Positions 1-64,000 of a stretch of 64,000 nt of DNA are shown here, piece by piece. The notes beneath the pieces were generated by a model. It made no database searches and had not been told where the DNA came from. It saw only the letters and a list, made by a program, of their open reading frames with translations. The stretch comes from Tetrahymena thermophila SB210 (Eukaryota; Ciliophora; Oligohymenophorea; Hymenostomatida; Tetrahymenidae), in contig NW_002476290.1 of the NCBI RefSeq assembly GCF_000189635.1, forward strand, positions 124,001 to 188,000, given 5' to 3'. Each line of letters starts with the position of its first letter. Position 1 is the stretch's first letter. A program made the position numbers and the translations under genes.

Positions 1-1507
1 AGATATTTACTGGAATAATATTTGTTACAGAAAATTTTATTTAATTTCTAATTTTACTTAAGTAACATGTATTTAAAATACGAAATTAATTCAACTTGCA
101 TATGATATTTAAGATATCACTTATAATTATAATTCAATCAAAAATCTTTTACTATTTTATTCTCATAAAGCTATTATTAAATTTATCTCATTTTTAACAT
201 CTTTGCTTGAAATTAAAACTTGTTACACTTTCATTAATTAGATCCAATAAGCCATTTAAAATATAAATAAATAAATCTATAGCAATTTATTGATATTCTA
301 AAATATTTAAATAATAAAAAAGAATATAAAAAAATGATATCCTTAATTTTATCAAATTTTAGCGATTTAATTTTTTATCAAATCAGTGTATTTATTTACA
401 GGGGCTATAAAATTTAACAGATTTGAGTCATATTACATCAATATTTAAATTAATGCATTATTTTATTTTAAAATGTAATTAAATTAATCTATAAAAGGTT
501 TATATTATGTGCTTGCATTTGCTAATTTTAATTAAATTAGCCGCAAAAAGAGCTAAACTTAATTATAAAAAGCTAATATAGGATTAAGATAATTATTATT
601 TAGTGTAGGTCTCACTGTCTCATTTAGATAAAATATATCTAAGAATAAATTTATTACTAATTGTGCTATGTAAATAAATATTTTATATGATAATTTGCAC
701 GCATGAATAGAAAAAAATACTTAATCATAAAAAACTAATATAGAATTAAAATAATTATTATTTAATGTAGATCTAGTTGTTCTGTTTAGATAATATACAT
801 CTAAGAATAAATTTATTACTAATTATGCTATGTAAATAAATAAATACTTTATTAATTTGCACACATGAATGACATGCATGAATGTTAGTGAGAAAAATCA
901 ATAAATTCTTTTAAATATTTTATTTATTTAAAAAATATCCATTTCTTTAACAAGACACCATTTTTATAACTTAATCACTCTTTTTTTTCAACTTTTAGCA
1001 TTATCTGCTTAAGTTTGCAATCTGAGTCAAATATAGAGTCACTATCATGTTTTACTCCATTTTTAGTTTACATAAATTCGGATTCTTGGTCTATTTATAT
1101 TTGTTAATTTTTACGTTCTTAAATAAAAAAATGTAATTTAAATGCTGAAATTATTTAGGATTTTGTTAAATTTACTATGAATAATTATAAAAATAATCAT
1201 ACATATTTATTTTTAGATTGACTTGTTTACAAATTTACTAAAAAAATTTGATTACTTTCATCTCAAAGTATTTTTTATCAAAAAAAATTTAGTTGAATAA
1301 ATATTTTGAATAGTGTTTTAATTGTAATCTAATTTATAAAATTAGCTTCAAAATTTAAGTAAATAACATCAGGTGTTCGTACCAACTCAGATAAACTTTA
1401 CAAAAAATTGGTTTACAATTATTCAAATAATTTATAGGAAATTTTTAAGATTTGTCATATAATTATTAGTAACCTGATATACTAAATATCTATCTAACTA
1501 GAAGTTC
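1..1507. other. AT-rich flank with no recognised gene
   Basis: No convincing coding region is seen on either strand in the ciliate code. The stretch holds one diverged tandem duplication (listed separately, about 558-880). Its right end is the 3' side of the minus-strand Pmp-like gene. Confidence 0.5.
558..880. repeat. two-copy diverged tandem repeat, period about 162 bp
   Basis: The copy starting near 558 (cttaattataaaaagctaat) recurs near 720 (cttaatcataaaaaactaat). The two then run parallel through 'aagaataaatttattacta', 'gctatgtaaataaata' and 'atttgcac.catgaat'. Differences are substitutions and small indels, so this is an old duplication. No function is visible. Confidence 0.8.
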
Positions 1508-4500
1508 TCAAATGAAAGTATTCCAAAAAATTTTATACGAGTAGGGGGATAGGTGGGGAGAGATTATAAATTATAAAAGCAATAACATTTTTGAATATTT
1601 TAAAATTAGACTTTCTTATTTTTGTACATATATAATTTAATTTAATTTACCTGTTGAGAGACCCATATTCTTTGTCGACTTATTCCAATTATCACTGCTA
1701 GTTTCTCTTAGAGAAATAATATTTTCTTTAGGATCAAATAAGACCGGCTCATATTTCAAGCTATAACTTTCTGAATCAGAATGCTATTTTATTTTCATCA
1801 TCACCATCGAAACTTACCCAGAAACGATAAGTTTCTTCACTAAACTCCAATGCATAGACACCTTTATTGTATTCACTCTTTTTTTTAATATAAACGTAAA
1901 TCTTGGGAATGTCCTTCTTAAAGAGTCTTCGATTTTTCTTACATATCTATGATGCTCTATCAGAGCATATATAGAAAGATAAATGTACTTAAATACAAAG
2001 TAAAAATTTATTATCTGTATGAGAAAAATTATGAATCCCATCAAATAACTGGGTTATTGCCAAAAATAAGTTTATAGGTTGACATCATTTTGCCTTTAGG
2101 CTAGATTATCATAAATCAATGAGAGAAAAATAGTAAACATAGCAATAAAAATACTTTCTGACTCTAAGTAATTAATTTAGTTGGACAAAAAAGGTTAAAA
2201 TTTTATCAATATTGTTTCATAGCTGATCAGTACAAATAAGCAGGTTAATCCACTTATGCTTTTTTCTTCATAAAATTCAGTCGATAGAAAGGCAATTAAA
2301 ATGCGAACGACTAATCTAATGAACTCCCAATAAAAAAAATTTTCTTTGTATTCAGTATATAAAAAGCGAAATTTAAATTGCATTTTTATTTTTACAAAAA
2401 GTTGTGATTTTCTTTTCCATAAAAATGTCACAAGCCCAACTGGTATGACTAAAATCCATAAAACAAGAAGAGGATACATGAGGAAGTACCTATATGCTAC
2501 TAATGTCTAATTATCACAACTCATTGATAAATCCAAATAAGCAAATGAGTTAGAGCCTATCTGTCTACAAGCTTGGGCTTCAAGCAAAAACAACACAATG
2601 TTGAACTGAAGCAAACTGATAAGTGCATAAAATATTGTTGTAAACAAAGAATAGCGTCTCTATAGCGATGATATCTTTCCAAATATAAATAAAATGCCAA
2701 AGACGACTGCTATAATAAGGATAAAACAGAATGGCAAAAGTGCAACAATTAAAAGCTTAATTAATATAAATAGTTTAAATTATTTTTTAGAGAGAAAATT
2801 TTACCTTCTAAAAAAGAATATTTGATTGAGATGTTTAATTTAGAAAGCAGTCAAAAGATATCAAAGACTCATTCACTGGCTAACTCATGGTATCCATGAC
2901 AATACTAAAAAATCCGTATGGTCTCACTTAAAATAATGCAATCACCTAAGAAATCTATAAGAAACTCAAAAACAGCTTAGCATAAATTCCAAATAAATTT
3001 TGTTTGATGATTGAATTCCCAAAAATACCTAATCCTATTTTTCTCATATAATTACCTAGAATCGTATTAAGAGTATTTTTATAAGCACTTCTACAAACAA
3101 TAGCTGAAAAGATCATTATAGCTAAAAAGGTTAGCACTAATTTAACAGTGTTATATGAAATATCTGAGCATAAAGAACATTAATAGTTATGGTTTTCAGT
3201 ATATGACTAATTCCAATATTACCCTAAATATATTTAAATAAAATTGTAAAAATTAATAAATATAATTAATTAATTACCAGCCAAATCGCATTGCTCACAC
3301 AAAGGACCAATGTGTCCTTTTTAACAAATCTAATTACCATAAAACTGACCTCCTAAGCAAGACATTTTAGAGTTAGAGCACTCTAAAATATCTGAAGAAG
3401 TTTCAGATTCTCTCCAAAATCCTTATTCCAAAATGAGCACATTTCTATAAGATTCATTAACACCTTTGAATAAAAAGTTAAAGAAAATGATTATAAATTA
3501 TACGAAATTAAAATATGCTATTCAGAAATAAATTTCATTAAGTATTTTATCAAATTAAATAATTGTATTTAGATGCTTTAAATAAAGAATTAATAAAATT
3601 ATACTTAATTTTTAAATATTATAAAAAAATTTGATAAAATTAGAATAAACTATCCAGAAATTAATATCTATAAATATTTTGTGAAGTTAAATAATTTTAA
3701 ATTGTAGATTGATGCTTTAACAATAAATTAATAAAATTATATTTATTTACTTAAATTTTTTTGTTTGAAATCATAATCTAAATTTTTTATTTGAAGTTTT
3801 TTATTTCATAAAATTAAACAATTTCAATTGTTGGTAAAATTTTAAAGTTTAAGTATTTAATAAATAAAGAATTAATATTATAATTTATATTATAATGTTT
3901 AAATTTTATAGATTTAAATCATCAATTTTAAAAATTTATTTTATTTATAGTTTTAAAAAATTATATTTCTATTCAAAAATGAGATAATTTTAATTTCATT
4001 TACCTTTTGTTGGAATAGGTAGACAAGACTTAACACTATAAGGATTTTGAAAGCTGAATGTGTGGTTTGGACAAGAAAAACACAAAGGAAGACCTCCTTG
4101 TGAAATATAGACTTCTCCTACAACACACTCCCTAAATTCCCATATAATTTAAATATTTTTAACGGAAGCTATTTATGGAAAAATTTGTAGAGTTGTATTT
4201 AGTGTAATGTTAGGCCTAAAGTTAATTTAGTATATCAGCTCGAAAGAACCATCTGGAGTTTATTCCAAAGAAGTAATTTGATTGGTTACATCTTCTATTT
4301 TTTCTGATGGAAGAATATTTGTTTGGTTGTTTATTTATAATTATGCAAAATAGCTTTATGAATATTGTGTGCTTTGAATTTCAGTAAGATTCGGATAAAT
4401 TTGAATATTTTTTGGTTAATAAATCATCTAATTTTTATTATCATCAGATAGTATTAAATTTAATTTAACAAAAGAATTTGATTTAACATTTTTAACTTTG

Positions 4501-7335
4501 TAAGTTTTAAAAATATTTTCTTAATATATTTACAGTTCTTCTATTTATAAAATTTATGAGTTATTATTTTAAAACTCTTGATCAATTTCAGTAGCACTCA
4601 CCAATTTTATATCTTAAATATCTTAAAAAATTGTATTTCCAGATTGGCTAGCTTCGTTACCTGTAATAATTTAATCGATGTTCTATAATTTTTTATCATC
4701 TATTGATAAATTCATAATCATTTAACAAAAAAATGCTCCTCCAAAAGCAGCAGAATTTTAAGTAATTTAGGTGACTGGATCTGATTAAATTATTCCTTAA
4801 ATAACTAATTATATTTTTTAAAATTTAATTTAATTTATTTGGTTTTGCCTTTTAATAAATTATAAAAATGGGTCAAGGCTATTTATAAAGGATAAATTGA
4901 ACTTTTGAAGTTATTCGGGTAAAAAGTTTTCAAAGATAAATTAATATGTAATTTGGTTGACAAATTAAATAATGTAAGCTGTTGAATCGAATTGATTTAA
5001 ATTAAAATATTAAGTAAAAATAAAAATGGTATAATAAATTTTAATTAAATATTCAAAAATAAATGTATAATTGATTACTTTGAAAACAATAAGTTAAACT
5101 TAAAAAAATATTTTTTTAAAAGATTGTTTTCGAAAATAAAATTTATGTTTTAATTATGGTAAAAAAAATATTTTTAATTAAATTTACTAACGTCGTAAGC
5201 AATGTTAAATCCAAAAACACCTCCTACTTTAGCATAATTCTAAACAAATTATGAGCCATTTATGTTTATTTCTTCTATTTATTATTAAGTATAAATCACA
5301 CCACCTGTAGAGAAAACAGCAGAATTCTACTTAAATTTAGATAAGTAGAAGTTCAGCTATTACAAAATTTTTAGAGAAGCAAGTATTCCTCCACTTTATA
5401 AGGCCATATTTTCATTAAACTCACTCATCATAAAACTTAAAATCTAAATTTGATCTATACTGAAAATACCTCCATTTTAAAGTACTTTATTCATAAACAT
5501 TGTGCTTTGAATTACAACTAATTAGTCAGAAATAACTTTTCCAGAAAAAACACCACCTGATTAAAGAGCTTAATTAGAGATAAAATTACTGCTATCAATA
5601 AATATGTACTATATTTCCTAAAAGAATACTACTCCTCCATTTATTGAAGCTGTATTATTAAAAAAGTTTGATTACTAAATTTTAAGACTCGTTAAGTAAT
5701 CCATATTAATAGCCCCTCCATTCCCTTAGGCTACACATATTCCTTAGTTATATGTAAAGTTAGATTTTATTATTACAAAAGTGGACTCTCTTGTATTAGT
5801 CCTAGCAGTTATTGCAGCCCCATAATATGCTATATTCTAACTAAAAGTAGATTCTTCTGCCCTAAATGAATTGATATTCATAACTTCTAAAGCTCCTCCA
5901 ATATTGTCTTTTATAATTCAAAAAATTCTCATTAAAACTAAAAAATTTCTCAATTTTCAAAGATATTTAAAAATCAGTGAACAAACTTAAAATAAAATAA
6001 AATAAATTTACTCTCAAAAATATAATTTTTTATAAAAAAATAATAAAATTGATGTAAAAAAGCATTACTTATAAATTTAGAACTTAATATTATCACAGAA
6101 GGAAAATCTAACTGAATAGCTTTGTAAGAACTGATTCTTTTAGGGTTAATTTTTAGTATATTTTAATTATCAGATGAACCACTTTCAATTAGAGTGATAT
6201 TATTAAAAAGAGCTTAAGCCCTGAAATCTTTTGAAGAGGCCTTGAATATTCCTCCTCTATATTAATCACTAAAAATATTCTGTCTAATATAAAAACTAGT
6301 CAAAATTATTTATTAGCTCTAAGTAGATTAGAATAAAACGTATCCCTACTGGGCATAGTTAAGTTAAGCATTTACAGAAGATATTTGCAAATTATCCACA
6401 ACATCGATATTAAAAAGAGAACATTTTAGTTTAGATATGCAATAAACTATGTTTTGGAGGATAGTTAAGTCATACATATTGAGACTTTTAGGATTTTAGA
6501 TATTAAATAGAGATGTCTTATATAAGCTATTATCAATAATTCGGAAATTGTTTAGGTTAACACTATTAGAATAGTATATAGAAATAAATGGATAGTCTCC
6601 TAAGATATCTAAATCTTGTATTTCGAATTAGCTTATCTAAATATTATTAGCAGCTAAACAACTAAGAAACACTTAAGAGTAATATAAGACTTCAACATTT
6701 TGAATGGAGAGTATATCACCTTATTAGAAATTAAATAAATTCATCTAAGGCACTATATTGCCGCTAGATAAAACATTAATTTTAATATCTTATATTTTTA
6801 TTTATTTGTAATTGCTCACTTTTATCCAAAAAGAGCCAAGGTAACATTCATTTATACATGGAAGGTAGATTGATCCTCCTTGAGCTTAGATAGTTATGTT
6901 TTATATTAGAACTGATTCCACAGTTTATATAGTAATAGGGTTAAGTATTATAGTGTCATATATAAATAAGTCTTTGATTATTATTTGATTTACTGTTTCA
7001 ACTTAAAATGTATTATTAAAGAAGGTAAGTTTAGAATTTGGGTCATCTTTTATACTTTCTTACAGTTAATTGGCGATATTATTTTTTATTTCCTCAGTCA
7101 GTTCTTGGTTAATTTCAACTAAACATTGAATATCTTATTTGTTTTCATTTTATTTTTACACAATTTTATTTTCTAATCTCAATTTATTTTTTTCAATAGA
7201 ACCAAAATTATTTTATGAATAATATTGTTATTATGTTGGTATATTATTTTATTTTTCTTATTCTACTGTTTCTCCTAAAGAACTTAAATTTAAATAAAGT
7301 AGAACAATTAATAACTTAAAAAATTTAAGCTTCAT
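1508..7335 (-). CDS. large Pmp-repeat membrane protein, paralogue of the 19-30 kb gene
   Basis: The ATG at 7335 begins MKLKFFKLLIVLLYLNLSS, a clear signal peptide. A Gln/Asn-rich segment follows, then a long repeat region in which GG[AVI] motifs alternate with FxxN motifs (for example SNFFNNTASINGG and SEFNENMALQSGG, roughly 5.1-5.9 kb). That pattern is typical of Pmp beta-helix repeats. Next comes a Cys-rich module (CFSCPNHTFSFQNP, GFWRESE, GHIGPLCEQCD), then several hydrophobic segments and a cytoplasmic tail (about 3.2-1.5 kb). It contains many in-frame TAA/TAG Gln codons and several introns; two are well defined, 3464-4003 and one with its donor at 3277. The end at TGA 1508-1510 is the least certain part. 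It probably sits in the plasma membrane or secretory pathway with the repeats outside the cell. Substrate and function are unknown. Confidence 0.85.
3464..4003 (-). repeat. 540-nt intron of the Pmp-like gene, filled by a diverged tandem repeat
   Basis: The intron lies between exons ending ...LPIPTK and starting GVNESYRNV, with GTAAAT donor and CAAAG acceptor in matching phase 1. Inside it, segments near 3505-3640 and 3646-3760 align (attaaataatt, agatgctttaa, aataaaattatactta), with a weaker third copy near 3820-3890. It is longer than the roughly 50-130-nt introns common elsewhere in the window. Confidence 0.6.
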
Positions 7336-7645
7336 TTTATTTTAACTTACTAATCTAAAAAAGGAAATTTGCCTAAAGTTAATTTCAAGAAACAAAGAAA
7401 AGGTTAAGATTTCTTTTATAAATAATCAAATCAATATTAATAGCAAAATGAAAGCTAAACCTTCATACAACATAAATAAAAAGAATTAAATATAAAATCA
7501 ATCTTATGATAAAAAGTATTTGATAAACAAAATGCAGTTAAAGAAAGCAAAATTATATTATAAAAAAATAGAAAAATGGTGTTTTTTATCAAAAATAAAA
7601 TAAATAAATAAATGATTGAATGAAAGAAAGTTCAATAAATAATGA

Positions 7646-8164
7646 TTCGTTTACAAAGCTATCTAATTAATTAAAAAAATATTCAAGAAGTGTGAAGAAT
7701 TTTTGAAATTAGCTTATAAATCTGTAAAATAAGTAAATTTGGAAAATTTGGGTGAATTAATAATAAGTAGAATATAATATCTGTTTAGAATACTTAAATT
7801 CAAGAGAAAGTTTTTTCACTGTAATATAAATTATATTTAAATAATTAAAGATGGTAACTTTGAAATATAAGCATAACCTAATATGTGATGCATTAATTAG
7901 TATGACTTATATGTAGATTGTGTGGCTTTTAAGATTGTAAAGCAAAAATATTAATTAAATACGCTTAACATTTTGAAATTATATCATTTATTTGGTATCA
8001 TTCATTCTGATAAAATATAATTAATTGTGTAGATTTATTGGCTGCATTTGCTAAATAAGATTAATTAATTTTATCCATCTAGATATAATCAAAACATAGT
8101 TCTAAAAAGAATAGTAATAGAGTTGATAGTAAGAGTAAGAAGTAAAATAATAAAATAAATATGA
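7646..8164 (+). pseudogene. 172-codon reading frame interrupted by one TGA, possible gene relic
   Basis: In the ciliate code one frame stays open from 7646 to the TGA at 8162-8164 except for a single TGA at 7886-7888. Both halves look protein-like (KKCEEFLKLAYKSV before it, YDLYVDCVAFKIVKQKYQ after it), and no in-frame ATG lies at the left end. A GIIHSD segment faintly recalls the kinase HRD loop, but this is too weak to name a family. It could be a decayed gene, an exon pair with an unseen intron, or chance in AT-rich DNA. Confidence 0.3.
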
Positions 8165-8638
8165 ATTTATAGATATATACAGTTTCTAAGTTTTTAAATT
8201 ATAATTTTTAATTTATTGTATACATTTTATTAAATTATATCATTTTTAATTATGAGTTGGATGATTATTTGGTTATTAAATTAGTTTTTTTTGTTTGTTA
8301 GTTATTAAGTGAATGATTTGTTTAATATTTTTTCTTTTGACAATTAATAAATCCGATTTTCAAAAGAAAATAACTTGGAGTATATTTTTAATTCTTCAAA
8401 AGATTTAAAAGTGTTTTTATTTTTGTGTAATCAACAGATTTTTCTTTTTCTAATTATAATTTAGTCAATTAATTTCCTTACTTTATCTAGATTGAGAAAT
8501 CCAAAACAAAACTCTTTTTTACATCATCAAATAGAAAGCTAAATTGAATTATGAAACGACTTTAGTGGGTTTCTTTATAGAATAGAAAAAGAATTCTTAT
8601 TAAAATTATAATTGCACTTTACAGGAGGCTTTAATAAT
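8165..8638. other. gap with no recognised feature
   Basis: AT-rich sequence between the relic ORF and the 3' end of the MGC-start gene. Nothing further is seen. Confidence 0.5.
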
Positions 8639-9172
8639 TCAATTTAAGTTTGAAATGAGCTTTTTTAAATGAACATTAACCTTTTTGAGGTTAAGCTCTT
8701 CAGCTTGAAATAAAGGCTCTACTTTATTTAGAAAACCTTCTGTATATTTAAATCTAAATTTTTTACAAGCCCAAATCAAGCTTATTAAATATTCTTCTAC
8801 TTTAGGTTCATCCTTTAACTCTTTATCGAAGAGTTAGTATGACCTCTCTTGTATTTCATCAGCAAGATTTATCAAAAGTTTCAATATTTCTACTTTATCT
8901 TCTAATTTTGAATTTGCTTTGATATCTGGTTCTTATGATTTTATTTGGTTCATTATTTAATTGCATTCATTCTAAAGGAATATCTTCATTCCTACACAAG
9001 ATTATTCTAAAATTGAAATACGATTCACTGAAATGTCTTCATGATCGCATTCGTCTACAGTGGATTAACTTCTACTCTAGGGTGAACTCTTTGGTTTTTC
9101 TTCATTTGAAGTATTAATTTCTTTTCTATTTTTAAGTTGCAATTGTTAAGGTTTACCACTTGCGCAGCCCAT
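8639..9172 (-). CDS. small MGCASGK-start protein, probably lipid-anchored
   Basis: One uninterrupted ciliate-code ORF of 177 residues runs from ATG 9172 to TGA 8639, with about ten TAA/TAG Gln codons. The N-terminus MGCASGK has Gly2 and Cys3, the usual context for N-myristoylation followed by palmitoylation, so it is probably attached to the cytoplasmic face of a membrane. Residues 1-55 are Ser/Lys/Gln-rich and likely disordered. The rest is amphipathic and helical (LEDKVEILKLLINLADEIQ, FLNKVEPLFQAEELNL). No known domain is recognised, so the function is unknown. No intron is needed. Confidence 0.75.
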
Positions 9173-9247
9173 TTTTTTTATAGATAATTTTAATTTGTTT
9201 ATTTTTTTTAATTATTATTTGTTTATTAAAATATTGAAGGTTTTCAA

Positions 9248-9882
9248 ATGTAAGTAAGCTCCTATTTAAAAAATTTCGTGTTCTAATTGAAAAAAAGAAA
9301 GGATATAAGAATATTGTTCATATATGAAAATAAATCTCAAGATAAAAACATAATAATTATTAGAAAAGTAAACACTTATCAGATTAAAATAAGATTTTTT
9401 GATTTGAGATCCTATAACTAGTAAGCATATTTTTTAATAAAACTATACTAATTGTATCTTTTGATTGGCTTACTTTTACAAGTATTTTGTTTTACACATC
9501 TAATTTTAGCTTTTTTATTTCAAAGTAAAATACTTAATTAGCAACTTAAATAAAAGGTCTTTATTATTAGAATTCATATCAAAAAATAATCAAATTTAAT
9601 GAATGTACACCAACTAATGTTGTAAAATTGGATGGAAACAGAATTGATTCATACAATATCAAAGTAGTATTTTTAAGTCTTCAATTGATTTAAAAAATAC
9701 ATATGAAAAATAAATATAAAAAGATAGAAGATGCAATTTTTAATTCAAACCAACTATTATTATTTTTTGTTAGTGAAAAATTTAAACCAGCTTAACTATA
9801 CGGAATTTAGAGCAAAGTAACTGTAACAATTAACATTTTCTTCATTCACCTTAAATTTATATTTTACGTTTCTCCAACATGA
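9248..9882 (+). CDS. hypothetical two-exon protein, about 181 aa
   Basis: ATG at 9248, exon 9248-9420, a GTAAGC..TTTTAG intron (9421-9509), exon 9510-9882, TGA at 9880. Phases match (2 then 1 nt) and the second exon reads like protein (IIKFNECTPTNVVKLDGNRI). The start itself (ATGTAAGTAAGC) also resembles a splice donor, so upstream exons are possible. It has no recognisable domain and could be a fragment of a decayed gene. Confidence 0.3.
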
Positions 9883-11044
9883 AAACTAAATTTCTTCTAT
9901 CTTTTTTTATTACAAATTTAAATGGTTTAAACAAACAAAAATTTTGAAATAATAATGAAAAAGTCAGTTCAAATTTTAAAAAATTCATTTTTACAATTTT
10001 AAAAAAGTTAAAAAAATAGAAATTATTTCTAAAAATAAAAGATACAGAGCTGGGATACAATTCAAAATAAAAAAAAAAACATAAATAAATTATTATAAAA
10101 GAATAAGTTAAACTAAAAATTTTGAAATAAAAAGTTACTAGCAAGTATTTTCATAAATTCAAAATAACATCTATGATTTTTTTATTTTATCTTCCTCGTA
10201 GTATTTTTTTAAGATCAAATATAATTTTGGAAGAATTATTTTGATAAAGTAAATACAAAAAATCTCTACAATTTATATAAATGAGGACAATTTCATTCAA
10301 TATAAACGCTCAATGAATTAATTTAATATTACCATTAAAAATAGAAAATAGATAATGCTAACATTTTAACAGAAATTAATTTTTCAATTTTTATAAATTT
10401 GCCATATATTTTCTATTGGAAATAGATTAATTTAATATGTAGATATTTTTTAAATAATTTGAAAGAAAGTATTTTAGAAATAGTCAAAAATACTATTCGT
10501 TCTATCAAATGTAAATTGCTATTGATTAAATTAAAAATAGCGCATAGCGCTTCTTACCTATATAAAAATGTAATAAAAGGAGATAATATATATGAAAATT
10601 ACTATTACCATTAATTTATAGTTTTATATTAAAAAATAAATTGATTAATATTGCTAAATTCAATTATTTACTTAAGGTTAGAAGTATTTACTATTCTAAA
10701 ACATATTGATTACTAAATTTGATTTATATGTTAAAAAAACATCTGCCTTATTTATGAAAAATGTAAAACCAATAGAACAATTATTTAACTCAAATATTAA
10801 ATTTGTAAAAAACATACGAGAACCATTCAAATACTTTTAATTTATCACTTAATTAAAATAAATAGACCATAAATACACCAACAATAAATATAAATATTTA
10901 AATGAAAAAAGTTAAATAGAAGTTCTCTATAATTTACTTGTTTATATTCTTTTTACTGAAAGAAAAAATTAGATTTTTTATCTTTCTAAAAAAATCTTGA
11001 AAATTAATTCAGTAATAAATTTAGAGTTTTTTGTAATCGCATAT
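9883..11044. other. AT-rich gap with one weak plus-strand ORF
   Basis: A 160-codon ciliate-code ORF (10592-11074, +) overlaps the 3' end of the REV7-like gene on the other strand. It has no recognisable domain, and ORFs of this length are expected by chance when TGA is the only stop and G is scarce. Nothing else is supported. Confidence 0.4.
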
Positions 11045-11875
11045 TCAATTTCCATAATCAACTATAATCAATGATAGTTCAGTAAAGTGTCCGATATCAA
11101 TTAGGCGTTTTCCTTCTTAATTTTATTAAAAATTTTCTAATTAACCGATTTAGAATTATTAACTATCCTGATTCAATTTTCTATTACTTTTTTCATTCAA
11201 GCTTTTCATAAAAGCTTATTCATCAATCATTACTACGCTATTAATTTGTATAAAATTTATATTTTTAATTTGCCAAAAATTGATAAAAAAGTTAGCAATT
11301 TATAAATACCTTTCGTTATTTTAGCTTGCGCTACTACTCTTTTCTTAATCCGTTATATTAATTACTTCCTTTTCTAAAATCCATTTTTCAAACAAACTCG
11401 CTTTTTGCTCTTTAGATTAAGCGTATTAGCCGTTTGTGATTATTTGCAGCTCAAAAGAATTAGCTTCATAGTTTTGCTAAAATTTAAAATTATTTTGTAA
11501 TTTTTAACTCATTTTATACAGCATACTCTTAAATATTTAATCTCTTTCAAATTAGCTAGGTAAGGAATCTATTTTCTCTAAAATTTTAGACTTATCAATT
11601 ACTAAATCAACATATTCTTTGATACTATCACTTTATATTAAATTAAGTCTAATTATAGAAATCGAATTTAGTAGCTACTTAGTATCTTCCACAAGTTAGT
11701 GTATATAGTCATATAATATGCCTTCCTTTACTACCTTAATTTAAAGACCAAACACAGTTCTCACTTGAAAAAATGTTTCAGGATACACATTTTTTAGATA
11801 AAGTGCATAATGAACGAATGATTCTATAAAATTAACAAAATCCTCTAAAAATTGGCCTTACCTGTTAAAAACCAT
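11045..11875 (-). CDS. REV7: REV7/MAD2L2-like HORMA-domain protein
   Basis: Single-exon ORF of 276 residues, ATG 11875 to TGA 11045. The N-terminal half follows the REV7 pattern closely: FVNFIESFVHYALYLKNVYP, then FFQVRTVFGLQIK and YIHQLVEDTKQLL. These correspond to the helix and strand block at the start of the HORMA fold, where human REV7 reads ...VHLILYVREVYP. REV7 is the accessory subunit of translesion polymerase zeta and also acts in end-protection and cell-cycle control. At 276 residues it exceeds the roughly 211 of the human protein because of Gln/Asn/Ser-rich inserts after residue 150. The C-terminal safety-belt region is poorly conserved, so a different HORMA subfamily (for example MAD2) cannot be fully excluded. 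It should act in the nucleus. Confidence 0.75.
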
Positions 11876-12289
11876 TTTTAATTGTCAAAATAAGAAATTT
11901 TTAGAATTTTGAAAGAATGTTTCTAAAATTATTTATTATGAATTAATTTCACACTGTATAAAAACTTTTTTAGTTTATTAATTAAAAAAATCATATAGAC
12001 TCAATTTTGATTTATCATTAAAAACGCGCAATATTTTTTAAAAATTCAAAACAAAACAAAAAATCAAATTAAAATATTTTTTTAACTTTTTTATTTTTTT
12101 GCAATTTAAATAATAAAGTTAAATTCTATTTAATAATTAAAGGCTTTTTTTAAATTAAAATTTTTCATACTATCAGTTTGTCAGTTGGTCAATATTAACA
12201 TATTATTTATCAAATGACATAAAAAAAACATATTTATCATTTAAGATAGAATTTATCATTAATTTGATTTTTTTAAAATAATTTTTTCC
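11876..12289. other. gap with no recognised feature
   Basis: AT-rich spacer between the 3' end of the peroxiredoxin gene and the start of the REV7-like gene. It presumably holds the promoter of the latter, but no motif stands out. Confidence 0.5.
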
Positions 12290-13169
12290 TCAAAGATCCT
12301 TCTTTTCGTTAGAGAAGTACTTGATCTTTTAATCTTAATCAGGAATGATGGTTTTTTGACCAGGTTACCAGTTAGCAGGGCAAACTTCACCATGAGTATC
12401 AGTGTGTTAGAAGGCCTTGATTAATCTCAAAGTTTCTTCAACGCTTCTACCAACTAAAATAATTTTTTTAATTAAAAATATGTGTTATTAAATTAACTTC
12501 TATTTAACAAATCTATAAATAAATATTGAATCGATTTGATTTTTATTTCTTAAATGCTAATTGCTATCCATTTATTGATATTGGAAACTAAAAATCTATT
12601 TATATATATCTTTATATTATCAATTATTTACCGGGAGCATCGTTAATTTAAACAGTTCTGATGGTTCCCTTTCCATCAATAATGAAAAGACCTCTTAAAG
12701 CAGCACCATATAATTCGTCAAGTTCATCTTCAACGAGGACTCCATAAGCCTTTGAGATTTTCTTTGAAATATCTGCAAGGAGGGGAATCTTCAAGTTTCC
12801 AACACCACCTTCGGTTCTAGGAGTCTTAATCCAGGCCAAGTGAGTGAAGTGAGAGTCAGTGGAGATAGCAATAACATCGGCGTTAATTGCTTTGAATTAA
12901 TCAATAGCATCAGAGAAAGCAACCAATTCAGTGGGGCAAACATAGGTGAAATCGAAAGGATAGAAAACAATAACTAAGTATTTTCCAGCATATTGATTCA
13001 ATGATACAGTTTCGAACTTGCCATTAGGTTGAACAGCAATTGCAGAGAAGAAAGGAGCCTTTTGACGGGGTTGAGTAACCTTAGGAATGAATTAATACTT
13101 AGCAAGAGACTCTTCGCACAAAGCAACTGCTAAAATGACTGCTAAAACCAAAATAACCTTTTTATTCAT
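12290..13169 (-). CDS. typical 2-Cys peroxiredoxin with signal peptide
   Basis: Two exons: 13169-12632 and 12453-12290, with intron 12454-12631 and matching phase (1+2), giving 233 residues. [18 protein letters not shown] is a signal peptide, so the enzyme probably works in the ER or secretory pathway like Prx4. The peroxidatic Cys78 lies in [14 protein letters not shown] and the resolving Cys204 in HGEVCPANW. The enzyme reduces hydrogen peroxide and organic peroxides through an intersubunit disulfide. A GGVG loop and a C-terminal YF (225-226) correspond to the GG(L/V)G and YF motifs linked to sensitivity to overoxidation. Base composition is less AT-rich than its neighbours, and Gln is often CAA, as expected for a well-expressed gene. 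Confidence 0.95.
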
Positions 13170-14042
13170 TTTATATATTTCAAATGATCTTCTTATATTA
13201 TTAAATTATTTATTTAATTTGAAATTATATCTTATTTCCATCAAAAAAAGATCTTTATGAAGTATGCAAATCAATCTTCCTAATCTATTTTGAATTGATG
13301 AATAGATTTATAACTATATTATAATGAATAATCTTTCTTTAACATATTTACATGCAAACAATCAAAAAAAAAAACAACTAATATTTCTGTTATCAGATAC
13401 AAATATCTTTTCATTCATTCATTTTAATAAAATAATGGAAAATATTAGAAACATTAGATTTATTATTATTGTTATTATATTATAAAGAATTATATTTATC
13501 ACACCTTTTTCTTTAAAAATCAACTTTTCTTATTGCAATACGTGCAAAGATTTTATTCGAAATCAACATTATTTAAAAGCTAATAAAGTTTATATGCTTG
13601 TTTATTCATATGCTAAATCCAATATTTACTTTTTTAAATTTCTAATTAGTTAATTTTCCTATTACATGTTGAGTTTCATCACTTTAAACATCAAAATTAT
13701 GTGAAAAATTATGTGGATTAAATTTTTTAATATTTAAAGTGAATGAAGAATGAATCAATGGTATAATTTTTGCATGAAATTATTTAGACTTTTGAAAAAT
13801 ATTTTATCTCAAAAAGCAAAGAGAGAAAATTTCTCATTTTTATTAGTAAAAATATTGAATTCTTGATTTAAATATATAAAAATAACTATATAGGTAGGAT
13901 TAAATAAAATTGTAATTTTTTATTTAAAAACAAACAATTAAACAATTAAAACATTTTTAGATTTACTGAATAATTTTTTACAAACAATTCTATAAAAAAA
14001 CATTAAAGTAAGATATATAATAGCAAATATATTGCATAATTA
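13170..14042. other. gap with no recognised feature
   Basis: AT-rich spacer upstream of the peroxiredoxin gene and downstream of the VWA gene. No ORF or repeat worth calling. Confidence 0.5.
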
Positions 14043-17000
14043 TCATGGGGTTTCAAGCTCTGTGATATCAGATGAATTCAAATAACCTCCTTTAGTTAAG
14101 CAATAGATTTAATATTTTTTGAATTTTTTGAAAGGCCCAAATTTTTCTTTAACTACTAAAAGCTTTTCTTTGAGTTAATCAACTTATTTAGAAATCAAAT
14201 ACCATAAATACCACTACCTATCTTGTTTATATTAGGACATTTGTTCTAATTATATCTTGAAATCATTAATATTGTCATTTTCAGCTAATTAATCCATTTA
14301 ATCTTATAATTTTTTAGATATATCTGGGCAAGTAAAATAAAATTAACCTTTAATGTTTAATTTATGTTTAGATTTCGATGCCATTTCTTCTACATATGAA
14401 ACTTTATTTACTTATTCTTGCTTTTAAATTTCCTTTATTGCGTCTAAAACATTGTATTCTTATGAGTATGGATCAAAATATTTTTTCAAGCCAATACTTG
14501 ATCTTCTTACTTTATCTTATCCTTAAATAGTATTCTGAGCAAATAGGGCCTTCACTTAGTCTATATTATCAGCCATAACTAAAGTTATCATGTCTATCTT
14601 AGATTAAGTTATATTAATGGATTTATTTATGCTGTCTTATTCATTAAAACCTTCAAATAGGAATCTATAAATAAATATAAAATATTTAATTTAATACAAT
14701 TTATAAAATAATTGTTCAAAAATTAAAAAGCAAATGAGAAAAAAAATCATTTTTTTATAGTTTAAAATTGTCTATTAAATTTTCAATGAATCTTACCTGT
14801 AATAGTGAACGATTGAGAGGGTTGAGCTAAGGTTATTCAAGAATTCGTTGTTCATATTTGTAAATACAACATTATTTCCATCAAATAGCTAAATTAAACT
14901 TAATATTGGGAATTTCAAATAATATTCTGACATGTTTCTTCTTAATTATTCTTCAATTACATATCTAAAGAATGTTTTTATATCATCCTTTTTTATTTAG
15001 ATCCAATCAAGAGTTTTTGCAATGTAGAGCTTGGCTAAGAAAATTTCTATGTTCGTTATTTTTTCTCCCAGTCTTTGAGAAGCATCTTGCATAAATCCTT
15101 CATATTGCTTAATTATTTCTTCTCTTATTTTCAAAGCCTAGGAATTTTCAATCTATAATTGAACACTATCCTGCTCTTCTTCTTTGATAATTTGTGAGCA
15201 AGTTTAGAATATTAGGTCTATTTACTTAAGTCCGTACTTGGTAATACCATATTCAATAAGTTATCTGATGGTATGATTAAGTAGCATAAATGGAATTGTT
15301 CTCTTTTAAGCATGGTGATATCCTAAAGGATCCAAAGTAACCACCCAACCTATTAAACAAAAATATTAAATATAAAAGACTATTTATAGTACTATATTTA
15401 TTTCAAATAATTTTGATACTATTATTAATTTAAATGACATACCTAGAATGGGTTCAAGCCATAACTTAGCCATATTCCAGTGTTCCTTATGAATGTATAA
15501 AGGCATTGCTGCATTGATAACTTCTCTCATCATACCTTGCACTATGTTTCCTTACTGTTTATTGAATGAACCACTATTTTCGAGTGAGATATCTAGACTG
15601 TATTTAATGCAATCTATAAAACTTTTTGCACTTATTATACTTGGTTAGACTGCCTAATTAATAGAATTATTTTTAGAAACTATTGTATTGAATTTAAAAT
15701 ACTTTGATTTTGAGAGATTCTGGTCTGACTATTGCAAGCTCAGAACGAGTTACAGAGAATGTAACACATAGGCAGTCCTTGTTGAGGATAGACTCTGTTA
15801 TATCTTAGCAGGATAAGAAACAAACACCTATTTCTTAACTTAACTATGAGAGATCTTTAGATAATTACTATTCTTTAGATTAAAACTCTTGAAGGTATTT
15901 TTCTTTTAGTATCTCATAATCATTAAACTATTAAATACTAGCACCTTTTCTTTTTTCTAATCTCTTGGCAAAAAGTCTATTAGTTATAGTTGGATATGCT
16001 AATTAATTTAATAAAGCTATTTCGATAGTGCTAATTGTACTAGTTGAGAGCTTGGAAACAATATCTACTGCTTCTTTAATTCTAGTAGATAAAGTAGGGT
16101 TATTTTCATTAATTTTTTATCTTTGTAGACTGCTTAACTTAAATAGCTTGCTTATTGAACTTGAGTAAGCTGAGTTGATTTAATTTATTTGATTTGAAAA
16201 TTTCACAATTTATTCTTTTTCTATAGAAGTTCTTTTTTGATTTACATATTCTTTTAATTCCTAAATGATTAATTTGAGTTTCGTTTCCAAGTAGTTGTAC
16301 ATTTAATTTATTTATTCAAATAATTATTTAGAATCTCCTTCACTCATCTTAGAAATTCTTTTATCCTTTATATGGTGTGGAATCTCAATATTTGTAGTGT
16401 GGTTTAGATTAATAATTAATTAAAAATTGCTTTCTAATTCTTACACCAAATCTTTTGTTTTTGAATTATAGAATATTTTTTCTTTCAAATCATTATCAAT
16501 TAAAACACAATTTTTCTATTTTTGTGATACATCGATTGCACTCTTAAGCAAAGGTATTCTGCAAAGTTATCCATCTTTACGTTGCAAATATGCTTCAATA
16601 AAATTTTGTCCTATAATATCAACAATATTTTTGAAAGCACCCTCTATTTCGCTACTTTCCTTTATTATTTTTAAATAAAATAAATAAATATTATTATTTT
16701 TATGGTTACAAATTAACAATAAGTTCTATAAGTCAATATCATATAAATATTTTAAAAGTTTAAGTTGAGAATTATTCGACATCTTACTTTAATAAATTAG
16801 TAGGTGCTCTGAGTTGTCTAAAGTGAAATAATTTTATCTAAAATGACTGGATCATGTGAAGTTCCCATGCCTAAAGCATGAACCTCTACATTATTCACAA
16901 ATTTTTTTAAAACCTATTACAAGAATATAAAGGAGTCTTTTAAGTTTGTAGAGTCTTATCCGCTTTAAACTTATCCATCAGTCAAATAAACGATAACAAG

Positions 17001-17429
17001 TTCTTCATTTTGATTAGTAAATTTTTAACATATATCTCTGAGCTTATCAAAAGTAATGTGAAAAATAGTTCCACCATTTGCATTTATGTTTGAAATAAAT
17101 TATTCTACCTACTTGAGGCTTTTCAAATGCAGATTTTCTACATGATCTATTGATGTATTGAAGGTCATTAGGGAAATTTTAGAATGAGGTTATGTTTTTA
17201 TCACAAATTAAACTAACTCGTTGCATAGCTGTTTTGTTAATTGGATGTTAGTACCATCCATTGAGCCACTATTGTCAATCACAATTTAATAGTTTTTTTA
17301 ACGTGAGTTATTCTAAACTAGGGCAGTCTCATCCAATTTTAATTTTAAAGTAAAATCTATGAATTCATTTCCTTCAAATGATTCTACTTTAAATTAAGCT
17401 TTTGCTTATACACTTTATTAAGTTTCCAT
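14043..17429 (-). CDS. von Willebrand factor A (VWA) domain protein, 994 aa
   Basis: Five exons with consistent phases: 17429-16788, 16659-15703, 15653-15443, 15349-14797 and 14664-14043. The VWA domain starts near residue 45; the MIDAS metal site is DNSGSM (D52, S54, S56) and a later strand reads ELVIVYLTDG. A helical segment follows (about 250-450). Then comes a conserved middle module (SVTRSELAIVRPESLKIKA, SAKSFIDCIKY, PLYIHKEHWNMAKLWLEPIL, GWVVTLDPLGY) that recurs in large ciliate and slime-mould VWA proteins. The C-terminus is helical. There is no signal peptide or membrane segment, so it is probably cytosolic and acts as a metal-dependent protein-binding scaffold; the partner is unknown. 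The 49-nt intron 15654-15702 is needed to keep the conserved module in frame. Confidence 0.9.
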
Positions 17430-19020
17430 TTTATATGTAAAGATAGATATTTGTTATTTTAAGATACTATTTTGGTTTAATTATTTACAAATACAATAAA
17501 AAGGAAAGAATATGAATAATAACAAAATTTAAAGCCTCTATTAATAAAAAATATGGCATTAATAGTGTCTTTTTTTCGATCAAAAAATATCAGAAACGAA
17601 ATATATTTATTCTTCTATCCAATTTATTAAAGTTATAAATTAAATATATGAATATCTTTATTATAATAAAATAATCCTATTTATTAAACCTATTTACCTA
17701 TATTTTTTTACATCAAAATAATATAAACGAAATTGGCAAATATAAAAAATATTTCCAAATAGTATGGCTCAATAAACCTATTTAAAGTTATTGTGAAGCA
17801 GTTTTATTAAAATAATAATTTTTTTAATCATTAAATTAATTTAAAATTGTAATAAAAATCATTCTATTAAAAAATGTCTTTTGTATCTATTTTTTAATTC
17901 TATGCTATTTAACAAATTAATTTACATATTAGTTTATACAGTTAAACCTATTAAATTGACCATGAGAAATATTGGCCACCTCATCTTATATTTGTCATAT
18001 TTTTTGTCAACAGAGATAATAAAAATGAATGGGATCCCTAAAATCTTCTCCTTTTATAAATTGGTTTTATAAGATTTGAGCAAATAATTAGCCAAAAGAT
18101 AAAATTCAATTTTCCATCTACATTTTATTTCAGAGTAACTATAATTAACAATAGCATAAGTATATATGTACATTTCATAATGTAAACTTTTGTAAAATAT
18201 ATTATTTAGAATTAAAAAATAATTTAATAATATTTTCTCTAATTTTAGTAAAAATTCGAAAGATTTCTAATAAATTATAATTTAAATGATAAGTTAGTTA
18301 TTTTTAAAAATATTGAGGGTTTTAGATAGGTTACTGTAATTAAAATATTTAAAATTCATTACTTTTGTGGCAATATATTCAAATTAATTTAAAGATATTT
18401 TTTACTTTAAATTATAATTCACTATTGAAAACTAAATTATATTTAGATTGAGTTGGAGGGCTATGCTTAAAAATATTTTTTAAATGTGTGAAATATTTTA
18501 AATATTGCTAGCTCCAACAAAATATAATAAATTTTAAAGCAAACATATTTAATTAATTCATGTAAATATGAAAGTTATAAAAGATTAAGTTTTTTTTTTT
18601 AATGCTTATATAAAAATCATACTAATCTTTATATTGATTGATTTATAAATATCTTTTGGATGGATTTCTTAATTATGGTTATATTAATATCTTTTATATT
18701 TTTTAGGCTTAGAGAAAAAAGAATGTAAGCTAAATTTTAAAGCTTTATGGTTTAGCTTAAATTTCTGGTAATTTGCCACTTATATGGGAAAAAATAAGAT
18801 TATCGTGTTAAGCATTTACTGGCAAATCAGTCTTCAAAAAACCAAAGGTAAAAATGAATAGATTTTTCTTTTAGCTTGAAAAAAACTTAATTACATTTAA
18901 AGAAAAAAAATAAATTAATATCAAATAGCCTAAAAAAAATTATTGCAAGTTGAAAAGAAAAAAATCTTTATAAAGCATTAAGATTATTAAATTAGCTAAT
19001 TGAGAGAAATTAAAATTGAA
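17430..19020. other. divergent intergenic region
   Basis: This lies between the 5' ends of the VWA gene (-) and the large Pmp-like gene (+), so it should contain both promoters. A plus-strand frame from 17875 is open for more than 100 codons, but an opposite-strand frame over the same bases is equally open, so neither is called. No repeat is obvious. Confidence 0.5.
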
Positions 19021-22000
19021 ATGTAATTTAGGCTAAATCCTTTGTATTATTTGAGTTTATATTTATGGTGTGTTTTACACATATCGAAGGCTTCTATTTT
19101 AGATGACTGCTTAATTTAAGGAAAGTATTTTAATTCGTACACTCAAAGTTGTGAAAATTGCTCATAATAATGCATTTCTTGCTATGATGGTTCAAATTGC
19201 ACAAGCTGTACCTAATCATATTTTTTAGTAACTCTAAATTATATTTATTAACGCATAATATTTATTTTATTTCCATAAATAGGATTATAAAAATTAAGTA
19301 TGCAATTCAACTTGCTAACAAGGGTACTACAAGAGTAATTATTTTGCTTAATGTAAAAAATGTAAAGTGGAAAATTGCGCAATTTGCAATCAAGCTGATA
19401 CATGTTTGTAATGTAATTAAGGTTGGGATCTAAGTAGCGATTAAACTATCTGTCTCTATAGTCTATGCTCTACGAAAGGGATGTATTATGATTCAAAAGA
19501 AAATACATGTAAATATTACTGCAGCGAAGGTTACAATTAATAAACCGCCACATGCTCGTAGATTTAGAAGGTATAAAACTTAAAAACAGACATAATTTAG
19601 ATAAACAACAACTAAGATAAAGATATTTAGTAGATTCTATTAGTTGAAATATAAGGAAATCCTACTGTAAAATTTTAATATTTATAACTTTGGCTAATAA
19701 AAATTAATAAAATAGATAATTGCTATTGACAGCACTATGGTAGTATACTATTTATACCCAGAACTCAAGCCATACTATAGTATCTCCTTAAATGCCACTT
19801 CTTAATTGACTTATTCTACTTAGAATTATATTAATATTCTATTGAATGATTATTTGACAATAGTCAGAATTAACATACTATCAAATAGCGTTGAATCATA
19901 TTAACTTCCTATTTAATTCGATGCTGTTTTTTAATAAGGATCTTATCTTTTCAATTTAAATTAAAATAACAACTTATTTTCATTTTCTATGTTTAACTTA
20001 GATACTGCATTCAATCTTACATCATTTTAAATACAGTTACAATAGCAAAGAATACTCTAAAAAAGCAATAATTTAGACGCAGTAGATAATGATTAAACTT
20101 CAGAGGATTATGTTTTTGAATTAAATAATCATTTCAAAACTCCAGAAAAAAAATTTTAAATGAGAAACTTGTAAAAAAATTAGTTATTATATGTGGATAG
20201 TAAAGGTTGCAACGTTTATGCCCCATCAAATTTAAACACAACATCATAGCTGATTACAAATCCACTAATAGATGTGAATTTACCTCTAGTATAGAATAAC
20301 ATTTATGCCTCGTTAAGTACTTCAATTTAATCAAATAATAAAATGAAAATCTAAAAAAATAATATGATATTTTTTATTGAAGAAATGAATACAATACTTT
20401 TTTACAACATAGAGTAATAATCTTTATATTATGTAAACGCCTCAAACACAACCCAAATAAGTATGCTAGGAACATTCAGTTAAGGCTAATTGTTGTGTAC
20501 TAAATATGTTAATAAAACAATTAATTTGCTATTTTTGAATACTAGTTCTCTTTCCTCTGGTTTTGTTTTGCCTTTAACTTAAAATTCTACCAACTAAATT
20601 TTAAACTACGACTAAGTAATATTTTAATCTTAAATTATTGAAATATTTTTTTTAAATAACAATTAATTAATTTATTTATTTCAAAATAAAATAATACTTT
20701 AATTTTAATTATATTTAATTTTTTTATCAAATTTGTATTTAAAAAACAATCAATCTTGATTTTTATTTATAATGAAACAATGAAATTTTAATGCAGAGCT
20801 TAAATATTGAAATTTTAGTTTTATCATTTTTTTTCTTTTAAAATAAGAATGCAGTGTTTTAAATTTATGGAATTGGAGCGCTAGTAGGATGTTAGTCTTT
20901 AGATTAATAAGATTTTATCTTGTTTTAAGGATAATTAGGTAATTTTTTATTTTTCAAATTTTTATTTAAAAAATGTTTATTTAATTAGGGTTTTAAGCAG
21001 TTAGTTTAGGTAAAATAATAAGAAATGAAACTTTAAACACTTAAGAGAATAATTATAATTTTAATGCCCTCTAAAATTAAAACTATGAAAGCCTATTCAA
21101 AATAGACAATACATTTTTTTATACATTTTCTTAAATTGGAAACTAGTACACAATAAAATTGCTAAAATAAATTAATCAAGAAATAAAACAAATCTATTCA
21201 TTCAATTTTACTAATGAATATTACTTCTTTAGCTAAGCACCTACTTATTAAACAGTGATTTTCGATAACACCAAGGGAAAATTAATAATTGCTAATAGAA
21301 ATGAATTAGAAATAGTTTCTATTTAATAAACAAACAGTTATTAATCTAGAAACTACAGTACTTATGGTGGAGGAAAAATATGGTAAATGTATGGAGATAT
21401 TATTGGAGTTTATAACTTTACAAGTTACAACGCTATATGCTTTGTTTATTAATTTGGCTTTAATTTTATATTTTTCTAGTAGCACTAATAAAATTTTTAG
21501 AATTTCGTAGATTTCTAAATTGATAAAGTCATAAATATTGACCAATACTTAATCCTATATAATGATTTAGTTTAGAGAAATTTAATATTTGATTTGACCT
21601 AACAAAGATTTTTCTAATTAAATATACCTAGCAATTCTTAAAATTAAACTTTTATCATTAATAGTTACTAATACTTACTTGCTCTTGTTTAATTAAACGA
21701 TTCTTCTATCAAGCTTTATGTGATTAATGGTAAATAAGGTGTTGTTGGGTTTGATTTAAATTTTTACCTTGCAGATTAGGAAATAAGCAGCTTGTTTACA
21801 TCTTTTTAAGATAAAATATACATTCCTTCAAATACCAGTACTGCAGTTGTATTTTAATACAATAATGGAGCCCTAACTTTTTCTAATAGTTTCTTCTACA
21901 ATACTGATTATTTTATTTATAACTACACACATTTGTTCCTACTCTCTACCTGCAAATATTTTTAATCGCCAGTAGTAACTCTATTTAATACATAAAAATA

Positions 22001-25000
22001 AATAAATACTTAAATTCTGTTTTAGTATTTAAACTCATTTTTATTTTAAAATTAATTTATTGTATTTTACCAATCATTACCTATTGTCCTATATAATACA
22101 GATGTTATAGGAGCAATATCAACTAAAATATATAATGTAACATCAAATTTAACACTAAGCTATTAAATTCAAACTCCTATGACAAACTTCTAAATAGTAA
22201 GAACCTATGTTATATATACTAGTTAATCAATAAGTTATAGCTACAACGTGGCTACAAATACCTCAAATAGCCTTCCTCAATATCCATTCTCTACTCAAGC
22301 CTAAATAAAATCTGCTTTTATTTATGGGAGTGTATCGCTTTTGCCTGTCAATTTTCCTACTTATGTAATATAATTAATTTATTTAATTAAAATTTTTTTA
22401 GAGTAACTAATTAATTAATAATATAGATTTTTATTTTAAATTTAATTAATTTTTTAATTATAAATTCTATTAAAAAATAGAATTTCATTGGTATTTATAG
22501 CTTAAATAAATAATCTTATGTGTAGAAAGTGGTATAATAAGGCAGCTAAATTCCGAAATTTTAACCTTCATTTTAAAATGAGCTAATTACTTATGATACT
22601 TTATATTCGTAATCTGTATTCTTAATAGACGCATTGAGTATGGTTTAGATTCCAAAATGGTATACTATAGATTAGACCATTTATTACTAACAAAAAATTT
22701 TTTTCACAATCTAACAAACTCAAATAGGCTATATTGATGTAAAAAATAAAACAGCATAACTCTTAATCAAAAGCGGTAAAAAATTAAATTTTTTATTTCA
22801 ATATTTAATTTAATGTTTTATTAAAAGATAATATATAAATTCTTTATGGCTACACTGTATTTTAAAACTAGGTTTATTATGCTGCTAATTTAAATAATAA
22901 TATTTATTTATTTAACTCTACTTCTCCTCAGCCTATGTTTTAAATTCCTGTAAAAATTGCTATTTATTTTGAACAAATAGTAAATATGATGATCGTATTT
23001 TAATAAAACTAGTAAGTGATGCAAGTTTATTTATTTTAAACTTAACAAAATTTATATATTTAAATATCGAATTAGAATTTAATTAAATATAAAGTTAATT
23101 ATTACTACTTTAATTCTCTCAATCTTGTACTAATAACTGTTGATAACTAGATTGGTTATTTTATTAATTATGAAAACGCTTCATATTTTTAACTAAAGCT
23201 TGGCTAATATCAAATATAATTCCAAGATGGATTATTTAGTAAAGATAATTAAATTGTTACCTTTTAATATACTAATATCTTCCTATTTAATATATCTGTA
23301 AATGGATTATAATAAGTAAAATAATATCAACCAAATTAAAATTTTTAAAACATTTACAACTAAAATAAAAACTCATAACCAAAATATATAATAGATTTAG
23401 ATATAAATCAATTAATAATCATAAACTTGCTATAATAAGCAATCTCTTTTGACTTAGATTCATTTTAACAAATTTGTTCTGTATAATTCAAGTAAATTTA
23501 CTAATTTGTCTATTTGCCTAACTCAAAGGTAATTTAATTAATTTTAAATTAATATTTTTTTAAAATGGATTAAAATGATTTATTCAAATTAACTACTTTA
23601 ACTCATTTATTTAAACTCATCTAAATTAAAAAAATTATTAAATTTAAGCTAGAATTTACTAAAAAATTTTTCAGCTTTATTACTTTTTGTTACTTAAATA
23701 TATTATTTTAATCTAAAAAAAAAATATTAGCTTTTTATTGCAGTGGCAAGCTCATAAGTGATTTTAATTAATTTCAGTAATTGTAATACTATAGTGTAAA
23801 ATACAATTGGAATTTCATTTTAATCCTTTAACTATGGTGTGCAAGGATAGTATATTTTTACTCAAGAATAAATGGATTTATTAACTCTGGTATCATAGAA
23901 ATCTTTTGAAATTTATTAACTCTCAACATTAACTTATTTAAGAACCACATTAGTGAGTGGATTATAATTAAATCCTTATTTAGCAGTAACATACTCAAAT
24001 GAAATTATAATACCTAGTGGAAATTGGTTTTATGTTATAGATACATCAAGCTAAATATTCAAAAAATAAGTTAACCTCAATAAATCTACAAAAATAAATT
24101 TTATTGTGTTTGAAGATTTAAATTAAGTTGCATAATTAAATTAAAACTCAGGAATAATAGATGTCAAAAATATTTCAGATTTTTCATTATCTTAACAAAT
24201 CAAATTAAAAACTCCTTTCACAAAATCTAAATACAACTTTTTTTCATTTAAAATTTCCTCTGCTGAAATATTAGTCTTTCCTTCTAAGTCATAATATCAT
24301 GTCATTAATATTTAAACAAATAGCTACTAGATATACAACATATCTTATTCTTGTCTTTAAATAAAGTATTATAATTAAACAATCTATTGTTTAGGTAATG
24401 ACACTTCAATTTATATGTTTAATAGCAAAAGTTACTAATTCACTAAAATATATAAAACATAATAATAATTATCAGGAATAATAGTTTAAACAGATTAGTA
24501 TATTTCTTTATTTTACACCAACAGCAGCTTTAGTGTTTTGGACACTAATTTATAAAAAGAATCTTCGATTATTGGAGTTGCTCAATATCCTTACTAAGTA
24601 AATACTTTTTCACATCAATTTGATCTTTAATATGTTAATAAATTTAAACATATTTTTAAGGTTTTTAACATATTTATGGAATTATTATTAAAATAATATA
24701 AAAATAGTTGGAGATAAATAAAAATTTGATAGTGTTTTAATTATAATCTAATATAACTGTGTTTTAGATTTCTTATGATAGCTCTTAAAATATCATTTTT
24801 AAGCAGATTTATTAATACGTTTTTTCGAATTAAACCATGCAAACATTCTTCATCAACTTTGATAATAATTTGCAATATTTGCTCTACTCTAGTAATTTTT
24901 ATACAAGTGTAATTGACTTATCAAATAATTAGCAAATAGCTCAAATTTAAAATGCTGCTTAATACAATTAAAAAATTATAGCTGATAGCAATTATTTCTA

Positions 25001-28000
25001 TTTAATAGGAATATCAAATTTTATTTTATATGATAAAAAAACATTATCAATCATAAATTCATATATAGTTAATTAGTTTATCTACTCTAATATTTTTAGA
25101 GTTTAATATGTAGAGAATGAGTACTTCTTGGTATTTTTGCAATACGGACTCCACCTTATCAAGATGAACTATTTCAAAACTTCTTTAATTTAGGCATTTA
25201 ATAATCTTGAAAAATCTTAGATAATTAATTTGAAAAAATTTTATAATTCTCAAAATGCTCTTTAAACTGTATAAATTGTAGGATTTTGTGATCATACACT
25301 ATTTAATGTAGAAATCAATAATTTAGATTTAAATATGAACACAACTTAAGCTACTGTTGAAATAATTAATCAGCCCACATAGTTATAGACGAATTAACAA
25401 GTAAGTATTTATTATTAAGATTGAGCTTTGAACCAATTTAATAACTCATCTTAAACAATTATCAATAATCCAAAAATTTTTTAAATTCTAAATTATCATT
25501 CTAAAATTCTTTTAGGATAAAAATGAATGAAATAAATAAATTATAAATTTCTACTTTTTAATGTTCTTTTTAATAAAATAGCACTATGCGGCTTAATACT
25601 AAGTTTAATAACAAAACAAGATGATTGGATTGTACAAAATAAACTTTGAGTAGGTAAGCTAAAATATGTCAAATATTATAGTGTACTTCCCTAACATATT
25701 TAATGGATCTACTGCAATTTAAATTTCTTCTTCAGATGATAATATGAATATAAATAATTTGATACTAACTGATAGTAGTTATTTGAACCCGATTTTCAGT
25801 AATTTAATCTTTTTAAATATATAGCTTTCAATATAAGTATAATAATAATAAGCATAATAATTACTGAATCCATTTTTTAATTTAAATAAAATTATTTTTG
25901 ATAAAGTATATTTATAATTATTTAATGACACTGCAACTTTCTATGTGAATGATTGCCTTGTAGTTATAATTGAAGAATTAATAATATAAAACTAGAATTT
26001 AGAGAGAAATTAAGTTGCAATACAATTTTAGAATGTAAATTAATTAATTATCAATAAGCTAAACATTCAAAATCTAAACACTACATCAATATCATCAATA
26101 ATTTCATTTAATAACATAAACACAATAAATGTTAATTTAATTTAGATTTAAAATTCTAGAATTTAATTTAATGTTATGAACTTCTTTAACTGTAGTGCAA
26201 TAAATATTTCTCAGATAACCATTCAGAATATATAATTTACTCATGATAGCATTATTAAATTCATCAGAATTACTTAATTAAATATATAAAGTTTTATAGT
26301 TAGTTAAGTTCATAATTTAGTTACTACAAGATTACTCAATAGTATATAAGATTTAGAAGGTGGATTCAATTAAAACAGCTTAGGCAACTACTTAATAGAA
26401 ATTCAAGGATGCCAAATAAGTAGTTTCTTAAACTTTTAAGTCATATAAATTTAAAATGTTGGTATTTTGAAATCAACTAATTATATATAAAGTATTAATA
26501 ATTAATATTCTAATTAATTAATAAACTTTAATGGTATTAATATTCTGGAATGTTAAAACAACTTAGCCTTTGAGATATTCTATTTAATTGGGTAAAGCAT
26601 AACAATCACTAAATTATTTATGTAAAATGTTTAATTAAAATTCTAAGCTATCTATTTAGAAACTGAAAACCAAGGGTCTATTGGGTAATCTTTATTTGAC
26701 AATATTAACTTAGTTGATTATTCTGTAATTTACTTAACTGGAGGTCAAATAAATATATCAGCTTCTAATTTTACAAATATTTTTTCATAAAATTCAGCAG
26801 CAATCATATGTGAGTAATCTTAAATACTTTAAATAGATTAATCTTATTTCTAGAATGTACACTGCATAAATTAAACAAGTGAAAAAATATGCTAAGGCGG
26901 TGCTGTTAAATTATAATAAATAAACAGGATTAATCTTCTTTCAAATAATTATAATTATACTACTTCAAGTTATTAAGGAGGAGCTTTGGCAATAATTAAC
27001 CAAAATAATTATCAAATAGTTATAGATTCATCTATTTTTACTAGTTGTGCTGCATCATACTCATCAGGAGGAGCAATTTATTTTGAATATTCCTAGAATA
27101 TAACAATAAACAACTCTACATTCATAAACAATACTGCTTAGCTTGAAAGAGGAGGAGCTATTGCTTTACAAGATTCTGATTTGCTTAACATTACTAACTC
27201 AAGCTTTTATCAAAATGAGGCTTAAATTGGAGGAGCGATCTGGTATGGACCAGGAGATTAAACTTTTAAAAAGTACTAGAAAAACTTTCTATCTAACAAA
27301 TTTATATCAAATATTGGTAAATAAATAACTTTCCATTTTTTTGTTTTTTTTAACTAAATTAAAATAAATATTTAAAGGACTATTTTATGGATAGAACATA
27401 GGATCTTGCCCAACACAAATCTAAAAAGTAACTTCATAGGGGTAAGTTATATTTTCAAATTAGATAGTTGGTTTATCAAGTGGTAGCACTCTAACTGAGA
27501 AGGTTTATTTTAATTTCTTTGACGAAGAAAATAGAGTCTTAAATTTCACAAACTCTGAATTATATCCTCAATCGTTAAAAATCTAAAATGAAAGAATGGG
27601 ATATTTTATGAAAGTAATAAACGATCAAAATCCCAATTTATAAATTTTGTAAGGTATATCACTAGAAAGAGTAAAAGATACAGGGTCATTTTAACTTTTA
27701 TTGTCATCTACCTACAAAAATAGTTAGTAATAAAGTGTCAGCATATAATCAAATCCCCTTGTAAATTCACAGTAGCTAAACTACAATTTAACTTTGATAT
27801 TTAGACAATGTTTGAGAGGTGAACTTTAAATTGCTAAAAATAATTTCATTGAGTAACAAATTTAATATTTTTAAATTAATTTTCATTATCTTTCTTAAAT
27901 TGATGAAAGATTTTTATTTAAATCCAAAAATTTTCAAATTACCATAATTCCTCAAATATTAAGGCCATTCCCCATAAGAAACCAATTATATCTTGACCTT

Positions 28001-30227
28001 ATTACCTCTACTTTTTCCTGATTTATTAAGGTTTGTGTATACTTTTAATAAAATCTACCTTATTCAAGCTAGAAAAAAAAAAAAAATAATTTACCTTAAT
28101 ATAAACTGCTAAATAAATTAATAACAATTAATTCTAAAAAAAGATTCATTAATATCATAAATATTTTTATAAGTTTAATTTAATATTTAGAGGCTATGAG
28201 CTAAAATTTAAAAATTAATTTAATTATACTTGCTAAAATAATTTTAAACAATAATTTTTTATTATAGGTGCTAAGAGTGTGGATAAGGAAAATATTCTTT
28301 AGATTTACCAACAACTTAAAATTAAAATAATTTAATTTGTAAATCATGCCCTGACCAGGCAACTAGCTGCTAAAAAGATCAAATTATTTTAAAAGATGGG
28401 TTTTGGAGAGATTCTGTTCTTTCTGATGTAATATATGCTTGCGTATCTGATGGATGCTCAGAAATGTATGAAGGATAAATAAAAAGATGTAAACCTGGAT
28501 ATATTGGAACTCTTTGTGATTCTTGTGATGGAAATTCTAGTATATGGGGTTCTTAGTATGGAAAAAAGGGGAACTACTGTGAAAAGTGCAAAAATCTAAC
28601 AAAACAATATGTTTATTTTGCTTTAATCATTATTGGATATACTTTTTATGCTCTTATCTATGTCTTTAATATGATAGATAAAAAAATTTTAGTTATGAAA
28701 TTGATTATTTTTAGAAAGATGGAGTTGCTGATGACAAGTAAGTCAATTTACTAAGGAGAATCCTTTAATTTATGGATTAAGATACTAGTTCATTATCTTT
28801 AAATTCTGTCTCTTATGTCTGGGTTAAGTATCTAATATCCTAGTTTCTTAGAAATTTCAGTTGGAATATTTGGAAATCCTTCTAGTTTGACACTTCTAAG
28901 CTTAGATTGTTTAATCAAGACAACAAGTTACTATCCTATTTGGTACCACAGAATAATAACTCAAATACTAAGCATGGTTGCTCAATACATTCTAGTAAAT
29001 GTAATTTTTTTGTTTATAGTATTAAAAAAAAAGCATAAACATTTGAAAAAATTGATATCAAAGATTTATCTTAAATCAACTTTCATATTTATGTACATCT
29101 TCTATCAGCCTTCAATATCAAAGGTAATATTTTCTGGATACTTTTGCACTAAGATAGGAAATACTTACTATTTGATTTCTGATTTAAACCAGGAATGTTA
29201 TGATTAACCTCATATCATTTTACTTTGCTCCACAATAATACCTCTCACAATAATTTGGTGTGTTGTTATCCCTTTGATATTTATTAGAAAGCTGCATAAA
29301 ATTAAATAAATAAAAGATACCAGTCTTCCAACTCTTGTTGATATAATTTACGGAATACTTTATAAGGGCTATAAAAATAAATTTTTCTACTGGGAAATCA
29401 TAAAAATTTATGAAAAACTATTGCTAATGATTATAATTAATTCAAGCTTAGACGATATTATTAAATTAGTATTAATAAAAGTTATTTTGTTATCATACTA
29501 TGCTTATTTGATTGCTAAAAAACCTCACATAAGTGTTAACAATATGAAGTGCGAAAAACAGCTCATGCTTATGCTTAATTTTATTTTCTTATTCCTCTTT
29601 TTTATCATTTAAGAAAGTAGACCATCTCAAAAGTTGATTCTAATAGGCTATTTGCTAATAATATTCTGTAATCTAATAGCACTATATTCAGTAATTTCTA
29701 ATTCTGGAACAATCCTTATCTTGTTAAATTAGAAAGACACTTTTATGGACAAAATAAAGCAAAAATTAAGAAAAAGTATTTCTAAATTTTAATACAGCTC
29801 AAAATTAATAAAATTTAGAAACACTAATCTATATAGAACTAATAAGCTATGGAAAAAACTCTTATAAAGTATAAGAGAAAAAAAAATCTTTAGCGGCGTA
29901 TCCTCGACAAATTTCTTAACTAATAATATTTTTAATATTAAATCTCCTAACACATTTACAAATAAATAGAAGAGTACTGAAAGATAATATTTTTTAGCCA
30001 GTAGTAGTACTCCTTATGATTAACAATTAGATGAATTTGATGATAATTATTTTTTATCATTAGATGTTTTACAATAGAAGGTAAATTAAATTATATATTT
30101 TTAAGTAAAATTTATTTGAAAACTTTTTAAATAGGAAAATTAAGTAATCTAAATACAAGATACATACAGAGAAAGTTATTCCTCCTAAAATCAATTAAAA
30201 TTAAACACAATATTTAATAATTTATGA
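19021..30227 (+). CDS. giant Pmp-repeat transmembrane protein with Cys-rich modules
   Basis: ATG 19021 gives MQFRLNPLYYLSLYLWCVLH, a signal peptide, followed by furin-like CxxC modules (CENCSQQCISCYDGSNCTSC). The first exons are exact: 19021-19227, 19283-19666 and 19716-20615. A long beta-rich, N-glycosylation-rich region follows. Around 26.7-27.3 kb are Pmp-type repeats with GGAI and FxxN motifs (NSTFINNTAQLERGGAI). Then come CRECGYGKYS-like Cys modules, KDGFWRDS and GYIGTLCDSCDG (about 28.3-28.5 kb), about six to eight hydrophobic segments (28.6-29.75 kb) and a basic tail. The last intron is 30081-30134, and the stop TGA is at 30225. Order and motifs match the minus-strand gene at 1.5-7.3 kb, including FFYWE in the membrane part. 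A splice near 20.99 kb could not be placed, so the inner exon set is approximate. Probably a cell-surface protein; function unknown. Confidence 0.85.
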
Positions 30228-30542
30228 TTAAATAAATATATTAAATTTAAATAAATAATATTTAAAATAAAAATATATTATTTATATTTTTGTTATTTTA
30301 TAAAAATTAAACAAATAATTTAAATACTATTTTTTTTTATTTTTGATTTTTCATTTAATATATCAAAATATATCAGAAAATAAATTTTTTTTAATATTGT
30401 AAAATGCTATAAATAAAATTTTTTACCACAATGTTATTTAATTTTAACTGATAAATGTAATAATTGTATTTTATTTTCTGAATTATTAAATTTAATTAAA
30501 ATAAAAGCTAAACAAAAACTCTAAGTATAATACATAATATAA
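30228..30542. other. short AT-rich gap
   Basis: 3' flank of the giant gene. Nothing recognised. Confidence 0.5.
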
Positions 30543-31043
30543 ATGTATAAAATCAAAGCTAGCTAGTATATTATAATATTTTATCAGAAAATTAAAGCAA
30601 AAATAGATAAAATAGTTAAAGAAAGTGCTAAGATAGAGCTATTGAGACAAGCGGCTGCATTCTTAATATAGGCTAAAACAGTTGCATCAGAAAGGTTTTA
30701 TCCACAAGTGGTTATACAGCTTGCAAGAGTTGATGTAGAACCATTAGAGTCACATGAATTTTTAATACACAAAGTATACTTTTATGTATCAAGTGAACAT
30801 GTTGTGGTATTTGGAGCATTTACACAATCAGGAAATTATCCAACTTTAGTAGTGCAATTTGCTACAGTGTCAGCATTAACAAAGCTTATAGCAATTAAAG
30901 AGATGATAGCTAAAGTTAAGTATTTCATATTTTATTTTTTTTATTTTTTTTTATTTTATTTAGAATGTTTTAATTTATTTATTATTTTTTAATTTTGTGT
31001 AATATGTTTTTTAAAGAATTCTGTATAAAAATTATACTTTTGA
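30543..31043 (+). CDS. 166-codon ORF of unusual composition, function unknown
   Basis: ATG 30543 to TGA 31041. From about 30590 to 30925 the sequence is visibly richer in G and C than its surroundings. It writes Gln almost only as CAA/CAG (one TAG) and encodes a clean alternating pattern (FYPQVVIQLARVDVEP, KVYFYVSSEHVVVFGAFTQS, TLVVQFATVSALTK). Coding character then stops abruptly in a T-rich run, so the last 35 or so residues are probably not protein; an unseen intron or truncation is likely. I do not recognise the family. It may be a captured or mobile-element fragment; this is inference from composition only. Confidence 0.4.
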
Positions 31044-33688
31044 TTTGCTCGAATTTGAGTTTCACGATATGGTTAGTTTCTAATTAGAAAGTAATTATTA
31101 ATTAATAACCAAAAATTCTTAAGAAAATGATATATGAATAATCAATATAACAAGAATTTGATTTTTTTAAAAGAAATAAACTCTTTTTTATAAGTAATAA
31201 TTCAAAATAGGTCATAAGATTATTTTAAAGATAATAAATTTTTGTATATTTTTGTGATTTTATCTACTATTTGTTTTAAATAAATCAAAGCAAAAAACAA
31301 TAAATGATTTTATAAACTAGTAGAATTATATGTAACAATTTTTATGTTCTACTAAAAAAACAAAATAAAATAATTTTTATCCTTTATTTTTACCAGTAAA
31401 TTAAGAAATAAATTTATTGTATTTTTAATCAAATCCAAATTAATGTAACCAAGGTCAGGCAATTATCAAAAAAGATAAATTAAAAATAAACACTAATAAT
31501 ACACAAAATATGAAAACAAAAAATAATGAATTTATAAATTTACATATGTTTTTTATGAAAAAATTAAGGTTAAAATAATATTTAGAATATATTTTGATTA
31601 AAAAAATTTTATTAGTTCGATTAGTTTAGAAAATAGCAAGTTTTTTGTACTTTTAATAAAATCCTTTTTTAATGTAACTCAGATCAGGCGAGTACTTAAA
31701 AAATACATTTAAAATAATGGTCAATAAAAGCATAACAAAATATTAAAAAAAATAGTAAATCTATTAATTTTTAAATATGGCAAATAAACTGAGATTAAAT
31801 GAGGATTTGGTGATAAAATCTATGTTTATTTAATATATAATTAGAAATGTAATAATTTTATTATGTGGGTTTTTAATGATTTAAGACTAAGTAATCAACT
31901 AAAATTTGATATTTACAAAGTAAGCTAAATTCATCAAGAGCGTAGATAAAATTTGATCAATAATTTATTGATTTAAAAAAAAAATTTAATAGAACTAACA
32001 TTTCAAAAATAAATAGTACTCTAGATTTTCAAGCAGTTAAAGCATCTAAATTATTAAAAAGGTTCTATTTAATTTTTGGATTGAAAATAACATTTAGGAT
32101 TACTAAATTTTACATCAAATTTTTACAAATGAAGAAGATTTTATTCAAAATTTAACATAGATTTGTAAAAGTAAATAATTGGAGAAACATTTTTATTTTT
32201 AATATTCTTTTAGTAATATATTATTTTATAAGCTAAGTAAAATGTTGATATAATTTATTATACAAATAATATGGATACTACAACTTTTCTCTTTTTATAA
32301 GCAAATAAATATTTTTAGATTCAAGTATAAGTAAATTATGTGAAAAAACATTTTTTTGGCTTACTTAGTAATAAGAATGCAAAGCTTATGAAGAGAGTAC
32401 GGTATGTGGGCTTTTAATTTTATTATTTGACTCTTCTTTAAAACTAATGGATCAATATATTTGCTATGATTTCTTATTTTAAAATTCAATTAATTTTCAT
32501 GTCAGAAAATTGTAATGTAATCTTAAATTTGAGAAAACTATGAAAAAGACTAATTTTAAAGAAATGACAAATCTCCTCAAGTAGGATATTAAGGAAATAA
32601 ATAATATATTGTAATATAAATAAAGATATATCAAATAAAAAGTATAATATAGAAAAATAGTTTTATTTTATAAAAGACTAGAAACTTATACATGTATTAT
32701 TATTTGGCTAAAATTATATAACAATAATTTTAAATGTTTGTTTGAGATTATCCTAAATTAAATTATATTAGTTAATCAAATTCGAGGAAAACTTATTGTA
32801 AAATTAAAATTTTGATTTTAGTTTCAATCAAATAATCTATAAACTAAGTGAAAAAGTAATATATATATATCCACTATCACTTTAAAATTTAGAATCCATT
32901 CTCTCACTTTATGAAATTTAATAGTAAAATTTATCCAAATTTAAAAGTATTTTTTAAATTAATAAAAAATAGTGAAATATAAAGTTTTTCAAATTTATTT
33001 TATAAAAATAAAACTAAATTATTGTAATTATTATTATTTATTTTAGAAAAGTATTTTTATAAAAAGAGGAATAATAATTATTTTCTCAAAAATATACAAT
33101 TAAAAAAATTATTAATTTATTGTATTTAATATCAATAAGATTTAAAACTAAATGATAAAAATATAATATGTAATATTTATTTTAAATTTATTCTAAATTT
33201 ATATATTTTAGATTTCATGTATTATTATATTTATATTTATGATTTTTTAAGAAATATTTTAGTCATGAAAAAATGATAAATTCTTTTTTTTATTTTAATT
33301 AAAAAATCATTACATTTTTATGTTTTAAAAAACAAATATGTAATTCTTTCTTAATGAAGTATATTATTAGTATTTCTTTTTAATTTGTATTTTTATCTTA
33401 AAAAATAATGTTTTTATTTCATGCCAATTGCAAAATATTATACTTGATATAGGCCTAAAATCGAAATTTGTGTTCTCAAAATATTCCTTTTTTGAGTAAA
33501 ATAAGTATTCACTACTTATTATTAGAGTAATTTTTGAAATAATTAGTATATTGATAAATAAAATGTATAAAATAATAATTTAAAATTGATTATCTATTTA
33601 ATAAAATCATAACTTACATCATTGTAAAATAGACTTTTATACTTAAATTTTTGAATATGTAAATAATAACAATATATTTTAAGTTTTT
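31044..33688. other. AT-rich gap with a tandem duplication
   Basis: About 2.6 kb without a supported gene. It contains the diverged duplication at 31405-31810 (listed separately). Further right only A/T runs and short chance ORFs are seen. Confidence 0.5.
31405..31810. repeat. two-copy diverged tandem repeat, period about 229 bp
   Basis: The block 'aatgtaaccaaggtcaggc' at 31442 returns as 'aatgtaactcagatcaggc' at 31671. Flanks align on both sides (tgtatttttaatcaaatcc versus tgtacttttaataaaatcc; later acacaaaatat and aaatttacatatg versus aacaaaatat and atttttaaatatg). Many substitutions indicate an old duplication. Confidence 0.7.
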
Positions 33689-34489
33689 TCAGAAAATATT
33701 GCAGAGAGCGATGTTTTAATCCTAAATAGATTTTGTTTCTACTCTATTTTAGGATTCTAGTCTTGGATTAATAGAGCTTCTACTTTGCATTGCTAAATCG
33801 GGATTTTCAAGGATAATTATTTAAGAATTAGATTAAGGCCCTTAATTAAATTATGAAAGACTTGATTTCTCATATCCAATAAACACTGGTTGATAGTCTG
33901 GAATTCCTATACCATTATTATCATAAGTTGTAGTTGTTTTGGTTATTGTTACATCTTAGGTCTTTTTAGATCTTTTAACTCTATCATTTTCTTCTTAAAA
34001 GTCATATTAAGTGTATAAATTTTTATCAGGGCTTTAGACGTCTTTTATTTGGACATTTTTGATTTCGCTGAATCTGTCTTGATACAATCCTGGTTATGTT
34101 TAATTAAAATTACCAGTGTACTACACAGTTTAATAACCATATGAATCACCATAGTTTCCAGTATTATTAGTTTATTAATATGATACAGACTTTGAAAAAT
34201 TTGTTTGATTTATCCCTTAATTGATTGCCAAAGTAGTTCTTTGCTGGCTGGGATCAAAATTCATATACTTCTTTACAACTTCATCATATTAGGGAGTGGT
34301 GTATGTGCCTTTTAGATTGTTAAAATAAATAATAATTTTTATTTCATCTATAATTTTTTTATTTTAAATGATAGATAGATTATTATTTTAATAAATATGG
34401 ATAAGGAAAACAATAAATTTAGATTTACTTCTTTATCCATCATAATTTTCAGTTCTATACTAATAACTGTAGCTATTATTCATGCTCAT
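33689..34489 (-). CDS. Gln/Asn-rich protein with C-terminal CaaX-like box
   Basis: Two exons, 34489-34429 and 34308-33689, around a 120-nt GTAAAT..AAAAG intron. The product is about 226 residues. The sequence is low in hydrophobics and rich in Gln, Asn, Ser, Thr and Tyr (QRTTLAINQGINQTNFSK, TKTTTTYDNNGIGIP), so it is probably largely disordered. It ends ALCNIF, a CaaX arrangement (Cys, N, I, F) that could be prenylated and anchor the protein to membranes. The intron is a multiple of three and free of TGA, so retention would not break the frame. MSMNNS and MNNS starts are both possible; the upstream one is used. Function unknown. Confidence 0.65.
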
Positions 34490-35327
34490 TTACTCTAAAT
34501 CAATTAACTAATCTTTCCTTTTCTTAAAAAATATATTGTGATGCTTATTTTATTGAAATAAACCTTACCTATAAACTACTAACTAATATTCACTTTTATT
34601 ATTTGTTTAGTTTTTAATCAATAAGAGAATCGTTTTTAGCTTTATTTCGGTAACAAGAAACGAATAGTGAAGGCAATTGCAAATCAATATCGAAGAATAT
34701 TAATTGATAAATATATTGTTTATTCTTCAAATATTAATAAATCAACAAGTATTCAGTTTATATAAACATATAAATCAATCGCTTTTACTAACATTTGTAA
34801 GGGCTTTAAAATAAAAAAAATGATTAAATAAATTATTATAGATTATAAAATTGTATTATTTTTATTCTATTATTAATTATTAAATATAAAAAACTTTTAA
34901 AAATATTTAACTTTTTTATTATCGATAAAAATTATGATAATAAAATTATTTCTAAAATTAAGCATATGAATAATTTTATATAAACAGGTATAAAAATTGA
35001 TAAATTTATTATCATTTAATTATATCAATGTAATTACAGTAAAGTATATTATGAGACAGATTTATTTTTTTTCTCTTCAAAGATAATAATTTAAGACAAA
35101 AAGCATAAAAAATTAAATATCAAACACTCTCATTATTTAAAAAATGAAGATATAATTTATGGTTTTTTTAAATGAAATACACTCATAAATTTAGCATATG
35201 GCTTGAAAATCAAAACATAAAAAAGATTATTTATCTATAAATTTACCTTTATTTGTAATTAAAAAATATATAAGAAAAGTATAATAAATTAACAAAATAA
35301 ATATCAACCTAAATTTTCTAATGTATT
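34490..35327. other. AT-rich divergent gap
   Basis: Upstream of the CaaX-type gene and of the plus-strand pseudogene. No repeat or motif stands out. Confidence 0.5.
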
Positions 35328-37500
35328 AAACAAGATTTATTTTCTTTATACATTTTTACTTAAATTCCTTCATATATTATCAGTTTTGCAAATTAGTGTT
35401 TGTAAATAATAAGGTAAGTATTATAATTCTTAGTCAGCATAATGTGGTTTGTGTTCTGAAAACTGCCAAAGCTGTTTTGATGATAAAAATTGTCTTATTT
35501 GTTAACCAAAAGAGTATTTAGTAAGCATTTTAAATTTTTAATCATATTTACATGATTTGACATGCTATAAACCTGTAAACAACCTAAATACAGTTTTAAG
35601 ATTAAGCATCTAAACAAATGTTATTGAGTCTTGACAGCTAGGGGTATGCATAGTAGATTTAACAAGCTCTTAATTTGTAATAACTAAATTTTAACCGTCA
35701 AAAAGAATTTTAATGAATTAGAATTCATCAAATTAAAAAGAAAATTAAAATTAATTTTCTAAAAAATATGATAAATGCAATAATCATAATTTAAAAAATA
35801 TAAATAATTCAGATTGTAAGAAATAAAAGAAATTTACATAGTTAGCCATCTAAAACTGATAGTATAGGGTGTATTGTCTAATTACCACCTTAATTTGATA
35901 TGTAACCCTATTAGATCAATAATATTTTAAAAAATAGTACTATTGCTATTGTTTAAGAGTACACATAGGGTGTAAATTAGTATAATGCTTTTAATTTTAA
36001 CTCAGTTAATTAATTATTAATATTTGATTAATCTACTTCTTATCTATATAAAATAAACACTCTAAATATGATAAACTAATAAAAACTAACTCAATTAGTT
36101 GGTATTAGCTAAATTATTTGTGCTTAATTGATTAATAATATTTTATATCTAGTTCTTCTTGATAATAATCCAATAGGATATTTTTTGACTTCAAATTTAA
36201 TATTTGGATAATTCTAATTTGATTAATCTGAAGTAATTTTATTTTCTTAAACTTTAATTATTGATATTTAATTTAAAAAATAGGCAATTAAATTCTAGTA
36301 TCAATAAAAAGGATCAGTTTAAAAATGTATTTTAATTTAATAATCTTAGGTCTTACTAATTTAAGTCTAAAACGGTAAATTAATTGTTTTGAAGTAATAA
36401 ACATTAAAAGTTATATTCTTAAAAAGGCATCAAATCAGTTAAAACTAATTAACTATCTCAATCTGGATAAAATGGAATTTACTTTGAAAACGAGTAGATA
36501 ATTTACTAGGACGATGAATCTATTTTTACTTTGATTACATAAAAGTTTTAATATTCTATAAATATTACAAATAAAACTTAACCTAAGAATAATTGGTTAA
36601 TTAGTATATTTTTAGTAGCTAAAGTTATTATTTCTCTAATAATCCTATTAAATTTTTTTTCAAATATGATGAAATTTAAAAAAATATCTTAATAGCTAAC
36701 ATAAATGAAATGTAGCTTATACGTTTATTTTCAAGCCAGAGCTAGTAGCAAATAATATTCAGCAAATATCCAAGTGTTAGAATAAAATAAAGATTTGGTG
36801 ACATAGTTTCTATTTTTTACTTAAAGTAAACTGACTAGATCTCTATTGTTTGGCTTTAATATTATTGATTTCCAAAAAAATGAGTAGAGTATTACTCGTT
36901 ATTTAGATTTTTAGGTTGAATTAACTTTATTAGTCTAAAATTATTTAGTATTAGCGAGTAACAAACAGTTTGTAAAAATGTATAATTTTTGATATTAAGT
37001 TGTAAAGATTTCAAGAGTTTAATAATACAAACAATTATATTTAGATTTTTATTGTAAATACCTAATAAAATATAATATTATAACACTTTTAATTTATACC
37101 TTTTAAATGTATTGGAAGGAATAAATGGGTATCACTTTAACAATAATTTATTTTCACCTAAGAATTCATAAATTTAGACAGTATAGATATTTAGTAATAA
37201 AATTTTTAAAACATCAGATCAGAACACTGTAGTTATATATACAATTTAAAATAATATGATCAAATTTTAGAGTTCCTTTTATTATATAACTTATTATTAA
37301 AGGAAACACCAACTACTATTTAACAGTTTTTGATTTTATTAAATCAGAAAATATTAATATTTATTTCTCTTAAAGTGGAGATATAGATGGATTTACTAGA
37401 ATATATTACTATGATAGCTTATAAAAAATTGTTTATTATCCATTTATATCAATTCATTTTAGATATTTGACATTCAATAAAATAGTTTCTTAAATGTTTT
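35328..37500 (+). pseudogene. frameshifted, truncated paralogue of the 19-30 kb surface protein
   Basis: The N-terminal part mirrors the giant gene: a hydrophobic leader, then CKQQGKYYNSQSAQCGLC and CQSCFDDKNCLICQPKEYL, against GKYFNSYTQSCENC and CISCYDGSNCTSC there. The only nearby ATG (about 35318) is out of frame with this segment. The downstream beta-rich part (DQSTSYLYKINTLNM, NGIYFENEQIIYQDDES) jumps frame near 36.4 kb. Near 37.29-37.30 kb the frame reading SDQNTVVIYTIQNNM must shift by one base into GNTNYYLTVFDF with no intron signal. The Pmp repeats, GFWR module and membrane segments are all absent. Hence a decayed, 3'-truncated copy. An intact gene with several unusual introns is possible but less likely. 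Confidence 0.6.
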
Positions 37501-38622
37501 AATAAATACAAACCCTATATTTTCATTTTCAATAAAAAATTATATTATTTTTTACCCCCAAAATTCTCCACACACTTGCTTTGTAATTAACTTAGAGACA
37601 TTAACTCAAACTTAGATTTAATAATTTTTGTTTCCTACTCAAGCATTTATTTATAACTACTTCATGTTTTTTTCGATTAAATTAAACGAAGTTAAAATGG
37701 GTGCAAATTACCAAAAATGGCATTAAATCATTAAAATTTTCTGATTGGGATGGTCATTTAGGCGAGCCATCAAAAAGTCTAAATGGCGCCAAACACGTCA
37801 CAAATAAACTAGTCTTGAAAAAAACAAGATGTATTCAAATTATTCTTTTTATTAAAAATATTTAAAACAATGTTAAAAGATATTAATTTAAATTGTTGAA
37901 TAAAATTTATTTGTTGTGTGGTAATTAATTCAGTTGTGTATTAAAATATTAAAATAAAGAATAGAACTTCATTCTATTAAAATCTAACTCCTAATTTATT
38001 AAATGCAATTATAATCAAAACAAATTTATGGAAAATATTGATAAGCTTAAAGAATCAAAAATACAATATAAGTCAGTCATAAAATAGCATATTAAAGTAT
38101 TTAAAAATGTATAGTATCAAAGATTTTTAATAAATATTTAATTTATTATTAAAAATCATTAATAATTAAATTTTATATATACTTTTACAAGTAATTTTAT
38201 TTTTTAATATAAAATCAATACATTTTATGGTTACAAAGATAAAAGACTTATTGCTAACTTAATAGTTAATAAATAATTAGATGTTGTTTGATTTTGTTAA
38301 TTTAGAAGATTGATATTTAGAAATAAATTAAATTATTTAAAAGGTTGATTGTTAACTTAATTTTCAGCAATCAAAATTAATTACAAAGACATTCATTTCG
38401 ATAGTTATAAAAATAATAGGAAAATAGAATTATATTTTGAAAAGTTAGGAAATTTCAAATTTACTTCCCTATTTTAAAGGAGGGTTTAAATATGAATGAA
38501 AGTGCATCTAAATTTGTTTAGTAGAGTTAGTTTTAATTGAGAAATGGAAAAAATTCTAAATTCACGCAATTAAAGATATGTAATACTTTACTAATAATTA
38601 CTTTGTGTTTTAGTCCAACTAA
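37501..38622. other. gap with a GC-richer patch containing ggcgccaaa
   Basis: Mostly A/T-rich, but 37695-37812 has clearly higher G+C and includes ggcgccaaa (37785-37793), which on the minus strand reads TTTGGCGCC, the E2F-type consensus. It is about 0.8 kb upstream of the GBP-like gene. Short ATGs at 38492 and 38578 upstream of the chosen start could belong to a 5' exon of that gene. Confidence 0.4.
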
Positions 38623-41600
38623 ATGCCTAATAAAAATAGATTTTTTAAATAAATAGCAAATGGTAAAGGGTAAAGAAAATCAAATACTCTTAGTAAAAAT
38701 AATTTTAGTTTTTAAACAAATGGATTGCTGTTGGGCAATACAGAATATTAAGAAACAAGTTCTCCATCAGAAATAGATTCACCTTCATCAGTAAAAAGAA
38801 AAAGGGAAAATAAAGGTAAAAAAAAGACCTTCTTAATAAAATCAGATGATAACTAGCCTGTAATTTGCTAAATAGCTTAATTTTTAGATTATTAATTAAT
38901 GAACTCTATTATAAATATAGCAATTATAAAAAAAGATATCTAAAAAAGGATATCCTGTTGAGTTTGTAGAGATTGATTAATCAGGTATACTAAAACTAGG
39001 AGAGTTAGTAGAATAAGTATTATTACAAATAATAAATATAAGCTTATACCTTAAATAATTTTATAATATAGTTATTTATAAAATATGAGGGATACATTCA
39101 TTTGACTGTAATAGCAGGGAAGGAAGGAAGTGGTAAATCTTAACTGCTAAATAAGCTCCTGGATATATCAGGAAAACAATCAGTATATTCTTGTTTTAAA
39201 ACATAAAAATTAAAGAATTAACAAAATTTTGTTAATATCTTAACAGCAATATTTATCTTAATGAAAAGTTAATTAAAAAATATTTAAAACTTAATAGTTC
39301 TAAACAAGGAAGGAAAAAGAGCATTTTTAATTTGGTACTGTGGACCTATAAATATTTTCAGAGCCTATAATAATCAAAGAGTTAAATATACATTGCTTTT
39401 ATTTAGATTTGTAAGGTATAGATGAAACGAATATTTCTCATCTTAAGCTTTTACTATTTGCTTTTTTAATTTCTGACTCTTTTATATGGCACACAGATGA
39501 ATAAATATAATACAGTATTCATGAGCTTAGTGTTTTTTAATAGATATAAGAAAAACTATAATTTAAATTTAATTCTACATCTGAAGAATTTAAAATATAT
39601 CCACATTTTTACTATTTGATTAAGGGTAGAACACCTCACAGTATAAGAATTAATGCTATGTCTCCAAGAGTATATTAAAATAAAATTGATTTTAAAACAA
39701 ATTTTTAAGCAAATATTTTTTATTTGTAGGGATATTTTAAAAGCTTTATTAAAGAAGAACTAGATGACTATTTGTTAAAGTATAATTTTACTGACATAAG
39801 CAACAATAGCTCAAATTATTATAACAATCCGCTTTATAGTGACTTTAAATAGTAATATGTGCAGCAAGCAACGACTAGAGATTTTATCATCAAAGATATG
39901 AAAACACAAGAAGAAAATAATAAATAATAAAACAATAATATTTTAAGTTTTGACAATGAAAATGATTCAAATAATTAAAAATAAAACCAACAAAATGAAA
40001 TGAATACTTTTACTGAAGCTTTAGATAATTCAAAGCTAAGTTTTTAGCAAGATTCTTAGCTGGTTAAATCGTTTAAAAATCTTTCTAGCACATAAAAATA
40101 GAACATAAAGCAAATTTTTAATAATTTTTACATTGATAAACTAAAGTTAGTTTTTTATAAAGATTCTAAACCATAGATTTAAAGAAGTGAAAATAAAGAT
40201 AGATAGAGGAATATATCTATATCAAATAATTCAGCTAATAGTTTATCATTTTAAAACTAAAATATTTATGGGTCATCTACTTCTTCGACTTTTACTCCAT
40301 TTAGCTCATCGAATAGAGGTTATAAGAAACCTATTATGAGTCCATCTCTTTATTTAAAGTAGAATATCTATGGACCTTTATCGAGTGATATACAACTTTA
40401 GAATATTGAAAAAGAAAGTGAACTTTAGCAAGAAACAATCGAGGATGTTTTATCTTGGGAATAATATTAAATATAAAACTGTAAAAAGATATATGGAATA
40501 AACTATAATAGCCGAATGTTTCTTACATTTATTCAAAATCTTTTGGATTAAATAAATCTTGGAAAAAAAATTTCAATTTAACAAATTCATTTTGAAGCTC
40601 TCTTAAAAGAATGTGAGCAAGTATCTAATTGGTGCTATGAATAATTTGTTGAGGAAATGCTAGCAGCATTAGGAGATTAGATGAAACCTTTAGACTAGCT
40701 TCTTTTCATCAGTTTAGTAAATCAATAAATTATCAATTTTCTTATTTTATAATTTTAAATTTTCAGCTTCAGTAATTTTATAAATTTAAATATGAAATTC
40801 ATTACAATTACTAAAAAAATATTTACCTTTCAAGAATAATTAAATCTTAAAACAATATTCTCAACAATCATATCTCAACTTATAAAAATTTTATAGCTCC
40901 TTACAATTTATAGCATCTTACAATAAATAAATTTTATTTTTATATATTTAAAATACTTTTATTAATATAGTAAATAAGAGAGAATACAATCAATAAATAC
41001 AGTATATATTTTAAATAATTGGATTTTAGAGAATGCAGTCCATTTATATAATAGAGAAAAAAACTAAAAAAGCACATAGATAGCTATACAAAGCGAATGT
41101 TTAATTTATATTTTACCACAATGGCAGGTATATCTGAGATATAAAGAAAATAGCTTTCTCGAAATCTATTTAGCTAGATATATGAAAGTAATTAAACTAG
41201 AAAAGAAATAAATTAATAAAGCAATGATCTTTCAATCAATAATAAAATTACTAAGAGTCCAAATTTATCAATTGAGTAGGTTGAAAATGAAAATAATGAT
41301 TTTAATACTTCTTTAACTTAATAAAGTTTTTCTGAATAAGATTATACTATTAATGAAATTGAAAATGAAGAAGATTTTGAAAGTGTTGATGGAAAGATAA
41401 AAGAAGTGCATAATTCTAGAATATTTTTAAAAAATAACTTTTCAACAGAATAATAAGAAAGCAAAGTTAAATAATTAAAAACTTAAAGGAATATTTACAG
41501 GTCTTCAATAGAAAATTAAATCGGTTTTACTAGATATTCTAGTCTTCATCAAAATTTGAAAAAGGCTTCAGGATATAGCCAATTATAGCAAAAAAGATCA

Positions 41601-42428
41601 TCAAATCCTAAAGTCTCCACTCCCTCAAAAATATTAATTTCTAACTAGGAAATTTAGCTTTAAACACCTCTATAGACTAGAGATACTAGGCCTTCGTATG
41701 ATGGTTCCAATTAAATTAAAGAAGAAGAATAGTAATTAAGTGAAGAAGCTTGCAAATAAAATAAAGAAAAACTTTCTCGAATATTTAATGAAGCTATTAC
41801 ATCTATGAGATAATTTACAGAAAAATACTTTTTACAATAAGACGAATGTGTGTAGTATCCTTCTATATCCCAATATTAAAATTTTATTAGACATACTTAC
41901 AAAAAGTATGTAGAAAAATTTACATAGTAGTATATTGAACTTTATCAAAAAATAATTTAATAAGAAGAATTCCTGAGATTTAAAGATTTAAAATAAATGA
42001 GAGATATACTTTATAATAGAAGAGAAATCCTCTCAAAACAAGTAAAATAAATAATTTGATTTCTTAAAATTTATTATAAAAATTAAATATAATAGGATAC
42101 AGCCATTACTCATTATATAGAAAGTCTAAAAACAGAATCTTAAAATACTCAAAAATTAATAGAATAAACTCATATATTTTACCTTAAAAGCAAGTAAGTA
42201 TATTTAAATAATTTAAATGCAAATTATTTAATTTTTTTATAAAATTAAAATAAAAAAGAGATAAATATAAGCTAAGCCTTATTTTACAATAAAAAGAAGA
42301 AGAATGCAGAAAACTAGAGGAAGAGTTGCAAGTAATTTATTTTTTAAATAACTTAAAAATAATACTTTTCTTTATTTATTTATTTATATTAGAGACTTAA
42401 GGGTAAAAACAAAAGCTCATAAAAATGA
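38623..42428 (+). CDS. guanylate-binding-protein (GBP)-like large GTPase with coiled-coil tail
   Basis: Exons 38623-38859, 38921-39016, 39072-39182, 39298-40716, 40767-42041, 42096-42193, 42259-42331 and 42393-42428 join in phase to about 1114 residues. Strands preceding the P-loop fit the GBP family (PVEFVEIDQSGILKL). The P-loop is GKEGSGKS (127-134), and the switch II/G3 site is DLQG (185-188), followed by LLLFAFLISDSFIWHT and YSIHELSVFQQI, the GBP helix pattern. Where GBPs have the guanine-specificity (T/R)LRD, this protein reads YPHFYYLIKGR, so G4 looks degenerate. The rest is Ser/Gln/Asn-rich, ending in a helical bundle (KECSPF-like, MFNLYFTTMAG) and a coiled coil (QQKEEECRKLEEEL). GBPs bind GTP and remodel membranes. 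An alternative start is 38578, and a further 60-nt intron near 39671-39730 is possible. Confidence 0.75.
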
Positions 42429-43303
42429 ACTAATTTCAAATTTCAATTAAAATATATTATTTATATAATAAATTTAAATTTTGATGAAGGATATCAAAAG
42501 CTATGCAAAAATTAAACTTAAAAAGAGTAATACTATTTCAATCACTTAACAACAAAACAAATAATAAATAAAAAAATAATCACAGCTTCACTATAACTAT
42601 AAAAAATTAATTGAATAAAATTTAGGTTTTAAACTCTCATTTAATTTAACAAAATTTTTCCATTTTCAATATTATAATCAATACTTAACAATTAATTATT
42701 AAAATAATTAAATCCATAAGAATATTTAAATTAATATAATTATATTTATGCTACTTTATTTGTATATATACTCTAAATAGTTTTATAGTATAACATTTCA
42801 GACTTATATAATTACCTTTAAATCTCTTTAATGTAAAATTAAAATTTAAAATAAAAAAATTAAATTCTATTTTTAATTTAACATAAAAATAGATAAAATA
42901 AAAATTTTATTTTAGATTAAAAAAACAAACAAACAATTAATTTAAAAATAAATTATTAAAATAATATAGATTTCACAATTTATTTATATAAAAATTAATT
43001 AATATTTAATTAAATAAAATAAGAAAATGAAAAACAAGATAAAATTAATTATCAATAAATTTAAAAATTATTTTTTTATTTATATAAAATAAAATTAAAA
43101 TTAAAATTATTTCTGTTAAATTAAAAAGTAAACAAATGAATATATAAAAAAAATAACATAAAATTAAAAAATTAATTAATTAATTAATTTATTTTTTAAT
43201 AAATTTTTACATGTAGCTTCTCAGCTACAGAAAAAATTTGCTGCAAATAGCAATAATATTATTCAAAGATTTTATATTTATTCATCCTTTCATCAGTTTT
43301 TTA
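42429..43303. other. AT-rich gap between convergent genes
   Basis: 3' flanks of the GBP-like gene (+) and the LRR gene (-). It contains simple A/T repeats such as attaattaattaattaatt near 43170. No gene is seen. Confidence 0.5.
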
Positions 43304-46300
43304 TCATTAGAAATTTAAGACAACTAATCTTTTTGATTTAAGACACCTGCTTAATAATTGGAATCTTTATGATTCATTAATAGAAGAGCTAAAATTTTTA
43401 TAATAAATTTGTTTAAATTATCAAAACAGAATAAACTTTTTAAATTAAAAATTATTCTTTAAATTAATAAATAAAATAATATTAGTGGAATAAAAAAGAT
43501 AAAAAAATAAATCAAATAAAAGCTATTAAATAAATTCATGGAGCTTTTTTGTTTAATATTCATTTTTATAGTTTAAAATATCACAATCCAAAACAAATAA
43601 ACTGTTTTTACTTAATGTAAAGTTTCAAATTTGAGAGATTATTGCAATTTGCTAAAGCAGAACTTAAGCCTAATGCACCTATTGCACCAATTTGATTTCC
43701 ACTTTTTAAATATTGAAGAAAAAATATATCATTAAATATTTAATTAGAAGGAAAAAATGTAGAAATAATATGAAATAATAAGATTAATTAATTAATAATA
43801 AAAGAAAAAGTTGAAATATAATGAGCTAAATTAAAAAAGAAAGAACAAAAAAAAGCAAGCACAAAAAAAAAAAAAGAAAAAAGAATTTTATTGTTTTTAA
43901 TTAGTTTTTATAATTTAAAATATCTTAATCCAAAACAAATAAACTGTTTTTACTAAAGTTCAAGTATCAAATTTTAGAGATTAATGCAATTTGTTAAAGC
44001 AGGACCTAAGCCTGATGCACCTTCATCACCAATTTAATTGTTACTTTTTTAAATATTGAAGAAAAAATATATCATTCATTAAATAGTTAATTAGAAGGAA
44101 AAAATGAAGAAAAAATATGTTGTGTTTATAATTAGTTTTTATAATTTAAAATATCACAATCCAAAAAAAATAAACTGTTTTTACCCAAGGTGAATTGCCA
44201 AATTTGAGAGATTAATGCAATTTGATAAAGCAGAACCTAAGCCGCATGCACCGTTTGCACCAATTTCATTTCCACTTTTTAAATATTTAAATAAATAGTT
44301 AATTAGAAGGTAAAAATGAAGATAAAATATGAAATAGTAAGAATAATTAGTTAATAATAAAAGAGAAAATTGAAATTTAAAAAATAAGCTAAATTAACAA
44401 AGAAAAAACAAAAAAAAGCAAACACAATAAAAAGAAAAAGAAAAAAGAGCTTTTTTGTTTTAAATTAGTTTTTATAATTTAAAATATCACAATCCAAAAC
44501 AAATAAACTGTTTTTACTAAAGGTCAAGTGTCAAATTTGATAGATTAATGCATTTTCCTAAGCCAGAGCATAAGCCTGATGCACCTGCATCACCAATTTA
44601 ATTGGAACTTTTTAAATATTGAATAAAAAATATATCATAAAATAGTTAATTAGAAGGAAAAAATGAAGAAAAAATATGAAATAATAAGATTAATTAATAA
44701 ATAATGAAAATAAAATAATGAGCTAAACTAACAAAGAAAGAATAAAAAAAAGTAAACATAATAAAAAAAAAGAAAAAAGAGCTTTTTTGTAATTAGTTTT
44801 TATAATTTAAAAAATAACAATCCAAAAAAAATAAACTGTTTTTACTAAAGGTCAAGTTTCAAATTTGAGAGATTAACACAATTTGCTAAAGCAGAACCTA
44901 AGGCTGATGCACCCATTGCTCCAATTTAATTGTTACTTTTTAAATATTGAAGAAAATATATATCATTAAAGAGTTAATTAGAACTAAAAAATGAAGAAAA
45001 AATATGAAATAATAAGATTAATTAATTAATAATAAAAGAGAAAGTTGAAAATTAAATAATAAGCTAAATTAACAAAGAAAAAACATACACAATAAAAAGA
45101 TAAAGAAAAATTAGCTTTTTTGTTTTTAATTAGTTTTTATAATTTAAAATATCACAATCCAAAACTAATAAACTGTTTTTACTAAAGTTCAAGTGTCAAA
45201 TTTGAGAGATTAATGCAATTAGCTAAAGCAGGACCTAAGCCTGATACACCTTCATCACCAATTTAATTGCTACTTTTTTAAATATTGAAGTAAATATATA
45301 TCATTAAAAGTTAATTAGAAGGAAAAAATGAAGAAAAAATATGAAATAATAAGATTAATTAATTAATTGAAAAATGATGAGCTAAATTAACAAAGAAAGA
45401 ACAAAAAAAAAGCAAGCACAACAAAAGAAAAAGAAAAAAGAGTTTTTTGTTTTTAATTAGTTTTATTATTTTAAATATCACAATCCAAAACAAAGAAACT
45501 GTTTTTACTGAAAGTTAAGTGTCAAATTTGAGAGATTAATGCAATTTGCTAAAGCAGAGCCTAAGCTTGATGCACCCATAGCACCAATTTCATTTCCACT
45601 TTTTAAATATTGAAGAAAAAATATATCAATAAATAGTTAAATAGAAGGAAAAAATGAAGAAAAAATATGTAATAATAAGATTAATTTATTAATAATAAAA
45701 GAGAAAGTTGGAAATTAAAAAAAAGCTAAATTAACTAAGAAAAAACAAAATAAAAGCAAACACAATAAAAAGATAAAGAAAAATGAGCTTTTTTGTTTTA
45801 AATTAGTTTTTATAATTTAAAATATCACAATCCAAAACAAATAAACTGTTTTTACTCAAGTACAAGTGTCAAATTTGAGAGATTAATGCAATTTGCTAAA
45901 CCAGAACCTAATCCTGATGCACCTTCATCGTTAATTTTATTCCAGCTTTTTAAATATTGAATAAAAATATATCAATAAATAGTTAATTAGAAGGAAAAAA
46001 TAATGTAATAAGATTAATTAATTAATAATAAAAGAAAAAGTTTAAAATATAATGAAGAGCTAAATTAATTAACAAAGAAAGATCAAAAAAAAAGCAAAGA
46101 CAATAAAAAGAAAAAGAAAAAAGAGCTTTATTGTTTTTAATTAGTTTTTGTAATTTAAAATATCACAATCCAAAACAAATAAACTGTTTTTACTTAAGGT
46201 AAAGTTTCAAATTTGAGAGATTAATGCAATTTGCTAAAGCAGAACCTAAGGCAGATACACCCTTTGCACCAATTTCATTTCCACTTTTTAAATATTGAAG

Positions 46301-47843
46301 AAAATAAATATCATTAAAAGTTAATTAGAAGGAAAAAATGAAGAAAAAATATGAAATAATAAGATTAATTAATTAATAATAAAAGAAAAAATTGAAAAAT
46401 GATGAGCTAAATTAACAAAGAAAGAACAAAAAAAGCAAAAACAATTAAAAGAAAATGAAAAAAGAATTTTATTGTTTTTAATTAGTTTTTATAATTTAAA
46501 ATATCACAATCCAAAATAAATAAACTGTTTTTACCCAATTTCAAGTGTCAAATTTGATAGATTAATGCAATTAGCTAAAGCAGGACCTAAGCCTGATACA
46601 CCTTCATCACCAATTTAATTGTTACTTTTTTAAATATTGAAGAAAATATATATCATTAAAAGTTAATTATAAGGAAAAAATGAAGAAAAAATATGAAATA
46701 ATAAGATTAATTAATTAATAATAAAAGAAAAAGTGGAAAAATGATGAGCTAAATTAACAAAAAAAGAACAAAAAAAAAGCAAGCACAACAAAAGAAAAAA
46801 AGAAAAAAGAGCTTTTATGTTTATAATTAGTTTTTATAATTTAAAATATCACAATTCAAAAAAAATAAACTGTTTTTACATAAGGTTAAGTGCCAAATTG
46901 GAGAGATTAATGCAATTTGCTAAAGCAGAGCCTAAGCTTGATGCACCTATTGCACTAATTTCATTTCCACTTATTAATTATTGAAGAAAAAATAAATTAT
47001 AAATAGTTAATTAAAGGAATAAATGAAGAAAAAATATGAAATAATAAGATTTATTAATTAATAATAAAAGAAAAAGTTGAAATTTAAAAAATAAGCTAAA
47101 TTAACAAAGAAAAAACAAAAAAAAGCAAACACAATAAAAAGAAAAAGAAAAATGAGCTTTTTTGTTTTAAATTAGTTTTTATAATTTAAAATATCACAAT
47201 CCAAAACAAATAAACTGTTTTTACTTAAGGTCAAGTGTCAAATTTGATAGATTAATGCAATTAGTTAAAGTAGAACATAAGCCTGATGCACCTTTATCAC
47301 CAATTGAATTGTTACTTTTTAAATATTGAAGAAAAAAATATATCAATAAATAGTTAAAAAAAGAAGGAATAAATGAAGAAAAAATATGAAATAATAAGAT
47401 TAATTAATTAATAATAAAAGAAAAAGTTGAAAAATGATTAGCTAAATTAACAAAGAAAGAACAAAAAAAAAGCAAACACAATAAAAAGAAAAAGAAAAAA
47501 GAAATTTATTGTTTTTAGTTAGTTTTTATAATTAAAAATATCACAATCCAAAAAAATAAACTGTTTTTACAAAAGGTCAAGTGTCAAATTTGAGAGATTA
47601 ACACAATTTGCTAAAGCAGAACCTAAGGCAGATGCACCCATTGCTCCAATTTAATTGTTACTTTTTAAATATTGAAGAAAAAATAACTTTATTGTTTTAA
47701 TTATTTTTTTTAATTTAAAATATCGCAATCCAAAACAAATAAACTGTTTTTACCGAAGGTTAAGTGTCAAATTTGAGAGATTAATGCAATTTGCTAAAGC
47801 AGAACCTAAGTCTAATGCATTGATTGCACCAATTTTATTATTA
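43304..47843 (-). CDS. leucine-rich-repeat protein encoded by 14 tandem 90-nt exons (5' end unresolved)
   Basis: On the minus strand, 14 exons each encode one 30-residue LRR of ribonuclease-inhibitor type, for example GNEIGANGACGLGSALSNC followed by INLSNLAIHLG. Left ends are 43612, 43954, 44185, 44518, 44846, 45183, 45509, 45856, 46194, 46535, 46880, 47225, 47571 and 47754; every exon is exactly 90 nt and is entered and left in phase 2. Donors are GTAAAAACAG and acceptors end TTTAAAAAG or a close variant. The last exon, 43388-43304, completes the phase and ends FQLLSRCLKSKRLVVLNFQ then TGA. None of the 14 exons has a TGA or frameshift. A possible earlier exon near 48060-48115 reads VLYIDL and fits phase 2, but no start codon was found. 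The LRRs would form a curved protein-binding scaffold; the partner is unknown. Confidence 0.75.
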
Positions 47844-47880
47844 CTTTTTTAATATTGAAGAAAAAATATCAAATAATAAA
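43545..47880 (-). repeat. 14-copy tandem array of LRR exon plus intron units
   Basis: Donor-to-donor spacings are 342, 231, 333, 328, 337, 326, 347, 338, 341, 345, 345, 346 and 183 bp. Exon and intron are both conserved (aaactgtttttac, tatcacaatccaaaac, gttaattagaaggaaaaaat, aataataagattaatta, gctaaattaacaaagaaa). Units 1-5 resemble units 9-13 one by one, which suggests an eight-unit block duplication of about 2.6-2.7 kb. Shorter spacings (units 2-3, 13-14) come from intron deletions. Confidence 0.9.
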
Positions 47881-49126
47881 TAATTAATAATAAAAATGAA
47901 AATTTTGTTAAAATAGCTATAAAAATTTTGTTTTTGTAAAAATAAATAAATAATGATGATAATTTCTTTTATAAAAATTATTTATTTAAATAAATTAAAA
48001 TTAAATGTACAAAAATATTAATAATAATAAAAGTAATTTTTTTAATTAATTATACAGATCAATATAGAGGACCTAATGAGATAAAAGTGAAGAGCTTAAA
48101 AACTTTTTTTATTAAATAAAATAAATTTAAAGGATATTAATAAAAAAATTAATAATTACTTCTCCTAATTAGTTATATTTTTTAATCTATTATATCATTT
48201 ATTTTTTTTTTCAAAAATATTGAATAGAAGTTTATGAAATTTAATTAATTAATTATCAATGGATTAAAACAACAAATAAATATAATAATTAATTAATTAT
48301 CAAATATTAATTTATATATTTGGTTTTATGAAAAGATATCACAAAAAAATTAATTTAACATTCACTATTTAAATTTGATATTTGTATTTAAAACTGACAA
48401 ATAAAAATATATATAGTAGGAATTAGAGATGGACAGTTATTTATTTAGTCATATTTGAAAAAAATCTAGTAGTTAATGTTCTTAAATATTATAAGAATAA
48501 TGTTTATCAGTAGATTTTTCTGTTTTAGCTCTGTAATTTTAGGAATATTTATAATATCTCTAATTATAGCAAGATACCATACAAAAATTTCATGGTTAAC
48601 ATGCTACTTATTATGAAATATATTTTTTATTTGTTTATTAAAAATTCTGAATTTTATTTATATTATATAATAGAATTATATTAATGAACAATTTAATTTA
48701 TTATAATTTAAAAATAAATAATTTTTTTTACATAAAATGGTTTTTTTTTTAGAAGTGCTAATATATTTAAGCTTAAAAATTGAGGAACTAAAGTATAAAT
48801 TCAAATATTTATTTAAGATAAGTAAAGATATAGAAATTTATATTCATAAGTATTACTTTTTATAATGTTTTTAATTTTAAGTTTTTATATTTATATAAGT
48901 AAAACAAAAACTTGTTTTATTTTTTTTTTATTATCTGCCACTTAGAAAAATAATTACTATCGAAACATAATATATATTCGTAGTAAGTGAAGAGTGGTTA
49001 ATTGTTAAGGTAGTAATTCTGTAGTAAAAATAATTAAAAAATGAGCAGAATGATTTATTTTTAATTAATATTTTTTTGTTTTTTGTAATTTCAATTTGAT
49101 TTGCTTTCATTAAGTAATTGATTCAT
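47844..49126. other. gap holding the unresolved 5' part of the LRR gene
   Basis: It contains the candidate LRR exon near 48060-48115 (-). Short plus-strand ORFs near 48478 and 48737 have no recognisable domain and are not called. The remainder is A/T-rich. Confidence 0.4.
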
Positions 49127-52100
49127 TCATTAGTGTTACTATTATTAGGTTAAAGAAAGTGAGAAATTGGCATTGTTAGTAAAATCAGCAGTTTTAAGTT
49201 TTTTTCTGAAATTTACTATTTTCAATTACTTTTAGTCGTCTGTTGTTTCTAAATCACATTAATACTTGTTAATAGGAGGAGATGAAACGGCTTGTTCATT
49301 TGATATCATATTAGTATTAAAGTCAGTATTTGTGTATAAAGACAATAAACCTTTATTTTAGTTGGAGTAAGCAGAAAAAGAACTTTGTTTTTTCCTGAGA
49401 ATGGGCATTTCTGAAGAACCATAGTCTTCTTCTAAATCCATAAAATTTTGAGCTCTTTCAGTTGCTTAGCGTCTTTTTATAATAGGACTACTGGTTACAG
49501 ATGATTGTGAAATTGATTTTGAAGATTCTCTTTCTACACTTTAGTCTTCTATGATACAGTCTTGCTCATATTATTAAGTGTTCATATTTACTAGATCAGA
49601 TAATTTTGGAGATTATTGTTAAGAATCTAAAAAGTATTTTCCATATTTTTTCCTATTTTATATTAAGAAAGATTAATACTAGTTATAAAAATGTATAAAT
49701 AATTTTTTATTACATGAAGAATATGAAAAACGAAGGCTCAAGTTTAAATGAAGAGTGAGAGCTATTAGATAATGAGTCAGAGTCATTATCATTTAATCCT
49801 TTTATAGGAGTGCACTGAGCTGAAAAGAAAGGAGTCTTTTTGCTTTCTAAGGATGGAGAAGCTATTGGTACAACAATATTATGCCTTTCAGAGTTCTTTT
49901 TTATCAATTTTGGGGATAATTATTTTTTTTAGTTTTGATTTTCTCCTTGTTGTTAATTTGATAGATTTTTTATTTTAGAAAAGTCTGACTCTATATCAAT
50001 ATTTTCTCCAACAAACTAAAAATTATTAAAATAATTATTTTATGAATTATTTGAGTTGTTTTGGTTTCCATTTCCTTAATTTGCAAGCTTTTAATTTTCA
50101 GGTGTAGAAAAGGTGGAATTTTGATCATTATTGCTACTTATTGCGGAATTTGATAAATTATTTGGCCTGTTTGTTGCTTATTCTGAAATTTCTTCTTCAT
50201 CTTCACCGTCTTATAAATTGCTTTCTTCAACACTATTAGATGATATCTTTGATACTCTACTATTAGTCTGAATATCAGTGGATTTTGATAATTATCGATT
50301 GCTTATCTAAGTTTCACTTTCTCTTTGAGTTTTTGTTTGATTATCAATTTTTAGCTTAGATTAAATAATTCCACAAGGATTATTGGAAAAGCTTTCATTT
50401 TTTCCCTCAATTTTACTCTCTACTGAATTCTAGCTTGTATTACTTTGCTAGTCATTAAAATCAGAATTAGCTTCATGGTACTTCTTAAACAAAGAACCGA
50501 AATGCATTTGCTTTGAATTTAGGCCAAAATTGCTTTATTTTGATAGATTCTAACCAAATTTTGTATGGTCTCCTTAGTTTGAATCAAGAGAAAAGCTATT
50601 AATATCTGCTATTTGATGAGGATCTTAAGGCTTTAAATTTTATTATTAGCCAGGAGAAGCATTCATAAGAGGGCTATTTATGTTGAGATTATCAAAAGAG
50701 AAAGGTAAGAGTGAAGCCATTGGAGATCCCTATGACATTGGACTAGCGCAATCGATATGTTAGTTGATGTTATCGCAAGCAGATAGAAGTTAGATAAATA
50801 TTTATATTTTTTTAAGTTGTTCTTCCTATTGCTGTATTTGCTCCTCTGATAGGTTTTTATTTTGCTCTTTTAATAAAAAAATATTTAAGTAAAACAATAT
50901 TTTTAATTAAAATAATTCATTATTTACTTTAGGCTTCTAAGTTTTACTGACAAGTCTGTTATAATAGTTTATAGTAATGGAGCCACTCTTTTGCATCTAT
51001 TTTTTAAATGAGAAATTCAATACCCAAAATGATAAACAAAAAAATATTTTACCTTTTTATTTACTTTATTGAGGGACAATTTCTTCCAATTAATTTTAAT
51101 TTTGTAAATCATTTTCACCTTCTCCGTCATCTGAGGCAAAATCTTATATAAAATTGATAAATTAATAATCTTTAAAATTTATTATTTTATATGCTAAATA
51201 AATTGTGTTTATGATAGATAATTAATATGTTATTTATCTAAAGAAAATCTAGCTTTTGGGTGATTTATAATTTTAATTCAAGGATTATACTAGCTGCGTT
51301 AAGAGTTAAATTTTTTATTAATTAAAAATTCTATTTAATAAATCCACAATTCTAATCAATTAAATTAAGCTGAAAGGGAGAGAGTAAAAAAAAGAGGAAA
51401 AAAAAACAAAAAATTTGCTTTCATTCATGCTAATTTGTTTTTTTTTAAATTTTTGTATTTTTTTTATCAATTTAAAATGAAAATTTATTTTTTACCACAG
51501 CTATAGTTGCTTTGCGTGCTTTGTTGTCTCTTTCTCATTTATGGGAAGGAATCCTCTGATTGTAGATTTCCATTTTTGCCATTATTTCCAGATTTTGAGT
51601 TACTTTTTGCATTTTCTCTTTAGATTTTGTTGAAGAACTTTTAAGCATGAGAACGAATTTAAGCTCCTGAACGTGTTCCTACATATTCTTCAACCTTTTT
51701 CCAATTTTTTCCATACATTCCCAAACCCTTTACAAAGCGTAGGTGCTCTTCTCTAGTCCAACGCCCTGTGTTAGATCCATTAGGATTTTAGATTGTATTG
51801 TTGTAATTGATTGATTTTACTGGTTAATTGACTGAGTTTTAAGTGGCTGAAGGACTTTTATTAATAGTGCTATTTGCTGCATTATCGCTATTATTTGCAC
51901 TAACATTGCTATTAGGGTTTTAAGAAAAATTAGATTTTTAAATAGAGATATTAGATTAAGAATTCTGCTCAGAGAAAGACTCGATGATACTTCTACTGCT
52001 TGGTGTGGTTAATTGATTTTATAAATTTTAAAAGATCATATTTTGAGCAGAAGAAGAGTAATTAAAGGATGGTTGGGCTGTTTTGCTCATTGTGTTTGCT

Positions 52101-52567
52101 TGTGCAGTATTATTGAAGGCATTTGATATAGGATTAGATTCAGTAAGTAAGTTTATTTACTTATTTAAATGATTGATGCCTTAAGGCTATTAAGTGATTT
52201 CAATATTCATTTAATTAGGAGTACTCTATTAAGTTAAGGCATTGTTAAATAGAGCAGGGTTACCAGCTGATAATTGAGCACTGAGAGCTACTAAATCAGA
52301 AAGTTAGATTTATTATTGTTAGATTTGCAATTATTACTAATGAAGGTAGAGATTAAGTCTTTCTTGTAGCTCTTAAGATTAAGGACTCTATAACTACTAT
52401 GATTACTGCTAGCAGTTAAGCAATGATATAATTTACTGCTATTACTGAGTCAATCCAGTTTGAAATAGATTGTTTGTGTGTATCCGATTAGTAGCGAGAG
52501 AGTTTTCAGGAATATAAAAATCTTTTAATATCTAAGCGATATCAATTTGGTTATTTTAGGGGAGCAT
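49127..52567 (-). CDS. SHAQKF-type Myb DNA-binding protein, 969 aa
   Basis: Five exons in matching phase: 52567-51496, 51142-51053, 50996-50928, 50866-49714 and 49652-49127. The single Myb/SANT repeat (about 269-318) reads RWTREEHLRFVKGLGMYGKN, then WKKVEEYVGTRS and IRSHAQKFFNKIQ. It has the three spaced aromatic residues and the SHAQK(Y/F)F signature (306-312) of one-repeat Myb transcription factors of plants, slime moulds and ciliates. It should bind DNA in the nucleus. The flanks are Gln/Asn/Ser-rich (many TAA/TAG Gln codons) with acidic patches (DDGEGENDL, GEDEEEISE), typical of activation or disordered regions. A helical stretch (EEQIQQQEEQLKKI) may be a short coiled coil. An in-frame TGA upstream supports the chosen ATG. 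Confidence 0.92.
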
Positions 52568-55500
52568 CAATAGCGTTTAGAGTAATGAGAGTGAAGAAAT
52601 GTTAAATTTAAGAGATTATATGTATCAGAAGATTTATATCAGGAAATAGAATCAATCAACGGGAACTTAGTTCTGTGTTTTATTGTGTTTTAAGTAGTTT
52701 GGCTTTGTTTAATGACTAGATTATGCAAATGGAGGAAAAAGAAAGTGATGATGTTTGTAATTTATTGTTATAGATTTATGAGTAATATTATAGTTTTAGT
52801 AAGGAAACGATATGGATCTATCGACGTATCCCTCTTTTTATGTATCTGTTTTCTAATTTCTTAGTTTTTATCTTTTTTTTGTTTTATTATTTTTTATTAT
52901 TTTTGTTTGCTTTTATTGATTATTAATCATTGATAGATTATTCTTCCTTCTACTTTTTAATTACTTCTAGTATTAGAATTATAATTTCCTATCTTCTACA
53001 TAGAAGAAAATTTTAATAAATTTTATAGTAGGAGTAGTAAAAAAGAAAGAATCTATCTATCTTTGCCTAATTTACTTGTGAACCAACCTTTCCTCGTGAA
53101 TCCTCCTTCTATTTTAACAATATCAAAATTGTTTATACATTAGTGAGTGAATGAATGAATTATTAATTTCCATTTATCCTCACATAAAAAATATAATTTA
53201 TTTTTACATTAGTCATCTATACTTAACTTCTTTCTTCTTGTATCTCCAAAAACTAATAGTTTTGATTTTATATCAGATAAATTTTTATTTTAATATAGGT
53301 AATCTAATAATAATCTGAGGTTATAAAAGGGGAAGCTAAGCTGGAAGGAAGTTCAATCCAACTGAAAGACTCAAAAATTTAATTTTACTAAGATAATTAT
53401 TATATGCTTATTTTTTTTGTTTAAATAAAAAAAGAATCATAAAATATGAATATTACTAATTTTTTTTTGAATTTATAAATGAGGTACACCATCAATATTC
53501 TTATTATATCATTAGCAATATAATCCTTTATAATTTTATCGAAAGATTTAACTTTTAAGCAATAAATTGTTTTTAAATTTAATTTATATATCATTATTTT
53601 TGGTATAATTATATATTTCAGATTTAAAAATTTTTGAAGGGAATCTCTTCAAAAAGTCATTAATAATTAATTAGTAGAAGTTTTACGAATTTATAAAATA
53701 AAATTGATAGAGTTTTAGACCAGTTAATTCATGGTTTTTATTTTGGAATTATTCCTTTCCTGTTGTTTAATAAATTATTAAGATTCTCAGCAAATCAATC
53801 AATCAATCAAATCGCTCTCAAAAATTAATCTTTTGTAATAAGATAATGTTATTTAATTAATTAATCTCATATCTAAGATTGTTTATTCACTCTTTGATGA
53901 AATAAATTTTCATTTGATATCCTTGATTGGATTTCTTTCAATATCTAAAAAATTTGCTCTATCTAAACAAAATTAAAAAATTGTATTCGTCGTCTCAATA
54001 AAAAAGGCTATCTTCAAGAAATAAATTTGATATATAAATTCTCAACCAATAATCAACTATTGCCAAAATAATTAAATTATCCTATAATGAATCTAGCTAT
54101 TATATCTAATGTTCATTTTTTTAAAACTAAACTCTCATTAAATTTCTCATAAATACAATACTTATTTTTGAGTTTCAGATAGTTCTCTTATAATAATATA
54201 AATTCCAATTATTTTTTGTGAAACTAAATACCTAGAACGATTTCTGACAAATATTTTTTATGAAAACAGAAGTCTAAAGATTAACTAAAAATATTCAGCC
54301 CCTTCTATTAATTTAAAAATATAATAATTCTAATCAATAACTAGCAAAAAATATGAACTGTTTTGCTAAATATTAAAATTCTATAAAATTACTTACTATG
54401 ATTTTTAATGAGTATACGCTTATATAATCAGAGATGTTAATATATTTGATTTGCGAGTTTTTCAACAATAATTTGATCAATAAAAAATATATCATATAGA
54501 GAAAATTTATTAGTACTCTTATCTTATTATATAGAAACTTTTACATCGAAGGGGAAAAAAACGACAATATAAATGTAATAGATTTTAAAATTTATTTTCC
54601 TTGAATTATTATTTTAATATTATATATCTCAATATAGACTAAGATATTGAATAATATTTAAGACAAATTTTATTTATTTAAATTTTTTATAAATTATAAA
54701 TCTAAGAAAAAGATAAATTTTATCATCATAGATTTTTCATACTTTATTTAATTTATTATTGTTAAAGAATAGAGAGATGTATGTATCTAATGTATTTAAA
54801 AATCATCTCTTTTAAAAATACTAAATGATGTTGCTTTAAAAACGCAAGATATAAACATAGTAAAAATATAATAAAGAGAAGCTTAACTTTAACTCATAAC
54901 TTTTTAAAAAAATTTTAAGTTGATAACTATTATATACTTTTAAAAAAATAAATTAAGAAACAAAAAGTAGTTTTGAAAAATTTATAATATTTAATTAAGA
55001 AAAGGCATTCAGTAAGGTGGCTATGAGGCTGAATTCAATTTTATTTAAAAAAAAATGTAATTAAAAGTTAATTATCTATTTTTCAATTTAGATTAAAACA
55101 TTTGTTTTTTTAAAAAAAAAAATTTCTTATGTCTGAGTTTGCTTAAATTGTGTTAAAAAAATTGAATTTTTCAAAATATTTATCTTCATTATAATATGTA
55201 TTTATCTTTTTATTTAAAAAATATTATTTATTTTAATTAAAATCTTAGACTTTAAAAAATTTAATGTTTTTTGAATTATTTTAGCAAGTTTTCTAAAAAT
55301 ATTTGGATTTTAAAGTAACAGTTAGTAAGATTTATAACAAGGAGTAAAACAAAGCTTTTGAATATTTTTAATTAATTTATTTAAAATATTTTTTTTGCTA
55401 AATTTAAAATATTTTGAAATAAATAAAGAAAAGAATACTTAGAATTTAAATAATTTAATATTTATTAAACTAAAATACAAATTTCCTCAGAATATTTTGA

Positions 55501-56026
55501 GATTTAATAATAATTAATAAGATTGATTAGAATTAATTGAAGAAAGATATTGGAACACTTTGTTTTAATTGATTTAATTAGTTAAAATTTGTTGCAAAAT
55601 ATAAAATATTTTGAATTAAATAAGTGATCAGAAAACTTAGAATTTAAATAATCTTATGTTTATTAAACTATAATATAAGTTTTCTCAAAATATTTTAAAA
55701 TATTTTGAGTCTAAATAATAATTAACAAGATTGATTACAATTAATTGAAGACAGATATTGGAAGAGTTTATTATAATTGATTTAATTAGTAGAAATTTGT
55801 TGCAAAATATAAAATATTTTGAAATAAATATAAGTGAATAGAAAACTATTTTATATTATAAATAAGTAGGTTTTTATTATAATTTTAAATATATTTATTT
55901 ATTTATTTACTTTCTGTTTTAATATAATTAATTAATTTCTTCATTCATTTATTCGTTAATAATATTATTATTATTATTCATATAAACTTTGTTATTTAAT
56001 ATTATAATTCAGTTAAAATATTACTC
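52568..56026. other. long AT-rich gap upstream of the Myb gene
   Basis: It presumably carries the Myb promoter and 5' leader. A 143-codon plus-strand ORF (52723-53154, MQMEEKESDDVCNLL..) has a hydrophobic core but no recognisable family and is not called. A tandem repeat near 55416-55860 is listed separately. Otherwise nothing is seen. Confidence 0.45.
55416..55860. repeat. tandem repeat, two full copies plus partial copies, period about 200 bp
   Basis: Copies start at about 55416 and 55613, with a partial third from 55821. Shared blocks include cttagaatttaaataat, tttattaaact, aagattgatta.aattaatt, gatattgga and tttgttgcaaaatataaaat. It lies just downstream of the E2F gene's stop codon side. 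No function is evident. Confidence 0.8.
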
Positions 56027-58715
56027 TCAGAAGTAATGCTCAAGAACTCTTATGTTTTATATATTATTAATCTAGTTAATTTTTAATTCTTTTAATTGAT
56101 TAAATAATTAATTGTTTTAGTTGACATCATTGTTTTAAACTTATTGAAGATTGTTCAGATTTTATTAAAGATTTGAATTTTTAAGTAATTATTATGAAGT
56201 TTAAATTAAAGTATTAAAATTTATTTAATTTTCACATGAAATTGATTTCTTTATATTTTTAGAGTCCATATCGTTTTATTTATTGTCTGATCCCTATAAG
56301 GAATTGTTCTCATATGTCAGTTTTCTTATTTTTTTAAATGAAGAAGAAGATACTTGTTATTATTGTTGTTATTATTATTATTGAAATCCGAGTAAATTAT
56401 TGAAAATTTATTGTTTGTTGTTATTCAAATTAGTTCTATCGCTGAATGGATTAGGATAGACTTGGTTTTAATTTTATTAAATTAAATTTTAAAATAAGGT
56501 TTAAGTATTATTGTTAATATTATTGTTATTTGAAGAAGATAAGCAAGCAGAAAAACTTCTTTTGCAAGTGGGTGGAGTTGGTGTAATGTCATCACACTCA
56601 TCTAGCTTAGGTTAGATTATTGTCAATGTGCGTTTTAATATAGGTGTCTTTAAGCTACTAGTGTTCTATGAGCTAAAGCCTTAATGTAAGCCTTTTTCGC
56701 CAGAAAGAGGGATGTTTTCATCATTAATTATTTGCTTCTATTTTTTAGCTGTAGTAAAGTCACCTAAATTGCTTGTACTTTTTTAAGAAGATTAGAGACA
56801 TTTATAATTACTATTGTTGTTCATTTTTGTGTTAGATGACATTTAACTCAAAGAGTTATTTTAATTAATTTAATTATTTATTTTTAGAACCTTTTCTGGT
56901 GATTCTAATAAAGTTTATTATAAGTTAGTCTAATTTTCTTCTTGCTATTTATTTTATGTGTTATTTGTATTCTTACTAACAAAATTAGTAATAACATTTT
57001 ATAGGCATTTTAACATAAGATTTCCAATTAAATTATTATTGCTACTTTACTATTATTCTTCTTGTTAAATTAAATTATTTTAATTGTTATTATTATTGAT
57101 GTTATTAATCAAGCTGCTGAGATTACTAACTAAATTCTACTAGATTGGGCGTGATAAAATTTATAATTAAGATAACAATGATAAAGGAGTGTTGGAAGAG
57201 TTATTATTTTACTAAGGAGCTTCCTAGTTTTGGCTTTTCATATTTTTTTGAATTGTTTGCAATAATTAACTCAAGTTTTATGTAATATTTGAATTATTTA
57301 TATTATTATTTAAGCTACTTTATTATATTTGTTACTATTTTTAGTTTTATTCAAGTAGCAATCTTTCTTTTTCTCTTTATTCTTTGAGTTGTTGTTAAAT
57401 AATAAAAGATTTTTTAAGTTACTACTTTTACTAGCCTGTTGATGAATCAATCTTGCTGCTATTTTTATCATTTGAGAATCTCTTTTTGCTTAACTTAGGC
57501 TCTGTAAAGCTATTTTATTAGCTCATTTATTGAGATTGATTTAAGCTATCTTCTTCACAGTTTTATTCTTCATCACCACTTTTCTTTTCTCTCATAATTT
57601 TGTAGGCAAAGGAATCGAGACCTACAATTCCTATCCATTCAAATGCAGGTTTCTTTGTTTCTATAAGGGAAGTCTTTTTGATTAACCCTAAGCTCTTAAA
57701 TACGTTGGCAATATCATAGAGTCTTCTAATCTATTTTAAATATAATTTTATTTAATTAATATAATTTAAAGAAAATAAATCAAAAGGCAACATATTTAAA
57801 AATAAAAAATAAAGTTCTACTTTTGTTTTAATTTTATGATCGTCTATTTGCTTAGATGAAAGCTTTCTTGCTGCTTCTTCTAGAGTCATGGTGCTCTTCC
57901 AGTGGAGGAAGAGTTTAAGAAAGCCAATAGAAAGCATTTCAAGAGACTTCTCTCTTTTCTATGGTTCTTGAGTTAGTTCTTGCTCTTCTTTCTTTGTTAA
58001 GGATTTTTGGTCGAACTATTTGAAATTTAAATAGATAATTTTAATTTCGAATTTATCTATTAAATTCTGAAATGAAAAAATAAACACCAAATTAATTGAA
58101 TAAAAAGATAGTTAATAAGTTCGTTTCAAATTTGGAAAAATTGCGCAATTATTTGAAAATTTTATAAAAATTAATTTTTAATTCTTCTATCTATCTATCA
58201 AACAAGATACTTTATTTATTTTAAAGAGAAAAACAAAATTCTAAAATAAATTCTAAGCAATTTTAAAAGTAAACAAAATAAAGTTAATTCTTACTTGAGT
58301 TATAGTTTCATAAATTTTTTGGAAGCCATTCCATTTATAGTTGTTCTTTCCTTTGCGGGAGACTAGCTTTAAGCTTTCAAGAATGTTGATAATGTCATAA
58401 ATTCTTCTTCTTTCAACTCCTGAATATGTTTAGAAATGATATTAAGCAAAAAATATATTTATAATCAAATGTTTAATAAATACCTAATTAGTTAGTAATT
58501 TTATCCAAGCTCAACATAGATTCTTCCTTGTCTAAGAAGAGAGATAAGAATTTCTTTGATAATTCTTCTAAGCTCTTTTCTCTGCGACTGTAATTCAATA
58601 TTTCTCTCTTTAATATTTGAGTACCCTATCCTTACTATCCATTTTGAGCTAATTTATTAGAACCTATCTAGTTTTTCTTTTTGGACATGTAGCCATTTTA
58701 TTTATCTTAGATCAT
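56027..58715 (-). CDS. atypical E2F transcription factor with two DNA-binding domains
   Basis: Four exons in phase (58715-58484, 58419-58295, 58066-57821, 57730-56027) give 768 residues. The first winged-helix domain (about 44-115) runs [17 protein letters not shown] to [14 protein letters not shown] (81-94). The second (about 156-245) runs [17 protein letters not shown] to [17 protein letters not shown] (202-218). Both keep the RR.YDI.NV/IL recognition-helix signature. Two E2F domains in tandem, with no dimerisation or marked-box segment seen after them, match the atypical E2F7/8 (plant DEL) class, which binds DNA without DP and usually represses S-phase genes. The rest is a Gln/Asn/Ser-rich disordered tail ending RVLEHYF. 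The stop of the upstream acidic gene is only 189 bp from this start, so the promoter is compact or extends into that gene. Confidence 0.92.
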
Positions 58716-58904
58716 GCTATTATTTTAAAATTGTATTGGTTAGGATATTTTGTAAAGAAAAATATCTTATTTATTATCCACTGAAAATAAATTCCCGGAT
58801 TTTCTTAATTTCAAAAAAAAAAAAAAAAAAGAAATGCTTAGGGATTGATAATTAATTAAATGATTTGAGTCTTAGTGATCTTTTATTATCTATCTAATTA
58901 AAAA

Positions 58905-59394
58905 TCAAATAACCCTAATGCATATGCAAGTTTATAGGATTTACCTGACTTAATTTCTGTGCACAAATTAGAAAATGTTTCTTTTCTTTAAGTTAATTTT
59001 ATTCAAGATTATCTAATCAGTTCTTTTAAGCATTTCTTATGTTTATTGTTGCTCTTCTTCCGAATTAGTCTCATCATCAACCATAGAATCTTTATCTTGA
59101 ATGTGTTAGTTAGACTCTGGGTAATTTTCGTTTTCTTCTTCTTCTCCTTCTTAGACTTAGGCTTCTTCATCACCTTGTTCTTCTGATTCTACGTCAAAAC
59201 TTGAGAAACTTTTGAAAGAATCAATATCGTCTTGCTAATTGTAGTCATCTTCAACTACTATATTGTCGAGAGAATCTTTTTAGAATAACGCGCCAATAAC
59301 AATATTGTTAGGAAATGCACATTTTTTGATTAAAAATGTTACCTTGTTCAGAGGAAACAGCGAAGGAATCAGAATTTTTTTGATATAAGGACAT
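58905..59394 (-). CDS. small highly acidic protein, 140 aa
   Basis: Two exons, 59394-59343 and 59275-58905, around a 67-nt intron in phase 1. It starts MSLYQKNSDSFAVSSEQ. The middle is Glu/Asp/Gln-rich (EEQGDEEAQVQEGEEEENE), and a basic stretch follows (NKINLKKRNIFQFVHRN). No known domain; the acidic-then-basic layout suits a nuclear or chromatin-associated protein, but that is inference. The last dozen residues are uncertain because a GTAAAT donor-like sequence sits just before them. Same strand as the E2F gene. Confidence 0.7.
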
Positions 59395-62066
59395 TTTTAA
59401 TGTGGTTTAAAGATGTTTGTAGAAACTTAAAAAATAATATGTATCGTTAAAGCTATGGCTTTGTTTGCAGTTTGACTGTAAGAAGCTTTTACCTACTTGA
59501 TTGCTTTTGTATTTTGTATCAAAAACAAATGAAAAAACAATTAAAGAGTTGTTTGTTGCTTTTTTGTTTTTTATTTATTTTATTTTGCGCTTTTTAGTGA
59601 TAATAAAAAAATAATAAAAATGCAGAGTTTGATTTGCAATGTTATTAATCAATCTTGTCAAAGATTCTCATAACTATTAATTAATTTCTTTTGAGATTGA
59701 AAGTATTTCACAAATTATCAATCAAAATCCTAATATTTTAAATTTCAAATTTTCAAATATATGCGAAAAACTAAAAATCAAAATATTCATTCATTCATTC
59801 ATTCATTTATTCTATTTATAATATATTCAAAATTATTTTGCCAATCAACTATTTATTTATTTTTGCGAACTAAAGAATTCAATTTTATTTGTTTTTTTAG
59901 ATTTTTGCCAAATCATATAAATTTGAAACAGCATTTTAACGGAAAATTAGTTAGTATTCTACTAAAAATAAGTATTCTAAACATAGCTTTTTTATCTTTA
60001 AAAATGTAAACTATTTCTAACTCAATAAATACTAAAATTAAAATTCGTTAAATTTTAGTTATTCATTTAAAATTTTATTTTAACAATCTAATTGATATCT
60101 CCAAAAACATTTTCAAAAAAATAGGAGTGCTAATTTACATTTTTAAATTTGAATTTCAAACAGTGTATTTTTTATTAAACAATCAGTATATTAAAACACC
60201 CAAAGTAAATTGTGGTAAATTATTTACTTTATAACTTAAATTTTAAAACAAGTATTTATAACATTTCACATCAAATTGTTCATTTTATTTTTTTTTAATA
60301 AATTAAATTTGAATTTTTTTCCTTTCCATCCACTTATTTGAAAAACTAAAAATCTTATTTTTTAATCTTGAAAGCAAAATAATTTCATTAAGGATAACAA
60401 ATTAAAATGCGGCAAATAAAAAATTATTTTTATTGATACATAAAAATATTAAATTAATGCTAAATAGTATTCTCTAGCTAACATTTTTTATTTAAGCAAC
60501 CTAAGCTGACTTAGCAGATAAACTATTTATTTATCTACTCATTCAATAAGTAATTAGTTATAGTCAACTTAAAATTGTATTTTATCATTAAATCACTTTC
60601 TTTTTTTTGAATAAAATCAGATTAATTATTTTTGAATAATAAATTATCTAACTTTAACTTTTAAATTACAAAAGAATATTTTATAAATATTTTGAAAAAC
60701 CCAACAGCAAAAAAATCTTAATTGAATTTTTTTGCAAAATTTTAAGATGTTCTTAAAATTTGATAGCTTATATAATATAATAAAAGAAGAAGAATTAATT
60801 ATTTTATTCTCATTTAAAAATAATTGTTTCATTAATTGAAAAATAAAAATTTACAATCAAATTAATTCAAAAGTATTTAAAATATTATTTTTAAAAACAT
60901 ATAAAAATATATTGATAATTTAACAACTTAATTAATAATAATAATAATTATTTTTGTATTATTTTTATAATTTCATTTAAATTTAATGAAAAAATGATTA
61001 TTTGATTAAAGTAAATGATAATTTTTTTGTCTTAAATATTTAATTTATCAAACATTTAGATGAAAAGCTAATGCCAAAAACTAAAAGAATTCTTGAATAT
61101 TATTAGGTTTATAATAAAATCTATTAAATATATCTATCTTTGATAATTCATATTATGAACATAATTTTTTGAGATAAAAATAGTACCCAAACTTAAAATT
61201 AACAAGGAATTAATAATATTGAAAAATTAATTTTAAAAGCTTAAAAATTATTATTTTATTATATATTTTATTTATAATTAGTTATTTTTTATAAACTTCA
61301 GTTGAATATAAAATTTAAATTGCATTATTAAATTAAATAATCAAATAAATCTATTTTAATTTGCAAATAATTAATTAGCCATTTAAATTAGTATTTTTAT
61401 TTGATATTTAGTAAAAAATTTAAAAAAATTAAATTATTTAAATTTAAAATTAATTTTATGAAATATTTTTTGTTATGTTTAAAAAAATAAATAAAACATT
61501 TTCAAATATCAATAATTATGTCAACTTCTTAATATCTTGATCCAAATGTCTCTTTGTTAATTTAAAGGATGACAAATTCTATTAAATAAATTAATATTTT
61601 TTTATTTAGAATTTAAAAGCTTTATTTTTAAAATTTCATGATTCACTCTTAAAAAATAGAAAAATGGAATAAAATAATAAGGTATTTTATTAAATAAAAT
61701 TGGTTTTTATTTTTTATTAAAAATTTATAGCCCAAAATATATTTTTTCATATTAAAAAAAAACTAAATTTAATTAAAGTTTTAATAAACATTTATTTAGC
61801 TATCTTAAAGGGTCTTATAATAAAAAATCATTTTAAAAGATAAAAAGAAAGAGAGATTCATTTTGATTATATATATTTGTTTATTTGTTAATATTTTTGA
61901 CAGTCATTATATTGATTTAGTAATTATAATGATTTAGCTATGAAAGATATAGTTTCTTATAGATATATTTGAAGAGAACTATTGCTAGTTTGTTATTTTG
62001 ATTAAGGTAGAAAGATAATTACAAAATTAAGTAAAATCAAAGATATTAATTAGTATAATTAAAGGA
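59395..62066. other. AT-rich gap, no supported gene
   Basis: Promoter side of both the acidic gene (-) and the mS41-like gene (+). Long TGA-free stretches exist (for example from 59761) but consist of A/T-run codons with no protein character. A short ORF start at 61519 (MSTSQYLDPNVSLLIQRM) is the only protein-like piece and may be a stray exon. Confidence 0.45.
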
Positions 62067-62918
62067 ATGATTAGATCTCTAGTTTAAATAGCCAAGAAAT
62101 CAGATACTTAGTCACTTGTTTTTACACAAGTTTACTTCAAAACTCAATATATCAGATAGCCCAAATTAAAATTTAGAACTTGCGTTCCCATATATCCACC
62201 TCCTGGTTTAAATTTAGAAATTCCAGGTAATTTTGATATCATTTTTATGCATAATAGATTTCTAGAAAGTTTAAATTTAGGAGTTCAATTTAGAATTGCG
62301 GATAAATGATTTAACTTTTATAAATATTAAAATGATTTTTTAAAATCTTAAATTTAATATTGATTAAAATAGAAATTAATTGATTATTTTAAATCTTTCA
62401 TATTTTAGCTTTAGTTTTTTTTATTTGCGATTTACATTTATTTGGATTTATTAATAGATTGGGATAAAGAACTTTTCTTAAAGAGAATTGGAGGTGGTAC
62501 TTCTGAATATGCTGATAAATTTGATAATTTATAAGAAATCTTTACTTCCACATCAGTAATAAATAAATTATAAAATTTAAATTTAAAGAAATGCATAATA
62601 AAAGTGAAATTGTTTAGTAAGCTGAAGTGAAATTGAATTAAAAACCTATACATAAATAATATCCAATTTTGCTAGGAAATCTTCAATATAATAATTTTTA
62701 GTTAAAGTGCGAAAGAATGAATGAATATTCTATGAGAACTAATTTTGTATGCAAAACTTAATATTTTTTTTTTAAATTAAAAGAAATAAATGGCTGATAA
62801 AGGAGTTCCCCCTAAAGCTAGAAAATATATCTTAAGTATGAAGGAATAACTTAGAAGAGGTGTTGTTACATTTGAGTATTTGAGTAGAAGAACTTGCCTT
62901 GAATAATTAAAAGATTGA
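62067..62918 (+). CDS. IGR-motif protein, probable mitochondrial small-subunit ribosomal protein mS41
   Basis: Three exons, 62067-62226, 62458-62555 and 62784-62918, join in phase to 130 residues. The N-terminus MIRSLVQIAKKSDTQSLVF is basic and amphipathic without acidic residues until Asp13, suiting a mitochondrial import signal. After IYPPPGLNLEIP comes the IGR motif: DWDKELFLKRIGGGTSEYAD, KFDNLQEIFTSTS, then, across the second intron, KQMADKGVPPKARKYIL and LRRGV. In mS41/Fyv4 the same order is F..IGR, KF..W..LF..S, GI..R.RRYIL, R.G; here IGR is IGG. Family members sit in the mitochondrial ribosomal small subunit. The exact phase fit and restored motif make the splicing convincing, although the standard-code ORFs show nothing here. 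Confidence 0.75.
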
Positions 62919-64000
62919 ATAACTAGGATGATTTATAAATTTATTTAAAACCCACAATTATAGTTAGCTCTTCTTCTTTTTATCTATCTATCTATCTGTC
63001 TGTCTGTATGTCTCTCTGTTTTTAGTAGAATTTAAAGATATTATTTACATAATATTTTCTATATTTTATCTTTATAATCCATAAAAATAGTTTTCAAAAA
63101 AAATACTCTACCTTTAATTTAAATAACCTAAATTAATTATTTCATATTATTTACTGAATGATAAAAAATCCATCTTATTAAGATTATTCCTTTTAATAAT
63201 TTTATTAAAATTGTAATTATTACAATTTATTACTAATTTTTTATGAAATATTTTTTGATTATTAAAAAGCAGAACTATCATTTTTGAAAAGAAATAAATA
63301 ATTAAAGGAATAATTAGTTTTTTTATGGGGGATTTTTATGCTTTTCAAAGGTATAAAAAACTGTTTATTAAGCATCTTATTGCAAAATCTTGTAGATTGT
63401 GCTTTTAACCTTGCTGGAATTGTTGTATAATCATTAAATAAAATCAGGATAATAAAATATTGGCTAATTTAACAGGTATTTATTTTAATTTAAACTATAA
63501 AGTAATTTTATAAAAATATGAGGGTAGTCATACCAATCATTTAAGGTATAAATTAATGCATTCAAAGTAAATATAATTTTAGTACATTGATTCCTTCTTA
63601 TAAAGATGGTAAAGCATATAAAATTTAGATTAAGCACAGATTTCATAGCTTATGAGATATTTAATATAGTTACTTTATTAAAAATGAATAAAATTAATTA
63701 TAAATTCTATGAATTTATTAGATTTATTTTGTAAATTTTCTGAAAGAAAATTTTATGTAAATCTATTTTTACTTTTAAAATTAAAGTTAAGGATAAATAC
63801 CTATTTTATTAGAGTTAGAAACTTATTTTTAAATCTTTATTTAAATAATATTATAACGATTTTAATATTTTTTAAACTATTAGTTAAATACATACAAAAC
63901 TAGTTTACTTATAATGAAGTAATTAAAATAATTAAATAAACCCAAAATAGTATCATTTATTAAATTAATATCATACTTACTATTTATTTTACTTCAGAGC
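62919..64000. other. right flank with microsatellite and a weak ORF
   Basis: It contains the tatc/tgtc microsatellite (62975-63020) and a 120-codon plus-strand ORF (63325-63687, starts MGDFYAFQRYKKLFIKHL) without a recognisable domain; it may be a partial gene or chance. The rest is A/T-rich. Confidence 0.4.
62975..63020. repeat. tatc/tgtc tetranucleotide microsatellite
   Basis: Four-base units tatc repeat and pass into tgtc/tctc units (tatctatctatctatctgtc onward) just downstream of the mS41-like gene's stop. Confidence 0.9.

Follow-up and report, generated by a model that had tools for sequence, protein, structure and literature searches.

Within a tandem array of 90-nt LRR exons and among related units elsewhere in the genome, exons were more divergent from one another than the introns adjoining them, and most of the excess was carried by codons 1, 28, and 30 of the repeat unit together with codons 6 and 7, which lie off the strand face. 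We consider it probable that the gene belongs to a recognition-type LRR repertoire, in which recombination homogenises the framework and the binding face is under strong diversifying selection. Each unit brings its own intron, providing a yardstick for a within-unit contrast. If face codons indeed outpace the adjoining intron by some tens of times, such LRR genes would be a candidate ciliate recognition system, with self/non-self, prey, or pathogens as candidate targets.

The window, that is, the whole 64,000-nt stretch analyzed, corresponds to positions 124001 to 188000 of contig C228 in a 101-Mb, 445-contig genome; coordinates below refer to the window. The gene spans 48198 to 43304 on the minus strand and comprises 16 exons. 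An earlier note had placed it at 43304..47843; the lower end, where the TGA stop finishes, agrees with our model, while the upper end omits the 5′ exon (48198 to 48056). The features are as follows.

48056..48198, minus strand: 5′ coding exon, 143 nt; ATG at 48198; phase 2 end at 48056; donor GTATAATT from 48055
47844..48055, minus strand: first intron, 212 nt
47754..47843, minus strand: LRR exon 1, 90 nt; NNKIGAINALDLGSALANCINLSNLTLNL
47571..47660, minus strand: LRR exon 2, 90 nt; A type
47225..47314, minus strand: LRR exon 3, 90 nt; D type
46880..46969, minus strand: LRR exon 4, 90 nt; A type
46535..46624, minus strand: LRR exon 5, 90 nt; D type
46194..46283, minus strand: LRR exon 6, 90 nt; A type
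45856..45945, minus strand: LRR exon 7, 90 nt; D type
45509..45598, minus strand: LRR exon 8, 90 nt; A type
45183..45272, minus strand: LRR exon 9, 90 nt; D type
44846..44935, minus strand: LRR exon 10, 90 nt; A type; 97% identical to exon 2
44518..44607, minus strand: LRR exon 11, 90 nt; D type
44185..44274, minus strand: LRR exon 12, 90 nt; A type
43954..44043, minus strand: LRR exon 13, 90 nt; D type
43612..43701, minus strand: LRR exon 14, 90 nt; A type
43304..43388, minus strand: terminal coding exon, SSINESQRFQLLSRCLKSKRLVVLNFQ, then the TGA stop, last base 43304

As the note had described, every repeat exon has a length of exactly 90 nt, is in phase 2-2, and lacks TGA; all 14 lie on the minus strand with AG before them and GTA after. 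With TGA as the only stop (table 6), all 14 are open in the phase-2 frame alone, and the spliced reading continues to the terminal TGA. The donor GTAAAAAC is found in 14/14 LRR exons. The 13 introns between LRR exons measure 93, 256, 255, 255, 251, 248, 257, 236, 247, 238, 243, 141, and 252 nt, 11 of them falling between 236 and 257 nt. The 5′ exon (translation QKKFLSSSLLSHQVLYIDL) could be aligned from its ATG in four other loci (L038, L032, L029, and L036), and the tblastn matches listed included L038 (89%) and L032 (84%). Directly before the donor, the window copy is missing 3 nt, in frame, that are present in all four of these loci. A 26-amino-acid query from the terminal exon had 47 genome matches at E ≤ 0.001, itself counted.

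The predicted protein is approximately 495 residues long (47 + 1 junction + 447). Its 447-residue part matched Pfam LRR_6 (E = 9.9 × 10−26; 88.2 bits versus a cut-off of 23.4), and matches above cut-off were to LRR families exclusively. No NACHT, NB-ARC, or HET domain appeared in the Pfam scan of this part, the 48-residue N-terminal piece being outside the query. Twelve distinct PDB sequences matched at E ≤ 0.01; these relatives are LRR proteins and include ciliary DRC5, radial-spoke LRR proteins, and a “kinase domain protein,” with RanGAP and NLRX1 among the weaker matches. A genome search with Pfam PF00560 gave 0 matches and likewise 0 in 14 control genomes, and is hence uninformative. Each exon, together with adjoining bases, is predicted to encode one 30-residue ribonuclease-inhibitor-like LRR, and the protein is most likely a noncatalytic recognition solenoid.

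The unit is abundant outside the window. A 28-base exon-donor motif occurs in 1,165 genome copies (640 + 525; reversed control, 0), and one exon-intron-exon unit has at least 176 genome matches (40 of 2,029 candidates scored), with identities elsewhere in the genome of up to 86 to 93%. We pooled 220 exons from other genome places, picked as AG-90-GT with ≥62% identity to the window consensus. None contains an in-frame TGA in the phase-2 frame (0/220), compared to 187/220 and 183/220 in the other two frames. A length-free nhmmer scan of the window plus 12 loci (E ≤ 1 × 10−5) returned 147 matches, 2 of which were cut by a locus end. The remaining 145 are likewise free of TGA (0/145); 142 are exactly 90 nt long, and the other 3 deviate by −3, +3, and −9. 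The AG acceptor is absent in 7 of the 142. Judged from these reading frames and lengths, the family units are genes under constraint rather than decayed repeats. The commonest intron length class among units from the genome is 250 to 259 nt (81/184).

Arrays of this kind have been described. Xiong et al. (2019; PMC6564038) report thousands of young LRR genes with arrays of exons that measure exactly 90 bp, over 96% of them flanked by phase-2 introns on either side; in T. thermophila the introns are near 257 bp. According to a figure legend, RNA-Seq data back such an arrangement for one gene. As the generator the authors propose unequal crossing over, perhaps combined with retrotransposition, and they suggest bacterial recognition or environmental response as the function. 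The window gene shares the 90-bp exons, phase-2 introns, DNA-level tandem units, introns of ∼257 bp, and many copies, and our sampled intron lengths resemble those given there for T. thermophila (∼257) and differ from those of T. malaccensis (∼232). Together with the ciliate code, AT content, and the 101-Mb genome size, these lengths suggest a Tetrahymena macronuclear genome, probably of T. thermophila. By every feature tested, the predicted gene is a member of this published 90-bp-exon (group III-like) family.

Within the window, the 14 exons had a mean identity of 81.6%, and the 11 full-length introns, which the earlier note had rightly called homologous, averaged 91.2%. By pairwise alignment, divergence was 0.178 for exons and 0.082 for introns (ratio 2.16), and exon divergence exceeded intron divergence in 52/55 unit pairs. 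The note had named equal exon and intron divergence, with no sign of purifying selection, as the result that would count against it; what emerged is a third outcome, exons more divergent than introns, which reflects a mix of strongly conserved and hypervariable codons. Two window values go against a simple account of diversifying selection. Whole-exon NG86 dN/dS for the 14 exons was only 1.07, close to 1 and of little information, with dN < dS in 42/91 pairs, and four-fold silent sites differed in 15.2% of 873 comparisons, above introns.

We extended the comparison to 157 units with full introns, carrying 34 locus labels. The related units had been collected either through their resemblance to the window or with a donor motif in which portions of codons 25 to 29 are fixed (C1 loci), and several labels come from a single array. 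We kept labels having 4 or more full introns (19 sets, 16 genomic regions) and excluded 15 smaller sets. Mean exon divergence exceeded mean intron divergence in 19/19 sets (ratio 1.18 to 8.39) and in 362/388 unit pairs. A set of 465 pairs likewise corresponds to 14 regions. We also sampled 9,000 of 12,246 possible unit pairs. In the 47 with introns below 2%, divergence was 0.012 at introns and likewise at same-residue third bases, while it reached 0.378 at the first two bases of codons 26, 28, 1, and 3 and 0.426 at the two bases that close the exon.

In the LRR consensus xxLxLxxNxL, which forms strand and turn, the x residues face the concave side. We take T26-L27-x28-L29-x30-x1-N2-x3-I4 of the unit to be this strand and turn, and codons 6 and 7 to be the following loop. 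A face mask of codons 26, 28, 30, 1, and 3 was drawn from this consensus and fixed after the window codon table was seen. We applied it to 19 disjoint pairs of units whose flanking introns were ≤3% apart on both sides, taken pool-wide and not necessarily including window units (12/19 sit within one region). Introns differed at 174/8,455 sites (0.0206), matched by silent framework thirds (10/405; 0.0247). The rest of the exon differed at 100/1,425 sites and the face at 105/285 (0.368), a face-to-intron ratio of 17.9 (bootstrap, 13.6 to 24.0). Among 30 circular shifts the mask came first (0.368, against 0.274 for the runner-up and a median of 0.107), and the pair test was unchanged when C1 loci were omitted. 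Per codon, differences were highest at codons 1 (0.63), 7 (0.56), 30 (0.53), 28 (0.51), and 6 (0.40), so that two of the most variable codons, 6 and 7, fall outside the strand-face mask. Face codons 3 and 26 stood at just 0.09 each, and codons 11 and 29 at 0.11. In plant NLR LRRs, as in the window family, variation is concentrated at the x residues of xxLxLxx; unlike the window gene, plant NLRs have no arrays of equal exons and another domain architecture.

The same positions stand out in the other counts. Among 55 pairs with both flanking introns ≤2% apart, 460/567 exon differences fell within 21/90 nt, namely codons 1, 3, 6, 7, 26, 28, and 30, a set picked after the data were seen. Variability profiles of the window and of the 220 pooled exons agreed closely (Spearman 0.89 over 29 codons). 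Codon 30, the split junction codon formed by the last two bases of one exon and the first of the next, encodes 17 residue types in the pooled exons. On a tree of flanking introns (219 units), the mean per intron column was 13.7 changes and the highest value 54, compared to 63 to 105 at exon bases 2 to 4, 18 to 22, 83, 85, 89, and 90. In ten framework codons, first and second bases averaged 3.2 changes and third bases 7.4. The introns may therefore not be a neutral clock, as framework thirds change less than intron columns on this tree.

Selection was gauged by counting differences between pairs, by parsimony, and with a simple codon model. We prefer selection combined with homogenisation because introns and silent framework sites vary in step and residue-changing sites do not, and because first bases of codon 28 are saturated (0.63 to 0.74 in young pairs versus 0.70 in random pairs) while its silent T/C thirds are not (0.09 to 0.21 versus 0.45). 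Recombination between units, by unequal crossing over or conversion, would keep introns and framework alike and alter unit number, and selection for new binding specificities would keep altering the face codons. Against selection alone stands the very large excess that it implies, R ∼ 100 at codon 28 and >300 at codon 1. It is quite improbable, in our judgment, that a dedicated process beyond selection, a germline diversity generator on LRR exons, rewrites codons 1, 6-7, 28, and 30 as triplets and spares the bases next to them, be it the work of a mutator, of some copying process, or of short templated conversion. Whole triplets do differ between units with identical introns; codon 1 has nearly as many parsimony changes at its third as at its first base (94 versus 97), and the third base of codon 28 has 68, compared to a framework-third mean of 7.4. 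With introns ≤2% apart, T/C third differences numbered 9/16 at codon 1 and 7/51 at codon 28, whereas 16 of 17 other tabulated codons had none (codon 5, 8/55). However, a saturated first base beside a silent T/C site far from saturation at codon 28 is unlike a base-blind mutator, and a selection-only model in which residue changes are favoured ∼100-fold reproduces both codon 28 values (0.60 to 0.67 at the first base and 0.10 to 0.18 at the T/C third). At codon 1, the T/C difference (0.39 to 0.56) already equals that of random pairs (0.44), and a 300-fold excess predicts 0.27 to 0.37; therefore, either the intron clock is too young, through concerted evolution, or a targeted process contributes. 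An A-specific mutator was rejected, as young-pair differences (AG 459, AT 334, GT 202, AC 189, CT 170, CG 88) extend beyond changes of A.

Selection might instead have kept old exon variants while conversion homogenised introns and framework, in which case exons would be far older than the intron clock indicates and their rate of change need not be exceptional. We think this unlikely, although face divergence is flat over five intron-divergence bins (0.387, 0.375, 0.374, 0.341, and 0.371; random pairs, 0.43), and Xiong et al. (PMC6564038) describe exon variants common to several genes, explained by ectopic recombination or conversion. The WD repeats of Podospora offer a published precedent (PMC1805685). 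Against old variants, silent framework positions very near the variable codons match or exceed the introns in uniformity, so that conversion tracts would need to stop just a few bases away in both directions. Wholesale exon swapping from distant units was rejected as a source of the face differences, as framework silent sites stay alike. The earlier note was right that phase 2-2, 90-nt exons form modules whose gain or loss would leave the frame intact. Human NLRP LRR exons carry two LRRs each. They share with the window gene a strict exonic modularity of LRRs and differ from it in that alternative splicing is demonstrated there, functional LRR-exon skipping being described for NLRP3 (PMC6642158). 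Skipping of the symmetric window exons would also keep the frame, and the array could be chiefly a substrate for alternative splicing that yields many LRR isoforms by skipping 90-nt modules. We regard this as very improbable: the donors are identical in all LRR exons, so that none is singled out for skipping, and “alternative splicing” and “exon skipping” have 0 and 0 occurrences in the text of Xiong et al. (PMC6564038). Intron retention was rejected as a common product, since TGA is met in 10/13 introns; introns 1 and 13, which are 3n in length and stop-free, may be retained.

While the 90-bp-exon architecture is already known, the excess of face-codon divergence over introns looks new. In Xiong et al. 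(PMC6564038), gene-wide Ka/Ks of young LRR genes between species is below 1 (median ∼0.4) and read as relaxed purifying selection, which weighs against our preferred reading; here, by contrast, exon-over-intron divergence is seen at LRR-face codons. The terms “positive selection,” “hypervariable,” and “concave” have no occurrence in the main text of that paper, and we found no prior report of face-codon divergence over introns in the openly accessible literature searched. The HNWD NLR genes of Podospora anserina (het-d, het-e), for which diversifying selection at four surface codons is reported, resemble the present family in near-identical repeats, concerted evolution, and few hypervariable surface codons per repeat; they differ from the window gene in their WD40 fold, NLR architecture, and fungal host with RIP (PMC1805685).

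The array also retains traces of how it may have grown. Codon 6 strictly alternates between A (GCA/GCT) and D (GAT) from unit 2 through unit 14 (AADADADADADADA), for which the chance is 1 in 1,716 given that composition. Exon likeness was higher at even unit distances (permutation, 66/100,000 for units 2 to 14 and 170/100,000 for units 1 to 14), with hardly any such effect in introns (1,227/20,000). The array plausibly grew by blocks of even unit number, because distances 4 and 8 top both exon identity (85.6% and 87.4%) and intron identity (92.2% and 92.3%). The note's proposal of a generator working by unequal crossing over accords with these block-duplication traces and had already been made for the family by Xiong et al. 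(PMC6564038). Among the traces, window exons 2 and 10 are 97% identical, and exons 5 and 9 are 94% identical.

Units 2 to 14 of the minus-strand LRR gene (the 90-nt exons numbered 5′ to 3′; window 43612-47660) appear to form a higher-order repeat whose block size is even. Within this region, the two types of codon 6, A (GCA/GCT) and D (GAT), strictly alternate from unit to unit, and similarity between units peaks at distances of 4 and 8.

Two of the 13 introns separating the 90-nt exons, introns 1 and 13, have lengths divisible by three and are free of TGA, and could be retained silently. The intron following the last 90-nt exon shares its start, GTAAAAACAG, with intron 1. The positions of these introns are as follows:

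47661-47753, intron 1, after exon 1 (93 nt, 3n)
43702-43953, intron 13 (252 nt)
43389-43611, intron after exon 14

Exon ends adjoining a donor are usually under constraint. In contrast, across all 14 exons the last two bases, which precede the invariant donor GTAAAAAC, are among the most variable positions of the exon. At the end of the 5′ exon (window 48056), 3 nt before the donor that are present in four paralogous loci (L038, L032, L029, and L036) are absent, leaving the frame intact.

Several related LRR arrays elsewhere in the genome (L033, L034, and L040, on contigs C241, C423, and C118) are separated from the end of their contig by no more than a few hundred bases, which reflects either the ends of chromosomes or places where the assembly broke off in repeats. 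The window also carries other genes:

12438-13361 (−), peroxiredoxin-like gene (AhpC-TSA domain, E 1.2e-34)
16485-17579 (−), gene with a von Willebrand factor A domain (VWA_2, E 5.4e-11)
51467-52624 (−), Myb-domain gene (E 4e-13)
56027-58510 (−), E2F/DP-family gene (E 1.6e-29)
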